From: Mesotoga prima MesG1.Ag.4.2
GTDB lineage: Bacteria > Thermotogota > Thermotogae > Petrotogales > Kosmotogaceae
Reading direction: 5' to 3'
Assembly (NCBI RefSeq): GCF_000147715.2
Contig: NC_017934.1
Coordinates: 186,001 to 250,000 of the forward strand
DNA length: 64,000 bases
Below are positions 1 through 64,000 of the stretch, one piece after another. The position numbers and the translations under genes are program-made. How positions within the stretch are numbered: position 1 is the stretch's first letter; each line of letters begins with the position of its first letter. Below the pieces are notes generated by a model. The model ran no database searches. It was not told where the DNA came from and saw nothing but the letters and a program-made list of their open reading frames with translations.

Positions 1-20
1 GACGATTATGCGAATCTTTT

Positions 21-44
21 GTAGGGGCGAACGGCCGTTCGCCC
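21..44 (+). repeat. Family A REP hairpin, left end of RAYT element
   Basis: A GTAG foot (21-24) is followed by the perfect 20-bp palindrome GGGCGAACGGCCGTTCGCCC (25-44). A 5' GTAG next to a hairpin is the layout of REP sequences recognised by RAYT enzymes, and a RAYT gene starts 33 bases downstream. Other copies in this orientation, with the same upstream flank containing TTCTTTTGTAG, lie at 3623-3646, 3803-3826, 6148-6171 and 9115-9138. Confidence 0.85.
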
Positions 45-76
45 GTAAGAGCAAAAAGATCTCGGAGGGTTGCGTT

Positions 77-667
77 TTGGAACACAATGAAAGTCTTGTC
101 AAAAGGCGGTCAATTAGACTGAAGGAGTATGATTATTCTCGAACCGGAGCATACTTCTTGACAATATGTACGCATCGTAGGCAATGTTTGTTGGGATCCA
201 TGGTTGATAGCAGAGTAATCTTGAGTAGCATTGGCAAAATCGTTGTTGAAGAGTGGCTAAGATCTGCAGAAGTCAGAAAGGAAATCGAACTAGATGCGTT
301 TGTGATAATGCCAAATCACCTGCATGGGATTGTAGCGATACATGGAGGCGAAAGGGAAATTGTCAGCAACTGTTTGGAAGCAGAAAGAAGAACTATAAAA
401 CCAAAGACGATTGGTTCTTTCGTCTCAGGCTTCAAAGCAGCTGCAACGGTTCGAGTGAACGAACTGCGCGGCACACCCGGGAAATCTATTTGGCAACGAA
501 ACTACTATGAACATGTCATCCGCAATGAGAAAGAACTGAATCGAATTCGTGAGTACATTGAGAATAACCCCTTGAGATGGCAGATAGACAGAGAGAATCC
601 CTACAGAAAGACAAGTCAGGTTCTTTCAACTATTGAAGAGGACGATCTCTATCCTTGGGAAGACTGA
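77..667 (+). CDS. REP-associated tyrosine transposase (RAYT, Y1 HUH family)
   Basis: This is a single-strand-processing transposase of the IS200/Y1 class that acts on REP hairpins. The HUH metal-binding motif is seen as PNHLHG, and the catalytic Tyr lies in the later stretch WQRNYYEHVI, followed by the family's typical ENNPLRW. I choose the TTG at 77 because GGAGGG (64-69) sits 7 bases upstream; the longer frame from the ATG at 8 would translate the REP hairpin itself. The gene is intact at about 196 residues. It lies between a left GTAG hairpin (21-44) and a right inverted hairpin with CTAC (679-702), so gene and ends form one unit. Its last ~60 bp recur as fossils near 12571 and 16302. The family assignment is from motifs; the domesticated versus mobile state is not visible here. 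Confidence 0.9.
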   Translation: MEHNESLVKRRSIRLKEYDYSRTGAYFLTICTHRRQCLLGSMVDSRVILSSIGKIVVEEWLRSAEVRKEIELDAFVIMPNHLHGIVAIHGGEREIVSNCLEAERRTIKPKTIGSFVSGFKAAATVRVNELRGTPGKSIWQRNYYEHVIRNEKELNRIREYIENNPLRWQIDRENPYRKTSQVLSTIEEDDLYPWED

Positions 668-678
668 TCCTTAATAGC

Positions 679-702
679 GGGCGTGCCGCCGCACGCCCCT
701 AC
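679..702 (-). repeat. Family A' inverted REP hairpin, right end of RAYT element
   Basis: Stem GGGCGTGC (679-686), loop CGCC, stem GCACGCCC (691-698), then CTAC (699-702), which is GTAG on the other strand. It starts 11 bases after the RAYT stop. With the left hairpin it gives the two-REP inverted arrangement of REPINs, but the two stems differ in sequence. Further copies lie at 12631-12654 and 16359-16382. Confidence 0.8.
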
Positions 703-857
703 ATCCGTTTGGGTCGGATTTATTCGCACATACAACTCACAACTTGGAACTTGCAACCGTTCTTTTCTGAGAACGGAGAACCTTTCAACGGTCTGGTGTT
801 TCTCTTGCTCTTACGAACCCGCTACCTGCTACCACCGACCACGGTTTCTCAAAAACG
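703..857 (+). repeat. Spacer plus family E repeat
   Basis: After the right REP come a short conserved spacer (about 703-755) and family E, which ends in ACCACGGTTTCTCAAAAAC. The same REP'-spacer-E order is found after 12654 and 16382. Here E runs directly into the 3' end of the HD-GYP reading frame and supplies its stop codon. Confidence 0.75.
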
Positions 858-2156
858 TTCATGATGCTGGTAGATGATTTCCGATATGGGAACTTTGAAA
901 TCAACTTCCGTGAAGAGATTTCTGCCAACCAGAGGATGTTCCTTGATCATTGCGAACTCAAGCCTGTTAAGTTTTCCCGGCTTATTCAGAATCTCCGACG
1001 GAACCTTTATCTTTCCGACGTCGTGGATGATCGAAGCGAAACGAAGCGCATCCAGTCTCTCTTCATCGAGAGACAGTCTCTCGGCTATCGCCATTGCCAG
1101 TGCGGTTACCCTTGCCTGGTGACCCGCGGTGTAAGGATCCCGCAGATTCATAGTCACTTCAAGCGCGTTAATGACGGTAAGAGTAATCTTTTTCAGTTCT
1201 CCCACGGTTCTTTGAAGCTTCCTCTCGGCAACCTTTCGATCCGTCACGTCGTGGATAATCGAAAGTATTCGATCATGTCCGTCTATTTCCACTCTCTTGC
1301 TGAATGCCTCTACGTCTCTCACAGAAACGTCTGCAAGTCTATGTTTGAAATCGAACTTTATCTTTTCCCTATTGAAAGCCTTCTTCATTTCTTCGGCAAG
1401 TGTTTCCGCAGGAAGAGTATTCACATCTTCAATGCGTTTCGATAGAAGAGTCTCCTTATCCCAGCCGTAGAAATTCAGAGCTGCATCGTTAGCATTCACG
1501 AATCTTCGAGTTTCTGGATCGAGAACGATCATAACAGCTAAATTCTCGTTGAACAGATTTCTCAGACTCTTCTTGCTTTTCTGAAGCTCTCCCTTCGCAG
1601 TCTTTAGATAATCCTCTCTTTCGATTCTCTTTAGAGCATATGCGATTTCGCTTGAAATCCATTTCAGAAGCTGAAACTCTTCACTGTCCATTGCCAAATG
1701 CTCCAAAGTATTAACGCAGAGGACCCCATAGGTCTTCTCTTCTGTTTCCAGTTTGAATGAGAACCTATGCTCGTTCTCCAATTTCGATGACTTAAGTGGG
1801 CAGTCGTGTTCTTTACAGGCAGAATCGATTGAGAGTAGTTTGTCGCTCTTCAGAAAATCGCGGGCGCAAGCAGGTAAATGTTCGGTCGGAGAATAATCGT
1901 ATGAATGATTAACTATCTGACTGCTAGAATCCACATAATAAATGATCTCATCGCTAAAGAAGATCTTCGCATCGTGATAACTGAGTGTTTCCAGGAGACT
2001 ATCTTGTATTCTTTCAGAAAGCTCATTTCGGCCGCTGCAGTTGTTCACAATACTTGATATCTTGCAGACCAGATCTACTGTAGAGCCTCCGCTCCTTTTC
2101 ATGCGCGTTGACTGAGTTCTCTCACTTACCTCTTCAAAACCAGATGATCTGCTCAT
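849..2156 (-). pseudogene. GAF-PAS-HD-GYP signalling protein, 3'-truncated by a repeat
   Basis: The encoded 435 residues show a GAF-like sensor region (about 25-160), a PAS domain (about 185-295, containing FVNANDAALNFYGWDKETLL) and the start of an HD-GYP domain with the HD pair in IIHDVGKIKVP. HD-GYP proteins usually hydrolyse cyclic di-GMP. The frame stops at YQHHERF, inside the HHER..G.GYP segment, so the GYP motif and the last helices with their metal ligands are missing. The final codons and the TGA (849-851) lie in family E repeat, whose usual continuation is CCAGATCC rather than gene sequence. I infer a decayed phosphodiesterase; a sensory remnant may still be made. Confidence 0.8.
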
Positions 2157-2412
2157 TCCCCCGGCGGACTAACACTATGCCAATCGGATTCAGAAAAAAC
2201 TCACGTTTGCATAGCTCCTTCATTAAACATCTCGACAAGTCCTTTCAAGAAGTATATCATTCGTTTGCTACTGATGCGAGCTATCTTAGAGTAATTTGCT
2301 GAAAAACACAGATTATGTGGAAATGGCTTTAAATAGAACAGAAGTGCTATATACTGAATATTCGTCTCGGGAGTACAAATCAGTCAATCTGAATCTCCCT
2401 TAGATATCACTT

Positions 2413-2441
2413 GAAAAAAATAAAAGCCCTCCGAAGAGGGC
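2413..2441 (-). terminator. Rho-independent terminator of the pilin-like gene
   Basis: Stem GCCCTC / GAGGGC with a 4-base loop (2426-2441), followed in the minus direction by a T-rich run (2425 down to 2413). It lies 30 bases past the stop of the minus-strand pilin-like gene. Confidence 0.85.
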
Positions 2442-2470
2442 AACTTGGTTTTACAAGGTAATACTTCTAA

Positions 2471-2938
2471 TCAATAAACTATAAACGTATATGAATAGTA
2501 ATACGTTGCACTTGCAGCATTGGTTCCACCGAGATTAGGCTTTTCGAACCCGGTGACAAGGCTAGCAATACCTCCAACAGGTGCTTTCTTAGCACTTGGA
2601 AGAACATTTACTAGAGTATCTTCATGTGCCTCTTCACTAGTCCAGACGTACACTTCGTATCCTCCGTTATCTGTTGTACTATATGCGATATTGTACTTAG
2701 TTTCGTCAATGTCTCTTCCCAAGCCTGAAATATCGCTCGGAATTCCTGATTTTCCCTCAACATATAACAAGTTCTCGAATGAACTAGCAAGCGTTTTAAT
2801 ATTCTGAGCAACCTTCGTGGCCTGTGACTTTCTGATAGCATTCAGCGCAACTGGTGTGATTGTAGCGATTAACGCAGCGATAACTGCGAGAACGATAAGT
2901 AGTTCAACCAGAGAAAATCCTCTTTTTCTGTTTTTCAT
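2471..2938 (-). CDS. Type IV pilin-like / pseudopilin protein
   Basis: A 155-residue protein with a class III prepilin leader. The short basic start MKNRKRG is followed by FSLVELLIVLAVIAALI, the prepilin peptidase site (G7/F8) with Glu at mature position 5, and one long hydrophobic helix. The rest is a globular pilin headgroup of no recognised subtype, ending in a Tyr-rich strand. Such proteins are exported, cleaved by PilD-type peptidase and assembled into type IV pili or type II secretion pseudopili. The ATG at 2938 is preceded by AGGAGG. The gene stands alone with its own promoter and terminator; no other pilus genes are in the window, so the machinery must be elsewhere. Confidence 0.85.
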   Translation of the reverse strand: MKNRKRGFSLVELLIVLAVIAALIATITPVALNAIRKSQATKVAQNIKTLASSFENLLYVEGKSGIPSDISGLGRDIDETKYNIAYSTTDNGGYEVYVWTSEEAHEDTLVNVLPSAKKAPVGGIASLVTGFEKPNLGGTNAASATYYYSYTFIVY

Positions 2939-2976
2939 TATACCCCTCCTAATAATTGGTGGTTTCAGTAACAGAT

Positions 2977-3005
2977 ATTCTAAAGCAAGTTTGTGCCAAA
3001 ATCAA
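2977..3005 (-). promoter_or_regulatory. Promoter of the pilin-like gene
   Basis: On the minus strand, -35 TTGATT (3005-3000), a 17-base spacer, and -10 TAGAAT (2982-2977), about 40 bases upstream of the start codon. Confidence 0.55.
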
Positions 3006-3038
3006 GCAGGATTTGCTCTTGTCTAGTGCCATCAGGTT

Positions 3039-3207
3039 CTATAACCATCTATCGACTTGCCTTTCGAGAGCTGTGTGACAAAAATCCTTCGTTGCCTCAT
3101 TTGATGAGTTGATAACTCACAATCTAAAGAGCAGTACAATCAATCTACGTGAATCTTACTAGCAAGGGGAAAGAGAAGACCTTCCCGATTGATGGTTATA
3201 GGATCTC
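3039..3207. repeat. MITE-like segment with terminal inverted repeats
   Basis: CTATAACCATC (3039-3049) is matched by GATGGTTATAG (3191-3201). Allowing for one mismatch the arms extend to about 16 bp, enclosing roughly 140 bp without an open frame. A non-autonomous element or a long stem-loop would both fit. Confidence 0.35.
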
Positions 3208-3713
3208 AAGAGCCTTGGATATCTTGAGCACGTGCTGCCTTTGCTGTTAGGCGAAAATCATTGAAGTGAGTTTCACTATTGAAGGAAAAAGCGTGAAACT
3301 AGTTTCCGCTATCCCTGCCTGTTATTTCCATAAGAAGATAAGAGACTAGAAAGAGCAGATTAGAAACTAAACGACACGAGATTCATTGAATGAGCAAAAG
3401 TGGGACTCACATTCGGTTAATAGCATCAGTGGAAGTGAGGCACGCTTTGCCGTCAGAAAGCCAATGAATCGAGAAAGAGCATGTCGAGACGCTCGCTCCG
3501 CTCGCGAGAAGACGAGAGTTTATAATCACTTACTGTCAACCGTCAGCATCGGGAAGACGCAATGAGGGACTTACGATAAACTGTTACCAGATGAAAGTCC
3601 CAGACGATTATGCAATTCTTTTGTAGGGGCGAACGGCCGTTCGCCCGAAAGAGAATCGTGCGAAAAGAGGGACCTCACATACGGGGAACCGGGTCTGGGG
3701 TTATCAGTTCTCG
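3208..3713. repeat. Gene-free stretch with partial copies of the MFS unit 3' end and one REP
   Basis: No credible gene is seen. A block with TGTCGAGACGCTCGCT (about 3482) and one with CGGGAAGACGCAATGAGG (about 3551) match the 3' end of the duplicated MFS units (near 5856 and 6035). This looks like the eroded end of a further unit. A family A REP hairpin lies at 3623-3646. Confidence 0.5.
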
Positions 3714-6058
3714 GAATAGACGGGGACAGACGTCAGTAGCCCGTCAGTCCCCTATTCGAAATGCTACCAGATGACAATTCCAGACGATTATGCAATTCTT
3801 TTGTAGGGGCGAACGGCTGTTCGCCCGAAAGAGTTATGATAGCGGAGCAAAAGTGTCGGTCTTATAGATCATAGACCCAGATCCTGCGCAGAGATCCTGA
3901 ACAGGAAACCCCAAACAGGAGCCCTGAACAAGAGCATTTCAGGGCAGGCTCATTGGAGCAGGCTCTACAGGATGATTGAGTAAGAAGTTGATTTGAGTAA
4001 CTCGGGTAGTCGCTATTCCCCTCGGTCAAGTCATTCTGAGATGATCCTGCTCAGAATCTCGGCGCACAAAACTGTGCAGACCATTATAGTGCACACCCTC
4101 CGCCACTACGTGGCCCTCCTCCCTCGAGGGAGGATTTAAGATCAGGATCATTAGGGGCCAACCACAGCATTCACGCAAGAACCAGCACATTTATGGTCTT
4201 GAACTCCCTGACTTATGGGTAATGATAAGCTCCATCAAGGGAAGATTTTGGATGAGAAATATCAGGAGCCAAATACGGCGTATATTGTTGAGAGAGAAGG
4301 ACATCGCATTATTTCTCAATAGCTCTTTGACTTGGGTAATGACGAGCTCCTCTGGACAGATAACGAGAACCAAGAGAAATAGAGAATAACAGATCTTTAG
4401 TCAATTCTTCTTAATTGTCTTGGTTTTCACCTACAACCCACAACAACAACCCACAACGGCACTTCACCCAGTTCTCTTTGAATCATACAGTTCCAGGACT
4501 CTAGGCTCATTCTTGAAATCCCGATAAAACAGGAAGATGATGAAAGCATTTGCAGCATAAAACGCAGTGCTCAATAAGAACAACTCTGTATAACCGCTGA
4601 TAGAAGTGCCGACTATGAACCCGAAGATCATTGCAGCGACTGCCCTGACTGTGTTGTTGAGAAATCCGTTTATTCCCGATACTGTTGATAGCTTCGAATC
4701 TGGAACATATGAGAAGATTATTGAGGTCATGATCGGGTTAGTTATGTTCATGAAGACGAATCTGAAGGCATAGAGTATCGTGAAAAGAATCGGCTCTCTC
4801 ACAATCACTAGAGAGAGCATCAAGGGGATAACAAGCAACTGCATTGTCAGGTTGAACTTCAGTGCCCCAAAGCGTTTACCCAGCTTGTGCGAGAGTGTTG
4901 AACCGGCTGCCGTTCCAAGCTGAGCAATGGACAAGGCAATTCCGATAGCAGTTGCCGACATGTTGAATAAGTCCTTGAATATGAGATTTCCAAAGTGAAT
5001 GAAGAGCCCGGCTCCAAAACCCACCGTTGCCGTGGAAATGAAGTAGTAGGTAAGCACCTTCCTCTGGTCTTGCTGAAGCCCCGAAAAGTTGAAGAGTTCC
5101 TTCAACTTGGATCGCGATTCAGTCATCTCGAGTCTGATTACCGGTATGATTGCCGGTAGATGTGCAACCATAGAGATTATTAGAGTTGTCTGAAGACCGA
5201 AGAGATCTCCAAAGGCCCCGCCGATAAAATTGCCGATGACTCCGCTTGCCATGTTGATCCCGAAATTCAAACCGAAGACCTTTGCCCTGTTTCCCGTCTT
5301 TGTTATGCTTGTCATTGTCGCCATGACCACTGTAAAGGCAGTTACTGTGAAACCGCCTTTGATGAATGACAAAACGATAATTAACGTCGGATCGACAACG
5401 AATGCAAGTGCTATTCCAGAAACGGGAACTACAATCGCAGAGAGAAAGAGAATCTTCTTCTTTCCAATAGTATCCGCGAGAACAGCTGTGAGCAGTCCAA
5501 TGATCGCCGAGCCCCACAACTGAGCAGAAGTGACGTTGCCTATGAGGTGGTTTGAGAAACCGATTTCCCTCAGATATAAGTTATAGACAACGCGGTACAT
5601 GGAGATGGTTATTGTAGTAATGAATGTATAAGTCAGCAGTAATACGATTCTCTTTCTCAACCGGAAGACCTTCTTTGTTAGATTTGCTTACTATATATTA
5701 CCATTTTGGAAGGATTCTGTGGGATGATTAAGTTCGGCAGCTGCTGACGCAGGCCAGTTCCGCTTCGCTGGCCACAAGATCCGCTGAACGCTGGCTAGAA
5801 GACGCTGATCGCTGTGAAGAGCCATCCTTGGATAAGATTAATCGAGAAAATCTAATGTCGAGACGCTCGCTTCGCTCGTGAGAAGAAGAGAGTTTATAAT
5901 CATTAGCCGTCAACGGTCCAATGAGAAAAGAACGGAAAGAGCGGGTTATAATATGTGGGTTAACTAGAACGGGTTATCAAAACTGGGTTATGAAAACCAA
6001 ATAGGATTGATTTGCGCAAAGGCACATTTGTTTCGGGAAGACGCAGTGAGGGACTTAC
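3714..6058. repeat. Tandem duplication unit 1 (2345 bp, carries MFS gene 1)
   Basis: The unit starts at GAATAGACGGGGACAG (3714); the same motif starts unit 2 at 6059 and follows unit 2 at 8165. Unit 1 has about 239 bp more than unit 2, between about 4130 and 4420 upstream of the MFS stop. It includes a REP hairpin (3803-3826). The stretch 3827-4463 holds only repeat-like, non-coding sequence. Confidence 0.85.
4464..5660 (-). CDS. Major facilitator superfamily transporter, copy 1
   Basis: A 398-residue membrane protein with about 12 hydrophobic segments in two halves, a basic loop after TM2 (ADTIGKKK) typical of MFS, and a charged central loop (MTESRSKLKEL...QQDQRK). Substrate cannot be read from the sequence; an efflux or sugar/drug-type carrier is possible. 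The start is TTG at 5660. It differs from copy 2 by one residue (SATAIGI against SATGIGI). The downstream flank and about 400 bp upstream are also duplicated. The single gene in each unit suggests a dosage effect or a very recent event. Confidence 0.85.
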   Translation of the reverse strand: MRKRIVLLLTYTFITTITISMYRVVYNLYLREIGFSNHLIGNVTSAQLWGSAIIGLLTAVLADTIGKKKILFLSAIVVPVSGIALAFVVDPTLIIVLSFIKGGFTVTAFTVVMATMTSITKTGNRAKVFGLNFGINMASGVIGNFIGGAFGDLFGLQTTLIISMVAHLPAIIPVIRLEMTESRSKLKELFNFSGLQQDQRKVLTYYFISTATVGFGAGLFIHFGNLIFKDLFNMSATAIGIALSIAQLGTAAGSTLSHKLGKRFGALKFNLTMQLLVIPLMLSLVIVREPILFTILYAFRFVFMNITNPIMTSIIFSYVPDSKLSTVSGINGFLNNTVRAVAAMIFGFIVGTSISGYTELFLLSTAFYAANAFIIFLFYRDFKNEPRVLELYDSKRTG

Positions 6059-8164
6059 GAATAGACGGGGACAGACGTCAGTAGCCCGTCAGTCCCCTAT
6101 TCGAAATGCTACCAGATGACAATTCCAGACAATTTAGCAGTTCTTTTGTAGGGGCGAACGGCCGTTCGCCCGAAAGAGTAATGATAGCGGAGCAAAAGTG
6201 TCGGTCTGATAGACCATAGACTTAGGACTTGCGCAGAAACCCTGAACAGGAGACCCCAAACAGGAGCCCTGAACAAGAGCATTTCAGGGCAGGCTTTACA
6301 GGATGATTGAGTAAGAAGTTGATTTGAGTAACTCGGGTAGTCGCTATTCCCCTCGGTCAAGTCATTCTGAGATGATCCTGCTCAGAATCTCGGCGCACAA
6401 AACTGTGCAGACCATTATAGTGCACACCCTCCGCCACTACGTGGCCCTCCTCCCTCAAGGGAGGATCTATAAGAATGAGGAGATGTAGATGGTAACAGAT
6501 CTTCGAATAACTCTCCTGACTGGCTCTAGTTTTAACCTACAACCCACAACAACAACCCACAACGGCACTTCACCCAGTTCTCTTTGAATCATACAGTTCC
6601 AGGACTCTAGGCTCATTCTTGAAATCCCGATAAAACAGGAAGATGATGAAAGCATTTGCAGCATAAAACGCAGTGCTCAATAAGAACAACTCTGTATAAC
6701 CGCTGATAGAAGTGCCGACTATGAACCCGAAGATCATTGCAGCGACTGCCCTGACTGTGTTGTTGAGAAATCCGTTTATTCCCGATACTGTTGATAGCTT
6801 CGAATCTGGAACATACGAAAATATTATTGAGGTCATGATCGGGTTAGTTATGTTCATGAAGACGAATCTGAAGGCATAGAGTATCGTGAAAAGAATCGGC
6901 TCTCTCACAATCACTAGAGAGAGCATCAAGGGGATAACAAGCAACTGCATTGTCAGGTTGAACTTCAGTGCCCCAAAGCGTTTACCCAGCTTGTGCGAGA
7001 GTGTTGAACCGGCTGCCGTTCCAAGCTGTGCAATTGACAAGGCAATTCCGATACCTGTTGCCGACATGTTGAATAAGTCCTTGAATATTAGATTTCCAAA
7101 GTGAATGAAAAGCCCGGCTCCAAAACCCACGGTTGCCGTGGAAATGAAGTAGTAGGTAAGCACCTTTCGCTGGTCTTGCTGGAGCCCCGAAAAGTTGAAG
7201 AGTTCCTTCAACTTGGATCGCGATTCAGTCATCTCGAGTCTGATTACCGGTATGATTGCCGGTAGATGTGCAACCATAGAGATTATTAGAGTTGTCTGAA
7301 GACCGAAGAGATCTCCAAAGGCCCCGCCGATAAAATTGCCGATGACTCCGCTTGCCATGTTGATCCCGAAATTCAAACCGAAGACCTTTGCCCTGTTTCC
7401 CGTCTTTGTTATGCTTGTCATTGTCGCCATGACCACTGTAAAGGCAGTTACTGTGAAACCGCCTTTGATGAATGACAAAACGATAATTAACGTCGGATCG
7501 ACAACGAATGCAAGTGCTATTCCAGAAACGGGAACTACAATCGCAGAGAGAAAGAGAATCTTCTTCTTTCCAATAGTATCCGCGAGAACAGCTGTGAGCA
7601 GTCCAATGATCGCCGAGCCCCACAACTGAGCAGAAGTGACGTTGCCTATGAGGTGGTTTGAGAAACCGATTTCCCTCAGATATAAGTTATAGACAACGCG
7701 GTACATGGAGATGGTTATTGTAGTAATGAATGTATAAGTCAGCAGTAATACGATTCTCTTTCTCAACCGGAAGACCTTCTTTGTTAGATTTGCTTACTAT
7801 ATATTACCATTTTGGAAGGATTCTGTGGGATGATTAAGTTCGGCAGCTGCTGACGCAGGCCAGTTCCGCTTCGCTGGCCACAAGATCCGCTGAACGCTGG
7901 CTAGAAGACGCTGATCGCTGTGAAGAGCCATCCTTGGATAAGATTAATCGAGAAAATCTAATGTCGAGACGCTCGCTTCGCTCGTGAGAAGAAGAGAGTT
8001 TATAATCATTAGCCGTCAACGGTCCAATGAGAAAAGAACGGAAAGAGCGGGTTATAATATGTGGGTTAACTAGAACGGGTTATCAAAACTGGGTTATGAA
8101 AACCAAATAGGATTGATTTGCGCAAAGGCACATTTGTTTCGGGAAGACGCAGTGAGGGACTTAC
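6059..8164. repeat. Tandem duplication unit 2 (2106 bp, carries MFS gene 2)
   Basis: Second copy of the unit, offset exactly 2106 bases from unit 1 over the MFS gene and its upstream flank. It includes a REP hairpin (6148-6171). Within the gene all the differences I could find lie between 6816 and 7182 (4710 to 5076 in unit 1); the remainder reads as identical. Confidence 0.88.
6570..7766 (-). CDS. Major facilitator superfamily transporter, copy 2
   Basis: A 398-residue MFS carrier, identical to the copy at 4464-5660 except for Ala to Gly in SATGIGI. The other differences seen are silent and clustered in a ~370-bp patch. It has the same TTG start and the same upstream sequence, so both copies should be expressed alike. 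Membrane topology and function are as for copy 1; the substrate is unknown. Confidence 0.85.
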   Translation of the reverse strand: MRKRIVLLLTYTFITTITISMYRVVYNLYLREIGFSNHLIGNVTSAQLWGSAIIGLLTAVLADTIGKKKILFLSAIVVPVSGIALAFVVDPTLIIVLSFIKGGFTVTAFTVVMATMTSITKTGNRAKVFGLNFGINMASGVIGNFIGGAFGDLFGLQTTLIISMVAHLPAIIPVIRLEMTESRSKLKELFNFSGLQQDQRKVLTYYFISTATVGFGAGLFIHFGNLIFKDLFNMSATGIGIALSIAQLGTAAGSTLSHKLGKRFGALKFNLTMQLLVIPLMLSLVIVREPILFTILYAFRFVFMNITNPIMTSIIFSYVPDSKLSTVSGINGFLNNTVRAVAAMIFGFIVGTSISGYTELFLLSTAFYAANAFIIFLFYRDFKNEPRVLELYDSKRTG

Positions 8165-8211
8165 GAATAGACGGGGACAGACGTCAGGAGCCCGTCAGTC
8201 CCCTATTCGGT

Positions 8212-8880
8212 TCCCTTATCAGTACTCTTTTGGGCGAACAGCCGTTCGCCCCTACAGAAAGAAATCGACACACTATTCTATAATACTGCTGCACGATCAA
8301 GATGAAGACCCTTATCGCTGGAGGAACCGCTTGTTTGAAACGCTGTAGGCTAATCACTCAGAAAAACAACAAGAAGTTGAGTGACGTGAAAATAGAATGG
8401 CCGTCATCCTGTGAGCGCTTCTGCACAGGATCTGGATCTTCTATCTGTGAAACCGCTGCTCTTGTTTCCTTATCAGCTCTCGTGGGCGAACAGCCGTTCG
8501 CCCCTACAGAAAGAAATCGACACACTGTCCTATAACACTGCTGCACGATCAAGATGAAGACCCTTATCGCTGGAGGAACCGCTTGTTTGAAACGCTGTAG
8601 GCTAATCGCTCAGAAAAACAATAAGAATTAGAGTGACGTGAAAATAGAATGGCCGTCATCCTGTGAGCGCTTCCGCACAGGATCTGGATCTTCTATCTGT
8701 GAAACCGCTGCTCTTGTTTCCTTATCAGCTCTCGTGGGCGAACAGCCGTTCGCCCCTACAGAAAGAAATCGACACACTGTCCTATAATACTGCTGCACGA
8801 TCAAGATGAAGACCCTTATCGCTGGAGGAACCGCTTGTTTGAAACGCTGTAGGCTAATCGCTCAGAAAAACAATAACAAG
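8212..8880. repeat. 252-bp tandem repeat, about 2.7 copies, each with an inverted REP
   Basis: Copies begin near 8212, 8466 and 8718. Each holds GGGCGAACAGCCGTTCGCCC followed by CTAC (8232-8255, 8484-8507, 8736-8759), that is, a REP in the orientation opposite to those at 3623 or 6148. Each also has the block ATGAAGACCCTTATCGCTGG (8302, 8554, 8806). The short frame opened by that ATG has no ribosome site and is not counted as a gene. Confidence 0.85.
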
Positions 8881-9486
8881 TGCATGATTCTGAATCGGAT
8901 CATTGATCAAGAGGATCGTCTACCGGCTCTTCACGTTCTTCCTGTGCAGCATATCTTTTGCTCCTCTCGCTCGGAGTTCGGAAAATCGTTTACGGTGAAC
9001 CTGCAAATGTCTCCTGCCGAAGGCGTAACGGACGGTGACAGACGTCAGAAGCCCGTCAGTACCCTATTCGAAATGCTACGGGATGACAATTCCAGACGAT
9101 TATGCAATTCTTTTGTAGGGGCGAACGGCTGTTCGCCCGAAAAAGGTCCTGGTTGGAATCTCTGCCTTTACCGCGAAAAAAAGGACCTTAGGAACTGGTC
9201 AGTCCACATTTTCGCCCTCGCCTTCTCTTGAGCGCCGCGAACTCTCTAATATGCTCTTTCTCGGCTACTCACAGCCTTGCAACATGGCACTTGGAACTGT
9301 TCTTCCAGCGTTCAGCGGCACTTTGAGATGGCAGTTCATATAGGGATTCTCTTAGGGGAAAACTTTGCCCAGATTCACCAGAATCTATCACATGAATGCC
9401 TACGAGAAATCAACCTGGCCACTAGAAAATCTTTTATAGACTAAGATACGAGCTCTTGTTGCAGCAGGTATTCTCCCTCAATCGTT
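8881..9486. other. Gene-free stretch with one REP
   Basis: It contains another degenerate copy of the unit-border motif (GACAGACGTCAGAAGCCCGT, near 9037) and a REP hairpin (9115-9138, with T replacing C in the palindrome centre). The remainder up to the toxin gene shows no convincing gene, RNA or repeat. Confidence 0.5.
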
Positions 9487-9837
9487 TCATGTGATATCTA
9501 GGAGAATCTTTATCCGATCCAGAACGTCGAGGATTACTTCTTCTGAGACCTGACCGATCTTCTTCTCCAATCTATTTCTCGAGATTGACCTTAAGTCCTC
9601 GGTCTTAATGTAGCTTGTTACATCGAGCCCTGTTTGCTCTCCGGAGATCTCAACATGCAGCGGGATAGATTTGTTCTTTGACGTTAAGGGAACAACAATC
9701 ACGAGCTCAGCAGGTCCATGATTGAACTGGTCGACCGAAATGACCAAACATGGTCTAAATCCAGATTGCTCTCTTCCTCTAGTTGGACTGAGGTTTGCCA
9801 ACCAGATTTCTCCTCTTAAAGGCAGCTCTCTATTCAT
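9487..9837 (-). CDS. MazF/PemK-like mRNA endonuclease toxin
   Basis: About 116 residues with the MazF/PemK SH3-like fold signature: RGEIWLANLSPTRGREQSGFRPCLVIS at the start, then VVPLTS, and TSYIKTEDLRSISRNRLEKKIG. These families cleave mRNA at short sequences and are held by a co-transcribed antitoxin. The ATG at 9837 overlaps the antitoxin stop; an in-frame GTG at 9843 is an alternative, and neither has a strong ribosome site, which suggests translational coupling. The neighbouring gene encodes the likely antitoxin. Cleavage specificity cannot be read. Confidence 0.88.
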   Translation of the reverse strand: MNRELPLRGEIWLANLSPTRGREQSGFRPCLVISVDQFNHGPAELVIVVPLTSKNKSIPLHVEISGEQTGLDVTSYIKTEDLRSISRNRLEKKIGQVSEEVILDVLDRIKILLDIT

Positions 9838-10081
9838 GATCACTTTGCCCGTCTAATAGTGAGCCTTCCCATTCTTCCCTCTCGTCTAACTCGCCTTTCC
9901 AAAGATCGGCTTGCTCTTTTAGTTTTGAGAAGGCTTCATTTGTATCTTCCAGGAGCAACTCACGTCTATATGATTCCACTGCTTTAGCAAGTATTTCTCC
10001 GATTGTTTCACCACTGGCGGAGGCCATTGCCTTAAGCCTCGAATGAGTTTCGAAAGGGACTCTGACTATTTGTGTTTTCAA
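9830..10081 (-). CDS. Ribbon-helix-helix-type antitoxin
   Basis: An 83-residue acidic-tailed protein. The N-terminus (TQIVRVPFETHSRLKAMASASGETIGEILAKAVESYRREL) fits a ribbon-helix-helix DNA-binding domain as in MazE or CopG-like antitoxins. The C-terminal tail (LWKGELDEREEWEGSLLDG) would wrap the toxin. The start is TTG at 10081, with AGGTGGTG upstream. The gene overlaps the toxin by 8 bases. By analogy the pair is autorepressed; no operator was identified with certainty. Confidence 0.8.
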   Translation of the reverse strand: MKTQIVRVPFETHSRLKAMASASGETIGEILAKAVESYRRELLLEDTNEAFSKLKEQADLWKGELDEREEWEGSLLDGQSDHE

Positions 10082-10822
10082 GATTAATCACCACCTAGTA
10101 AATTGATTCGTATACTATAACATAACACGATTTGTGACAGAAAACACCTTTTCGGTTGATCCCATCGAAGGGAATAGATGCGGAAACGAGTTCATGACGG
10201 AATTGATAGCGGGTCTTGAGTTAGGGTCTAGGGTGTAGTGAAAGAAACGATCTTCTCTGCAGTCATTCCATGGATAATGCTTTGATGAGCTCCACAGGAT
10301 CCCATTTTTCTCGTTCTTCTCATTGTTTCTCTTCTTCTTGCAAAGTCCTCGTTTTTCGCTATGAATCGAGATTCTGGCCAGAATTATGCCAGAATGACGG
10401 GAAGGACCGTCATCCCGGACTTGATCCGGGATCTGGGCTTGTGAGAAACGTGATCGGTGGTAGCAGGTGGCGGGTTCGTAAGAGCAAGAGAAACTGGTTG
10501 GGCGTTGATCGGTTTTCCGTTATCCGGGGAAAAGCTGAAGGTGACTAAAAGAAAGGATCGAGATTCTGAAACAAGTTCAGAATGACTGTATGTGACGTAT
10601 TCGGAGAACCCTCTGGGATGCTGAAACAAGTTCAGCATGACGAAATCTCGGACGAATAACCAAGAACTTGGACGCGTAGCGTCGGAACGAAGAACCGTTT
10701 TTCTCAAAGGGCGACTCTAGTTTCAGCATAACGGCATCAGAAGTTTTTTTCTTGGCTTGCAACTTGGAACAGTCAACACCTAACTGCTCTTCGAAGGACG
10801 GGTTCATGGTTTTGGACGAAGG
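10082..10822. repeat. Gene-free stretch with inverted copies of families B, C, D and E
   Basis: 10082-10365 shows no gene. From about 10366 there are hairpins with arms ATTCTGGC/GCCAGAAT, family B (near 10410-10435), a reversed family E (about 10440-10520), two family C hairpins (near 10562 and 10618) and the first half of a family D repeat ending in GGACGAAGG at 10822, where the IS110 element begins. Confidence 0.7.
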
Positions 10823-10866
10823 GCTTCTACTATGTCAACAGTTATAAAAAAGGCAGACTGAAAGGA

Positions 10867-12093
10867 TCAAGCAGTAGACCGGCAGGTAGCTACTGAAGAT
10901 ACTTTCAGCGAGTATTCAGGCTTCTGTTCTCCCTCCTTTTTAGAAGGAGTATAATCAGAAAGAGGATTCCTCTTGAAGAATTTCTCTTCTGAGTAGGGAG
11001 TCAAATCCCTAAGCATGGCGAAGGCGATTTTGAGGATGGTGTTCGCCAATGCACGGAGGGCATGAGCAGAGCTCTTGCCCTCGCTCTTTTTGTTGTCGTA
11101 GAATCTTTTCATCCATTTAGAGCTATTTGTTGCAGCAAGACTGGCTATATGAAGAGTCCCTCTGAGATAGTGATTGCAGTTACTTCTCATCTTGGTGGTA
11201 TTCTTGTTACCGCTTCCATAGTAAGTCGGAGTAGTTCCCGCGTACCTTTGAAGGTCTCTGTAGGAACTGAACTTGTGTGTTAGGTAGGCAACTATGAGCT
11301 GGCTGGCGATTATTGCTCCCACTCCAGGTAAGGTGAGAAGCACACTGAATTCGCTTTCCTCAATGATTTCTTTCATCTGCTTGCCTATCTCTTCCTTCAT
11401 CACTTTTTTCTCCATAGCGTACCTTGAGAAAGCGACTATCAATGTCCTTATGGAAGCTGGCACATATCTTTCAAGCGCGATTTTTCTGAGCTCCTTCAGC
11501 TTGCTTTTGAGATTGCTATTTATCAGGAAACCCATCTCTTTAAGCTTCTGGAGTATCTCTTTATCAGACATTGTGAGAAAGTCTTTTGCAGTAGGACAGA
11601 TGGATATAAACGCCAGTTTTCTGGCGGAAGTGCCACTGAAAACTTCTTTCACCTCCGGCCAGTACCTTTCAAGGTATGCATCCAGCCTTCCTATATCCTG
11701 CATCATAGATACATTTATCACAGCGTTCTCTTCAACCAGTACATCCAGCTCAAAAGCTATCCCTTCCCTCTTCACTTGCAAACACCATTCGGGGTTATGC
11801 TCATAGGTCATCGCTATTACCTTCGAATCAATGAAATCGCTCTTGCCTTCTATCACGAAGAATGACCTGGCTTCGCTCGATCTCCTGCTTGGAAGTATGT
11901 ACACCTGCCTGTTGTTCCTTAGAAGATAATCGACGATCCTGTTATTGCCATCCTCAATAACATAGACCGCCTCCTTTATCTTCAGAAGCTTCGCAAAATC
12001 TTCTTCCTTGTTCTTTAAAACTAACTTCTTACCCTGGTGCAAAAGATAACAGTAATGCTTCTTTCTTCCCCAATCAATTCCAACTATCTCCAT
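10867..12093 (-). CDS. IS110-family DEDD transposase (bridge-RNA-type recombinase)
   Basis: A 408-residue protein. The N-terminal RuvC-like DEDD domain shows GIDWG (D7), VIEDG (E47) and KSDFIDSKVIA (D86, D89). The C-terminal Transposase_20 domain shows LPGVGAIIASQLIAYL-like sequence, then FSSYRDLQRYAGTTPTYYGSGN with the probable catalytic serine in GSG, and NHYLRGTLHIASLAA. IS110 recombinases excise a circle and insert it using a structured guide RNA. The ATG at 12093 has GGAGGTG upstream. The frame is intact with both catalytic regions present, so the element may be active. Confidence 0.93.
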   Translation of the reverse strand: MEIVGIDWGRKKHYCYLLHQGKKLVLKNKEEDFAKLLKIKEAVYVIEDGNNRIVDYLLRNNRQVYILPSRRSSEARSFFVIEGKSDFIDSKVIAMTYEHNPEWCLQVKREGIAFELDVLVEENAVINVSMMQDIGRLDAYLERYWPEVKEVFSGTSARKLAFISICPTAKDFLTMSDKEILQKLKEMGFLINSNLKSKLKELRKIALERYVPASIRTLIVAFSRYAMEKKVMKEEIGKQMKEIIEESEFSVLLTLPGVGAIIASQLIVAYLTHKFSSYRDLQRYAGTTPTYYGSGNKNTTKMRSNCNHYLRGTLHIASLAATNSSKWMKRFYDNKKSEGKSSAHALRALANTILKIAFAMLRDLTPYSEEKFFKRNPLSDYTPSKKEGEQKPEYSLKVSSVATCRSTA

Positions 12094-12127
12094 AACTGCA
12101 CCTCCGTTGCTTGTTTGGCAGTTTGTT

Positions 12128-12290
12128 GAGTGTTTCGTTTACCGCTGTTTTGGTCCTGAAGCATTCCTGCTCCGGATATTCTACTATCGTTCCTGAACAC
12201 TCCTGGATGCAAGATGTTCTTGCCCAACTGGGCCTCGCAGGCTATAACCAAGGACTGGACTTATCTTGCATCCCCTGCCTCTCTTATTCT
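12128..12290 (-). ncRNA. Candidate IS110 bridge RNA
   Basis: Read on the minus strand, upstream of the transposase, there are two stem-loops of the bridge-RNA type. Stem-loop 1 has an 11-bp outer stem (12263-12273 with 12205-12215) and an apical hairpin GCCU-GCG-AGGC (12232-12242). Its left internal loop contains GUCCUUGGUU (12255-12246), the same sequence as the junction with the target flank (12307-12298). Stem-loop 2 has a 7-bp outer stem (12196-12202 with 12128-12134) and an apical hairpin GGAGCA-GGAA-UGCUUC (12158-12173). Its left internal loop contains AUAGUAGAA (12187-12179), identical to the element's other end (10833-10825). Two of the four expected guides are therefore visible. RNA ends are estimates. 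Confidence 0.7.
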
Positions 12291-12298
12291 AACAAACA

Positions 12299-12570
12299 AC
12301 CAAGGACGGCTCTTTGTAGCGGTCATCGGGTTCTCCGCTTTTAAGCTTGCAGCGGCTCTTCTCCCGCGAAGCGGAACTGGCTTCAAAATCGCCTCCTGCC
12401 GAAGGCAGCATTGCGACCTGGGCTGTTCTTGCCCAGCCTTGCGTCTTATTCCGTTCTTTCCGACCCCCTAGCGCTATCCCCGACCACTTCTTCAGAAGTG
12501 CAGATCCCGAAACGAGTTAGGGATTACAGTCCTTTGCATCATTCTGGCACGCTTCTGGCCAGAATTCGGT
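12299..12570. repeat. Second half of the interrupted family D repeat and other repeats
   Basis: The family D sequence resumes with CCAAGGACGGCTC. It is followed by a degenerate E-like or B-like stretch and an ATTCTGGC/GCCAGAAT hairpin (about 12542-12565). No gene is seen. Confidence 0.6.
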
Positions 12571-12654
12571 TCGTTCAACTATTGAAGAGGACGATCTCTA
12601 TCCTTGGGAAGACTGATCATTATTGATAGCGGGCGTGCCGCCGCACGCCCCTAC
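12571..12654 (+). pseudogene. Fossil RAYT 3' end with right REP
   Basis: TCAACTATTGAAGAGGACGA and the following codons encode the last residues of the RAYT (STIEEDDLYPWED then stop). They are followed by the family A' hairpin with CTAC (12631-12654). The sequence is nearly identical to 627-702, but nothing upstream matches the RAYT gene. Spacer and E-like sequence follow to about 12745. Confidence 0.8.
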
Positions 12655-12761
12655 ATCCGTTTGGATCGAATTTATTTGCACATGCAACTCACAACTTGCA
12701 TCTTGGAACTTGCAATTGATCTATTTCAGATAACGGCGAACCTTCTACGGACAACCATTGT

Positions 12762-15482
12762 CTACTGCCTTTTTCTTGTAACCAGCTTCTTGATTTCGTA
12801 TATCCAAAGGATCGCGCTACCTAGGGCTAACGACAGGAGAAGATCCCATACACCCAGAGCCTGTGTGGTGAAGAGCCCCTGCATAAAGGGTACATATATA
12901 ACTGCTAGCTGAAGCCCGAAGCTCGCCAGTACTGCATACATTAGATAAGGATTCTCTTTGAACGGTGCGTTGAAGATCGATTTCGTTCTTGATCTCACAG
13001 ACAATGCAAAGAAGAGCTGAGAGAAGACAAGGGTTGAAAACAACATCGTTCTCCACGGCCCGTTGATATCGTTCATCCAGTAAACCAACCCAACGCCAAG
13101 AGAAAAGGCGGAGAGCAGTAGCCCGATAAGGATTACATTCCATCTTCCATTTGCCAGGACGTGTTCCTTCGTCGGGTTGGGTGGACGCTTCATTATATCC
13201 TTTTCCGGTGGTTCAACTGCGAGCGCCAATGCGGGGACTCCGTCCGTGACCAGGTTGAGCCAGAGTATCTGAAGGGGCGCCAGGGGGAGCGAGATACCAA
13301 AGAATGGTCCTAGAAGCATTATCCATATCTCTCCGAAGTTCGACGCCAGGATGTACCTTATGAACTTGTGTATGTTGTCGAAGATTGTCCTTCCTTCACG
13401 AATGGCCGAGACGATCGTGGTGAAGTTATCGTCGATGAGAACCATATCGGCGACTTCCTTTGTTACGTCAGTCCCCGTTATGCCCATAGCGATCCCTATG
13501 TCGGCCTGTTTGAGAGCGGGGGCGTCATTAACGCCATCACCCGTCATGGCGACGACATTTCCCTGTCTCTGAAGAGAGTCGACGATCTTCAGCTTGTGTT
13601 CCGGTGCGACTCGGGCATATACCGAGGTTTCTGCGGTCACTCTGTCGAGCTCCTCCTCCGTAAGGTTTTCGATTTCTCGACCCATCTTGACGTTTGACTT
13701 GTCGTCAACTATGGTGAGGCTCTCTGCTATATAACCGGCTGTCAGGGGATGGTCACCCGTAATCATAATCGGCCTTATACCTGCTTCACGGGCGGTCATT
13801 ATCGATTCTTTGACGCCTTCTCTTGCGGGATCCATCATTCCAAATATACCGGTGAAGATGAGATTTTTTTCTTCGACCTTTTTGTCTTCGACTTCCGCGG
13901 AGTTTACTGGCCTGAAGGCTACTCCAAGAACCCTCATTCCATTTGCCGCGAGGTTGTTGTTTGTCTCTATGATTCTTCTCTTCCAGTCATCATCTAACTC
14001 ATGTATCTCGTCACCTTCCAGTACTCTGTCACACACTTCAACGAGAGAATCGACGGCTCCCTTAGTAAATGCAACATATTGATCGACAGCATTTTCTCGA
14101 AGGTGTTCCGGAACGTCTGCAGGAATCTTACCCTTTGGATTCGACTTGATCTCGTGGATAGTTGTCATCCTCTTTCGCTCCGAATCGAAGGGGATCTCCA
14201 GGATCCTGGGCATTGCCTGTTCGAGGTCACTTTTCTCGATGCCGACTCTGTAAGCCGCATATACTAGCGCGCCCTCCGTCGGATCTCCGATCACATCTGC
14301 CTGCTGCTTTTTGTGGACGGGAGGTTTGATCTCGGCATCGTTGCATAGCGCGGCCGCTGTGAGCATTATTTCAAAGGATTTATTGTCGTCTTCGGGGAGG
14401 GCCTCGGGATCGGGTTCATTTTCTTTTCCAAAGTCCAGTGTCCGTCCGGCCATCTCTACGACTGTCACTTTCATTCTGTTTTCGGTAATCGTTCCCGTCT
14501 TGTCGGAACAGATTACGGTAACTGAACCAAGCGTCTCGACGGCCATCAGTTTCCGAACGAGAGCGTTCTTCTTCAACATTCGCTGAGCCCCAAGAGCCAG
14601 TGCAATAGTAACAACTGTCGGAAGTCCTTCTGGAACCGCGGCCACTGCGAAAGAGACTGCAGTCATGAACATCAGCTCTAGATCTTCGCCCCTCAGCAAG
14701 CCCATTACGAAGATCACACCCACTATTCCTAGCGCGATCAAGGCAAGAATCTTACCGAGCTGGTCGATATTCTTCTGCAGCGGGGTCTGGGTCTCGGCAG
14801 TATCTTGAAGCATTGCTGCAATCTTCCCGAGTTCGGTTTCCATTCCCGTTGCCGTCACTATTCCGACTCCGCGGCCGTAAGTGACAACCGTCCCGGAATA
14901 CGCCATGTTTTTGCGGTCACCGAGAGAGGGGTTCTCTTCTTCGATAGGTTTAGTAGTCTTCTCCACCGCCTCCGATTCGCCAGTAAGAGCTGACTCCTGA
15001 ATCTTCAGATTGGTTGCCTCGATAAGCCGCATATCTGCCGGCACGATATTTCCGGCCTCTAGAATCACAATATCTCCGGGAACAATCTCTGTTGAGTTTA
15101 TCTCCACGATCTTTCCGTCCCGCCTGACCTTCACTCTGGGCACGGACATCTTCTTCAATGCAGCCATTGCCTTTTCGGCTCTGTATTCTTGAGTGAACCC
15201 CAGGATGGTGTTCAGGGCTACAATCGCAAGAATTACTATCGTATCCCTTAATTCACCGACGAAGGCCGTAATCACCGAAGCAACAATCAGGATTATTACC
15301 ATCACAGACTTCAGTTGTGAAAGAAGAATCTTCCATGCGCTGCGCCTGTTCTTCTCTGTAAGCTCGTTCAAGCCATACTGTTCTATTCTCTCCTTTGCCT
15401 TTGCCCCGGAGAGCCCCTCGTTTGAGCTTGATCCGAGTTCTTTTATGACCTCTTCTATTGTTTCCTGATGGTGTTTTGCCAT
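12762..15482 (-). CDS. P2A-type calcium-transporting ATPase
   Basis: A 906-residue P-type ATPase of the SERCA/PMR1 class that exports Ca2+ (possibly Mn2+) at the cost of ATP. An N-terminal cation ATPase domain precedes TM1-2. TGES (167-170) lies in the actuator domain and PEGLP (284-288) in TM4. DKTGT (327-331) carries the phosphorylated aspartate. TGDGVND (647-653) follows. The site II calcium ligands are present as N715/E718 in ASNFGE and N743/T746/D747 in NLVTDG. The ATG at 15482 has GGAGG upstream. The gene is monocistronic; repeats begin close beyond both ends. Length is normal for the family, with no sign of damage. Confidence 0.95.
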   Translation of the reverse strand: MAKHHQETIEEVIKELGSSSNEGLSGAKAKERIEQYGLNELTEKNRRSAWKILLSQLKSVMVIILIVASVITAFVGELRDTIVILAIVALNTILGFTQEYRAEKAMAALKKMSVPRVKVRRDGKIVEINSTEIVPGDIVILEAGNIVPADMRLIEATNLKIQESALTGESEAVEKTTKPIEEENPSLGDRKNMAYSGTVVTYGRGVGIVTATGMETELGKIAAMLQDTAETQTPLQKNIDQLGKILALIALGIVGVIFVMGLLRGEDLELMFMTAVSFAVAAVPEGLPTVVTIALALGAQRMLKKNALVRKLMAVETLGSVTVICSDKTGTITENRMKVTVVEMAGRTLDFGKENEPDPEALPEDDNKSFEIMLTAAALCNDAEIKPPVHKKQQADVIGDPTEGALVYAAYRVGIEKSDLEQAMPRILEIPFDSERKRMTTIHEIKSNPKGKIPADVPEHLRENAVDQYVAFTKGAVDSLVEVCDRVLEGDEIHELDDDWKRRIIETNNNLAANGMRVLGVAFRPVNSAEVEDKKVEEKNLIFTGIFGMMDPAREGVKESIMTAREAGIRPIMITGDHPLTAGYIAESLTIVDDKSNVKMGREIENLTEEELDRVTAETSVYARVAPEHKLKIVDSLQRQGNVVAMTGDGVNDAPALKQADIGIAMGITGTDVTKEVADMVLIDDNFTTIVSAIREGRTIFDNIHKFIRYILASNFGEIWIMLLGPFFGISLPLAPLQILWLNLVTDGVPALALAVEPPEKDIMKRPPNPTKEHVLANGRWNVILIGLLLSAFSLGVGLVYWMNDINGPWRTMLFSTLVFSQLFFALSVRSRTKSIFNAPFKENPYLMYAVLASFGLQLAVIYVPFMQGLFTTQALGVWDLLLSLALGSAILWIYEIKKLVTRKRQ

Positions 15483-15540
15483 GCTTCAACCTCCGTTTAA
15501 TAGAACAGTTGCACAGTTCGTCTAATTTAAGTTCGAGTAT

Positions 15541-16301
15541 TTAAGTCTAGATCCCGAGACAAGTTCGGGATGACAGTGTTAGGTAATTGCGAAAACGGCA
15601 CTTACAATCATGCTAAAAGAAGCCGTCCTTGGTCCTTCGTCCAAGATCATGGACCCGTCCTTCGAAAGAACCGCTGTGCGCTTAAGAACAAAAACCCGCT
15701 GGCCGCTGTAAAGAACCGTCCCTCAAGATCGTGGACCCGTCCTTTGAAGGGCAGTTAGGAGTTGTCTGTTCCAAGTTGCAAGCCCTTAAGAAAAGAACCG
15801 TCCCTCGTCCTTCGTCCAAGATCATGAACCCGTCCTTCGAAAGAGCCGCTGCACGCTTAAGAACAAGAACCCGCTGGCCGCTGCGAGAAACTCAAGAAAC
15901 ATTCCTGGTACACTTTTCGAGTTCATGTGCCTGTCCTTTGAGAAAAACGGTTCTTCGTTCCGACGCTACGCGTCCAGGTTCTTAGTTCTTTTTCAGCATC
16001 ACGTTACTCTGAGATTGTTTCAACATTTAGGCGCCTTTTGCGAAAACGTCACATCACGTCATGCTGAAATTGTTTCAGCATGACGGCGGGCTTTCCGAAT
16101 ACGTCAAATACAGTCATTCTGAACTTGTTTCAGAATCTCGACGTTTCTTTCCAGTCACCCGCATGCTTTCCCGCGGAGAACGGACAACTTTCCAACGGTA
16201 AACCTGTTTCTCCTGCTCTTCCAAACCCGCCACCTGCTACCACCGACTACGGTTTCTTATAAGCCCAGATCCTGAACAGGAGCTTTTCAGACAGAATAGG
16301 T
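15541..16301. repeat. Gene-free repeat cluster (families B, C, D, E)
   Basis: A family B copy lies at about 15551-15572. Two family D blocks with GTCCTTCG follow (about 15620-15850). Family C hairpins lie near 16058-16083 and 16115-16138, a family E copy at about 16160-16262, and a partial B after it. No gene is seen. Confidence 0.75.
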
Positions 16302-16382
16302 TCGTTCAACTATTGAGGAGGACGATCTCTATCCTTGGGAAGACTGATCCTCAATAGCGGGCGTGCCGCCGCACGCCCCTAC
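16302..16382 (+). pseudogene. Second fossil RAYT 3' end with right REP
   Basis: Encodes the last RAYT residues (STIEEDDLYPWED, stop) and then the A' hairpin GGGCGTGCCGCCGCACGCCC with CTAC (16359-16382). A conserved spacer and family E continue to 16533, where E meets the 3' end of the ABC permease gene. Confidence 0.8.
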
Positions 16383-16533
16383 ATCCGTTTGGATCGAATT
16401 TATTCGCACATGCAACTCCGTGCAACTTGGAACTTGTAACTGTTATTTTCTGAGAACGGACAACCATTCAACGGTCAGCCGTTTCTCCTGCCCTTACGAA
16501 CCCGCTACCTGCTACCACCGACCACGGTTTTTT

Positions 16534-18204
16534 TCACAAATCTCTAGCAAAGAGCCTGTTCGCTCTCTTGATAAGTATAGGCCACGTGACTACAATACCA
16601 ACTAAAGCGATTGCGGTCAATATGATAGTCATAATTGTCCCGGATATGTTGTCCTTCAGTAAGAATGCGAGATATCCAAGACCGCCCACATAACCAAAGA
16701 CGACCGGAATCGAAAGCGCGACGTTGACGTTTTGCTTCATGGCTCTCTGAGGGTTCTCCCATTCAAGGATCGGCTTTATCGAGTCGATTATCATTTGCAG
16801 AATGTTCAAGAATGTGAGAGTCAATCCTCCGACAACAAATACAACTAACGCCTCTATGAAAGACAGACCAAGGATCAGACTAAGAGCGACTGCGCCGAAT
16901 GCCGGGCCTATCAAACTAAGCGTCTCGATATGAAGGAATTTGACTTTCACGATTTCATTTACGTCAACGGGAAGAACCTTCAGCTCCCTGATCAAATCTC
17001 CTTCTCTGCTAAACATAGAGGAGGCAAGGCCGTTTATTCCTCCCGCAACGGCTGCGACCAGTGCGCCGACTGGGACAAAGACTGGCTTGTACTGCTGAAA
17101 CTGGTCCAGCATCTGACCTAACTGATCGGTTTGTCCGGCAACGGCCGCTATGACCAGCAGGATTGGGAAGACCAGTACATTTCCGAATCCGTTGAAGGCG
17201 AATGCTGGGACCTTCAGGAAGTACCACCATTCTCTTTTATAGAGAGCAGAGAACTTTGTCTGTTGTAAGCCCATCAGCCAGGCTATCTCCCCTTCTTCAA
17301 GTTTCGACCGTTTGGCAAAATTCTCTTGGAGGCTCGAATAGACCGAGTAGTAAAATTTGTGACCAAAGAAGAGAAAGATTCCGAGAGCGGCAGCGTGCAG
17401 GCCAATGAAGGCAAGCAACCACAGTAAACCCTCTAAGAAGGGTTTGCTCAGGGCCTTCGTAACGAGTATAGTCGGCGGATATGCCCCGGCCGTCTTGTTT
17501 AGTATTGCATCTTCGCTCGAGAATATTCTCGCGAACTCCTCTGCGCTCATGTTCGGGTCAACCCTGCTGGTAAGGGAAACGAAAACAAGGAAGCCTAAAA
17601 CTACGAGCGCGCTTATCAGATAGACGATGCTGTCTCTGTATCTCTTGAAGCGGAAGAGTCTCGAAAGCGGCAGAACGATTATCGCCGAGAGCATTATGGG
17701 CAATACCTGACTGAGTAGAAAGATTATCGCCATGAATATCCAGTATGAAATACCGGCTCCAGATCTGATCCCGTAGAGAATGTAGGCAGGAAGAATGACC
17801 GCGATCGAAATTACCATGAGATCCACAAGCACAACCAGGAACTTCGACATCAGTACCTCGGTTGACTTTAAGGGCAGGGGTATCAGGACGCTCATGTCAT
17901 CCCCGAAGAAAAAAGTGCTTATCATAAGGAAGACTCCCATGATCAGCCCGAATAGATTCGCTATGAGAAACGGTCCTGCCAGAAAGAGCTGCCTCATTCC
18001 AGCAGCTTCATACTGATCGTACATAGTGTTCAGCAGACTCATGTAAAGAGGCCCAAGAGAAAAGACCATCAAGAGTACCACGCCTATTATTAATGCCGGT
18101 TCCCAGAGTCTTTCTCTTTTCTTGAAATGATAGAGAGATCTGGGTATGTTGTAGTGAGCGTTAATCAGCGTCGAGGTAAGCGAAATCACCATTTTCGGTC
18201 TCAC
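16534..18204 (-). CDS. ABC-2 type export permease (large form)
   Basis: A 556-residue membrane protein with about 12 hydrophobic segments, resembling permeases of ABC-2 exporters that work with a single GntR-linked ATPase. The GTG start at 18204 is preceded by GGAGGTG at 7 bases and overlaps the upstream ATPase gene by 44 bases, so the two are coupled. An in-frame ATG at 18192 is an alternative. It is the last gene of a GntR-ATPase-ATPase-permease operon. Substrate is unknown; lipid, peptide antibiotic or drug export are common roles. A family E repeat abuts its stop codon. Confidence 0.75.
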   Translation of the reverse strand: MRPKMVISLTSTLINAHYNIPRSLYHFKKRERLWEPALIIGVVLLMVFSLGPLYMSLLNTMYDQYEAAGMRQLFLAGPFLIANLFGLIMGVFLMISTFFFGDDMSVLIPLPLKSTEVLMSKFLVVLVDLMVISIAVILPAYILYGIRSGAGISYWIFMAIIFLLSQVLPIMLSAIIVLPLSRLFRFKRYRDSIVYLISALVVLGFLVFVSLTSRVDPNMSAEEFARIFSSEDAILNKTAGAYPPTILVTKALSKPFLEGLLWLLAFIGLHAAALGIFLFFGHKFYYSVYSSLQENFAKRSKLEEGEIAWLMGLQQTKFSALYKREWWYFLKVPAFAFNGFGNVLVFPILLVIAAVAGQTDQLGQMLDQFQQYKPVFVPVGALVAAVAGGINGLASSMFSREGDLIRELKVLPVDVNEIVKVKFLHIETLSLIGPAFGAVALSLILGLSFIEALVVFVVGGLTLTFLNILQMIIDSIKPILEWENPQRAMKQNVNVALSIPVVFGYVGGLGYLAFLLKDNISGTIMTIILTAIALVGIVVTWPILIKRANRLFARDL

Positions 18205-18919
18205 TACCCGTCACCTCCAGGAAGAGTTCTTCAAGGCTCCCCTGGCCTCGGAGCTTCCTAAGCTCTTCAACGGTGCCTACAAACTCAAGCTTTCCTTTGT
18301 TTATTATCCCTATCCTGTCGCAAATTCTTTCTGCCACTTCCATGACATGAGTGGAGAAGAATACCGTATTTCCTGCCTTCACGTGGTTTCTCATCATTTG
18401 TTTTAGAATGAATGCCGATTCCGGATCGAGGCCGACTATCGGTTCGTCCAGTATCCAGAGATCGGGATTATGGATCAATGCGGCAATTAGCGAAAGTTTC
18501 TGTTTCATCCCATGGGAGTAGGTGGATACTGGATCTTTGATTGCATCTGAGAGCTTGAAATTCTGCAGAAGCTTAGACGCCCTCTCGGCACGGGTCTTTG
18601 GTGGGACTTGAAACACATCTGAGATAAGGTTCAGATACTGAACACCCGTAATCTTGTCCATTACAAGTGGTTCATCTGCAACATAGCCTATCTTGGATTT
18701 TGCTTCAACAGGGTGAGCGACCACATCTATATCGTCTACTGAAATACTTCCTGATGTTGGCTGCAACAACCCGACGATCATCTTGATTGTCGTAGTCTTT
18801 CCGGCGCCGTTGGGCCCCAGGAAGCCAAAAATCTCCCCTTTGTTAACCGTCAATGAAATGCTGTCAACAGCCTTGACGCTTCCGCTGTAAATCTTTGTCA
18901 AATCTCTTATCTCAATCAC
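18161..18919 (-). CDS. ABC transporter ATP-binding protein (partner of the large permease)
   Basis: A 252-residue ATPase with Walker A GPNGAGKTTT, a weak signature (YSHGMKQKLS in place of LSGGQ), Walker B LWILDEPIVGLDP and the switch His in STHVME. This SHGMKQ type is usual for ABC-2 exporters. The GTG start at 18919 has GGAGG upstream. It lies 18 bases after the preceding ATPase stop and overlaps the permease, so it probably energises that permease. Confidence 0.9.
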   Translation of the reverse strand: MIEIRDLTKIYSGSVKAVDSISLTVNKGEIFGFLGPNGAGKTTTIKMIVGLLQPTSGSISVDDIDVVAHPVEAKSKIGYVADEPLVMDKITGVQYLNLISDVFQVPPKTRAERASKLLQNFKLSDAIKDPVSTYSHGMKQKLSLIAALIHNPDLWILDEPIVGLDPESAFILKQMMRNHVKAGNTVFFSTHVMEVAERICDRIGIINKGKLEFVGTVEELRKLRGQGSLEELFLEVTGSETENGDFAYLDAD

Positions 18920-18937
18920 TTTCCAAACCTCCTGTCC

Positions 18938-19810
18938 TCACAGGGCATTGCCATTTTCGCTCCTTACGAGGATCTGAAAAAACTCTTCCAGATCAGGGAT
19001 TGAAATGGCAGCTTCATCGTTCTTGTAGTATTCTTCGGTTGCTTCCGAGTATTCAACTATCATAGATAGCCTGTTTATCTCTTTTGCCACAGCGAGACAT
19101 CTTTCGGAACTCGGTTTTGTTTTGTCCTTCAGCGGCATTTTAATTATTCTGTACTTCTCTTTGATCCCATCAAGATTACCAGTGTACTTTATCTTTCCAC
19201 TAACCATGATCGAGAACTCATCGGCTATCTTTTCGACCTCTGGAATGACATGGGATGTGTAGATAACTGTCTTTCCGAGGATCACTTTCTCCCTTATCAG
19301 TTCAAGCGTATCGTCTCTCATTATTGGATCGAGGCCCCATGTCGGCTCGTCGAGGATGTATAGATCCGCATCTGTCGATAGAGCAACAGCGAGATAAAGA
19401 GCCGTCCTCATACCATTTGAAAACGTTCTGATCTTCTTCCTGTAGGGCAGCTTGTAGTTCTCAATCAGTTCTCGAGCCTGTTTTTCGTTGAATCTCGGAG
19501 AGATTCTGCTGCTCAGTCTAAGTGTTGATTCTATATCGAGGTTCTCGTAAAGATTCTTCTCCTCCGGAACGAACGAGATTCGCTCTCTGACTTCCTCTAT
19601 TGGTCTGCCAAAAACCTCAACTGAGCCGGAATACTTTACCAGGCCGAGTATAGATTTCAAAACGGTGGTCTTTCCCGCTCCGTTTGGACCTAGCAGGGCA
19701 TATATTCGCTGGTTTTCAACATCTACATCTATTCCGCGGACAGCCTTCACATTTCCACTGTAAGTTTTTTGGAGATTTCTGATTCTTAGAGTCAATTGAT
19801 CTCTTTCCAT
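18938..19810 (-). CDS. ABC transporter ATP-binding protein (YtrB-like)
   Basis: A 290-residue ATPase with Walker A GPNGAGKTTV, the signature region FSNGMRTALYLAVAL, Walker B LYILDEPTWGLDP and H-switch TSHVIPEV, then a ~75-residue C-terminal extension. It overlaps the GntR regulator gene by 19 bases, the classic arrangement in YtrA-type operons. It is closely similar in style (LKSILGLV, ERISFVPE) to the ATPase at 23525, a paralogue. Its membrane partner is not obvious: the only permease in this operon is shared with the second ATPase. Confidence 0.88.
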   Translation of the reverse strand: MERDQLTLRIRNLQKTYSGNVKAVRGIDVDVENQRIYALLGPNGAGKTTVLKSILGLVKYSGSVEVFGRPIEEVRERISFVPEEKNLYENLDIESTLRLSSRISPRFNEKQARELIENYKLPYRKKIRTFSNGMRTALYLAVALSTDADLYILDEPTWGLDPIMRDDTLELIREKVILGKTVIYTSHVIPEVEKIADEFSIMVSGKIKYTGNLDGIKEKYRIIKMPLKDKTKPSSERCLAVAKEINRLSMIVEYSEATEEYYKNDEAAISIPDLEEFFQILVRSENGNAL

Positions 19811-20166
19811 ATCTTCTCAATCACCTCCAGGAGCCTCTCCAGAGAGATTCCCGATTTCTTCATGCGTAGTAGGGGCTCCCTTAGTTCAGCAGAGAGATTT
19901 TCAAAGACAGAGTCTCTGACCTGATCTCTGTTACTGACTACTATATACCCCAATCCCTGTCTCGCCATGATTATGCCTTCCATTTCTAGTTCCCTGTAGG
20001 CCCTGGCGACAGTGTTGGGATTCACCCTTATTTGGGAGGCCATTTCACGGATTGAGGGAAGAGTATCCCCTTCCTTAAGTCTCTCCTTAAGGATCTCTTC
20101 CCTCACCCCCCTCTTGATTTGATCATATATTGGTAACGGGGACCTTATGTCGATGTCAAACCACAC
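19792..20166 (-). CDS. GntR-family regulator, YtrA type
   Basis: A 124-residue protein with an N-terminal winged helix (PLPIYDQIKRGVREEI... LPSIREMASQIRVNPNTVARAYRELEMEGII) and only a short helical tail, as in the YtrA subfamily that represses its own ABC operon. The GTG start at 20166 has AAGGTG upstream. Only about 40 bases of unique sequence separate it from a family E repeat, so its promoter must be within or beyond the repeat. Ligand unknown. A plausible operator for this type of protein lies in the promoter of the other ABC operon (24407-24431). Confidence 0.9.
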   Translation of the reverse strand: MWFDIDIRSPLPIYDQIKRGVREEILKERLKEGDTLPSIREMASQIRVNPNTVARAYRELEMEGIIMARQGLGYIVVSNRDQVRDSVFENLSAELREPLLRMKKSGISLERLLEVIEKIWKEIN

Positions 20167-20204
20167 ATTATCACCTTCTGTATTGCCTCAGCCATGTTAG
20201 TGAC

Positions 20205-20298
20205 GCTTCTCGGTGAACGGAGAACCTTTCAACGGCAAACCTCTTTCTCTTGCTCTTACGAACCCCCTACCTGCTGTTACCGACCACGTTTTCTGAAA
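20205..20298 (+). repeat. Family E repeat between the GntR gene and the hydrolase gene
   Basis: Runs from CGGTGAACGGAGAACC to GACCACGTTTTCTG and ends 3 bases from the stop codon of the minus-strand hydrolase gene. It is in the same orientation relative to a gene 3' end as at 848 and 16533. Confidence 0.75.
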
Positions 20299-20300
20299 AG

Positions 20301-21914
20301 TCACTCCAACTCCTTAATCCATTCGACAATCAGGTCAATCAATTCAGCGGAGACATAACCTGGCCTGTTATATTCTTCAACGCTCTTTATCTTTCCGTTT
20401 GTTTCCATGAAGAGATGATTCAAGCCTTCAAGCAATTCGAGTGTGACATTGGGCCTGTCTCCAAGTTCCTCGACAAAGATGTCGAAGTAGTGTTTGGGGC
20501 TCTGAAAATCCAGTTCGGCATTTGCAATCAATACAGGTAGCTCAGTTTTCTCCAGTACAGGCATACAGAAATATCTGTCGAGGCTGTAGTAGTATGCTGC
20601 TGTAAGCCCTGGGGATAGCTCCGTTTCTTCAGGGATTTCTCCATTCAGTAACTGAGTGAAGAACTCGATTGTCTGAGCTTTCTGTTCTTCCGTCATTTGA
20701 TCGCCGGCTAGATCGAGATTCTGATCCAAACTTATTTGAGCGAGTTTGACTGGAGAACCGGCAAGAACTACGACACCATCGACTCCAGCCTCTTCAGCAA
20801 TCCATGGAGCGACCATTCCACCCATAGAATGTCCGACGAGGTAAATCCCGCTGAACTGGGGAATTGACTTCATCTGTTCGATGACGACCAGAGCGTCGTC
20901 CACGTATTCCGCTTCGGCAGTGGTTCCGATTTCATCCATTTTATCCGGGTAGACCAGGTACTTCTTCGGATATCTAAGCGTCGCAATTCCCTTCGATGCA
21001 AGTCCCACTGCGATGTCTCTGTAAGGCTTGTTCGGGCCCAAAGTTCCATCGATGTCGAGTGTTCCCGATCCCTGCAATATGATCACCAACGGGTATGATT
21101 CCAGACCATTAGGGACCATAAGTTTTGCAGGAAGATAGTATGGTTCCTTGCCTACGGTGATATCTTGTTCCGTGTAGGCTGAAGGGTCGGCATAATCGGG
21201 TAACTCCCTTTCAGAATATGCTGATTGACGGAAATAGAACCCCGCCACCTTTTCGTCCTTATCGAGAGTGACTGTAATGTCAAAGATTCCATTTGCAAAC
21301 CTGCATGCCAGAACAAAGGAGATCATTCCGTCACTCTTTGATGATTCCAGATTCAGGACTTCTTCGAACTCACCGGCCATGCTGACAATATTCGCATATG
21401 CCCCTTTTAAAGCCTCAGGGCTTAGACTTGCCTTAACCTGCTCGGTCTGAAGCTCGAAGATCTCTTCGAATTTTCCAGAGAAGAATCCATTTATATAGGT
21501 GTCGACTACTTCATTTCCGGTTTCAATCATTACTGTCTCCGTTTCGGGCTCCACGTAAGAAGATGGCCTAATGAAGAATCCTGCCACCTTTTCTTCGGCG
21601 TCCAGAGTAATTATCACATCGAATATTCCCGCCTTGAATTCGCAGGCAAATAAGTATGACACAAGATCGCCTTGAGGTACTTCGTTTATGTCTAGGACCC
21701 GGAGGAAGTCACCAACCTGCATCCGCAATTGCCCTCTGAGATTTCTCATGGCGGAAAGCGGTTGCGCCTTCTTCATCTCGGCATTCTGCAACTCATAAGC
21801 TTCGGGATATTTCCCGTTGAAGAAACTGTTGAAGTACTGTTCCGCTACATCAATCGAAGCGAAAGATAGAACCGATGCAATTAAAACCGTACTAACTAGA
21901 ATCCTTCTAAACAT
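20301..21914 (-). CDS. Secreted alpha/beta hydrolase with duplicated N-terminal DUF3887-like domain
   Basis: A 537-residue protein with a signal peptide (MFRRILVSTVLIASVLSFA). Two homologous ~95-residue domains follow (about 22-120 and 135-235), each beginning Y(F/I)N(S/G)FF.GK and ending KVAGF(F/Y)(I/F)R.S(S/A)Y, as in DUF3887. The C-terminal alpha/beta hydrolase domain has the nucleophile in GHSMGG, an acid in NAELDFQ and a His in GLNHLF. Such proteins act outside the membrane as esterases or peptidases of unknown substrate. The ATG has AAGGAGGAAG upstream. Monocistronic by context. Two copies of the N-terminal domain are unusual; most relatives that I know have one. Confidence 0.85.
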   Translation of the reverse strand: MFRRILVSTVLIASVLSFASIDVAEQYFNSFFNGKYPEAYELQNAEMKKAQPLSAMRNLRGQLRMQVGDFLRVLDINEVPQGDLVSYLFACEFKAGIFDVIITLDAEEKVAGFFIRPSSYVEPETETVMIETGNEVVDTYINGFFSGKFEEIFELQTEQVKASLSPEALKGAYANIVSMAGEFEEVLNLESSKSDGMISFVLACRFANGIFDITVTLDKDEKVAGFYFRQSAYSERELPDYADPSAYTEQDITVGKEPYYLPAKLMVPNGLESYPLVIILQGSGTLDIDGTLGPNKPYRDIAVGLASKGIATLRYPKKYLVYPDKMDEIGTTAEAEYVDDALVVIEQMKSIPQFSGIYLVGHSMGGMVAPWIAEEAGVDGVVVLAGSPVKLAQISLDQNLDLAGDQMTEEQKAQTIEFFTQLLNGEIPEETELSPGLTAAYYYSLDRYFCMPVLEKTELPVLIANAELDFQSPKHYFDIFVEELGDRPNVTLELLEGLNHLFMETNGKIKSVEEYNRPGYVSAELIDLIVEWIKELE

Positions 21915-22077
21915 TTTTCTTCCTCCTTAACAATTAGCTACAGTACGTTCTCTTTTAATGGTCAAGATCGATGTTTACCGCCAGTTCGGTGTTGACCGGC
22001 TCCCTTCACAGACAAAGAAGAGCAGATAGATGCTTTAAAGAGCCGTCCTTCGTTGATCATGTACACGCCCTTGGACT

Positions 22078-22610
22078 AGATCGAAAACCAGATCCCGGAT
22101 CAAGTTCGGGATGACAGTGTTAGGTAATTACGATATCGTCATATCCCGTCAAGCAAAAAAAACCGTCCTTAGTCCAAAAGCATGGACCCGTCCTTCGAAA
22201 GAGCCGCTGTGCGCTTAAGAGCAAAAACCCGCTGACCGCTTTAAAGAAACCTCCCTTCGAGATCATGGACCCGTCCTTCGATTGGATCGGAGAGCAGATC
22301 CCGAAACAAGTTCGGGATGACGTCCTCACTAGCGCTGATAATTCTGAGCGGTTCAGGCTGCTTTTGTTCGCCAAACCCTAGACCCTAGACCCAATACCCG
22401 CTGTCATCTGAACTTGTTTCAACTTCTAAACGCCTTTCGCAAAAACGTCATATCGCGTCATGCTGAACTTGTTTCAGCATCTTGAGCTTCCTCATCGAGA
22501 TCCCGGATCAAGTCCGGGATGACAGTGTTAGGTGATTGTGAATATGTCACATCGCGTCATTCTGAACTTGTTTCAGAATCTTGAGCTTCCTCTTTCTCAG
22601 ATCTTGGCTT
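22078..22610. repeat. Gene-free repeat cluster (B, C, D)
   Basis: The whole gap 21915-22764 lacks a gene. Family B copies lie near 22090, 22302 and 22500. Family D blocks run about 22160-22285. Family C hairpins lie near 22458-22480 and 22558-22580. Nothing recognisable is seen at 22611-22764. Confidence 0.75.
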
Positions 22611-22764
22611 TAGAGAACTACGGATCATTGACCTTCAACTCCGTGACTTCACAGCGCCTGGCAAACAGCAATAGTTAGTTTCACTCGCGAAGAGTTCATC
22701 TCCTGTGTTTGTGTAGCTGGTTTGCTATTCTCCGTTCTTCATTCTGCCAGGAACGGTATGTTTC

Positions 22765-23535
22765 TCATACTTCTTTCTTTTCAAAGACCTTGTAATCAAT
22801 TACGGTTAGCAGTACTGTCGCTGCCAGCAATGAGACTAGATAGATCCAGTCGATAGTTCCCTTCTGAGCCACACTCGATCCCAGTATAAAAGGATAGGGA
22901 TTCAGCCAGGAGAGTGCGTCAATCATGCCGAGTATTGGCAATCCTAGGACTATCAATATTCCGGCGACAACTGGTTTAACCTGATCTCTACTCATTATAG
23001 AAATCATCGTAAATAATGAGTAGAAGAATGAGGCTCCCACCAGCTGCTGGAGCAGCACCTTCAGTGTATCGCCAAACGCCGTGCTGTAACCGGCGAGATT
23101 CATCGCTATTGGACCGAGCAAGGACAGGACAGTGGTTATTATCAGTAAGGCTCCGAGCCCCGCCAGATACTTCGTCCTGAAAACTTCGTTCCTATTCTTT
23201 CTAGAAAGCAGGAAGTAGATCGTCTTCTTGTCGAATTCCTTAGCAAATATGGGGAAGGCGATTAGCAGAACGACGAAGGGAAGGAACTGCCCGTAGTTCT
23301 TTCCGTGCCACTGACTCAACAGATAGTAGTTGTCGTCATTAAGTCTCGTGAGACCGGAAACGTCACCCATAAGGCTCTTAAGAAAATCAGGCATCTCTTC
23401 GAGTTGAGCGGTCATTTCTTCCATCATCTGTGCTGCATAAGGTCTTAGAGCAACAGTTATTACCAATGAGACCAGCAAAACGATGAACATGATTATTACT
23501 CTCAATTTCATTTCATGAATTTCTTTATAGAACAT
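22765..23535 (-). CDS. ABC-2 type export permease (small form)
   Basis: A 256-residue membrane protein with six hydrophobic segments, a periplasmic loop after TM1 (about residues 33-75, rich in Met and Glu) and the motif AFPIFAKEFDKKTIYFLLSRKNRNEVFRTKYLAGL typical of ABC-2 permeases. The start overlaps the ATPase gene by 11 bases. Two copies would form the channel with the ATPase dimer. Substrate unknown. Confidence 0.85.
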   Translation of the reverse strand: MFYKEIHEMKLRVIIMFIVLLVSLVITVALRPYAAQMMEEMTAQLEEMPDFLKSLMGDVSGLTRLNDDNYYLLSQWHGKNYGQFLPFVVLLIAFPIFAKEFDKKTIYFLLSRKNRNEVFRTKYLAGLGALLIITTVLSLLGPIAMNLAGYSTAFGDTLKVLLQQLVGASFFYSLFTMISIMSRDQVKPVVAGILIVLGLPILGMIDALSWLNPYPFILGSSVAQKGTIDWIYLVSLLAATVLLTVIDYKVFEKKEV

Positions 23536-24379
23536 GCTTATTCCCCCTTACTATAGTCCCGAAGAAGGATTCAAGATTAACCTCTTCTCTTTTTGATCCC
23601 TCTATCTCCTTCAGTCTCGCAATCTCTTTAGGGTTATCGGTGAGAACTTTCAATACATTTGCCTCCTTAACAACGGCAGTGAAGTCATTCTTATCGATTG
23701 CCGTTCTCAAAGGAAGAGAGTAAAGAGCAAACCTTCCGTCCAATCCCTTCATTTCTCCTGTGTAGAGAATTACGCCTTTGTACATGATCGAAAAGACATC
23801 GGCTATCTTCTCCACCTCCGGAATAATGTGTGAGGTGTAGAGAACTGTCTTCCCCCTTTCTGATAACGCGCTTATCATCTCCAGCACTTCGTCTCTCCTC
23901 AAAGGATCGAGGCCCCAGGTTGGTTCGTCGAAGATGAAGATATCGGCATCCTGAGCCATTGCGATTGCCAGATAAGTAGATGTCTTCATGCCGTGAGAGA
24001 AAGCAGATATCTTCTTATTGATCGGTAGATCAAAGTCCTTCATCTGTTTAGCGGCCTTTTCTGCGGAGAAATTGCCCATGAGCATTGAACACATCTTAAT
24101 TGCCTTTTCCGGAGTCAGGCTGTCATAGAAGCTTTTGTCTTCTGGGACGAATGATATTCTCTCCCGGGCGACATCGATTTTCTCTCCAAGGATCGTTATC
24201 TCTCCTGAATAATGAACAAGGCCAAGAATTGATTTTAGAGTTGTGGTCTTTCCGGCACCGTTAGGTCCCAAGAGAGCGTTGACTTTTCCGGGTACAAGGG
24301 AGAGATTTATCCCTTTTACAGCCTCGAAATTTCCGTAGGTCTTTCTGAGGTTCTTAACTTTGATCGCTTCGTCTAACAT
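23525..24379 (-). CDS. ABC transporter ATP-binding protein
   Basis: About 284 residues. Walker A GPNGAGKTTT, signature region FSHGMKTSTYLAIAM, Walker B IFIFDEPTWGLDP, H-switch TSHIIPEV, then a C-terminal extension as in the paralogue at 18938. I prefer the ATG at 24379 because AGGAG stands 8 bases upstream; the in-frame GTG at 24388 would leave no room for it. It is the first gene of a two-gene operon with the permease at 22765, driven by a promoter that holds a dyad. The operon is divergent from the interrupted hydrolase gene. Confidence 0.9.
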   Translation of the reverse strand: MLDEAIKVKNLRKTYGNFEAVKGINLSLVPGKVNALLGPNGAGKTTTLKSILGLVHYSGEITILGEKIDVARERISFVPEDKSFYDSLTPEKAIKMCSMLMGNFSAEKAAKQMKDFDLPINKKISAFSHGMKTSTYLAIAMAQDADIFIFDEPTWGLDPLRRDEVLEMISALSERGKTVLYTSHIIPEVEKIADVFSIMYKGVILYTGEMKGLDGRFALYSLPLRTAIDKNDFTAVVKEANVLKVLTDNPKEIARLKEIEGSKREEVNLESFFGTIVRGNKHVL

Positions 24380-24406
24380 AGAATTCACTCCTCACTGACT
24401 ATCTTA

Positions 24407-24441
24407 ACTGTACTATATCAACTAGCACAGTTGGTTGTCAA
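24407..24441 (-). promoter_or_regulatory. Promoter with overlapping dyad operator for the ABC operon
   Basis: Minus strand: -35 TTGACA (24441-24436), 18-base spacer, -10 TATAGT (24417-24412). A dyad ACTGTACTA-n7-TAGCACAGT (24407-24431, 8 of 9 paired) covers the -10 and most of the spacer, so a bound dimer would block RNA polymerase. The GT...AC symmetry fits GntR/YtrA-type sites; the regulator at 19792 is the nearest candidate. Confidence 0.6.
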
Positions 24442-24569
24442 TGGGGGTGCGCTGAATTTTTTTGTTTTTTCCAATCATTCTTCAATATAGAAGTCAGAAA
24501 GTGCCCCTAATGTACATATTGCTGTCTTTAGAGAAGCGAGAGATAAGGCCATCAAAACACAGAAAGGGA

Positions 24570-24678
24570 ATGTTTGCAACGAAGAGACTTCCAATGTGCG
24601 CTCTTTTCTTCGTCTTGCTGACTGTCGCTTCGATCGGGTGCACCGGGTTCAGAGTGATTTCGAAAGATGGTGCTATTG
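24570..24678 (+). pseudogene. Choloylglycine hydrolase-type gene, 5' part, split by an IS
   Basis: Encodes a signal peptide (MFATKRLPMCALFFVLLTVASIG) followed by CTGFRVISKDGAI. In choloylglycine hydrolases and penicillin V acylases the mature protein begins with this Cys, the N-terminal nucleophile, and KDG followed by RTLE is the usual continuation. The IS at 24679 interrupts after ...GCTATTG; the gene resumes at 26503. The cleavage site could also be read as a lipobox (SIGC), but the family context favours the catalytic Cys. The ribosome site (AAAGG) is weak and close to the ATG. Confidence 0.75.
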
Positions 24679-24807
24679 CTCAACTTTGACAGCAAAAGAG
24701 AATAAATGGTGGGAATAAGTTCTGAAAGGTGCATAAGTTCGTGGTAGATATTTGAATCGTTTTTGAAATGCGGTGCCATGTGGGTTTGCTTGTCACTTTG
24801 TTATTAC

Positions 24808-24837
24808 TTGACTTGTCGTTAGTTTTAGTGATATAAT
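24808..24837 (+). promoter_or_regulatory. IS transposase promoter
   Basis: -35 TTGACT (24808-24813), 18-base spacer, -10 TATAAT (24832-24837). The start codon follows at 24847, so the transcript would be almost leaderless, with only AGGTG before the ATG. Confidence 0.6.
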
Positions 24838-24846
24838 ATAGGTGCC

Positions 24847-26418
24847 ATGTTTCTTAGACTGAAGCACTTCAAAAACAAGGACGGTTCCACCAGGAGTTAC
24901 CTGCAGCTCGTAGAGAATATACGAGTGGGGAATAAGACTAGACAGAAAGTTCTGGTTAATCTGGGGAGGGTAGATGATCTTCAGAACAGCGGCCAGATAG
25001 ATAGGCTTATTGAAAGTCTGAGGAACTTCTCGACGAAAGAGTGGATTAGGAAAGAAGCCCTTAATGTGAATCAAACCTATCTGTGGGGACCTGTTGTTAT
25101 CTTCGAGCAGTTATGGAAGGAACTTGGTATTGAAAGAGTATTGAGGAGACTGCTGGGAGATACGGATGCCGTTAGCGATTACGTTGAGGCTATATTCGCT
25201 ATGGTACTTAACAGACTTGTCGAACCGAGATCGAAGAGAGGAGTAGACAAGTGGGTAGCCAAGGTTTACAGACCTGAGTTCGAGCAGCTGAGTCTTCAGC
25301 ATTACTACCGTGGACTGGATTATCTCGAGAAGTTCAAGGAAGAGGTGGAGGAAGAGCTATTCAGTAATGTGAAGACTCTCTTCAACTTGAATCTCGATCT
25401 AGTCTTCTGGGATACAACGAGCACGTACTTCCAGGGAGAAGGACCTGAACTTTCAATGTATGGTCGTTCCAAGGATCACAGGTCTGATTGCAAGCAAGTG
25501 ATGATAGGTGTACTAATGACGAAGGATGGTTTCCCCGTTGCTCACCAAGTCTTCCCCGGAAACACAGCTGACATAGATACCTTCAAGATAGCTCTTGAGG
25601 ATATACGAAGAAGATTCAACATAGACAGGGTTATAGTGGTAGCCGATAGAGGAATGATAAGCAATGGACTCATTGAGGAGATAGATAAGGCCGGGCTTTC
25701 ATACATATTCGGAGTGAAGATGAGAAGAAGCAAGAGAGTTGAAGCGGTATTGAATCAGCCCGGTGATTACGAAGAAGTGGAAGAGAATCTGAAGGTAAAG
25801 GAAGTTCTGCATGAGGGGGAGAGATACGTAATCTGTTTCAATCCATTTCAAGCAGAAAGAGACAGAATAAAGAGAGAAGAGATAGTGAAGAACCTTACGA
25901 AGAAACTTAAACAGGGGCCAAAGAGTCTTGTAGGAAACAGAGGATACAGAAGATATCTGAGTATGCAGAAAACAGATGTGAAGATAGACCAGGAAAAGAT
26001 GGCCTCGGAAATCAAATACGATGGCAAATACGTTCTAAGAACGAACGCAAAACTAACCAATAGAGAGGTTGCTCAATCATACAAGTTACTGTGGAAAGTA
26101 GAGAGGGCCTTCAGGGAACTGAAGAGCGGACTCGATCTTCGCCCCATATACCATTACACAGACACGAGGGTGAAGGGACACATAATGATCTGTTTCCTTG
26201 CACTTGTAATGGAGACTGCCTTATGCAGAAAGCTGAAAGAGATTGGAAGTACTTTCTCTTACGCAGAAATACTCGAAGACTTGACAGAGATAAGAGCAGT
26301 TGAGATAACGGTAGAAAACAAACACTTTCTTGCAAGGACTGAAACTATGGGCAATGCTTACGACGCTTTCAAAGCACTCAAAATAAGACCGCCGGATCTA
26401 CTCAAAGAGATTGCATAA
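24847..26418 (+). CDS. IS1634-family DDE transposase
   Basis: A 523-residue protein. The family N-terminus (FLRLKHFKNKDGSTRSYLQLVENIRV...KVLVNLGRVDDL) is followed by the DDE catalytic core: D in FWDTTSTYF, D in VVADRGM, E in LLWKVERAFRELKSGLDLRPIYH. The Y.R.E.K-like motif of IS4-related enzymes is present. The frame is intact with perfect ends around it, so the element may still move. The transposase reads in the same direction as the gene it interrupts. Confidence 0.93.
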   Translation: MFLRLKHFKNKDGSTRSYLQLVENIRVGNKTRQKVLVNLGRVDDLQNSGQIDRLIESLRNFSTKEWIRKEALNVNQTYLWGPVVIFEQLWKELGIERVLRRLLGDTDAVSDYVEAIFAMVLNRLVEPRSKRGVDKWVAKVYRPEFEQLSLQHYYRGLDYLEKFKEEVEEELFSNVKTLFNLNLDLVFWDTTSTYFQGEGPELSMYGRSKDHRSDCKQVMIGVLMTKDGFPVAHQVFPGNTADIDTFKIALEDIRRRFNIDRVIVVADRGMISNGLIEEIDKAGLSYIFGVKMRRSKRVEAVLNQPGDYEEVEENLKVKEVLHEGERYVICFNPFQAERDRIKREEIVKNLTKKLKQGPKSLVGNRGYRRYLSMQKTDVKIDQEKMASEIKYDGKYVLRTNAKLTNREVAQSYKLLWKVERAFRELKSGLDLRPIYHYTDTRVKGHIMICFLALVMETALCRKLKEIGSTFSYAEILEDLTEIRAVEITVENKHFLARTETMGNAYDAFKALKIRPPDLLKEIA

Positions 26419-26502
26419 TAGACCACTGTGGTGGTACGTCTGTTTTTCTTTTCATTTTTCCCTTGTTTAGCTGTTTTCAGATTTCTTGCTGTCAAAGTTG
26501 AG

Positions 26503-27435
26503 ATTGTTGCTGCAAGGACTCTCGAGTTCGAATTCGATCTTGGAAGCAAGATTGTCGTTGCACCCAGAGACACTTTTATGACTGCACTTACGACGGGTTG
26601 GGAGGGCCTGAGCTGGAACGTGAAGTACGGTTACGTTGGGGCCAACTCCCTTGGTATGGATCTGGTTGCAGATGGAATAAACCAAGTCGGTCTCGCGTGC
26701 GGAGGATTCTACTTTACGGGCTGTGCCGGGCATCAGCCGCTCGAAAAAGACCTCTACAAGTCAACCATATCTCATTATGATGTGATAGGCTGGATCCTTG
26801 AAAACTTCGCAACGGTGGAAGAAGTAAAATCGGCGCTAGATGATATCCGGGTGTACGGGCTTACCATTATGATAACGGAGTCTACTATGATGCCCCTTCA
26901 CTATATTGTCTATGATGCGCATGGCGGATGCATTGTAATAGAATACGTTGATGGTGAGCTGAACATTCATGAAAATCCGCTTGGAGTAATTACAAACAAT
27001 CCCACATTCGACTGGCATCTTCAGAATCTCTCAAACTACGTAAACCTGACTCCCGCAAACATCAAGAGTTCAAAGTTAGGTGATTTTGAAATTAGGGCAA
27101 CGGGAAATGGAACTGGATTGCTTGGGCTTCCTGGGGACAACACATCTCCAAGCCGATTTGTGAGGGCCGCCTTCTATTCTCACGGAGAAGTGAAACCGGC
27201 TAATGCTGAATCGGCCGTCACACTAGCATGGCATATCCTCAACGCTCAGGATATTCCTGAAGGCCTCGTAGTCAATGAAGAGCTCGGAATAGTAATTTCA
27301 AGAGACATAGCTTACTGGTCGGCAGTAACGGATTTGACCAACAGAGTCTACTATTACAGAACTTACGAGGACTTGAACATAAGAAAAGTAGAGCTTGATA
27401 GAATTGATTTCTCAAGCGGGAACAAAAAATTTTAG
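26503..27435 (+). pseudogene. Choloylglycine hydrolase / penicillin V acylase-type gene, 3' part
   Basis: About 310 codons of the Ntn-hydrolase domain continue the 24570 fragment: RTLEFEFDLGSKIVVAPR, then NSLGMDLVADGINQVGLACGGFYF, LCCGAT-type sequence replaced by WILENFATVEEVKSAL, and TNNPTFDWHLQNLSNY, the conserved Asn/Trp region of the family. Rejoined length is about 345 residues, normal for linear-amide C-N hydrolases of this family. The open frame begins inside the IS end, but without the nucleophile Cys and signal peptide that product would be inactive. Substrate (bile salt, acyl-homoserine lactone or other amide) cannot be told. Confidence 0.8.
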
Positions 27436-28450
27436 AATATGAGCCACGAACAGAATTACATAGATGTGACTGACGCAATCAAGTGAAAAAGCAGTCGTGA
27501 AGATGTCGAAGGGCTCCAAGGTTATGTGAGAACAAATACGTGGGAAAGAGTCCGTTCGACCAGAAAACGCTGTATGCTGTTGAAGACAACGTTTCTGTCG
27601 ACGATCTTCCGTCTCCCGCGAAAGACATCATCCTTCGATAAGGTCAAAAACGAGATCCCGGGTCAAGCCCGGGATGACAGTGTTAGGTGATTACGAGAAC
27701 GCCACACACCGTCATTCTTAGAAAACCCGTCCTTGGTCCATCGTCCAAGAGCATGGACCCGTCCTTCGAAAGAGCCGCTGTGCGCTTAAGAACAAAAACA
27801 CGCTGGTCGCCGTAAAGAACCGTCCCTCGTCCTTCAAGATCGTGGACCCGTCCTTCGATTGGATCGGAGAGCAGATCCCGAAACAAGTTCGGGATGACAG
27901 TGTTAGGTGATTACGAATATGTCACATCGTGTCTGAACATGTTTCAGCATTCCGGCGAGCTTTCCGAAAACGTCAAATTGCGTCATTCTGAACTTGATTC
28001 AGAATCACGATGCTCTTTTCAGCGTTCAGCGTGTCTTAGCAAGCGGGAAGCGGCTCTTCTCGGCGAACGGGGAACCACTCAACGGCTAACCAGTTTCTCT
28101 TGCTCTTACGAACCCCCTACCCGCTATCCCCGACCACGGTTTCTCGTAAGCCCAGATCCCGGATCAAGTCCAGGATGACAGTGTTAGGTGATTACGAGAA
28201 CGCCACACACCACCATTCTTAGAAAACCCGTCCCTCAAGAACAGCATGAACCCGTTCTTCGAGAAGACCTGTTCTTCGTTCCGACGCTACGCGTCCAGGT
28301 TCTTGGTTCTTCGGGACCAGATCCCGGATCAAGTCCGGGATGACCCTGAACAGAGGCATTTCAGGGCAGGCTCCGTGGAATGACAACGAATGCTCATTCC
28401 GAAAGCGTCTAAATCCGTCATGAACTTGTTTCAGCATCCCGGCGGGTTCT
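27436..28450. repeat. Gene-free repeat cluster (B, C, D, E)
   Basis: 27436-27620 holds unrecognised sequence. Family B copies then lie near 27653, 27878, 28155 and 28322. Family D blocks lie at about 27725-27860 and 28225-28310. Family C lies near 27984-28005 and 28420-28440, and E at about 28054-28143. No gene is supported. Confidence 0.75.
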
Positions 28451-28532
28451 CCGAAGACGCATTTGTCGACAAACAGGGATTTCTAACTTCTACCGATAAC
28501 ATCGGTGAGATTGATCGAAGCAAAGATCCTTT

Positions 28533-28880
28533 CTACAGGTTCAATGAATCATCTTTCATGAAGATCCATTTGACTTCTTCTCTCAATCTTTTAATGAAGT
28601 AAGACAGTTCTTTGTTTAGTTCATTCCACTCGTCCAGAGTGTAGATCAGAAGATCGACCGGAACCGGTAACATTGCTAAATCCCATTCTGTTCCTCGCTT
28701 CCCAAAAGGAGCTTTGGAGTCTTTGACTATGACAATCAAATCAAGGTCGCTTCCCACTCCATTGTCGCCCCGAGCGTAGGAACCGAAGTAACCGATGCGG
28801 AGAATGTTGGAATCTCGCTTCAAGGTTTCTGACCACTTATCAAGTGAATCAATTACAGCCTTTTTGCTTGGCCATTTCAT
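28533..28880 (-). CDS. MNT-type nucleotidyltransferase (antitoxin of HEPN pair)
   Basis: About 115 residues with the minimal nucleotidyltransferase signature GSYARGDNGVGSDLDLIV (GSx-ARG ... D.D). MNT proteins of this kind neutralise HEPN RNases, in known cases by adding AMP to the HEPN protein. I place the start at the ATG at 28880 (MKWPSKKAVIDSL); the longer frame would run deep into the HEPN gene. It overlaps the HEPN gene end by 32 bases, implying one transcript and coupled translation. Confidence 0.85.
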   Translation of the reverse strand: MKWPSKKAVIDSLDKWSETLKRDSNILRIGYFGSYARGDNGVGSDLDLIVIVKDSKAPFGKRGTEWDLAMLPVPVDLLIYTLDEWNELNKELSYFIKRLREEVKWIFMKDDSLNL

Positions 28881-29256
28881 TATTGACGAATTCAACGATC
28901 TCACCGGCATATGCAATAGCCTCCTTACTTTGCTTGCTTCCGAAATACTCAAAAGGAGAGCCTTCGGGATGACCATTTGGATATCTCGCAGGAATGTATG
29001 AATTGTCAAGAATTCTTGCCTTATCCAATAACTCAGCGGGCAAGTCAGTTCCCTCAGGGAGTTCTTGAATCAGTTTGCTAACCATGTGTCCCCACGCTTC
29101 CTGTCCCAAAGAAAGATGGAGAGCCTTTACGGCTTTTTCAGCAGCCTGCTGTGCCGCAAAGCATGCCCATTCGTGTTTGCCATTAACAGCAGACTCTCGA
29201 GCGTGTTCAAGATCTCTTTTTGCTTGACGTAACCAATCCTGGGATCTATCAGGCAT
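28849..29256 (-). CDS. HEPN-domain protein (toxin of HEPN/MNT pair)
   Basis: A 135-residue all-helical HEPN protein: WLRQAKRDLEHARESA...WACFAAQQAAEKAVKALHLSLG, then ARILDNSYIPARYPNGH, where RYPNGH is the R-x4-H RNase motif. Members of this family act as tRNA or mRNA nucleases held by the MNT partner. The ATG at 29256 has GGGAGGG upstream. Gene order toxin then antitoxin (HEPN first, MNT second) is common for these pairs. Target RNA is unknown. Confidence 0.85.
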   Translation of the reverse strand: MPDRSQDWLRQAKRDLEHARESAVNGKHEWACFAAQQAAEKAVKALHLSLGQEAWGHMVSKLIQELPEGTDLPAELLDKARILDNSYIPARYPNGHPEGSPFEYFGSKQSKEAIAYAGEIVEFVNNEMAKQKGCN

Positions 29257-29566
29257 GCGTATCCCTCCCAATCGTGATTATAGCACTTATTAGAGAGAGG
29301 CTAGTAACCTTCGGTGGGCAGTTACACTGCATGCGGCCTGCGACAGCAGACTGGATCTTTTTCCCTCCTGCGAAGCAGCATCACTTCCCCGGACGTTTCT
29401 TCGGGCATCACTGCCTCGCGCATGCGAGCCTCACTTCCGGCGATGCTTTTCGCCGCATCACTTCTGTTCTTGCTCTCTTCTCCGAGGACGGCGGACCGTC
29501 AACGGTGGACCAGTTTCTCTTGCTCTTGCGAACCCCCGACCTGCTACCACCGACCACGGTTCTGTA
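29257..29566 (+). repeat. Gene-free stretch ending in a family E repeat
   Basis: 29280-29465 holds GC-rich imperfect direct repeats (GCATCACTTCC near 29378, and variants GCATCACTGCC and GCATCACTTCT). E follows (about 29475-29566) and ends beside the rRNA operon terminator. No gene is supported. Confidence 0.6.
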
Positions 29567-29600
29567 CCAAAACAAAAAGGAGAGTCAAAAAGACTCTCCT
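29567..29600 (-). terminator. rRNA operon terminator
   Basis: Stem AGGAGAGTC / GACTCTCCT (29578-29586 with 29592-29600). On the minus strand it is followed by a T-rich tract. It lies 13 bases past the 5S 3' end. Confidence 0.9.
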
Positions 29601-29612
29601 CTTGTATAACAT

Positions 29613-29728
29613 CTGGGCGATACCTACTCTCGCATGCAGTTGCCCACATACTACCATCGGCCCGAGACGGCTTAACTGCCGGGTTCGGTATGGAGCCGGG
29701 TGTTTCCCGCCCCGGTATCTTCACCCAG
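29613..29728 (-). rRNA. rrf: 5S ribosomal RNA
   Basis: About 116 nt with the conserved internal features CCGAACCCGGCAGTTAAG and GTAGTATGTGGG on the minus strand, and complementary ends (CTGGGTGA / TCGCCCAG). Last gene of the rRNA operon. Confidence 0.95.
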
Positions 29729-29761
29729 AATATCTGCTCACTCAAGAGTACATAGGGAATT

Positions 29762-32690
<2,929 letters not shown>

Positions 32691-32724
32691 TTCCTTCTTC
32701 CTTTGACTCGCTTCTACTTCTTAC

Positions 32725-32736
32725 TCCCTATGTACT
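32725..32736 (-). other. 23S processing stem, leader arm
   Basis: AGTACATAGGGA on the minus strand (32736-32725) is complementary to the trailer arm at 29747-29758, giving a 12-bp stem that brackets 23S, a typical RNase III substrate. Confidence 0.75.
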
Positions 32737-32765
32737 TTTCAATGACCAGATAACTTTTATTCCCC

Positions 32766-32841
32766 TGGTGGAGACAAGGGGATTCGAACCCCTGGCCTTC
32801 TGCTTGCAAAGCAGACGCTCTCCCAGCTGAGCTATGTCCCC
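32766..32841 (-). tRNA. tRNA-Ala (TGC)
   Basis: Cloverleaf with acceptor GGGGACA, anticodon loop CTTTGCAAG (TGC), T-arm GGTTCGAATCC and encoded CCA. It lies in the 16S-23S spacer. Confidence 0.96.
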
Positions 32842-32845
32842 TCAC

Positions 32846-32922
32846 TGGTGGGCTCGAGTGGAGTCGAACCACTGACCTCGCGCTTATCAGGCGCGCGCTC
32901 TCACCTACTGAGCTACGAGCCC
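32846..32922 (-). tRNA. tRNA-Ile (GAT)
   Basis: Cloverleaf with acceptor GGGCTCG, anticodon loop CTGATAAG (GAT), T-arm GGTTCGACTCC and encoded CCA. It lies 4 bases upstream of tRNA-Ala in the 16S-23S spacer. Confidence 0.96.
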
Positions 32923-32971
32923 AGCTCAGGATTCACTCAAAGATGGATAGCAATCCTGTTAAACTCCTTAG

Positions 32972-34500
<1,529 letters not shown>

Positions 34501-34524
34501 TGACTCATTCTTTTGAAACTCGCT

Positions 34525-34538
34525 GGATTGCTATCCAT
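34525..34538 (-). other. 16S processing stem, leader arm
   Basis: ATGGATAGCAATCC (34538-34525, minus) pairs over 14 bp with GGATTGCTATCCAT in the trailer (32956-32943). GGTCATTGAAAA precedes both this arm and the 23S leader arm. Confidence 0.8.
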
Positions 34539-34603
34539 TTTTCAATGACCCTTTCTCCTCGCTCGCCTTCCCCGCTAACGCTAACTTCGCGTCAGCAATT
34601 CCT

Positions 34604-34632
34604 ATACTACCAGTACCACTTCCTATTGTCAA
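34604..34632 (-). promoter_or_regulatory. rRNA operon promoter
   Basis: -35 TTGACA (34632-34627), 17-base spacer, -10 TAGTAT (34609-34604), about 100 bases before 16S. The leader contains a hairpin GCTGACGC/GCGTTAGC. Confidence 0.75.
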
Positions 34633-34686
34633 GTTACAGGTTCGTTTCCTCTGGTCCCTTCTTCGAGCGAATCCATGCGGATTAAC

Positions 34687-35958
34687 TCAAATTTCGAAGT
34701 GTTCTTCTTTCAAGAATGTGGAGTTCTGCATTTGTTCAGGGAGAAGTAGCGATACATTCCAGGGGCCAGCGATATGTCTCTTGATGGAGTCGTTTATATC
34801 ATCAATGGTAAGGGCCTCTATTCTTGCGATCAAGTCCTCCAGAGAGTCCGGTTTTCCACAAATAACTACATCGTCCAGGAATCTGCTCAGCGTCTGCAGT
34901 GTTCCTTCGGTAGACATCAATAGTTTTCCTTTTGCCCTTTCCTTTCCATAATTGAACTGAGCTTCGGTTACGCCCCGGCTTATGAGGTTCCCTATTTCCT
35001 TTTTCAGCGAAGCCACCAGATTGTCAAGGTTCTTCGGGCCGGTGGTTGCATTTATCATGAATGCGCCGGAATCTGCATAAGAGACGAATTCAGAACTGAT
35101 GTTGTATACCATTCCAAGTTGTTCTCGAATATTATGGAACAGAATGGAGCTCATTCCGCTTCCAAAGAGAGTGTTGAATATCTTGAAGGCATCGAAATCA
35201 TCTTTGTTCCTTCTGCCCGGGGCGTCTCTAGTCAATAGAAGATGAACCTGCTGAAGGTCCTTTCTTCTTTCAACAATCCACAGCGGTTTTTTTGAAATCA
35301 CGGGAGATTTGGCAACGGGTTTCGAACCGTTGACCCGCATAGAAAGAAGCTTTTTCTCGGTATTTTTCAAGAGATCCTCGTTATAGTTTCCCGAAACGGC
35401 AAAAATAACGTTGTTTGCGACATATTTGTGATCGTAGAAGTTGGTGAGCTTTTCCTTCTTCAAATTTCCGACTGTATCCTGGTAGCCGAGAATCGGCCTG
35501 CCAAAATCTCTGTCCCAAACCTTCTCAATGGTCATGTCGTATATTCTGTCGTAGGGGTCGTCTTCAGCCGCGGCGATCTCCTCCATAATGACCCCTCTTT
35601 CGAGTTCCAGAGAGGTTTCGTCAAAACGCGGGGAGGTTATCAAATCGAATAGGATCTCCAGAGCCTCAGAGGCATAAGTGTCGGGAACCTTTGCATAGTA
35701 AACAGTTGAGACTCTTCCCGTATAGGCGTTAAGACTACCGCCTATTCTCTCGATCGGTTCCTTTATTTCGAAAGCATTTCTTCTAAGAGTTCCTTTGAAA
35801 AGAGCGTGTTCAATAAAATGAGAAACGCCGCTGATGGAATCTTCCTCATCAGCGGAACCCACCTTCATCGCGAAAGCCATCGAGACCGTTCTCGTCTCTT
35901 CTTTTCGCTCACCTATAATAACTGCGCCGTTCGGCAGCTCAATATAATGATTATTCAT
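34687..35958 (-). CDS. M16 family zinc peptidase (insulinase/pitrilysin class)
   Basis: About 423 residues of the compact M16B type. The inverted zinc motif HFIEH (in SHFIEHALFKGT) carries the catalytic Glu, with the distal Glu in LERGVIMEEIAAAEDDP. A second M16 domain covers about residues 180-400 (NNVIFAVSGNYNEDLL...). The start is the ATG at 35958 (MNNHYIELPNG), 7 bases after the pnp stop; a longer frame would overlap the pnp tail. The adjacency pnp-M16 peptidase is known in many bacteria, where the peptidase is taken to be a processing protease. Probably cytoplasmic: no signal peptide. Confidence 0.9.
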   Translation of the reverse strand: MNNHYIELPNGAVIIGERKEETRTVSMAFAMKVGSADEEDSISGVSHFIEHALFKGTLRRNAFEIKEPIERIGGSLNAYTGRVSTVYYAKVPDTYASEALEILFDLITSPRFDETSLELERGVIMEEIAAAEDDPYDRIYDMTIEKVWDRDFGRPILGYQDTVGNLKKEKLTNFYDHKYVANNVIFAVSGNYNEDLLKNTEKKLLSMRVNGSKPVAKSPVISKKPLWIVERRKDLQQVHLLLTRDAPGRRNKDDFDAFKIFNTLFGSGMSSILFHNIREQLGMVYNISSEFVSYADSGAFMINATTGPKNLDNLVASLKKEIGNLISRGVTEAQFNYGKERAKGKLLMSTEGTLQTLSRFLDDVVICGKPDSLEDLIARIEALTIDDINDSIKRHIAGPWNVSLLLPEQMQNSTFLKEEHFEI

Positions 35959-35965
35959 CAATTCC

Positions 35966-38158
35966 CTACTTTCTGTTTCTGTCTCCTCGGTTTCTGTCGT
36001 TTCTGTCGTTCCTATGGTATGGCCTTTTATTGTCTCGCTTACTGTCCTCTTTAACCTCGACACCTTCTAGCTTCAGACTTATCTTTCCCATCTGATCAGT
36101 TCCTGCCACCTCGACGGCAATCGTGTCTCCGACCTTGTGCTCTCTAAGGAAATCCTTGCCGCTGGCGCCCATCTTCGAGATATGCAGGAGTCCGGTCTTT
36201 CCTGGCGCAATCTCTACGAAGAATCCATAGGCCTCCGCTCTCGAGATCTTTCCTTCGAAAAGCTGTCCGGGTTTCACTTCAGAGATTATCGCATCTATTA
36301 CTTTTTCCAACTGATCGAGTTTTTCTCGATTGCTTCCAACAATCTTAGCCTGAGATCTCTCGTCATCTATGAAGATCGTTGAATCATACTCGCTTGAAAG
36401 TTTCTTTATGACCTTTCCGCCGGGTCCGATAATCTCTCCAATCTTCTCGTAAGGGAGATTGATCGTCCTTATAATAGGTGCATAGTCGGAGACAAACTTT
36501 CTCGGTTCGGGAATGGCTTCGTACATAAGATCAAGTATCTTGAGTCTTGCCAGTCTCGCTTGCTCAAGCGCTTTTGTCATTATCTCGCTTGATACGCCGG
36601 AAACCTTCACATCCATCTGAAAAGCGGTTATACCGTCACGAGTTCCTGTAACCTTGAAATCCATGTCGCCCATGTGATCTTCGTTTCCCAGAATATCTGT
36701 GAGAACGACGGTCTTTTCCGGTTCTTGAATCATGCCCATGGCAACACCCGCCACGTGCTTCTCCATCGGAACTCCAGCCGCCATTAATGAGAGCGATCCG
36801 GAGCATACGGTTGCCATCGAAGAGGAGCCGTTGGATTCAAGAACTTCAGATACGACTCTTATTGTATATGGGAAAGATTCGCCGTTAGGCACAATGTTCT
36901 TCAGAGATCGCTCGGCAAGATGACCGTGTCCAATTTCTCTTCTGCCTGGCCCCCTAAGCCTCTTCACTTCCCCGGTGCTGAAAGGCGGGAAGTTGTAGTG
37001 AAGCATAAACGACTTCGAACCTTCTTCAAACATCGTATCGACTATCTGTTCGTCCATCGTTGCCCCGAGAGTGACAATTCCCAGACTCTGGGTCTCGCCC
37101 CTGGTGAAAAGAGCCGAACCGTGCGCTCTTGGCAGGAGATCGAGTTCAATGTTGATCGGACGGATCTCGTTGTGCTTACGCCCGTCCATCCTTACATCTT
37201 CTTCTATTACTCTCCTTCTCATTACTTTCTTCTCTATGTCGTGATAGAAGTCCTTCACGAAACCAATGTTGTCTTCGATTTCCTCTTCGGACCATGTTTC
37301 TTTTGCTTTTCCTATAAACTGCTCGATTAGCTCGTCCCTGTATGTTTTCAAGGCTTTGTCCTTGTTCTTCTTACCAGGAGTGAGCATTATCTCGGCGAGC
37401 TTATTTCTGTCAACCAGTGTGTCGAATGATTCGAGAAATCCTTCTGGTGCAGCCGGTATTTCGAGCTCCCACTTTTCAGTCTGGAACTCACTGATTATCT
37501 CCTTCTGGAAGGCTACGAGTGATTTAATAGCTTCGTGGGCCGCTTCAAGCGCTCCGACCATGACTTCTTCAGAGACTTCTTTTGCCTCCCCTTCTACCAT
37601 TGCAACTGCGTCTTCCGTCCCTGCAACAACTATATCGAGTTCAGATCTTTCGAGTTCGTCGGCAGAGGGAAACACGACGTATTTTCCATCGACATATCCT
37701 ACCTGCACGCCGGCGACGATCCCTTCGAAGGGAATCGGAGAAATATTTAATACAAGTGACGATGCCATTATCCCCCAGATGTCGGGCGGATTGTCTGGAT
37801 CGGCAGACAGGACAGTCACGATAACCTGAATCTCATTTCTCATCCCGTCTGGGAAGAGAGGCCTGATAGGTCTATCTATTATTCTTGCAGAGAGAACGGC
37901 ATTATCGCTCGGTCTGCTTTCTCTCTTAAGAAAACCACCCGGTATCTTTCCCGCCGCATAGAACTTTTCCTGATACTCAACGGTAAGAGGAAGAAAATCA
38001 GTTCCCGGCACTGCCTGTTCATTTCCATTCACTGTAGTTAGCAGGACTGAATCGGCATACCTGAGTACAACGGCTCCATCAGCCTGTTTTGCCATCTTCC
38101 CGTTTTCTATGACGAGCTTCTGGCCAAAGAATTCCCTTTCCCATCTCCTATAACTCAC
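35966..38158 (-). CDS. pnp: Polyribonucleotide nucleotidyltransferase (PNPase)
   Basis: About 730 residues. It degrades RNA 3' to 5' by phosphorolysis and also adds tails; it forms a trimer in the degradosome. Two RNase PH domains surround a helical linker, with the second-core residues in TGTRDGITAFQMDVKVSG. A KH domain (INLPYEKIGEIIGPGGKVIKKL) and an S1 domain (LFEGKISRAEAYGFFVEI) follow, then a basic, Asn/Arg-rich tail (about 30 residues with NDRNDRN). I prefer the GTG at 38158 with AGAGGTG upstream over the ATG at 38179. It follows rpsO, as in many bacteria, past a terminator. Confidence 0.95.
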   Translation of the reverse strand: MSYRRWEREFFGQKLVIENGKMAKQADGAVVLRYADSVLLTTVNGNEQAVPGTDFLPLTVEYQEKFYAAGKIPGGFLKRESRPSDNAVLSARIIDRPIRPLFPDGMRNEIQVIVTVLSADPDNPPDIWGIMASSLVLNISPIPFEGIVAGVQVGYVDGKYVVFPSADELERSELDIVVAGTEDAVAMVEGEAKEVSEEVMVGALEAAHEAIKSLVAFQKEIISEFQTEKWELEIPAAPEGFLESFDTLVDRNKLAEIMLTPGKKNKDKALKTYRDELIEQFIGKAKETWSEEEIEDNIGFVKDFYHDIEKKVMRRRVIEEDVRMDGRKHNEIRPINIELDLLPRAHGSALFTRGETQSLGIVTLGATMDEQIVDTMFEEGSKSFMLHYNFPPFSTGEVKRLRGPGRREIGHGHLAERSLKNIVPNGESFPYTIRVVSEVLESNGSSSMATVCSGSLSLMAAGVPMEKHVAGVAMGMIQEPEKTVVLTDILGNEDHMGDMDFKVTGTRDGITAFQMDVKVSGVSSEIMTKALEQARLARLKILDLMYEAIPEPRKFVSDYAPIIRTINLPYEKIGEIIGPGGKVIKKLSSEYDSTIFIDDERSQAKIVGSNREKLDQLEKVIDAIISEVKPGQLFEGKISRAEAYGFFVEIAPGKTGLLHISKMGASGKDFLREHKVGDTIAVEVAGTDQMGKISLKLEGVEVKEDSKRDNKRPYHRNDRNDRNRGDRNRK

Positions 38159-38221
38159 AATAACACCTCTTTTTCTCATTTCATCAAATAATCAATTATA
38201 TCAGCTGAGTAAAACCCACGC

Positions 38222-38245
38222 AAAAAAGGAGCGGTAAACCGCTCC
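38222..38245 (-). terminator. Terminator between rpsO and pnp
   Basis: Stem GGAGCGG / CCGCTCC (38228-38245) followed on the minus strand by six T (38227-38222), 18 bases past the rpsO stop. Confidence 0.88.
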
Positions 38246-38263
38246 AGACGATTTCTACTTCTA

Positions 38264-38524
38264 TCAACCTCTCAGCCCGAGTTTGTTTATCAGTTCGAGG
38301 TAGACTTCAGGCTTCTTGGTCTTGATGTATCTCAACATCTTTCTTCTTCTTCCGACCAACTTTAGAAGACCCCTTCTAGTATGGAAATCCTTGGGGTGTT
38401 TCTTGAGATGCTCAGTGAGATGCCTGATTCTCGCGGTGAGAATTGCGATCTGAACTTCGGTCGAACCCGAATCGTTGTCGTGAATCTGATATTCCTTTAC
38501 TAATTCTTGCTTGTTAACTTCCAT
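38264..38524 (-). CDS. rpsO: 30S ribosomal protein S15
   Basis: 86 residues with the S15 signature: [53 protein letters not shown]. It binds the 16S central domain early in 30S assembly. The ATG at 38524 has GGGAGG upstream. Upstream of pnp, separated by a terminator. S15 autoregulation through its leader is known in other bacteria; I see no clear pseudoknot here. Confidence 0.97.
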
Positions 38525-38606
38525 GTATCTGCCTCCCAATATAATCCTCTATCCAAGAATGGGCTATGCCTCAAACCGAGAATAGGGCAAGGCAATTTTA
38601 AACCGA

Positions 38607-39488
38607 TCAGACCTTCCTGTCAACTCCACTCAGGAAGTCTGCCACCATCTTCTTTGCAGTCGGAGTGATCGCGATCCCTCCTCTTGCCGTTTCCTTGAGT
38701 TCTTCGGGTAATCTTCTCCCAACTCTTCCGAGAGAGTCGGCAACTTCTTCAAAGGGGATGGCCGACTTAATTCCGGCAAGCGCAAGTTCTGCCGCTGTGA
38801 ATGCAATGGATACACCAAACGCATTTCTTTTGACGCAGGGGATTTCAACGAAACCTCCAACGGGGTCACACACAAGTCCCATTAGGGACTTCAACGCGAG
38901 CGCCGGGGCATTCTCAAGCGCACTGTATTCTTCGGGATGCGTAGCGTAGACTATGGCAACTGAAGCCATCGCCGTAGCGGTACCTATCTCTGCCTGGCAG
39001 CCTGACACGGCACCGGAAATCGACGCCCTTTTCCTGATCCTCTCGCCCACAGCTCCAGAAACCAACAATGCGTTTCCAAGGGTTTCAAGGTCAATATTTC
39101 TATTGAAGTGAAGAGAAAGGAGGGCTCCCGGAACGACACCACATGCACCCGCAGTGGGACACGCAACTATTTTCCCCATGCTTGCGTTGTGCTCAGACAT
39201 CGAGAGGGCAACTCCAACTCCTGAATAGACCAGCGGACTGAGGAACTCAGGAGCGTGATTTCTCGCCTTTTCATCGTTATCTCCGACCCAGCCAGTAAGA
39301 GATTTCTCGGGTTTTTCGAGCCTGCTGTGGTAAGAACTCATCATCTCTCCGATCAGTTCCTTTGCGGTATCTTCGGCAACTTTCGGATCATTTCCAGTAC
39401 TCATCATGTACCAGTCAGACACGACTTTATGAAGCGGAGTCTTCGAGTCCCTTGCGGCTTTCACAAGGTCTTCAAACTTCATTATCAT
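38607..39488 (-). CDS. sdaAA: L-serine dehydratase, iron-sulfur-dependent, alpha subunit
   Basis: A 293-residue catalytic subunit that converts L-serine to pyruvate and ammonia with a [4Fe-4S] cluster. Cluster Cys candidates lie in SGCQAEIG, LVCDPVGG and EIPCVKRN; the substrate-loop region is CPTAGACGVVPGAL. It overlaps the beta-subunit gene (ATGA type), so both are translated as one unit. The start ATG at 39488 is used; a second ATG lies two codons later. Confidence 0.95.
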   Translation of the reverse strand: MIMKFEDLVKAARDSKTPLHKVVSDWYMMSTGNDPKVAEDTAKELIGEMMSSYHSRLEKPEKSLTGWVGDNDEKARNHAPEFLSPLVYSGVGVALSMSEHNASMGKIVACPTAGACGVVPGALLSLHFNRNIDLETLGNALLVSGAVGERIRKRASISGAVSGCQAEIGTATAMASVAIVYATHPEEYSALENAPALALKSLMGLVCDPVGGFVEIPCVKRNAFGVSIAFTAAELALAGIKSAIPFEEVADSLGRVGRRLPEELKETARGGIAITPTAKKMVADFLSGVDRKV

Positions 39489-40153
39489 ACCAGTGAATCC
39501 AGCCTTTCGAGATAGGATACTTTCTTCACGACTTCAAGCCTTTTTATTGCACTAAGCAGATGCTCGTCCGGTTCATTATCCAGTTCGACTACGCATAGAG
39601 CCTCGTGCCTGAACGGGTCTACTCTTGAAAGAAAGAGATTGCTGATGTTCATATCGCTCGAAGAAATCGCCCCTACAATCTTTGAAAGAGCCCCGGGAAT
39701 ATCTGCGTTCAGTATCACTAGCGAGGGATACTTTCCAGTAACGTCGGTTTCGAAATCATCTATCGCAGTAATCCTTACCGAACCGCCACCAACCGATGCT
39801 CCTGTCACTGTCAAGAAGGACTCACCGGAGCTCCCGTTGATCTTAACTGTGTTTGGATGAAAGTCACCCATGTCTTCTTCTTCGAAAGTGAAATAGATGC
39901 CCTTGCCTTTTGCTATTTGGAAGGAGTCTCTCAGCATGGGATCTGATTCCTTGATCCCCATTATTCCGCCGACGAGAGCTCTATCTGAACCGTGGCCCCT
40001 GAAAGTTGCGAAGAGCGGTGAGTTGAGCACAAATCGCACTTCGTTAGGCGTTTTGGCAAAGAGTGACCGAAAGGCCCTGCCTAACCTTGCCATGCCGGCG
40101 GTATGGGAGCTCGACGGCCCCACAATTGCCGGACCAATAATATCTAGCAGCAT
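39485..40153 (-). CDS. sdaAB: L-serine dehydratase, iron-sulfur-dependent, beta subunit
   Basis: A 222-residue partner subunit with the family opening IIGPAIVGPSSSHTAGMARLGRAFR, GHGSDRALVGGIMG, and a C-terminal ACT domain (about 148-222, SLVILNADIPGALSKIVGAISSSDMNIS) that may sense serine. The ATG at 40153 has GGAGG upstream. First gene of the sdaAB-sdaAA pair, placed behind the eno terminator. Confidence 0.95.
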   Translation of the reverse strand: MLLDIIGPAIVGPSSSHTAGMARLGRAFRSLFAKTPNEVRFVLNSPLFATFRGHGSDRALVGGIMGIKESDPMLRDSFQIAKGKGIYFTFEEEDMGDFHPNTVKINGSSGESFLTVTGASVGGGSVRITAIDDFETDVTGKYPSLVILNADIPGALSKIVGAISSSDMNISNLFLSRVDPFRHEALCVVELDNEPDEHLLSAIKRLEVVKKVSYLERLDSLV

Positions 40154-40169
40154 CTTTCTTCCTCCAATG

Positions 40170-40196
40170 AAAACGCGGAACCTTACAGGCCCCGCG
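40170..40196 (-). terminator. Probable terminator after eno
   Basis: On the minus strand CGCGGGGCC and GGTTCCGCG pair over 9 bp with two G-U pairs (40196-40174), followed by four T. It lies between the eno stop and the sdaAB start. Confidence 0.6.
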
Positions 40197-40212
40197 CTAC
40201 AATGAGTATCAA

Positions 40213-41496
40213 TTAGAGATTATAGAAGGATTCCCTTCCTCTGAACTCTGCCTGTTCTCCGAGTTCTTCTTCGATTCTCAGAAGCTCGTTATACTTCGCG
40301 ATTCTGTCTGTCCTTGATGCAGAACCTGTCTTTATCATGCCTGTGTTAGCGGCTACGGCAAGGTGAGAAATAAAAGTATCTTCAGTCTCTCCAGATCTGT
40401 GTGAGATTACACAGGTCATTCCGTGCTTTTGCGCATACTCGATCGTGTTGAGAGTCTCAGTGACAGAACCGATCTGGTTGAGCTTGATTAGAATGGAATT
40501 GGCCGATTTCTTCTCGATGCCTTTTTTGAGTCTCTTTATATTGGTAACGAAAAGATCGTCTCCAACAATCTGAATAGTGTCTCCAATCTCTCTCGTGAAC
40601 TTTGCAAAGCTTTCCCAGTCCTCTTCGGCAAATGGGTCTTCAATTGAGATTATTGGGTATCTCTTCGTGAGATTCGAGTAGTATTCGATCAGCTGATCTG
40701 GAGTGAGCTCATTCCCGTCGATGTTATAGAGGCCCTTGTCTTCGTTGTAGAATTCGTTCGCTGCACAATCAAGGGCAATCATGATCTCTTCTCCTGCCTT
40801 GTAACCGGCCGCGTCTATAGCGTTTATGATGTATTTCAGCGAGGCCTCGTTGTTTTCAAAACTCGGAGCAAATCCGCCTTCGTCACCTACTGCAGTGACG
40901 TGACCGCTATCCTTCAAGAGCTTCTTCAGATTATGGAAGACTTCTACTCCAGCTCTAAGGGCGTCCCTAAAATGCTTGAAGCCGGCGGGCACTATCATGA
41001 ACTCCTGGATATCCAGGTTGTTGTCTGCGTGTTTTCCACCATTTACGATGTTCATAAACGGTACAGGAAGAGCCTTTGCGTTGACTCCGCCTAGATATTT
41101 GTACAGCGGTGTATCGATACTATCGGCCGCGGCACGTGCAACTGCCATTGAGACGGCAAGAATTGCATTGGCACCAAGCTTGTCCTTGTTTTCAGTTCCA
41201 TCAAGCTCAAGAAGGGCCGCATCAAGAGTTATCTGGTCAAAGGCATTCATGCCTATGATCTCAGGAGCGATCACTTCGTTTATATTTTCAACCGCCTTTA
41301 GCGTGCCCTTTCCGAGAAATCTCTTCTTATCTCCATCTCTTAGTTCAAGAGCCTCGAACTTCCCGGTTGAAGCTCCTGAAGGGACTATTGCTCTACCATG
41401 ACCACCGTCGTCAAGCCATACCTCGGCCTCAACTGTTGGGGTCCCCCTTGAATCAAGTACCTCCCTGGCTACTAAATCAACGATTTGAGCGTACAT
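40213..41496 (-). CDS. eno: Enolase
   Basis: 427 residues. It interconverts 2-phosphoglycerate and phosphoenolpyruvate in glycolysis. Conserved elements: [12 protein letters not shown] and PSGASTG at the N-terminus, the proton-donor region GDEGGFAP, the Mg ligands in [20 protein letters not shown] and GDDLFVTN, the catalytic Lys in [14 protein letters not shown], and SHRSGETED. Full length. 14 bases separate it from the pyrH stop, so the two may be co-transcribed. Confidence 0.98.
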
Positions 41497-41510
41497 TTCT
41501 CCACCTCCAA

Positions 41511-42212
41511 TTAATCAGGTAAAACTACCGTGCCTGTTTTCCCGCCTATTATAGCATCGAACAGGTTACCCTTGTTGAAGAAGTCTATAACTCTAACGGA
41601 TAATCCATACCTCTGACAAATCGAGAAGGCTTCTATATCCATGATGCCTAATCCCTTCTCGATAGCCTCAGAGAAGGTTGTTCTGTCAATCTTGGTGGCA
41701 TCTTCATTCGTCTTAGGATCTTTGTCATATACTCCATCAACCTTCGTGCCCTTTATCAAAACATCTGCGCCGATTTCGACTGCCCTCACTGCGGCAGCTG
41801 TGTCCGTCGTAAAAAAAGGCAGATATGTCCCGCCGCCAAAAACGACTATCTTTCCCTCATTTAGAGCATCTTCAATGGTATCGTATCTGTGCTCAACTAG
41901 AGAAGAAATACCGGCAATCGAGGAGACTGCTATCGTCTCGAAACCGTTCACGCAGAGTGCTTCCTTCAAATAAAGGGCGTTCATAATGGTGCCAAGTATC
42001 CCAAGCTCATCGGCTCTTGATCCTCTCATATTCGACAGTTCACGACCCCTTATAAGATTTCCCGCACCGATCACTATTGCAAGTTGAATTTCCTTTTCAA
42101 TAACCGGGCGGAGTTCTTCGATGAGAAAGGAAGTTCTCTCTGAATCAAATCCTCTCGCGCCTTCTCCGCTCAAAACCTCACCGCTGAGTTTCAAGAGCAC
42201 TCTCTTATACAT
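41511..42212 (-). CDS. pyrH: Uridylate kinase (UMP kinase)
   Basis: About 233 residues. It phosphorylates UMP to UDP and belongs to the amino acid kinase fold. Motifs: [64 protein letters not shown]. The ATG at 42212 has GGAGGTG close upstream; the longer frame would start inside the terminator of tsf. The terminator hairpin ends just before the ribosome site, so expression may be attenuated. Confidence 0.97.
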
Positions 42213-42223
42213 AAGCACCTCCG

Positions 42224-42250
42224 AAAAAAAGGTGAGCACCAGGCTCACCT
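42224..42250 (-). terminator. Terminator/attenuator between tsf and pyrH
   Basis: Stem AGGTGAGC / GCTCACCT (42243-42250 with 42230-42237) and a T run (42230-42224), starting 8 bases past the tsf stop and ending 3 bases before the pyrH ribosome site GGAGGTG. Confidence 0.85.
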
Positions 42251-42257
42251 TTCAGAC

Positions 42258-42863
42258 TCAGTTCTCAGACTCTCCAACTTGCCAGCGGACGAATCTGCTG
42301 ATTTTAATGTTCTCGCCGGTCTTCGCAATCAGTTCGACAAGGAGATCGTTTATCGTCTTGCCGCTTTCAAAAACGTATTCCTGCTCGATAAGGCAGTTGT
42401 CCTTGTAGAAACTCTCGAGCTTGCTTTCAACGATTCTCTCTATTATGTTTGCTGGCTTTCCACTATCTTTCATCTGTTCAGTGTATATTTCCTTCTCTTT
42501 ATCTATGATCTCCTGAGGCACGTGTTCGCGGGAGATAAATCTAGCTCCCATAGCAGCCAGCTGCAGAGCGATCTTGTGAGCAAGCTCTTTGAATTCTTCC
42601 ATTCTCGCCACAAAGTCGGTGACACAGTTGAGCTCGAGAAGTACCCCGAGTTTGTCGTTGTGATGAATATAAGAATAAACAAGTCCTTCGGCCGTCTCTC
42701 TTCCCGAAACCTTGTCTGCCTTCAGTATCCCCTTCTTCCTGAGATAGTCCTTTGCCTGATCGAAATCTCCATCGGTTTCGACCAACGCCTTTTTACAATC
42801 CATCATGCCCGCTTGAGTGGCATCACGGAGTTTCTTTACCATGTCGCTGGTGATATTTGCCAT
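42258..42863 (-). CDS. tsf: Elongation factor Ts
   Basis: 201 residues. It is the guanine nucleotide exchange factor of EF-Tu. An N-terminal UBA-like domain (VKKLRDATQAGMMDCKKALVETDGDFDQAKDYLRKKG) precedes the TDFVAR motif of the core. At 201 residues it is of the short type (as in Thermus), with one core half instead of two. The usual neighbour rpsB is absent: the upstream gene is coaD. A possible -10 (TATAAT) lies at 42904-42899 on the minus strand, with no good -35. Confidence 0.96.
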   Translation of the reverse strand: MANITSDMVKKLRDATQAGMMDCKKALVETDGDFDQAKDYLRKKGILKADKVSGRETAEGLVYSYIHHNDKLGVLLELNCVTDFVARMEEFKELAHKIALQLAAMGARFISREHVPQEIIDKEKEIYTEQMKDSGKPANIIERIVESKLESFYKDNCLIEQEYVFESGKTINDLLVELIAKTGENIKISRFVRWQVGESEN

Positions 42864-42941
42864 TTTTCATGTCCTCCTCCATTAAAATTCCAAGAAAAAT
42901 TATAACCCAGTTGTACAGTTAATATTTTCCGTGATGTTAAG

Positions 42942-43418
42942 TCATTTCCCGAGCTTTCTTCTGAATTCTTCCTGTACGCAAGGCGGAACCCATTTGGAAA
43001 TGTCTCCCCCAAATGCCGCTATTTCACGGACCATAGAAGAAGAAATGAAAGAGTTGGAAGTGTCTGTCATTAGAAAAAGCGTTTCCAGCTCTTGAAGCAT
43101 AGCCTTATTGGCGTGAGCCATTTGAAGCTCGAGCTCAAAGTCTGATACGGCTCTGAGACCACGAATTATGATCTTAACATCATTGGCTTTGGCGAAATCA
43201 ACTAGAAGCCCGCTGTAAGTTATGATAGTAACGTTCTCCAGATGAGACACGCCACACCTTACCATTTCAATTCTCTCTTCATGACTAAAAAAATGTTTCT
43301 TGTTTACGTTTTCCATGACGAGCACCAGAACCTCGTCAAAGATTTTGCTGCATCTTTCGACCAAATCTATGTGACCGTATGTTATCGGATCAAAGGAACC
43401 TGGATAAACGGCTTTCAT
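42942..43418 (-). CDS. coaD: Phosphopantetheine adenylyltransferase
   Basis: About 158 residues. It transfers AMP from ATP to 4'-phosphopantetheine in CoA synthesis. [22 protein letters not shown] holds the (H/T)xGH nucleotidyltransferase motif; [21 protein letters not shown] and SSSMVREIA are also family-typical. I choose the ATG at 43418; a TTG at 43433 would add five residues, and neither has a clear ribosome site. Confidence 0.95.
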
Positions 43419-43477
43419 TTTATTTGACGCCAACGACTCTTTGCATGTCGGTCAGGCGCCCCTCCTTTCAAAGTCTT

Positions 43478-43942
43478 CTACTTTAGATTCTCCTTCATCT
43501 CATTTGATTCCAAGGGGTTCTGAGCAATTTTATCGCCGTATTCAAGCAGATTCTCGAGAGTCATAGAACCGAGTTCTCTCATCATTGCGTTGTATAGTTT
43601 GAACCATACATACTTAACAGTACAATTCGGGTCTTCAAGACACTTTCCGTTCTGCTGAAGACACGGATATGAATTCATAGGTTTATCGAGCTTCAGTATA
43701 ACGTCTCTCAGTAGTATCTCGTTTGCAGGTCTCGCGAGACAGTATCCACCATACCTGCCTCTTACGGCTTTTATTATCCCCGCCTGTCTCAGTTCACCGA
43801 AGATCTTCTCCAGAAAATCTCTCGGAATCTCATTTCCCTGGACGATCTCGACGAGCGAGAGCTTATCCTTTCCTTCGCGGGTCGACTTTGCCATCTTATA
43901 AAGTGCTCTCAAAGCGTAACTGCTTTTAAGCGTAAAACCCAT
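43478..43942 (-). CDS. Rrf2-family transcriptional regulator
   Basis: 154 residues with an N-terminal winged helix (YALRALYKMAKS... IPRDFLEKIFGELRQAGIIKAVRGRYGGYCLARP) and the three-Cys cluster-binding loop PCLQQNGKCLEDPNC, as in IscR. It probably senses iron-sulfur or redox state. It lies 2 bases after the ftsY stop, so it is likely in the proS-ftsY operon; no isc or suf genes are in the window, so its targets are elsewhere. Confidence 0.92.
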   Translation of the reverse strand: MGFTLKSSYALRALYKMAKSTREGKDKLSLVEIVQGNEIPRDFLEKIFGELRQAGIIKAVRGRYGGYCLARPANEILLRDVILKLDKPMNSYPCLQQNGKCLEDPNCTVKYVWFKLYNAMMRELGSMTLENLLEYGDKIAQNPLESNEMKENLK

Positions 43943-43944
43943 TT

Positions 43945-44856
43945 CTAAGCCTCCTCTGAACCCTCTTCCCCGGTAGACAAAAGAGCGTTCACGAATTCCC
44001 TGCTGTCAAAGGGTTTCAAATCATCTTCCTTTTCTCCTACGCCTATATATCTCACCGGTATCCCAAGTTCCTTTACAATAGCGAAAATAATACCACCTTT
44101 AGCGGTACCATCAAGCTTCGTCAGTACGATCCCGGTGACATCGACAGCTTCTTTGAATTTTTTGGCCTGTACCAGGCCATTCTGTCCCGTAGTTGCATCA
44201 ATTACAAGCAATACTTCATTAGGAGCTCCGGGCGATGCTTTGCCGATTACTCTATGTACTTTCTTCAGTTCTTCCATCAGGTTGCTTCGGGTGTGCAATC
44301 TGCCTGCCGTGTCGACAATCACTACATCCTTTCCCTTACTTACTGCGTGCCTTACAGCGTCAAAGGCCACTGCTGCGGAATCGGCGCCCTGACCCTGGCT
44401 TATGAAGTCAACGTTCGCTCTTTCACTCCATATTCTTAGTTGTTCTACTGCGGCTGCCCTAAAAGTGTCACAGGCAGCGAGAACCACTTTGTTTCCATTG
44501 CTCGAGTAGAGTTTGGAAAGCTTGCCTATTGTGGTTGTCTTTCCGGTGCCGTTAACGCCGACCACCGAAACTACGTAAGGTCTCGCTTGTGGCACCTCAA
44601 AGGGTATGTCAAGTATCTCGACAAGGACTTCTTTCAGTACCTCAATGGGTTCCTTCCCTTTATCTTTTCTATCTTTCAAAGCTTCGATGACTTCCTCAGC
44701 CGTTTCGGAACCCATATCGGACAATATCAGGAGCTCCTCGATTTCTTCAAGTGAGTCAGAATCAAGCGATTCAAAAGAGAGAAGTTTTCTTACCCTCTTG
44801 AAGAAGCCTTCTCTGGTCCTCTTCAAACCATCGTTAAGTCTAGAAAAAACTCCCAT
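43945..44856 (-). CDS. ftsY: Signal recognition particle receptor FtsY
   Basis: 303 residues. This is the SRP-receptor GTPase that docks ribosome-nascent chains to the membrane. Short N domain (about 1-90), then the NG GTPase: GVNGTGKTTTIGKLS (G1), DTFRAAAVEQL, DTAGR (G3), TKLDGTAKGG (G4) and GVGEKEDDLKPFD. The long acidic A domain of E. coli is missing, as usual in this phylum. It overlaps the proS stop by one base. Confidence 0.97.
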   Translation of the reverse strand: MGVFSRLNDGLKRTREGFFKRVRKLLSFESLDSDSLEEIEELLILSDMGSETAEEVIEALKDRKDKGKEPIEVLKEVLVEILDIPFEVPQARPYVVSVVGVNGTGKTTTIGKLSKLYSSNGNKVVLAACDTFRAAAVEQLRIWSERANVDFISQGQGADSAAVAFDAVRHAVSKGKDVVIVDTAGRLHTRSNLMEELKKVHRVIGKASPGAPNEVLLVIDATTGQNGLVQAKKFKEAVDVTGIVLTKLDGTAKGGIIFAIVKELGIPVRYIGVGEKEDDLKPFDSREFVNALLSTGEEGSEEA

Positions 44857-46598
44857 TATTCGGCCTCCATCTTGCTAACAGGTCTGTAATTAGAGAGCTC
44901 TTTCTTGATCTCTTCCAAAAGGGTATCGAATCCATCTACAATACTAACTTCAAGTGGTTTCTTCTCCGTTCTTGGTTTCACTTCGACTATACCTTGGGCA
45001 AGCTTCTTGCCGAGCGTTATTCTTACGGGAATCCCTATAAGGTCTGCGTCTTTGAACTTCATTCCGGGAGATATCTCTCTATCGTCGAGGAGAACCTCGA
45101 AGCCCGCCTCACTCAAAATATCGTATAGTTGTATGGATTTCTCTGAGACGATAGGATCCTTTATGTTGACCGCAGTTACGATGATGTCGAACGGAGCTAC
45201 AGCTAGCGGCCAGATGATACCATTTTCATCATGAAGCTGCTCAACTATGGCGCTAATAGTTCTAGACACACCCCAGCCGTAACAGCCCATAATATAATGA
45301 ATACTATTACCTTTTTCGTCGGTCACGTATCCGTTCATCTTTTCCGAATATTTCGTCCCGAGTTTGAAAATATGTCCTACTTCGATGCCCTTTGCCGATT
45401 TCATAGGTGCCCCGCATTTAGGACAGGGATCTCCTTCAGTAACCATTTTGAGATCGTGCCAGGAATCAATTTTGAAGTCGCGTCCGGGAAGAACACCGGA
45501 ATAATGATACCCCTCTTTCAGTGCACCACAAACCGCGTTTTTCAAACCTTTTATTGTATGATCTGCAATGATTGTGACTTCTTTTGGAAGGCCAATTGGA
45601 CCGACAAAACCGATCGGAACTCCCAGTAAATCCAGAACCTCCTGAGGGGTTGCCATAACGAGAGTCTGGTCCTCTAGAGCGGCCTTCAGTTTTGATTCGT
45701 TCAACTCTTCGTTTCCGCGAATCAGAGCCATATAGTAGCCCTTTCTACCTTTATATATTAGGGACTTCACAATATCCCTCGAGGTCACTTCAAGGAAAGC
45801 CGAAACCTCATCTACCGTCCTGGAATTCGGCGTAGGAACTATCTTTAAGTCAGCAACAGCCCCTTCTTGAGATTCTTCTTGCAACAGATACTCTGCTTTT
45901 TCATCGGAGGCCGCGTAGCCACAGTCGCAATAGAGCAGAGTGGATTCACCGTAATCGGCTAGAACGTTGAATTCGTGAGACTCATTACCGCCAATGGCCC
46001 CGGAATCAGCTTCCACAACGAGAAATTCCAGTCCAATCCTTTGGAGAATCTTACTGTATGCACCGTAGAACTGCTTGTAGGTCTCATCTAATGAGGACCA
46101 AGAACCATGAAAACTGTATGCGTCCTTCATAAGAAATTCTCTCGATCTCATGAGTCCGAATCTGGGGCGAATCTCGTCTCTGTATTTCATAGCTATCTGA
46201 TAAAGCGAAACGGGAAGCTGCTTGTATGAATTAAGCTCGTTTCTTAGAAGATGGGTAATGATCTCTTCATGGGTAGGCCCTAGCGTGAAGAACCGCTCAT
46301 GCCTATCCTGCATTCTCATCATTTCCGGTCCATAGTCGTCCCATCTGCCAGTCTCGTGCCATAACTCAGCCGGCTGAATGATCGGCATAAGAATTTCTTG
46401 AGAACCAATAGCGTTCATCTCCTGACGGACGATATCCTCAATCTTCTTCAGAACACGAAAACCGAGCGGAAGAAAGGAATAGATGCCTGCCGCTACTTTT
46501 CTCACAAATCCACCACGAACGAGTAGTTTGATACTTATCAAGTCGGCGTCGGCGGGAGCTTCTTTCAATGTTGGGGCGTAAAGCTGTGAAAACCTCAT
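44856..46598 (-). CDS. proS: Prolyl-tRNA synthetase
   Basis: 580 residues, bacterial-type class II synthetase with the editing domain. Motif 1 region around [14 protein letters not shown], motif 2 [25 protein letters not shown], the YbaK-like editing insertion (about 225-385), motif 3 [11 protein letters not shown], and the C-terminal anticodon domain. First gene of proS-ftsY-rrf2, with a probable extended -10 promoter upstream. Confidence 0.97.
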
Positions 46599-46645
46599 TA
46601 GATCTCTCCTCTCGAAAATAAGCTAATCAGGACTAATTCAGTGAG

Positions 46646-46654
46646 ATTATAGCA
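46646..46654 (-). promoter_or_regulatory. Extended -10 promoter of proS
   Basis: TGCTATAAT on the minus strand (46654-46646), a TGn-TATAAT element, 48 bases before the proS start. No good -35 box. Confidence 0.5.
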
Positions 46655-46718
46655 TAGTTCCAGCAAGCTGTTTGACGTTTTGATATAATGAAGTATATGT
46701 CTTATAAGGAGGACGAGC

Positions 46719-47567
46719 ATGAGTATTTCCTTGCTTCAGGAAGAGCTTAGGGACTATGTAGAAAATGTCAAAAGAGCCGCTCGCTTCATAGAAAAGGAAG
46801 TCGATTTGCAGCCTAAAGTTGCGGTAATTCTTGGCAGCGGTCTTGGAGACGTGTCGAAGAGCCTTGAAAATGCCGTTTCAATTCCTTACGATGAGATCCC
46901 CGGCTTCCCGTTGTCTACCGCTCCGGGTCATAAGGGCGAACTGATTTTCGGAAATGCCCTCCATCATAGTGTAATGCTTATGAATGGTCGCTTCCACTTT
47001 TATGAAGGTTACTCAATGAGAACCGTCACCTTTCCCATAAGAATAATGCAGGAACTGGGTGTGGAGGTTCTCCTGATTACAAACGCTTCCGGTGGCCTGA
47101 ATCCGGACTTTGAAGTAGGTAGAGTCATGCTTATAAGGGATATTATCAATTTCATGGGCGACAACCCTCTAATAGGTCAGAATGTTGACGAATGGGGCCC
47201 GCGTTTCCCCGATATGAGCGAGCCAGTCGACAGAGACCTCTTGAGCAAGGCTCTTCTTTCTGCGAAAGAACTTGGAATCGGAGTGTATGAAGGTGTATAT
47301 GTTGGAGTGGCCGGGCCAAACTTCGAGACTCCAGCAGAGCTGAGAATGCTGCGACGGTTCGGTGCGGATGCCGTGGGTATGTCGACAGTTCCGGAGGTCA
47401 TCGTTGCCCGGCATGCAGGTATTAGAGTATTGGGACTATCGGCGATTTCCGACAGGGCAGTAGCCGAGGATCTGAAGCCGCTAACTGCCGAAGAAGTTCT
47501 GGAAATGGCAAAAAAAGCTGGCAACGATATAAGCAAATTGATACTTAAGACTCTAGAAAAAATATAG
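46719..47567 (+). CDS. Purine nucleoside phosphorylase (class II, trimeric type)
   Basis: 282 residues. It cleaves purine nucleosides with phosphate to base and ribose-1-phosphate. Motifs: VAVILGSGLGDV, phosphate-site PGHKGELIFG and GRFHFYEGY, ITNASGGLNPDF, GVAGPNFETPAELRMLRRFGADAVGMSTVPEVIVA with the base-binding Glu and the Met. The ATG has AAGGAGG upstream. A TATAAT (46684-46689) may serve as its -10. Divergent from proS. Confidence 0.94.
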   Translation: MSISLLQEELRDYVENVKRAARFIEKEVDLQPKVAVILGSGLGDVSKSLENAVSIPYDEIPGFPLSTAPGHKGELIFGNALHHSVMLMNGRFHFYEGYSMRTVTFPIRIMQELGVEVLLITNASGGLNPDFEVGRVMLIRDIINFMGDNPLIGQNVDEWGPRFPDMSEPVDRDLLSKALLSAKELGIGVYEGVYVGVAGPNFETPAELRMLRRFGADAVGMSTVPEVIVARHAGIRVLGLSAISDRAVAEDLKPLTAEEVLEMAKKAGNDISKLILKTLEKI

Positions 47568-47590
47568 GGAGAGCTACACTCTCCCCTTTG
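47567..47590 (+). terminator. Weak hairpin terminator of the purine nucleoside phosphorylase gene
   Basis: Stem GGGAGAG / CTCTCCC (47567-47585) directly at the stop codon, followed by only CTTT. It may act in both directions, since tRNA-Val ends at 47589 on the other strand. Confidence 0.5.
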
Positions 47591-47663
47591 GTGGGTGCGG
47601 TAGGGATTGAACCTACGGCCTCTTCCTCGTCAAGGAAGCGCTCTTCCACTGAGCTACGCACCC
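47589..47663 (-). tRNA. tRNA-Val (GAC)
   Basis: Cloverleaf with acceptor GGGTGCG, anticodon loop CTTGACGAG (GAC), T-arm GGTTCAATCC and encoded CCA. It lies alone between two plus-strand genes. Confidence 0.95.
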
Positions 47664-47758
47664 GAACAAGATTGATTCTACCATCGTCTTAAGAGCGTTG
47701 TCAAGAACAAGTGAAAATGCTTTGGCTTCCGAAATAATACGTACAGGTTAACGGTATT

Positions 47759-47787
47759 TTGAAATTGGAGGCTCCATAGATTATAAT
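47759..47787 (+). promoter_or_regulatory. Promoter of the peptide ABC transporter operon
   Basis: -35 TTGAAA (47759-47764), 17-base spacer, -10 TATAAT (47782-47787), 43 bases before the GTG start. Confidence 0.7.
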
Positions 47788-47830
47788 TGTAGTATCACAC
47801 TCATCTCTATTTTGAAAGGGGGCAACATTA

Positions 47831-49672
47831 GTGAGAAAGATTTTACTGGTAACACTTACTGTACTTTTCTTTTCGTTAGTTGCGTTTGCTAGTGACCCAG
47901 AAACGTTTGTGAATCTCACTATTGGTGAACCGGAAACTCTCGATCCGCTTCACTCTTATGATACGGCCAGTGGTGAGGTAATATTGAATCTGTATGACAA
48001 CTTGATTCAGTACGACGGTGAGTCTGTTACTGACTACCTGCCGATGATTTCTACGGAAGTACCTTCTGTGGAGAACGGCCTGATCAATCCAGAGGGAACC
48101 GTATACACATTCCCGATAAGGGAAGGGGTCAAGTTCCACACTGGAAACGTTCTTACTCCTGAGGACGTCAAGTATTCGTTCCATAGGTACATTCTTGGTG
48201 ACCCGTCTGGTGGACCTCAGTGGATGATCATCGAAGCTCTAACCGGTGGCGCTCACGCAAGCGTTGAAAGCTGGTTCGAAGCTTACTCAGGTATGCCATA
48301 TTCAGAAGCAGTTGATGCCGACAAGAACGTCGTTTCTGAAGAAGCAAGGCAGAAACTGATTTCCTTCTATGAGGAAGTTGTAAGCCCGAAGGTCAAGATA
48401 GAGGGAAACAGTGTTGTATTCACTCTTGATGCTCCTTGGGGACCTTTCATGAACACGATAGCTCATTTTGGGTCTTGGGCAGCTATAACTGACTCCAAGT
48501 GGGGAATCGAAAATGGAGCATGGGACGGCAAAGCAGACGGCTGGTGGAAGTGGCATGATCTCGAGCCTCAGGAAAGCCCGTACCATAATGCGGAAGCTGG
48601 TTCAGGACCATTCAAGCTTGTAGAATGGGATTCTGCTGAACAGAAAGTAATTCTAGAGAGGTTTGACGACTACTGGGCAGGCCCTGCAACGATCAAGAAC
48701 GTCATGATCTGGGGAATTGACGAATTCTCGACCAGAAAAGCTATATTTGAAGCAGGAGATGCCGATATTGCATACTTTGGATCCTCATATTTGGATCAGG
48801 CCGAGGCTCTTGCTGCAGAGGGGAAAGCAGTTGTCACGAAGGGTTATCCGACAGCAAGTATTACTTCCCTTCACTTTAACTGGCTCGTTGCAGAGGGCAG
48901 TGAATATCTTGGAAGTGGAAAACTAGACGGGAACGGAGTGCCAAGAGATTTCTTCTCTGATATCCATGTTAGAAGAGGATTCGCTTACTGCTACGACGGC
49001 ACTACATTCGTAGATGAAGTTCTAAATGGTAATGGCGTACTTGTTCCAACAGATCTTCCCAAAGGCTTCCTAGGATATGACGAAACGCTTCCTCTGCCGG
49101 AATTCAATCTCGCAAAGGCTGCTGAAGAGTTCAAGAAGGCCTGGGGTGGAGAAGTCTGGGAAAAGGGCTTTAAGATTCAACTTCTCTACAACACCGGAAA
49201 TGATGAAAGACAAACAATTGCGGAGATGCTTGCTTACTTTGTGAACTCGATCAATCCGAAGTTCAAGGTTGAGACCCTTGGTGTACAGTGGCCTACATAT
49301 CTAGCTGCACAAAGGAATGGATTCTTACCTATATTTACCATAGGATGGCTTGCAGACTATCCCGATCCCCATAACTTCATAGCTACTTACTATGCAAGTT
49401 ACGGTGCATACGCTTCCAGACAGGGAGTTCCTTTCCAGGAATGGGCAGCCGCAAATGTTGATGCCGAAATAAGCGCCGCTGCAGTATCTGTTGATAACGA
49501 AGAGCGTATAAAGCTTTATAGAAGCATTCAGGAAAAGGTAATTGATGCTGCAATCGGTATTCCTCTGTATATGCCAACAGGTCTCAACGTTAGAGCACCT
49601 TGGGTTGAGGGCTGGTATCCTCATCTTGTAAGGTCTGGATTCTACTATTACCAGCTTTCCAAGAATCAGTAA
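47831..49672 (+). CDS. Peptide/oligosaccharide ABC transporter substrate-binding protein (family 5)
   Basis: 613 residues with a signal peptide (KILLVTLTVLFFSLVAFA) and the SBP_bac_5 opening NLTIGEPETLDPLHSYDTASGEVILNLYDNL. It lacks a lipobox Cys, so it is probably periplasmic rather than lipid-anchored. GTG start at 47831 after GGGGG. Family members in Thermotogota bind peptides or oligosaccharides; which one is not decided by the sequence. First gene of a five-gene operon. A terminator after it probably keeps its level above that of the membrane components. Confidence 0.92.
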   Translation: MRKILLVTLTVLFFSLVAFASDPETFVNLTIGEPETLDPLHSYDTASGEVILNLYDNLIQYDGESVTDYLPMISTEVPSVENGLINPEGTVYTFPIREGVKFHTGNVLTPEDVKYSFHRYILGDPSGGPQWMIIEALTGGAHASVESWFEAYSGMPYSEAVDADKNVVSEEARQKLISFYEEVVSPKVKIEGNSVVFTLDAPWGPFMNTIAHFGSWAAITDSKWGIENGAWDGKADGWWKWHDLEPQESPYHNAEAGSGPFKLVEWDSAEQKVILERFDDYWAGPATIKNVMIWGIDEFSTRKAIFEAGDADIAYFGSSYLDQAEALAAEGKAVVTKGYPTASITSLHFNWLVAEGSEYLGSGKLDGNGVPRDFFSDIHVRRGFAYCYDGTTFVDEVLNGNGVLVPTDLPKGFLGYDETLPLPEFNLAKAAEEFKKAWGGEVWEKGFKIQLLYNTGNDERQTIAEMLAYFVNSINPKFKVETLGVQWPTYLAAQRNGFLPIFTIGWLADYPDPHNFIATYYASYGAYASRQGVPFQEWAAANVDAEISAAAVSVDNEERIKLYRSIQEKVIDAAIGIPLYMPTGLNVRAPWVEGWYPHLVRSGFYYYQLSKNQ

Positions 49673-49688
49673 TTGAAATATCCCGTAG

Positions 49689-49721
49689 AGAGCCGGGTTT
49701 TTCTTGCCCGGCTCTTTTTTT
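49689..49721 (+). terminator. Intra-operon terminator after the binding-protein gene
   Basis: Stem AGAGCCGGG / CCCGGCTCT (49689-49697 with 49707-49715) followed by at least six T. A TATAAT (49738-49743) downstream may give the permease genes some independent transcription. Confidence 0.9.
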
Positions 49722-49785
49722 GACTAGAGATATAGATTATAATAAACTATTGCCTTTGTTTTGAAGAAAGAGTGGTGATTTTCGG

Positions 49786-50820
49786 GTGACTGCTTATATA
49801 ATCAGGAGACTTCTTCTACTGCCATTGATAATGATAGGTGTTACTCTGATTATTTTCTCTATGATCTGGGCCCTTGGCCCCGATAGGCTTCTTGCCTCTT
49901 ACGTAAAGAGTCCTGAAGCTTTGAAGACTCCAGATGCGGCAGAGAGACTGATCAAGAAATACGGTCTTGATGAACCAATGCCTGTTCAATACTTGAAATG
50001 GCTTGGAAATATCCTGCAAGGTGATTTTGGATACTCCATGGTTGGGAAAAAGGGAGTACTCCCGTCTATGCTTGAGCGATTCCCGTATACACTGGAGTTG
50101 ACAATCTATGCAATTGTTCCTGTAATTCTTGTTGCAATATGGTTGGGAGTGATTTCTGCCGTTAACCAGAACAAATTTACAGATCAATTCATAAGGGTCT
50201 TTGCCCTTGTGGGTTGGTCTCTTCCTGATTTTGTTTTTGGGCTTTTGCTCCTTCTTGTCTTCTACTCAATTCTTGGTTGGTTTCCCCCGGGTATGGTAAG
50301 CACGGAGTTTGATCTGGTCATGAGATCAGATGAATGGAGAACAATAACAAGTATGCCAACATTTGATGCACTACTGAATGGGAGACTTGACATATTCATC
50401 GATGCATTGAGACACATTATACTTCCTGTCCTCACCCTTGCGTACCTTTGGTGGGCTTATCTACTAAGGATTACGCGTTCGAGCATGCTTGAAGTGCTGA
50501 GGAAGGACTATATACGGACGGCAAGAGCAAAAGGCGTGCCCGAAAGAACGGTTATCAAAAAGCATGCCAAGAGAAACGCTATGATTCCAGTCATTACGGT
50601 TGCTGGAGGATCGGTTATGGGGTTATTGGGAGGAACAGTCTTTGTAGAGACGATCTTCTCCCGCGTCGGAATGGGAAGATTCCTTGCCGATGCAGCAAGT
50701 CTTCTGGATTACTGGTCGATTATAGGTGGAGCATTGTTCTTCTCCTTCATAATGGTTGTTGGAAACCTGATCGTAGACGTTTCTTACGCTCTGGTTGATC
50801 CCAGAATAAGGCTTGAATGA
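49786..50820 (+). CDS. Peptide ABC transporter permease, DppB type
   Basis: 344 residues with six hydrophobic segments and the EAA motif around LRITRSSMLEVLRKDYIRTARAKGVPERTVIKKHAKRNAMIPVIT, which contacts the ATPases. Opens with the family sequence MTAYIIRRLLLLPLIMIGVTLIIF. GTG start. It overlaps the next permease frame at ATGA. Confidence 0.93.
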   Translation: MTAYIIRRLLLLPLIMIGVTLIIFSMIWALGPDRLLASYVKSPEALKTPDAAERLIKKYGLDEPMPVQYLKWLGNILQGDFGYSMVGKKGVLPSMLERFPYTLELTIYAIVPVILVAIWLGVISAVNQNKFTDQFIRVFALVGWSLPDFVFGLLLLLVFYSILGWFPPGMVSTEFDLVMRSDEWRTITSMPTFDALLNGRLDIFIDALRHIILPVLTLAYLWWAYLLRITRSSMLEVLRKDYIRTARAKGVPERTVIKKHAKRNAMIPVITVAGGSVMGLLGGTVFVETIFSRVGMGRFLADAASLLDYWSIIGGALFFSFIMVVGNLIVDVSYALVDPRIRLE

Positions 50821-50834
50821 GGGGGAAAATGCAG

Positions 50835-51716
50835 ATGCCGGCAAAGAGAAAGAGTGAATTTAGAAAGATCATGAAGAAATACTGGACAAACGGAACCGCG
50901 GTTCTTGGTACTTGTCTGTTGATCTTCTTCATAATCATTGCAATATTTGCCCCTCAGATAGCAGGCGTCAATGAGATGGGTGATAACTACCAGATTCCAA
51001 GAGCTTCCTGGTCATCAAAACCAATAGCGCCTTCTGCAGAACATCCCTTCGGAGTAATCGGTGGGAGGGATGTCTTCTACGGCGTAATCTGGGGGACTAG
51101 AACGGCTTTTAGACTTGGTTTGATAATTACCAGTATGGCTGCCCTTATTGGGGTGATTGTTGGCTCGATATCCGCGTATTTCGGAGGATGGGTTGACGAA
51201 ATCCTAATGAGGATAACGGACATATTCTTGTCAATCCCCTTCCTCGTTGCAGCTATGGTAATGACTACGGTTTTGGGAAAGGGGCTAGATAAAGTCATAA
51301 TCGCGCTGATAATCTTCGGCTGGATGAGCACTGCACGTCTCATTAGGGGAAACATTCTTCAAGCTAGAGAAGAACAATATGTTCTCGCTGCCAAGGCTCT
51401 GGGACAGAAAGATTGGAAGATCATTATTAAACATATCCTTCCCAACACGATTTTTCCAGTCGTTGTTCAGATGTCAATGAGAATTGGATCTTATGTCATA
51501 ACTGCAGCAGGACTGAGCTTTCTAGGAGTTGGTGCAGAACCGGGTTATGCCGACTGGGGAACAATACTTTCTTATTCAAGGAACTGGATGACTATGCTCG
51601 ACCAGTCGTGGTTTGCCATTGTTTTCCCTGGTACTGCCATGGTGCTCTTCGTTCTTGCGTGGAATCTTGTTGGAGATGCCCTTAGGGACATCTTTGACCC
51701 GAGAATGAGAAGCTGA
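50835..51716 (+). CDS. Peptide ABC transporter permease, DppC type
   Basis: About 293 residues with an N-terminal cytoplasmic segment, six membrane helices and the EAA loop STARLIRGNILQAREEQYVLAAKALGQKDWKIIIKHILPN. I choose the ATG at 50835, 9 bases after GGGGG; ATGs at 50817 and 50829 are in frame. It pairs with the DppB-type permease to form the pore. Confidence 0.93.
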   Translation: MPAKRKSEFRKIMKKYWTNGTAVLGTCLLIFFIIIAIFAPQIAGVNEMGDNYQIPRASWSSKPIAPSAEHPFGVIGGRDVFYGVIWGTRTAFRLGLIITSMAALIGVIVGSISAYFGGWVDEILMRITDIFLSIPFLVAAMVMTTVLGKGLDKVIIALIIFGWMSTARLIRGNILQAREEQYVLAAKALGQKDWKIIIKHILPNTIFPVVVQMSMRIGSYVITAAGLSFLGVGAEPGYADWGTILSYSRNWMTMLDQSWFAIVFPGTAMVLFVLAWNLVGDALRDIFDPRMRS

Positions 51717-51729
51717 GGAGGTTTGAGTC

Positions 51730-52746
51730 ATGAATGAAAGGAAAGCACTGTTGCAGGTTGAGGATTTAAGAACTTATTTCCATACAGAAGATGGAATCGT
51801 GAAAGCCGTCGATGGAGTCACATTCGACGTCTTTCCGGGTGAGACTCTCGGAATAGTCGGAGAATCGGGTTGCGGAAAGAGCGTGACATCGCTCTCTATT
51901 ATGAGACTTCTTGACGAAAAGGGTGAGATAGCAGGTGGCAAGATCATCTTCGACGGCGAAGACGTCATGGCAATTCCTGAATCGAAGATGATGAAGATCA
52001 GGGGAAACGAAATGGCCATGATCTTTCAGGAACCCATGACTGCTCTCAATCCAGTCTTTACAATAGGATTCCAGATCATGGAGGCGATTCTGCTTCATCA
52101 GGATGTAGATGAAAAGAAGGCCCGGCAAATGGCCATAGATATGCTCAAGAAAGTCGGGATTCCTGAACCGGAGAAAAGGATAGATGAATACCCTCATGAG
52201 CTTTCCGGAGGAATGCGCCAGAGAGCGATGATTGCAATGGCTTTGTCCTGCAATCCTAAACTGCTCTTTGCCGACGAACCTACCACGGCTCTGGATGTGA
52301 CAATTCAGGCTCAGATTCTCGAGCTGATGAAGTCTTTACAAGATCAATATGGCATGGCACTCGTGATGATTACTCACGATCTCGGGGTAATAGCCGAGAT
52401 GGCTCAGAGAGTGGTGGTTATGTATGCGGGAAAGGTCGTTGAATACGCCGATGTACACACTTTGTTCAAAAATCCAAGGCATCCTTACACATGGGGGCTT
52501 ATGAACGCGATCCCCAGGCTGGATGAGGACAAAGAGGTTCTCTATAATATTCCCGGTGTAGTCCCCGATCCTCTAGATTTTCCCGATGGATGCAGATTCA
52601 ACACAAGATGTCCTCTCGCAACGGAAAAATGTCGAAAGGAAGAACCACCGTTGGTTGAGATAGAAAATGATCATACAGCTGCCTGCTGGCACATAGATAA
52701 ACTTATCGAAACGATCAAAGTGGCAAGGGCAGGTGAGAGCGCATGA
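51730..52746 (+). CDS. Peptide ABC transporter ATPase, DppD type
   Basis: 338 residues. Walker [13 protein letters not shown]-loop [10 protein letters not shown], signature [15 protein letters not shown], Walker [14 protein letters not shown]-loop ITHDLG. The C-terminal oligopeptide-transporter domain has the four-Cys pattern [14 protein letters not shown]...CW that binds a [4Fe-4S] cluster in some relatives. The ATG has GGAGG upstream. Confidence 0.94.
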
Positions 52747-53942
52747 GCAACGATAACAAAAGCAAACTTCTCCTCAGAACGGATAATTTAGTGAAGTACT
52801 TTCCGGTGAAGGCAGGTGTTTTTAGAAGAGTCGTTGCTCAGGTCAAAGCTGTCGATGACGTAAGCTTCAGTGTTTACGAAAAGGAGACTCTTGGACTGGT
52901 CGGTGAATCCGGCTGCGGAAAGACCACAGCCGGTATGACTGTTCTCAGGCTTTACGAGCCGACTTCGGGAAGAATAATTGTGGGCGACGAAGACACTACC
53001 CATTTCTTTATGCCTTCTCTCAAAGCCAGAAAGTATATTAAGCAAACTTACATCGAGAAGTTTTCTGACCTTAAAGAGAAGTCGGGATCGGTCGAAGGTG
53101 CTATCAGCTCCATCGAAGACGGCTTTGACAAAAAAATGGCAGAGAAGTACTTCAAAGAATTCAACGAGGACGCCGGGGAATTCGTAAAGAGTCTTCTGGG
53201 AAACAGAGAGGAAAAGAGAAAAGCATTCAGAAGAGATGCTCAGATAATTTTCCAGGATCCCTTCTCTTCATTAAATCCCAGGATGAGAGTCAAGAATATT
53301 ATTGGCGAGGGTGCGAGAATTCACGGACTCGCTACCGGCAGAGATGTTATGGACAAAGTGGCCGACATAATGACAAAAGTAGGTCTTTCAAAGGATCACA
53401 TGTCTAGATTCCCCCACGAGTTCAGCGGTGGTCAGAGGCAACGTATAGGCGTTGCCAGAGCTCTCATTTTGAATCCCAGGCTCATTGTCTGTGACGAAGC
53501 CGTCTCGGCTCTCGACGTATCGATTCAGGCTCAGATTCTTAATCTCCTCAGCGATCTGCAAAAGGATTTTGGCCTCACGTATCTCTTCATTGCCCACGAC
53601 CTCGGTGTCGTGAAGCACGTAAGCAAACGAGTGGCCGTCATGTATCTTGGGAAAATAGCCGAACTTGCAGACAAAAAGAAGCTTTTCGATAACCCACTTC
53701 ATCCTTATACTGTCTCTCTAATGTCGGCAATTCCAGAGGCCAACCCCGAGAAAAAGAAGCAGAGAATTCTTCTTGAAGGGGATGTGCCAAGTCCCATAAA
53801 CCCGCCAACCGGTTGCAGATTCCATCCGAGATGTCCAATTGCAAAGGATATCTGCTCCAAAGAAGAGCCTAAGCTGCAAGATATTGGCGGAGGTCATTAC
53901 GTTTCCTGCTTCTTCCCAGGAGAACTGAAAAGAGGGTTTTAA
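52743..53942 (+). CDS. Peptide ABC transporter ATPase, DppF type, with a large insertion
   Basis: 399 residues. Walker A GESGCGKTTAG (54-64), Q-loop IIFQDPFSSLNPRM (Q171), signature FSGGQRQRIGVARAL, Walker B LIVCDEAVSALD, H-loop IAHDLG, and the C-terminal CRFHPRCPIAKDIC...C cluster. Between Walker A and the Q-loop there is an extra charged segment of about 75 residues (84-160, rich in Lys, Glu and Phe), so the protein is longer than the usual ~325. Overlaps the DppD gene by 4 bases. Converges on priA with 2 bases between stop codons. Confidence 0.93.
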   Translation: MSNDNKSKLLLRTDNLVKYFPVKAGVFRRVVAQVKAVDDVSFSVYEKETLGLVGESGCGKTTAGMTVLRLYEPTSGRIIVGDEDTTHFFMPSLKARKYIKQTYIEKFSDLKEKSGSVEGAISSIEDGFDKKMAEKYFKEFNEDAGEFVKSLLGNREEKRKAFRRDAQIIFQDPFSSLNPRMRVKNIIGEGARIHGLATGRDVMDKVADIMTKVGLSKDHMSRFPHEFSGGQRQRIGVARALILNPRLIVCDEAVSALDVSIQAQILNLLSDLQKDFGLTYLFIAHDLGVVKHVSKRVAVMYLGKIAELADKKKLFDNPLHPYTVSLMSAIPEANPEKKKQRILLEGDVPSPINPPTGCRFHPRCPIAKDICSKEEPKLQDIGGGHYVSCFFPGELKRGF

Positions 53943-53944
53943 GA

Positions 53945-56221
53945 CTATATAATTCCGCCGATTCCGTTTATTATTATCTGGACATCGGCGGGATGTCTCT
54001 TTTGGATCTTTTCGAGGAATCCGCAATCACTATCTGAAGGAAGTTTTATCGTTATCTTCATTCTGTAGGAGTTTTTAAGCTTCGAAAGCAGTGGTGTGAG
54101 AGGGCCAAAGACCTCTATTGTATCGAGTCTTTCTGCTTTGACTTCACTTAGAATTCTCTCTGCCAGCTCACCGCTCTTGTCTTCTGTATCACCGTAGCAT
54201 ATGATTTCTGCGATCTTAGCGAATGGAGGATTGTTTAGCTCCTTCCTGAGAGCTATCTCATCTTTGTAGAAGGCTTCGTAGTCTCTCTCGAATGCCGCTT
54301 TGATTATCCTGTTCTTCGGGTTGAAACTCTGAATGAAGGCTTTCCCTATGCCGGCTCTGCCGGAACGTCCGCTGACTTGAGATATGTGCTGGAATGCAGT
54401 TTCGGGACTGTCGTAACTCGGGAAACTCATCAGCCTGTCTGCATCGACCACGAGAACCATTTCAACATCTGGGAAGTCAAGACCTTTGGTGATCATCTTG
54501 GTTCCAACGATTATCTGAGACTCCTTCTTTGAGATCTCAAGAAGGGCTTTTTCATAAGCCACTGGGTTATCGATAGTCTCCCTGTCCATCCGCATAATCT
54601 TCGCTGAAGGAAAGTATTTTTGAAGATCGTGTTCGACTCTCTCTGTTCCAAAGCCCCTTGCAGAAAGCGTCATTGATCCGCAGCTGGGACAGGTTTTTGG
54701 AATAGGCTCCTTATAACCGCAGTAGTGACACTTCAGTGAATTGTCGGCCTTATGGTAGGTCATTGAAACCGAACAGTGTGGACAGGTAATCGTATTTCCG
54801 CACGTAAAGCAAACAACGTAATTTGAATAGCCCTTTCTATGAACGAAGACGAAGACCTGCTTCCCTGCCGAAATAGTTTTCTTGATCTCTTCAAGAGCCC
54901 TCTTGCTGATTATGGGATTCTTTTCTTCCTTCATATCGATAAGCTCAATTATTGGGAAGGAACCGACGGGTCTTTCGGTAAGGCTGAGAAGAATCAGTTT
55001 TCCAGATTCCGTCAAGTGATAGTGACTCACTCTTGGAGTTGCCGAGCCAAGAATTATGGGAACATTCAACAGCTCGGCCTTCTTCATAGCGGCTTCGACT
55101 CCATCATAGTAAGGCACGCTCTGCTGATAGAAACTTGTGTCATGCTCTTCGTCAACGACTATTAGACCGGTGTTCTTCATCGGTACCCAAAGTGAACTTC
55201 TAGTACCGACAAGGATGTCAACATTTCCTTCAACTGCGTCTAGCCATATTTGCTGTCTCAAGCCTTTAGCCATATAGCTGTGGTATTGTCTTACATCTCT
55301 GCCTGGAAAAGCACCTCTTATTCTCGCGAGAAGCTGTGGTGTTAGAGAGACTTCAGGGACGAGATATAGGACTTGTCTGCCCTTATTCAACAAGTACTCC
55401 ATAACTTTAAAATAGACTTCAGTTTTTCCCGTCCCGGTAAGTCCATGGAGCAGAAAGGCTTTCGATCCGCTCTCCATTATGCTCTTGTAGACCTCTTTCT
55501 GCTTACCGTTAAGTTCCGTCACTGCGGGAATCACCCAGTGAGAATCGTCTTCTTCCGTCTCCTCTTCAGTTAGAATTCCCTTAGAAATCAAGGTTTCAAT
55601 CGGACTTCTGCTTTTGAGCTGCAGCTTTTTTTCAAGTTCGGAAACTTCGGCAGATTCAACGGAAAGAAGATAGTCGACTATCGTTTGCCAGAGTGGAGTA
55701 AGGTTCTGCTTCAAAAGGTCTGTTTTCAAAGAGAGTGATATGCGTCTAATTTTGCGTTTTTTCGGAGTTCTCCTTTCGAAGCTATGCATGATCTTGACGT
55801 CACGCAATGAAAGAAGCTCTGTAAGTTTTTCCTCTCCATATTGCTTAATAAACTTATCTTTCTTGGTTGGAGAGAATCCCAGCTCGTCGGAAAGCGGCAC
55901 GACAAAGTCATCTACAGATAGGAGTTTTCCAGGCGGGAAGAAGAGATCGAAGACCTTTCCAGGAGGCGCGATATATTCTTTCATGACGAACTCCGCCAGT
56001 TCGAGATCCTTAGATGAGAGAAATGGCCTACCGTCCAATCTCTTGTTTATACTCTTTATCCTGTATCTCCCAGTCTTACCTTCCAGCGATACAACATAAC
56101 CCACAGTGTTGCGTCCCGAAAAGTTCACTTCAACCCTTTCTCCAGGTTCGACTGGAGAATCAGTCATATAAGTATATGTGTCATATAGTGGGGAATTCGA
56201 TATCGCAACCTGGATAAGCAC
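53945..56221 (-). CDS. priA: Primosomal protein N' (replication restart helicase PriA)
   Basis: 758 residues. It reloads the replisome at stalled forks. N-terminal 3'-DNA-end-binding domain (about 1-100), winged helix, then a superfamily 2 helicase with Walker A GLTGTGKTEVY, DEEH box VVDEEHDTSFYQQ and the eight-Cys zinc region CFTCGNTITCPHC...CHYCG...CPSCGS. Motif VI is seen at QVSGRSGRAG. The GTG at 56221 has GAGGAGG upstream inside the tmcAL end, so the two genes are coupled. Confidence 0.97.
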   Translation of the reverse strand: MLIQVAISNSPLYDTYTYMTDSPVEPGERVEVNFSGRNTVGYVVSLEGKTGRYRIKSINKRLDGRPFLSSKDLELAEFVMKEYIAPPGKVFDLFFPPGKLLSVDDFVVPLSDELGFSPTKKDKFIKQYGEEKLTELLSLRDVKIMHSFERRTPKKRKIRRISLSLKTDLLKQNLTPLWQTIVDYLLSVESAEVSELEKKLQLKSRSPIETLISKGILTEEETEEDDSHWVIPAVTELNGKQKEVYKSIMESGSKAFLLHGLTGTGKTEVYFKVMEYLLNKGRQVLYLVPEVSLTPQLLARIRGAFPGRDVRQYHSYMAKGLRQQIWLDAVEGNVDILVGTRSSLWVPMKNTGLIVVDEEHDTSFYQQSVPYYDGVEAAMKKAELLNVPIILGSATPRVSHYHLTESGKLILLSLTERPVGSFPIIELIDMKEEKNPIISKRALEEIKKTISAGKQVFVFVHRKGYSNYVVCFTCGNTITCPHCSVSMTYHKADNSLKCHYCGYKEPIPKTCPSCGSMTLSARGFGTERVEHDLQKYFPSAKIMRMDRETIDNPVAYEKALLEISKKESQIIVGTKMITKGLDFPDVEMVLVVDADRLMSFPSYDSPETAFQHISQVSGRSGRAGIGKAFIQSFNPKNRIIKAAFERDYEAFYKDEIALRKELNNPPFAKIAEIICYGDTEDKSGELAERILSEVKAERLDTIEVFGPLTPLLSKLKNSYRMKITIKLPSDSDCGFLEKIQKRHPADVQIIINGIGGII

Positions 56222-56224
56222 TGG

Positions 56225-57508
56225 TTAAGAGTCCTCCTCGTTGTATATGACTCTCGATAATAGGTCGGAGCATCTCGATCTGCTTTCGGGATATTTGAAA
56301 AGGCTTGCGTAGAATCTAACGGCTGCAAAATCCCTTTCTAGCTGAGCCTCTAAAAGATCTGCATCTATTTTCATTTCCTTCTTCAATGCTCCATCTACGA
56401 CCTTTCTCCATAGAGAAACCGTAGTTATTATTGGAATCTTCATTGAGTGCTTGATGTTCGAAAGATGATTTCTTCCCTTTTCATTGAAGCCCAGTACTCG
56501 AATGTATTGGGGGCCGAATTCGTTGCTTTTTCTTATAAGATTATCGGTGAATCTGAAGACGGGATAATACATAAGTCTTCTTATTCTGGACAGAGTAAAC
56601 CGCTTCGACTTGACGCAGTGGAGAAACTCTTCAAGGCTTCCTGAAAGGGAACACTCTTGAAATCTCGCATCCAGGCCTTCAACGAATCCGTAATACCTAT
56701 TATAGTCGTCCCTTGACAAAAGTCTGTAAAATGAGATGAAAAACGATTCTACGTCCTCCTTGAATACAGGACCTCTTCCGCTTCTGATTTCCTGCAAGAT
56801 TATGTCAAACGGCTCTTTGGGGATAGCTTGAGAAGCGCTTTCAATGTCGCCTTTCTGAATGAGTTTTCTTATTGCCGTTGCCGATGAGAACTTGCCTCTG
56901 TGTTCTTCATCCGTATAAGAAGAGCCCACTCTCTTGATCGAGAGAGGTGCGATCTTGCTGCCAATCTTGTTAATTGCCCTTAGATATTCGACGCCAAGGA
57001 TATTGTTGGACGAACCAATCTCTTCTATTCTGTGAGAAAGATTTTTATCTTCAATATGTATGAAATCCCTGAGGGCGTACTTCCTTGCGTTGGGGAACGA
57101 GTGGCCCTTCTTCAAATGCTTTTTAAGTAGATCTCTATAGTATTCCGGTTCTTCGATTAGGATTTTCGAAACTTTTTTCAGCAGTTCCGTATCATCTGTT
57201 TCGCTGCCGAAAACTATGTCCGTCACTCCAATGTGGTCAAGAGTCCAGATAGCTCCCGTGGCAAATCCACCAGCATCCTGCAAAGAATAGACCACAGGAA
57301 GCTCAACAACGAGATCGATACCCTGCTTTAGGGCCGCTTTCGCTCTTGCAAACTTCTCGACGATGGCCGGTTCGCCTCGCTGGACGAAGTTTCCGCTCAT
57401 CACCGCAACGGTCACATCGGGCTTCACAAGGTCTTTTGACTTCTCGAGGTGGTAGAGATGTCCATAGTGAAAGGGGTTGTATTCAACTACGAGACCGAGT
57501 ACTTTCAT
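56225..57508 (-). CDS. tmcAL: tRNA(Met) cytidine acetate ligase
   Basis: About 427 residues. The N-terminal nucleotidyltransferase domain LGLVVEYNPFHYGHLYHLEKSK has the HxGH motif that activates acetate with ATP; the enzyme makes ac4C34 in elongator tRNA-Met. Other family marks: VMSGNFVQRGEPAIVEKFARAKAAL, ELPVVYSLQDAGGFATGAI, SSATAIRKLI. The ATG at 57508 has GGGAGG upstream. First gene of a two-gene unit with priA. Confidence 0.93.
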   Translation of the reverse strand: MKVLGLVVEYNPFHYGHLYHLEKSKDLVKPDVTVAVMSGNFVQRGEPAIVEKFARAKAALKQGIDLVVELPVVYSLQDAGGFATGAIWTLDHIGVTDIVFGSETDDTELLKKVSKILIEEPEYYRDLLKKHLKKGHSFPNARKYALRDFIHIEDKNLSHRIEEIGSSNNILGVEYLRAINKIGSKIAPLSIKRVGSSYTDEEHRGKFSSATAIRKLIQKGDIESASQAIPKEPFDIILQEIRSGRGPVFKEDVESFFISFYRLLSRDDYNRYYGFVEGLDARFQECSLSGSLEEFLHCVKSKRFTLSRIRRLMYYPVFRFTDNLIRKSNEFGPQYIRVLGFNEKGRNHLSNIKHSMKIPIITTVSLWRKVVDGALKKEMKIDADLLEAQLERDFAAVRFYASLFKYPESRSRCSDLLSRVIYNEEDS

Positions 57509-57639
57509 ATATGAACCTCCCATATACAGCGCTCGCCGGCAGCGATTCTATTCAACTACATGTTCTGCAAGGTGCAAGCTTCAAGAAGGACTACCGACTC
57601 CATCAAGAATATGAACTCCAAAAGTTCTTACCCGTCCTT

Positions 57640-59130
57640 CGAGCAAAGCCCAGATCCCGGATCAAGTCCGGGATGACAGTGTTAGACGATTGCGAGAAAG
57701 TCACATTCCGTCATGCTGAATCAGAAGCCGTCCTTGGTCCTTCGTCCAGGATCATGAACCCGTCCTTCGAAAGAGCCGCTTCACGCTTAAGAACAAAAAC
57801 CCGCTAGTCGCTGCACGTCCAAGTTTTCGGTTCTTTGTCGAGGATTCCGTCATGCTGAACTTGTTTCAGCATCCCGGCGGGGCTTACGAAAACATCACAT
57901 CGCGTCATTCTGAACTTGATTCAGAATCTCGCTCTCTTGTTGATGTCAGTAACGAGCTTACTTCATCGCCATTTAGAAAAAGGTCTTCTTCTTACAACTT
58001 GCATCTTGGAACTTGCAACCGTTCTTTTCTGAGGACGGAGAAACGCTTAACGATCAACCAGTTTCTCTTGTTCTTTCGAATTTCTCTTGTTCTTTCGAAC
58101 CCCCTACCTGCTACCACGGACCACGCCTTCAAGAACCCAGATCCCGGATCAAGTCCGGGATGACCCTGAACAGAGGTCCCAAACAGGAGCATTTTGGGGC
58201 AGGCTCCGCGCAATGACTACGAATGCTTATTCCGAAAACGTCTAAATACGTCATGCTGAACTTGTTTCAGCATCTTGTTCTCTCTTTTCGGAGAACGGAG
58301 AACTTTTCAACGAACAGCGATTTTCCTGTTCTTCCTACCAGCAACGTGTGACCCACAACCACGGTTTCTCAAAAACCCAGATCCCGGATCGAGTCCGGGA
58401 TGACAGCGTTAGGCGATTGCGAGAAAGTCAGATTCCATCATGCTGAATCAGAAGCCGTCCTTAGTCCTTCGTCCCAAACCATGAACCCGTCCTTCGAAAT
58501 AGCCGCTGCACGCTTAAGAACAAAAACCCGCTAGTCGCTGCACGTCCAAGTTTTCGGTTCTTTGTCGAGGATTCCGTCATGCTGAACTTGTTTCAGCATC
58601 CCGGCGGGCCTTACGAAAACATCACACCGCGCCATTCTGAACTTGATTCAGAATCTCGATGCTCTCTTGTTGATGTCAGTAACGAGCTTACTTCATCGCC
58701 ATTTAGAAAAAGGTCTTCTTCTTACAACTTACATCTTGGAACTTGCAACCGTTCTTTTCTGAGGACGGAGAAACGCTTAACGATCAACCAGTTTCTCTTG
58801 TTTTTCGAATTTCTCTTGTTCTTTCGAACCCCCTACCTGCTACCACGGACCACGGTCTTCAAGAACCCAGATCCCGGATCAAGTTCGGGATGACAGTGTT
58901 AGGCGATTGCGATAACATCACATCCTGTCATGCTGAACTTGTTTCAGCATCCCGGCGGGCCTTACGAAAACATCACATCGCGTCATTCTGAACTTGATTC
59001 AGAATCTCGCTCTCTTGTTGATGTCAGTAACGAGCTTACTTCATCGCCATTTAGAAAAAGGTCTTCTTCTTACAACTTGCATCTTGGAACTTGCATCTTG
59101 CAACTGATCCTTTGCTTTTTCTAACCTCTG
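57640..59130 (+). repeat. Composite repeat array, three copies of a B-D-C-C-E unit
   Basis: The unit order is B, a D block, C (CATGCTGA type), C (CATTCTGA type), the unique block TTGTTGATGTCAGTAACGAG, then E. Unit 1 spans about 57651-58137 and unit 2 about 58378-58865. Unit 3 is shorter, about 58866-59110, and lacks D. Between units 1 and 2 lies an extra B-C-E stretch (58138-58377). The copies are more than 90% alike by eye. No gene is supported in 57509-59174. Confidence 0.85.
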
Positions 59131-59174
59131 ACCACCGACCTCTAACCTCGTTCCCCTCCGCTGCCTTCACAAGT

Positions 59175-60479
59175 CTATTTGACTATCACTCCGTACAAAG
59201 GTCCAGCCGATACCCGTACTATTCTGATCTTAACAGGTTGACCGATCAGATCAGCTTCGGCCTCGTAAATTACTATCTTGTTGTTCATTGTTCTTCCGTA
59301 GATTTTGCCATTCCCTTTTACCTTGCCTTCTCCAATGACATCGATTGTTTCATTAAGATACTTTTCGTTCTCTTCCCTATTAATGTGTTTCTGAATTGCA
59401 AGGAGATCGTTTAATCTTCTCGTCTTAACTTCTTGAGGCACATCATCTTTCATCTTCTTTGCAGAGAGGGTGCCTTCTCTTGGCGAATACATAGCGAGAT
59501 TGACGCGCTCAAACCTAACTTCCTTTACTAGCGACACTGTCTCTTCGTACTCTTTTTCAGTCTCTCCGGGAAACCCGATAATCAAATCAGTACTGAGAGT
59601 AGCTCCTTGAATCCTATTCTTAACCCTGCCTAGTAGGTCTAGATAGTATTCCCTAGTGTAACCTCTGTTCATGTCTTTCAAAATTCTGTTGCTTCCAGAT
59701 TGAACCGGTAAATGAATCGCACGAGACACTTTTTCCGAGGATGCTATCACATCTATTAGTTCGTCACTGAAATCCCTGGGATAAGATGTCAAGAACCAGA
59801 TTCTCTCAATCCCGTTTATCTCAATAGTCTCTCTAATCAGTTTTGCAAGGGAAGAACCATCTTCAAGATCCTTTCCATACGAGTCCACATTTTGTCCGAG
59901 ATAGGTGATTTCTCTGTAACCATTTACGGCAAGTTCTCTCGCTTCCGAAAGTATATCATCCATATTTCTGCTCTTTTCCCTGCCTCTGGTGTAGGGTACT
60001 ATGCAGTATGAGCAGAACTTGTTGCATCCAAATATTATGGTTATCCATGCGTGATGCGCGCTTGTCCTGATTCTAGGAGTGGTTGAATCGAGTTCGTCGA
60101 TAAAATCACCCATCTCAATGAATCTCTCACCTGACTCCGCTCTGCCGAGCAGTTCATCTACTCTAGTGATTGCACGAGTCCCAAATACAAAGTCAACCTC
60201 TTTGTGAGTGAGTAACTCTAGCGCATTCTTTTCCGCTACACATCCACAGACACCTACGAGAAGTCTTCCTTTCCGCTTCTTCACTGCTTTCAACTGCCCG
60301 AGTTTGCCGTATAACTTGTCTTCGGACTTTGCCCTAACTGCGCAAGTATTTACGATGACGGCGTCAGCCTCTTCCTCACTGACAGCAATTTCGTGACCGG
60401 CTTTCGATAGAACGCCCATCATTGCCTCTGTATCGTTGATATTCATCTGACATCCAAAGGTTCTAAAGGCTACTTTCAA
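59175..60479 (-). CDS. miaB: tRNA-2-methylthio-N6-dimethylallyladenosine synthase
   Basis: 434 residues. A radical-SAM methylthiotransferase acting on A37 of tRNAs reading U-starting codons. N-terminal UPF0004 domain with three cluster Cys (TFGCQMN, VNTCAVR, GVCGCVAE), radical-SAM motif GCNKFCSYCIVPYTRGREKSR (CxxxCxxC), and a C-terminal TRAM domain. The TTG at 60479 has AGGAGTG upstream. Monocistronic between repeats and a divergent protease gene. Confidence 0.96.
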   Translation of the reverse strand: MKVAFRTFGCQMNINDTEAMMGVLSKAGHEIAVSEEEADAVIVNTCAVRAKSEDKLYGKLGQLKAVKKRKGRLLVGVCGCVAEKNALELLTHKEVDFVFGTRAITRVDELLGRAESGERFIEMGDFIDELDSTTPRIRTSAHHAWITIIFGCNKFCSYCIVPYTRGREKSRNMDDILSEARELAVNGYREITYLGQNVDSYGKDLEDGSSLAKLIRETIEINGIERIWFLTSYPRDFSDELIDVIASSEKVSRAIHLPVQSGSNRILKDMNRGYTREYYLDLLGRVKNRIQGATLSTDLIIGFPGETEKEYEETVSLVKEVRFERVNLAMYSPREGTLSAKKMKDDVPQEVKTRRLNDLLAIQKHINREENEKYLNETIDVIGEGKVKGNGKIYGRTMNNKIVIYEAEADLIGQPVKIRIVRVSAGPLYGVIVK

Positions 60480-60656
60480 AAGATCACTCCTATTCCGATA
60501 TCATTGCTCAGCTAAATTGTACCTCATTAGTCGGGGGCGAGTAACCACGTTGTGTTACCATTCTAATGGGAAGAATTCACTGTCAGCATGGATCATAAAT
60601 GCTGTCCAAGAGTTAGAAGAGATGAGAAATTCGGCGAATGCTATTGGAGGTGCAAC

Positions 60657-61436
60657 ATGTTTTCAGAAGCTTTTAGAATTGCAAGCCAGTTTACAAGACC
60701 GGTAGTGGTACTTACGCGGAATGGAGCGGGAGAGGTCGTCGCAAATTGCGGATCATTCATTGTGTTGAACAGAGAAGGATGGATAGTGACAATGGCCCAC
60801 CTATGGCATTCTTATTTTATGTTCAAGCAACAGCACAACCAGAATAACATAGAGCCTGCGAAAAGAATCGAGAATCATTCATTCTGGTGGGGTGGAGATG
60901 GAAAGGTCCTCAAGGATATCAGACCATTTCCTGAGGATGACCTGGTAATCGGAAGACTTGAACCATTTGATCCGGATGAGATAGTTGAGTACCCTGCTTT
61001 TGTGACACAAGATGAAATGAAGATTGGGACAAGTCTTTGCAGGGTGGGATACCCCTTTTCCAGAATTCGTGCTTCCTTTGATGAAAAGAACTCTAGATTC
61101 ATCATGGATGGTAAGAGTCTGCCCTCACTTTACCCAATCGATGGAATTTACACCAGAACAGTTGAAGCACCGGCTTTCAAAGGGGCTAAGAATATGACGA
61201 AGTTCATCGAGACTTCTTCTCCCGGCCTTCTCGGTCAAAGTGGAGGTCCCATATTAGATACGAAAGGAAGAGTGTGGGGCGTCCAAAGCAGAACGGTGCA
61301 TCTGCCACTCGGTTTCAGTCCGAAGGTGAGAAGAGACGGTCGAGAAATCGAAGAAAACCAGTTCTTGAATGCCGGTTGGGGAGTTCATGCGGAAAGGATA
61401 AGAGATGCCCTTGGCTCGTCTGGCAGAACTGAATGA
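60657..61436 (+). CDS. Cytoplasmic trypsin-like serine protease
   Basis: 259 residues with a trypsin-like fold. The triad is visible as His48 in [10 protein letters not shown], Asp94 or Asp95 in [10 protein letters not shown] and Ser195 in [12 protein letters not shown] choose the ATG at 60657 because GGAGGTG stands 6 bases upstream; the longer frame starts without a ribosome site. No signal peptide, membrane segment or PDZ domain, so it differs from HtrA/DegP and would act in the cytoplasm. Substrate unknown. Its neighbours are miaB (divergent) and a lipoprotein gene with its own promoter. Confidence 0.8.
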
Positions 61437-61472
61437 TTGTAGAAACAAACAAGAGTTAATCTCACTTTGCTT

Positions 61473-61500
61473 TTTGAATCAGACGGCAACATGGTAGAAT
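61473..61500 (+). promoter_or_regulatory. Promoter of the modular lipoprotein
   Basis: -35 TTTGAA (61473-61478), 16-base spacer, extended -10 TGGTAGAAT ending at 61500, 54 bases before the GTG start. Confidence 0.55.
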
Positions 61501-61554
61501 ATCGTAATAGCAGATATTCTTAAATTAAATATTTCCTTCAAGGAGTAGATTTCT

Positions 61555-62784
61555 GTGAAAAGGATTTCATCATTTGCACTGGCTATTTTGCTTGTTCTTA
61601 TGCTTTTTGCCACTCAAGGTTGCTTTCTTTTTAGAAATGTAACTATTTCACTGGAGAGCGAATCACTCACGATCGGCGTTGGCGAATCAATACAGATAGA
61701 GTTCAAAGTGAAGCCAGAAGATGCGACGGTAAAATTCTCTTCGAGCGATGAGTCGGTTGCTTCAGTCTCATCGACAGGCGTTGTAATTGGTATATCTGCG
61801 GGAAAGGCAGAGATAACTATTGAAGGAACAAAGGACAAGTACAAGACTGCCGTAAAGAAGGTAAGCGTTCAAGTCGTTGGCGAGGATTATTATTCCGTAA
61901 CGTTCACAGTCAGCGACTCTGGTGGAGTCATTCAGGGTGCGGAAGTGTCCTTCAATAGTGACGCGAAAACGACCGACTCTGAAGGGAAGGCAGTTTTCAC
62001 AGATGTGCTGCCTGGAAGCAAGGACTACTCTATTAGCAAAGACGGATATGAGGATGCAACCGGGACAGTCAAGGTAGATAGCGACGAGAGTGTCGATGTC
62101 ACTTTAATTAAGAAGTCTTATACAATAACGGCAAGTGCGGGGACCGGCGGAAGCATCGATCCTTCAGGTGAAGTGATCGTCGAACATGGATCAAGTAAGA
62201 CATTCACTATGAGTCCTTCAGAGGGTTACAGTGTGGAGGATGTTCTTGTGGATGGCGAATCCGTCGGGCCAAGAGATACTTACACTTTCAGCAATGTAAC
62301 TTCAAACCACACAATATCTGTTAGCTTCACGACATTGCCGCCCGAGACGTACACAGTAACCTTCAATGTCACAGACTCAGAAGGAACTTTGCAGGGGGCA
62401 GAGGTATCCTTCAACGGCGAGTCGAAGAACACGGATGTTCAGGGGAAGGCCGTTTTTGTCAATGTCCTTTCAGGCAGCAAAGCATATACTATCAGTAAAG
62501 AAGGCTACAACAATGAAACTGGAACAGTCAACGTAGATAGTGACAAAAGTGTTAATGTCACACTTACTAAGAAGACCTATACAATAACGGCCAGCGCAGG
62601 GACGGGTGGAAGCATCGATCCTTCCGGTGAAGTCATCGTCGAGCACGGATCGAGCAAGACATTTACTATCAGCCCTTCAGAGGGTTACAGTGTGGAGGAT
62701 GTTATTGTGGATGGTGAATCCGTCGGCCCAAGAGATACTTACACTTTCAACAAACATAACTTCAAGTCATACAATTTCTGTTAG
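61555..62784 (+). pseudogene. Modular surface lipoprotein, 5' part up to a frameshift
   Basis: Starts with GTG after AAGGAG. Lipoprotein signal [22 protein letters not shown] with the lipobox ATQGC. A Big_2 bacterial Ig-like domain (about 35-108: [26 protein letters not shown]...) is followed by alternating modules. Type A (about 75 residues, [20 protein letters not shown]...) resembles carboxypeptidase-regulatory or PEGA-like beta domains. Type B ([25 protein letters not shown]...) resembles InlB-like bacterial repeats. Order: Ig-A-B-A-B. The frame stops at 62784 because of one extra A in CAACAAACATAAC, compared with the equivalent site near 62294. Likely an adhesin or cell-envelope protein. 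Confidence 0.8.
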
Positions 62785-64000
62785 TTTCACGACATTGCCA
62801 CCCGAGACGTTCACAGTAACATTCAATGTGAGCGATTCATCTGGAACCCTCCAAGGAGCGAACGTCACTTTCAATGGTGATAGTAAGGCCACAGACGCTC
62901 AGGGGAAGGCCGTTTTTACCGGTGTACTTGTTGGAAGCAGGGCGTACACCGTCAGCAAAGAAGGATACAACAACTCAACGGGAAATGTGGACGTTGATGG
63001 TGATGAGAGCGTGGACGTAACACTTACCAAAAAAACATACACCCTTGCAGTGAATATTGTAGGCCAGGGAACGGTAACGAAGAATCCCGACAAGGCGGCA
63101 TACACCCACGGAGAAGTCGTGCAGCTCACGGCCAATCCTGCAGATAATTGGAATTTCACGGGTTGGAGTGGAGATCTTGCCGGCTCGACCAATCCGGAGA
63201 GCATCACAATGAATTCTGACAAAACGGTGACTGCGAACTTCTCAATAGTACAGTACACGATTACCGCTTCTGCAGGAGCAGGAGGTACCATAAGCCCTTC
63301 GGGACAAGTGAAGGTCAATCATGGATCGAATCAGAGCTTCAGCATAAGTGCCAATACAGGCTATGATATACAAGACGTAAAAGTCGACGGAGCTACTGAG
63401 GGAGCTATTGGTTCATATACATTTAGCAACGTGACAAGTGATCATACAATTGCTGCAACCTTTAAGATAAAGACCTACACGGTAAGCGTCTCTTCAAACC
63501 CCGTGGAAGGGGGCAGTGTAAATGGAGGCGGAACATATAATCATGGTGCTCAGGTAAGTTGTCAGGCGACCGCAAATGAAGGATACAGATTTGTCAACTG
63601 GACTGAAGGTGGAGTGGTCGTGAGCGATAACTCTACCTACACTTTCAACATCACTGCCAACAGAAATCTGGTTGCCAATTTCGTCAGGGTCTACTCAGTT
63701 ACATTCAGCGTTGTCGACTCTGAGGGAGTTTTGCAAGGGGCAGAGGTATCCTTTAACGGAGAAACTAAGGTTACGGATGTTCAGGGCAAGGCCGTTTTCA
63801 CCGGCGTTGTCACTGGCAGCAAAGCATATACTGTCAGCAAAGAAGGCTATAACAGTGCAACTGGAACAGTCAACATAGATAGTGACAAGGGTGTCGATAT
63901 CACCCTGGTGAAGAAGACTTACACTCTCACAGTGAGTTCGGTTGGCCAGGGAACGGTAACGAAGAATCCCGACAAGGCAACCTACACACATGGTGAAGTT
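62753..64000 (+). pseudogene. Modular surface lipoprotein, continuation in the +1 frame (runs off the window)
   Basis: Starting at 62753 the frame shifted by one base continues the interrupted B module exactly as in the earlier copy ([18 protein letters not shown]). It stays open for 416 codons to the window end. Modules in order: end of B, A (about 62806-63036), an InlB-like repeat (YTLAVNIVGQGTVTKNPD..., 63037-63245), B (63254-63470), another InlB-like repeat (63471-63690), A (63694-63918) and the start of a further one. No start codon with a ribosome site is seen near the shift, so it depends on frameshifting or is dead. If the extra base is a sequence error, 61555 to beyond 64000 is one intact gene. 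Confidence 0.75.

Follow-up and report, generated by a model that had tools for sequence, protein, structure and literature searches.

A putative REPtron in Mesotoga prima: a RAYT gene between inverted GTAG-footed REPs, with signs of mobility as a unit

Introduction

RAYT (TnpAREP) genes have been described as always flanked by two inverted REPs, and yafM of Escherichia coli, which together with the Y and Z2 REPs exemplifies the REPtrons of the Gammaproteobacteria, is delimited by two different REPs (PMC2817692). Neither multiple copies nor changes of location were found for RAYTs by Nunvar et al., and these genes are regarded as domesticated (PMC2817692). The available portion of a 2013 survey names the Thermotogae only for CGTC repeats (PMC3733652), and REPs of Mesotoga prima were counted in a survey from 2025 (PMC12306157).

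The DNA analysed here is a stretch of 64,000 nt (the window) from the genome of M. prima MesG1.Ag.4.2 (G000; 2.98 Mb, two contigs), beginning at C1:186001. At its left end lies a block that, overall, is best and quite probably explained as a REPtron, that is, a RAYT gene bordered by its own cognate REPs in inverted orientation. The block represents a new case for the RAYT/REPtron family, with unusual signs of mobility as a unit, and would provide the Thermotogota with a worked GTAG REPtron.

Results

The RAYT gene and its product

The RAYT gene is predicted at window positions 77–667 (+), and its product, of 196 aa, would be a Y1-type HUH single-strand endonuclease. The reading frame is open from position 8, and the initial annotation had given 8–702 as the span of the gene with its hairpins. 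The RAYT identity stands, and a start at 8 is less likely: translation from position 8 would read through the left hairpin, and the copy of the gene in a second Mesotoga genome (G009) has no ATG ahead of that hairpin, so that the TTG at 77 is the likelier start. The sequence GGAGGG at 64–69 (+) is a probable ribosome binding site, to judge from its spacing to this TTG.

Among protein family models, the RAYT model NF047646 gave the best match (E value 4.4e-20), although its score of 72 bits lies below the curated cut-off of 80 bits; PF01797 was matched with an E value of 4e-7. The sole solved relative found was the TnpAREP of E. coli (4er8), with which the sequence can be aligned. The HUH motif, MPNHLHG, places H80 and H82 on the HUH histidines of 4er8, Y159 on the catalytic Y115, and N163 on N119. 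Five residues of 4er8 that contact the GTAG foot, W94, Q95, E100, H101 and R104 (PMC6006769), correspond to W138, Q139, E144, H145 and R148, all of which are identical. In these key residues the protein agrees with the Y1 HUH protein of the gammaproteobacterial REPtrons.

Within the genus, RAYT matches were obtained only in G000, G003, G004 and G009. Intact copies are present in G000, G009 and G004; the gene of G003 is broken and follows a left hairpin where a contig stops. Pairwise dN/dS values among the copies ranged from about 0.18 to 0.42, which argues that at least some of them have been kept by selection.

The flanking hairpins

The left REP (21–44, +) consists of a GTAG foot and a 20-base perfect palindrome (GGGCGAACGGCCGTTCGCCC), with a computed DNA fold of -9.7 kcal/mol (z -2.9). 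The right REP (679–702, -) consists of a GTAG foot, an 8-bp stem and a 4-base loop (GTAGGGGCGTGCGGCGGCACGCCC on the minus strand; -11.9 kcal/mol, z -2.6). On the plus strand it reads GGGCGTGC-CGCC-GCACGCCC followed by CTAC, equivalent to GTAG plus hairpin on the minus strand. Both hairpins, on either strand, fold better than shuffled sequences. It is apparent that the gene lies between two GTAG-footed hairpins, as first annotated, and that these are inverted; inverted REPs with GT(A/G)G feet thus stand on either side of the RAYT, and cognate REPs are dispersed in the same genome.

The sequence GTAGGGGCG occurs 12 times in the window, compared with 0.16 occurrences expected from dinucleotide shuffles, and a chance origin of these hits is thereby excluded. 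A lone occurrence at 39668–39676 (-) cannot be assigned to either type of hairpin, left or right.

The two hairpins had originally been considered different in kind. When the left (GTAGGGGCGAACGGCCGTTCGCCC) and right (GTAGGGGCGTGCGGCGGCACGCCC) sequences are placed in one register, however, 19 of 24 positions agree, and the changes in the stem, from AA/TT to TG/CA, preserve pairing. Judged by this comparison, the two are forms of one REP design in which the inner stem is variable.

In insertion sequences of the IS200/IS605 family (IS608, ISDra2), each of the two hairpins has its guide sequence on its 5' side, and both guides lie on the same strand. The Mesotoga block resembles these elements in its related catalytic domain and in having hairpins near both ends, and a true insertion sequence of this kind, with distinct left and right ends and excision as a single-stranded circle, would be in keeping with a gene edged by hairpins at several loci and with the internally deleted derivatives described below. 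In the present block, however, the two feet occupy opposite strands, which prevents the hairpins from both offering a 5' guide on the same strand. Moreover, the protein scored only 17.3 bits (E value 0.0043) with the IS200 model, for which the cut-off is 55, and a search of the genome for an IS200-type TnpA gave no match, whereas the RAYT residues are kept. On hairpin orientation and the protein model, membership of the IS200/IS605 family was rejected, and an origin as such an insertion sequence is considered very improbable. The proposal that distinct ends bring the unit closer to IS200/IS605 can thus be set aside, since the ends are variants of one REP and both orientation and protein model disagree with it.

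Comparison with RAYT loci of other phyla

At 42 of the 80 RAYT loci examined, which come from many phyla, a GT[AG]G hairpin lay within 250 bp; the same was true of 3 of 67 control stretches. Hairpins were present on both sides of the gene at 19 of the loci; the scan reported the same arm at 13 and unequal arms at 6, one of which (L140) was set aside as a scan artefact, leaving about 5 of 19 with unequal arms. The premise that known REPs pair alike, and that the Mesotoga locus is exceptional in this respect, fails in view of these unequal loci and of E. coli yafM with its two different REPs.

With yafM the block shares a gene between inverted GTAG-footed REPs, possibly unequal, and many REPs elsewhere in the genome (PMC2817692). 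It differs in phylum and in its perfect stem, that of E. coli being bulged, and, unlike the gammaproteobacterial REPtrons, it is accompanied by several closely similar blocks and by deleted forms. A likeness in hairpin form to TnpAREP subclass 2.4 (TnpAY1 family), which is scattered over the phyla and abundant in Cyanobacteria and Bacteroidetes, may also be noted: the REP is long and canonical, with a foot followed by three G-C pairs (GTAG-GGGC... in both hairpins), and relatives in many phyla share GTAGGGGC-headed hairpins. Unlike in those relatives, 39 of whose 96 hairpins are double-footed, neither Mesotoga hairpin has two feet, and no REP is situated inside the gene.

Distribution of the hairpins

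Approximately 44 left-type hairpins were identified in G000 (up to 3 mismatches, the second reading of the palindrome being set aside), mostly without a gene, together with 13 of the right type; a reversed-pattern control for these searches of the genome gave 0. Each type is also found without the other, the left type mostly so. Left-type REPs without a RAYT are situated in the window at 3623–3646, 3803–3826, 6148–6171 and 9115–9138 (all +), and three others (8232–8255, 8484–8507 and 8736–8759, all -) form a 252-bp tandem. At 12631–12654 and 16359–16382 (both -), a right-type REP is attached to a RAYT 3' end, the gene being incomplete. Indeed, each of the 27 right-type copies examined in G000, G009 and G004, among them all 13 of G000, is preceded by part of the RAYT 3' end, if only a short one.

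Dozens of hairpins were observed in G000, G004 and G009 and fewer in G003, these being the four genomes in which RAYT matches were obtained; one or two were seen in G001, G005 and G008, and searches of G002, G006 and G007 revealed none. Two matches to the left REP were found in viral contigs, neither of them with a RAYT. The REPs of G000 show strong clustering, in C1:150000–205000 and in C1:1155000–1285000. REP-headed tandem arrays, with steps of 252 and 260 bp, occur at window positions 8232–8759 and at G000 C1:152392–152934. The right-type array carries RAYT 3' ends, and array length varies between species.

Recurrence of the block

Blocks running from left REP to right REP, either full or internally deleted, were found at three loci in G000, four in G009 and two in G004; five are internally deleted. 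The full blocks are those at G000 186021–186702, G009 C1:50420–51101, and G004 C26:1164–481 and C26:20540–19859. Those internally deleted, with both ends present, are at G000 165521–165836 and 176237–176551, and at G009 C1:20696, 40349 and 74125. In the deleted form of about 315 bp, residues about 58 and 143 are joined and the HUH motif is gone; the form at G009 74125 has a different junction. In keeping both ends without the HUH motif, the deleted blocks (about 315 bp) resemble MITEs and deleted derivatives of insertion sequences, although their movement by the RAYT remains putative.

Complete left-gene-right units, which the initial annotation had proposed to look for, therefore recur at several loci in three species. 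Left and right hairpins also occur apart from a complete gene, as would be expected if a gene and two hairpins of separate origin had merely come to lie together by chance. Since full blocks nevertheless recur in three species and the same layout is seen at RAYTs of other phyla, that explanation is hardly credible.

The number of events is smaller than the number of loci, because some blocks are orthologous to each other: those at G000 176237 and G009 40349 lie within a stretch of 98.9 % identity. This stretch, of 10 kb (G000 C1:175813–186051 and G009 C1:39928–50163), is flanked by stretches of 78–92 % identity, which suggests a recent exchange. In addition, RAYT blocks are situated at all three borders of a duplicated 8.5-kb cluster in G000, and some copies may therefore be by-products of duplication. 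The two copies of this cluster, 78.5 % identical, lie just upstream of the window (G000 C1:167087–175595 and 177100–185620); its genes encode an aspartokinase-homoserine dehydrogenase, a PALP-family enzyme, a GHMP kinase, an asparagine synthase, an octopine-dehydrogenase-like protein and a B12-binding protein. G009 has a single copy of the cluster in the stretch compared, with a block on either side.

Edges of the block

Flanking sequences were sorted into classes, the counts being taken from selected stretches of the genomes. RAYT-type tails stand behind four upstream classes (U1, U2, U4 and U9), and the sequences diverge at GTAG or within a few bases of it. One upstream class, ending in CATGCACTTCTT, runs into GTAG in several copies, whereas in others unrelated DNA follows (CATGCACTTGTT-ATTG...). 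The break does not always fall precisely at GTAG, since at G000 1252933 the shared module seems to start some 12 bases to the 5' side of the foot. The commonest upstream module was not found without a hairpin in the stretches searched.

On the right side, the flank beyond CTAC is conserved beside 26 of the 27 right REPs in G000, G009 and G004 (703–751, +, at the present block); only one copy, at G004 C26:19859, diverges at CTAC, and hence a right edge at the foot is suggested by this copy only. The base in the loop is tied more closely to the downstream than to the upstream side (mutual information 0.31 versus 0.14), a pattern consistent with breakage on the 5' side of the hairpin, though the linkage is confounded by ancestry.

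A CT within 6 bases 5' of GTAG was present in 140 of 141 left REPs (background 0.32) and absent in 26 of 27 right REPs, an asymmetry that had at first looked functional. The 96 hairpins at RAYTs of other phyla showed no excess of CT near the foot (0.22 versus 0.25). A CT cleavage site beside the foot was considered and dropped, given this result and the shared ancestry of the copies.

Evidence for and against movement of the block

The block shows 96.8 % identity between G000 and G004, compared with 82.3 % for the adjacent operon and 89 % for a more distant gene. For G000 and G009 the values are 99.2 % for the operon but 96.8 % for the block, whose left neighbours differ in the two genomes. 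The identities of block and neighbours are discordant, and the history of the block is therefore not that of its neighbours.

One locus carries the block in G004, in full, and in G009, in deleted form, but G000 lacks it there. Beyond the sequence corresponding to window position 29337, both relatives have REP modules together with the block, as far as a sequence matching position 29569 beside a ribosomal RNA operon; G000 has 230 bp of other DNA at 29337–29569. Since the contigs of both relatives end there and the difference in G009 starts about 200 bp before the first hairpin, the locus represents a mosaic presence/absence and not an exact insertion. A pairwise search over 838 kb yielded no base-exact empty site for any block, and the downstream flank of the second G004 block has no counterpart in any relative through which its empty site could be sought. 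A weak candidate is a 64-bp left-REP segment at G004 C36:5157 that is missing in a G009 repeat copy of about 80 % identity. The search for empty sites envisaged in the initial annotation thus provided a presence/absence locus and not a base-exact empty site, and transposition as a unit is accordingly suggested, not demonstrated.

The edges, the deleted forms and the pattern of divergence suggest that the block as a whole was copied to different loci of the genus. It is conceivable, and proposed here with some reserve, that TnpAREP mobilises the whole unit from GTAG to CTAC, which would give rise to full copies, interspecies transfer and deleted, non-autonomous forms. Such movement, if true, would be at odds with the literature, according to which REPtrons are not transposed as units. 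The full copies, deleted forms and present/absent locus in Mesotoga make REPtron mobility a testable question.

The main rival account of the same loci, which opposes movement alone and not the identity of the gene and REPs, has a substantial, though less than even, likelihood. According to it, the block does not transpose; RAYT and REPs are passengers in a large patchwork of intergenic repeats, which homologous recombination and tandem duplication keep rearranging, and the hairpins amount to no more than short shared stretches at the meeting points of different repeats. The REPs do indeed sit in mosaic repeats of 130–550 bp and in tandem arrays, with steps of 252–260 bp, whose number differs between species, and blocks adjoin a tandemly duplicated operon. 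Upstream classes also reassort with downstream ones, as crossing-over inside the hairpin could likewise bring about. This account is opposed by the several pairs in which the left edge falls at GTAG with unrelated sequence upstream, by the closer similarity of the block than of its neighbours between G000 and G004, and by the retention of both ends in the deleted forms.

For the REPtron proposed here, a mechanism may be outlined. By analogy with the TnpAREP proteins of E. coli, Stenotrophomonas and Marinomonas, the RAYT should cut and rejoin single-stranded REP DNA (PMC8266576). The enzyme most likely binds GTAG-footed REP hairpins exposed as single strands; it would cut near the foot through a 5'-phosphotyrosine link, and the strands would then be rejoined. 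As a result, REP-headed DNA would spread, joined to new upstream sequence, and the block itself may move through the enzyme's own action. Of the two ends, the left REP is probably the more active, being the abundant form and having upstream neighbours that change at GTAG. The right REP accompanies the RAYT 3' end.

Genes adjacent to the REPs

The next gene downstream of the RAYT encodes a PAS-HD protein (849–2156, -) and adjoins the right REP. Its HD_5 match reaches position 109 of 170 at the last residue of the protein, so that the protein ends in the middle of the HD domain, where the repeat flank starts. The gene therefore looks 3'-truncated; the same junction is present in G009.

A transporter-like gene is tandemly duplicated in the window (4464–5687 and 6570–7793). 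The copies are 98.9 % identical, with left-type REPs beside them, and G009 has one copy in the stretch compared.

What the first reader, a model, noticed from the sequence alone, without database searches (positions are those of the whole stretch)
12128..12307. IS110 bridge RNA with visible target and donor guides
Upstream of the transposase, on its strand, are two consecutive stem / internal loop / apical hairpin structures, as in IS110 bridge RNAs. The first loop holds GTCCTTGGTT, matching the junction with the left target half (12307-12298; 8 nt of this are pure target). The second holds ATAGTAGAA, identical to the element's distal end (10833-10825). Target guide in the first loop and donor guide in the second is the order known for IS621. 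The right-hand guides are less clear: CAAGAAC in loop 1 can pair with 5 of 7 bases of the right target half, and no donor-right guide was identified.
Basis: partly seen in the sequence, partly recalled or inferred. Interest (0 to 1): 0.9.

Follow-up and report, generated by a model that had tools for sequence, protein, structure and literature searches.

The report
Mobile element with self-written targeting RNA
A small jumping DNA element carries, beside its one gene, a predicted structured RNA whose two loops spell out the site it sits in and its own ends; this is a new member of the recently described bridge-RNA elements, and sister copies whose guides differ by one letter sit at sites that differ in the same letter.

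Summary
The finding holds. Window 10823-12298 (minus strand, 1476 bp) is an IS110-group insertion sequence; its boundaries are fixed by an empty site at the same locus in a related genome. The leader (12298-12094) is predicted to fold into two stem / loop / hairpin units (z -4.0); the second has compensatory changes across clades. Guides: LTG 12255-12247 equals the left target 9/9; LDG 12187-12179 equals the right end 9/9. The missing donor-right guide is AAACAGC, 12150-12144, complementary to donor core GC plus the first five element bases (7/7). I place the target-right guide at TTGGGC (12227-12222) instead of CAAGAAC; its match is not above chance. The excised circle would rebuild a TTGACA-17-TAGAAT promoter. 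Relatives with other targets carry other guides. Sister copies with a one-letter guide difference sit at targets with the same difference, 7 bp apart in one repeat motif, but independent copies are few. Oddities: target core GT versus donor core GC, and 6 of 10 left-end relics break at the guide DNA. I assess this as a new member of a known kind. No RNA, circle or transposition was observed.

The parts
10823..12298 (-). whole insertion sequence, 1476 bp, starting TGTTTG and ending TAGAAGC (donor core GC counted as part of the element)
   Evidence: empty site at the same locus in G012 (L079): alignment breaks exactly here
10867..12093 (-). IS110-family recombinase gene, 408 aa, with its stop codon
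12301..12307 (-). left target half GTCCTTG, outside the element
12299..12300 (-). target core GT at the left junction
   Evidence: GT also in the empty site and in empty repeats
10823..10824 (-). donor core GC at the right junction
   Evidence: same in all 6 right ends of this clade that were read
10825..10833 (-). left donor sequence ATAGTAGAA (right end of the element)
10833..10838 (-). TTGACA, -35 box of the promoter rebuilt in the circle
12286..12291 (-). TAGAAT, -10 box, 17 bp from TTGACA in the circle only
12114..12283 (-). predicted bridge RNA (limits approximate; 3' end unknown)
   Evidence: folds with z -3.99; no RNA data
12275..12279 (-). enclosing stem, 5' arm GGCAG
12117..12121 (-). 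enclosing stem, 3' arm CTGCC
12263..12273 (-). target-loop stem, 5' arm, 11 perfect pairs
12205..12215 (-). target-loop stem, 3' arm
12247..12255 (-). left target guide GTCCTTG-GT
   Evidence: 9/9 with left target and core, 0 of 4000 random
12232..12242 (-). apical hairpin of the target loop, GCCTGCGAGGC
   Evidence: direct reading; coordinates
12222..12227 (-). proposed right target guide TTGGGC (pairs GC-CCAA; GT-CC of the empty target with one G-T wobble)
   Evidence: placed by position, as in clade M where the guide matches 6 or 7 of 7; match in this copy not significant
12196..12202 (-). donor-loop stem, 5' arm
12128..12134 (-). donor-loop stem, 3' arm
12179..12187 (-). left donor guide ATAGTAGAA
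   Evidence: 9/9, 0 of 4000 random
12154..12176 (-). apical hairpin of the donor loop with a bulged A present in all 14 aligned copies
   Evidence: alignment; compensatory pairs
12144..12150 (-). right donor guide AAACAGC, pairs GC-TGTTT
   Evidence: 7/7, p 0.001; 7/7 in 14 of 14 copies of three clades with that end known

Best explanation
The region encodes the bridge RNA of an IS110-group insertion sequence. The element excises as a circle; joining right end to left end makes a sigma-70-like promoter that transcribes the leader. The RNA binds the recombinase. Its first loop (LTG GTCCTTG-GT, RTG probably TTGGGC) selects a site in a dispersed genomic repeat; its second loop (LDG ATAGTAGAA, RDG AAACAGC) holds the element's own joined ends. 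The recombinase then joins the two after the core dinucleotide. Shown by sequence: boundaries, guide-target and guide-end identity, predicted structure, promoter motif complete only in the circle, guide changes among relatives. Inferred from IS621: excision, expression, RNA binding, strand exchange.
For: Pfam domains of the IS110 recombinase and profile matches to ISCro4 and IS621 recombinases. Boundaries from an empty site. LTG 9/9, LDG 9/9, RDG 7/7 in loop sides set by the stems. Across 17 copies of three clades tested, RDG is 7/7 in 14 of 14 with that end known, LDG 8/9 or 9/9 in 15 of 15, LTG 9/9 in 6 of 15; many of these copies are near-identical within a clade. Core and RDG change together: GC with AAACAGC, GT with CTACAAC, GA with CTACATC. 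L055 and L056, 99.3% identical, carry ATGGGAC and TAGGGAC in the target loop beside right targets GTCCCAT and GTCCCTA. Window LTG and target both read GTCCTTGGT; in L021, L022 and G010 L103 both read GTCCTTCGT. Donor loop: 135 of 136 cells paired in 10 distinct sequences, 3 pairs with two-sided changes, slid controls 29-56%. Circle promoter 11 of 12 against a score of 7 at the integrated left end.
Against: No RNA, circle or transposition data. RTG match in the window copy is 5/7, p 0.13, and right-target matches within the window clade and clade K are no better than shuffled (p 0.75, 0.77; M p 0.20). LTG matches in five of 15 copies are 5-6 of 9, at chance (L042, L055, L056, L057, L045); G008 L105 is 6/9 and G006 L102 2/9. 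Within-clade permutation of left targets: W p 0.24, M p 0.20, K p 0.05; the across-clade p values are at their floor but rest on three clades. For clade M I first read the core as TC and settled on GT partly because it fits the RDG, so its matches are not fully independent of where I set the ends. LDG does not pair with the core. The minimum-energy fold pairs the two sides of the target loop. In one search, 36 of 500 shuffles reach 3 pairs with two-sided changes and 405 of 500 the number of pair types, though none reaches the observed paired cells or covariation score. No Rfam family matches. The IS621 5' stem-loop is not predicted; an enclosing stem is.
Confidence: 0.93

Rival explanations
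1. The RNA is a seekRNA-type target guide only: a short processed RNA with the target loop, while the protein recognises the element's ends itself; the donor loop matches are historical or serve another role.
For: A 74-nt seekRNA with matches to both target strands was found with an IS110-type transposase (ISEc21; PMC11187229, passages).
Against: LDG and RDG match the ends in all copies tested (15 of 15 at 8-9 of 9; 14 of 14 at 7/7) and RDG changes with the core and end sequence among three clades; donor-loop pairing is conserved.
Confidence: 0.04
2. The structured leader is a regulatory element of the transposase mRNA, and the guide identities are by-products of the promoter and end sequences.
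For: It lies directly upstream of the start codon (12093); small RNAs thought to modulate an IS110 relative, ISPpu9, are mentioned in PMC11208160 (section 5).
Against: It does not explain the 9/9 match of loop 1 to a flank outside the element, or the change of loop 1 with the flank between sister copies.
Confidence: 0.02
3. The matches are chance in a repeat-rich neighbourhood.
For: The target is a dispersed repeat; the RTG match is at chance.
Against: LTG and LDG each 0 of 4000 random 9-mers; RDG p 0.001, and it recurs at the same structural place in all three clades.
Confidence: 0.01

Closest known systems
IS621 bridge RNA and recombinase (IS110 group; PMC11208160, PMC11208158)
   Same: DEDD plus serine-domain recombinase; bridge RNA in the left end; target loop first, donor loop second; 5' side of each loop copies the left half, 3' side complements the right half plus core; insertion into a dispersed repeat; promoter rebuilt in the circle.
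   Different: Protein relation seen by profile (no single-sequence search was run). Enclosing stem instead of a predicted 5' stem-loop. Core GT in the target and GC in the donor, whereas IS621 and related orthologues have CT at both ends with the second T almost invariant. LDG does not cover the core here.
ISEc21 seekRNA (IS110-type; PMC11187229)
   Same: Upstream non-coding region; bottom-strand match before top-strand match; no net target duplication; promoter at the circle junction.
   Different: Only target guidance is described in the passages I saw; here donor guides are also evident.
ISEc11 / ISXne4 natural reprogramming (IS1111; PMC11187229)
   Same: Related elements whose guides and targets changed together.
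   Different: Here the guide difference is a single base between sister copies, with insertion points 7 bp apart in the same repeat motif; IS1111 elements usually carry the RNA downstream.

Membership tests
IS110 family, IS110 group | recombinase with DEDD RuvC-like and Transposase_20 domains | tested here: met
   PF01548 39.6 bits, PF02371 55 bits, both above cut-off; D7, E47, D86, D89 and S294 are invariant in the 7 aligned sequences; that these are the catalytic residues is by analogy, S294 falling opposite the serine of ISCro4 in the alignment
IS110 family, IS110 group | left non-coding end longer than the right | tested here: met
   205 nt against 44 nt from the boundaries and the gene
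IS110 family, IS110 group | bridge RNA in the left end with target loop then donor loop | tested here: met
   (prediction and comparison only, no RNA data)
IS110 family, IS110 group | four guides pairing target and donor, core included | tested here: inconclusive
   LTG, LDG, RDG matched; RTG 5/7 p 0.13; LDG lacks the core
IS110 family, IS110 group | circle junction rebuilds a promoter | tested here: met
   TTGACA-17-TAGAAT, 11 of 12; 4 of 2000 random 120-mers as good; motif only
IS110 family, IS110 group | excision as a scarless circle and RNA-directed insertion | not testable with these tools
   only the empty site and junction sequences support it
IS110 family, IS110 group | IS621-type 5' stem-loop before the target loop | tested here: not met
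   no separate hairpin before 12279 in the folds; an enclosing stem instead. I do not treat this as defining, since bridge RNA structures are described as diverse (PMC11208160, passage)
IS1111 group | guide RNA downstream of the gene | tested here: not met
   structured region with guides is upstream; right end is 44 nt
IS1111 group | subterminal inverted repeats of 7-17 bp | not tested
   not searched for

The most novel reading that the evidence does not exclude
The element works with two different cores: its target core is GT and its donor core GC, and both right-hand guides (the RTG as I place it) end in GC, which can pair GC fully and GT by a G-T wobble. After insertion the left junction keeps the target's GT and the right junction the donor's GC, as expected if both ends inherit the top-strand core of the IS621-type exchange. 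Of the left junctions of this clade that were read, 12 of 14 are GT (exceptions: AC in L102, GC in the 28-nt scrap L113; the identical locus L117 counted with L116), and 6 of 6 right junctions are GC. If so, natural junctions record which strand's core survives, and equal cores are not required.
Probability: 0.5. Interest if true: 0.6.

Novelty: new member of a known kind. Interest (0 to 1): 0.45.

Why it matters
It gives a readable natural bridge-RNA element from what is probably a Thermotogota genome (recalled), distant in protein sequence from IS621, together with two other clades that use other targets and cores. The sister copies give a natural reprogramming contrast of one letter. The unequal cores, and cores not ending in T, bear on how core mismatches and the bottom strand are resolved, which the IS621 structure paper leaves as a possibility rather than a result. 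The breakage at the guide in 6 of 10 relics suggests that a guide copied in the DNA is also a weak point of the element.

Tried and rejected
Rfam at gathering and at permissive E-value: no bridge-RNA match; the two weak hits on the opposite strand (XIST A repeat E 0.021, MIR1031 E 1.1) are taken as chance. Protein scans of genome contigs with the single protein found nothing, with the alignment one record; viral contigs none. Promoter scan of the integrated sequence found nothing at the left end. Empty sites at the same locus for the other copies were sought in four genomes; no clean one was found; for L021 I rely on empty repeats. MAFFT alignment A2 misplaced the 5' arm of the window's clade, so I counted pairs only for the donor loop (A3); the target-loop stem rests on folds and direct reading. 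The first guide-match script took wrong loop limits in several cells and was redone. Handshake pairing (position names from PMC11208158): the first base after RDG can pair target base 7 in 13 of 15 copies, but not in the window copy; as the counts follow three clades I give it little weight. Dropped before counts: L024 from all guide tests (left end missing); L044 (RNA identical to L058); from the structure alignment also L023, L051, L057 (identical to L021, L048, L056); L117 (L116 and L117 lie in the loci L007 and L008, 3117 of 3117 bases alike). In the position-7 test, 7 of the 11 rows printed were used: L102 (flank unmatched) and L115, L116, L109 (broken inside the guide) were left out; at that position L102, L116 and L109 read C/C and L115 T/C. 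L106 and L108 were not put into that call. L111 (left part lost) was not counted among the relics.

Full report
What is there. The window lies in G000, contig C1 (2,974,229 bp); from that length I think it is a Mesotoga, but this is recalled, not a tool result. On the minus strand, 12093-10867 encodes a 408-aa protein with the two IS110-family domains. At E 1e-60 the profile of this protein and six relatives finds matches in 6 of 103 genomes of the phylum, all of the same family of genomes; weaker IS110 relatives elsewhere were not looked at. The relatives used below are 37-39% identical. By profile the nearest solved proteins are the ISCro4 and IS621 recombinases.

Boundaries. A related genome (G012) has the same locus without the element (flanks 92% and 96% identical)...GTACTTG-GT-CCTTCGTCC.... 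The alignment to the window breaks exactly between GT and CC. The element is therefore 10823-12298, 1476 bp, TGTTTG...TAGAAGC. The target is a dispersed repeat; GTCCTTSGTCC occurs 34 times in the genome (21 with G, 13 with C by my count of the list; reversed-pattern control 2). The own genome holds four full copies (window, L021, L022, L023), one copy lacking the left end (L024) and three left-end scraps, two of them in identical 3117-base loci. A 370-bp right-end relic, 94% identical, lies in G006.

The RNA. 12283-12114 folds at -55.8 kcal/mol, z -3.99, and the homologous regions of one copy each of two other clades fold similarly well (z -3.71, -4.28). In the minimum-energy or centroid folds one sees an enclosing stem, a target-loop stem with a hairpin, and a donor-loop stem with a hairpin; the guide-bearing sides of the target loop are partly paired with each other in the minimum-energy folds. 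For the donor loop, 135 of 136 cells pair in 10 distinct sequences and three pairs have changes on both sides; slid controls pair 29-56%; none of 500 shuffles reaches the observed pairing or covariation score, but 36 of 500 reach three two-sided pairs and 405 of 500 the number of pair types. The two-sided changes all separate the window clade from the others.

Guides. I defined each loop side by its flanking stems and asked for the best placement of the real target or end, against random pieces of the window. Window copy: LTG 9/9 (0 of 4000 random), LDG 9/9 (0 of 4000), RDG 7/7 (p 0.001), RT 5/7 (p 0.13). For RTG I prefer TTGGGC (12227-12222): in clade M the matching guide lies in the middle of the 3' side, some bases before the stem, and TTGGGC sits likewise while CAAGAAC abuts the stem. 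The match itself does not decide it.

Covariation. Clade M: core GT, RDG CTACAAC; clade K (G002, G003): core GA, RDG CTACATC; window clade: core GC, RDG AAACAGC; 7/7 in 14 of 14 copies with the end known. LDG is 8/9 or 9/9 in 15 of 15. LTG is 9/9 in 6 of 15, 8/9 in 2, 7/9 in 2, 5-6/9 in 5. RT is 7/7 in 3 of 15, 6/7 in 3, 5/7 in 7, 4/7 in 2. Across all copies the five permutation tests give p 0.00005 (the floor), but this mostly reflects three clades; within clades left-target p is 0.24 (W), 0.20 (M), 0.05 (K), right-target p 0.75, 0.20, 0.77. For clade M no empty site at the same locus was used; I moved its core from TC to GT because GT stands at both junctions and fits the RDG, so its scores are not fully independent. 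L055 and L056 differ in the target loop (ATGGGAC, TAGGGAC) and in their right targets accordingly (GTCCCAT, GTCCCTA); L057, with the same RNA as L056, has GTCCCTT (6/7).

The one-letter contrast. Window: guide and target GTCCTTGGT. L021, L022 and G010 L103: guide and target GTCCTTCGT. L023: guide GTCCTTCGT, target GTCCTCCGT. The G and C sites lie 7 bp apart in the same repeat motif. G014 L104 is G/G but breaks just after the guide, so its guide could be partly from the flank; G008 L105 is C/C at that position, 6/9 overall. With these two, concordance at that position is 2 G/G and 5 C/C, Fisher p 0.048; without them 1 and 4, which by arithmetic would be 0.2. Given 21 G and 13 C sites, three C guides at C sites and one G guide at a G site has probability 0.035 if sites were picked blindly. 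It is suggestive, not proof. G006 L102 does not match (2/9).

Promoter. In the circle, TTGACA of the right end and TAGAAT of the left end come 17 bp apart (11 of 12 matches; 4 of 2000 random 120-mers as good; shuffle p 0.0013); at the integrated left end the best score is 7, in the right end alone 8.5. Clade K shows the same junction promoter with 18 bp; in clade M the best motif lies inside the left end and not across the junction. That IS110 circles rebuild a promoter is stated in PMC11208160 (section 5).

Cores. IS621 and related orthologues have CT at both ends, the second T almost invariant, and top strands are cut after the core (PMC11208158, section 8 and passages). Here the target core is GT and the donor core GC. 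Left junctions of this clade are GT in 12 of 14 read, right junctions GC in 6 of 6. This is as expected if each junction keeps the top-strand core. I saw no report of it; my literature searches were few, were not all aimed at this point, and cover only an open-access library.

Decay. Of 10 distinct left-end relics in six genomes, 6 break at the guide DNA (left-end positions 44-54; binomial p 7e-6 against even breakage over 186 positions; break points read by me). In L116, L108 and L109 the sequence goes on much like the third GTCCTTCG motif of the target repeat, by eye. Deletion between the guide and a target-like motif by short homology is the simple reading.

Known or new. The mechanism is that described for IS621 (PMC11208160: outline, sections 5 and 6, passages; PMC11208158: section 8 and passages), and natural reprogramming is described for IS1111 relatives (PMC11187229: passages). 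I file this as a new member of a known kind.

Noticed in passing
L115, L116/L117, L108, L109, L105, L104 (own genome, G010, G006, G008, G014): Left-end relics of the element break at the LTG DNA in 6 of 10 distinct cases, as if the guide recombined with a target-like motif downstream.
   Followed up: partly
L055, L056, L057 (own genome), L042, L058, L064, L068: A second IS110-group family (37-38% identity) whose target looks like a palindromic repeat around GGGACTGACC...GGTCTGTCCC, with a target-loop guide varying with the right target in L055 and L056.
   Followed up: partly
L102 (G006 C1:2873165-2873337): Left-end relic whose flank does not match its guide but holds ATAGTAGAA, the left donor sequence, 3 bases before the element start; unexplained.
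   Followed up: no
window 9487-9843 and 9830-10081, minus strand: MazF/PemK-like toxin gene (PF02452, E 4e-32) behind a small ORF without Pfam match, in the place of an antitoxin.
   Followed up: partly
window 12762-15482, minus strand: P-type cation-transporting ATPase gene upstream of the element.
   Followed up: partly
window about 15625, 15632, 15807, 27729, 57730, 57737, 58464: Further copies of the target repeat motif GTCCTTSGTCC within the window (positions converted).
   Followed up: no
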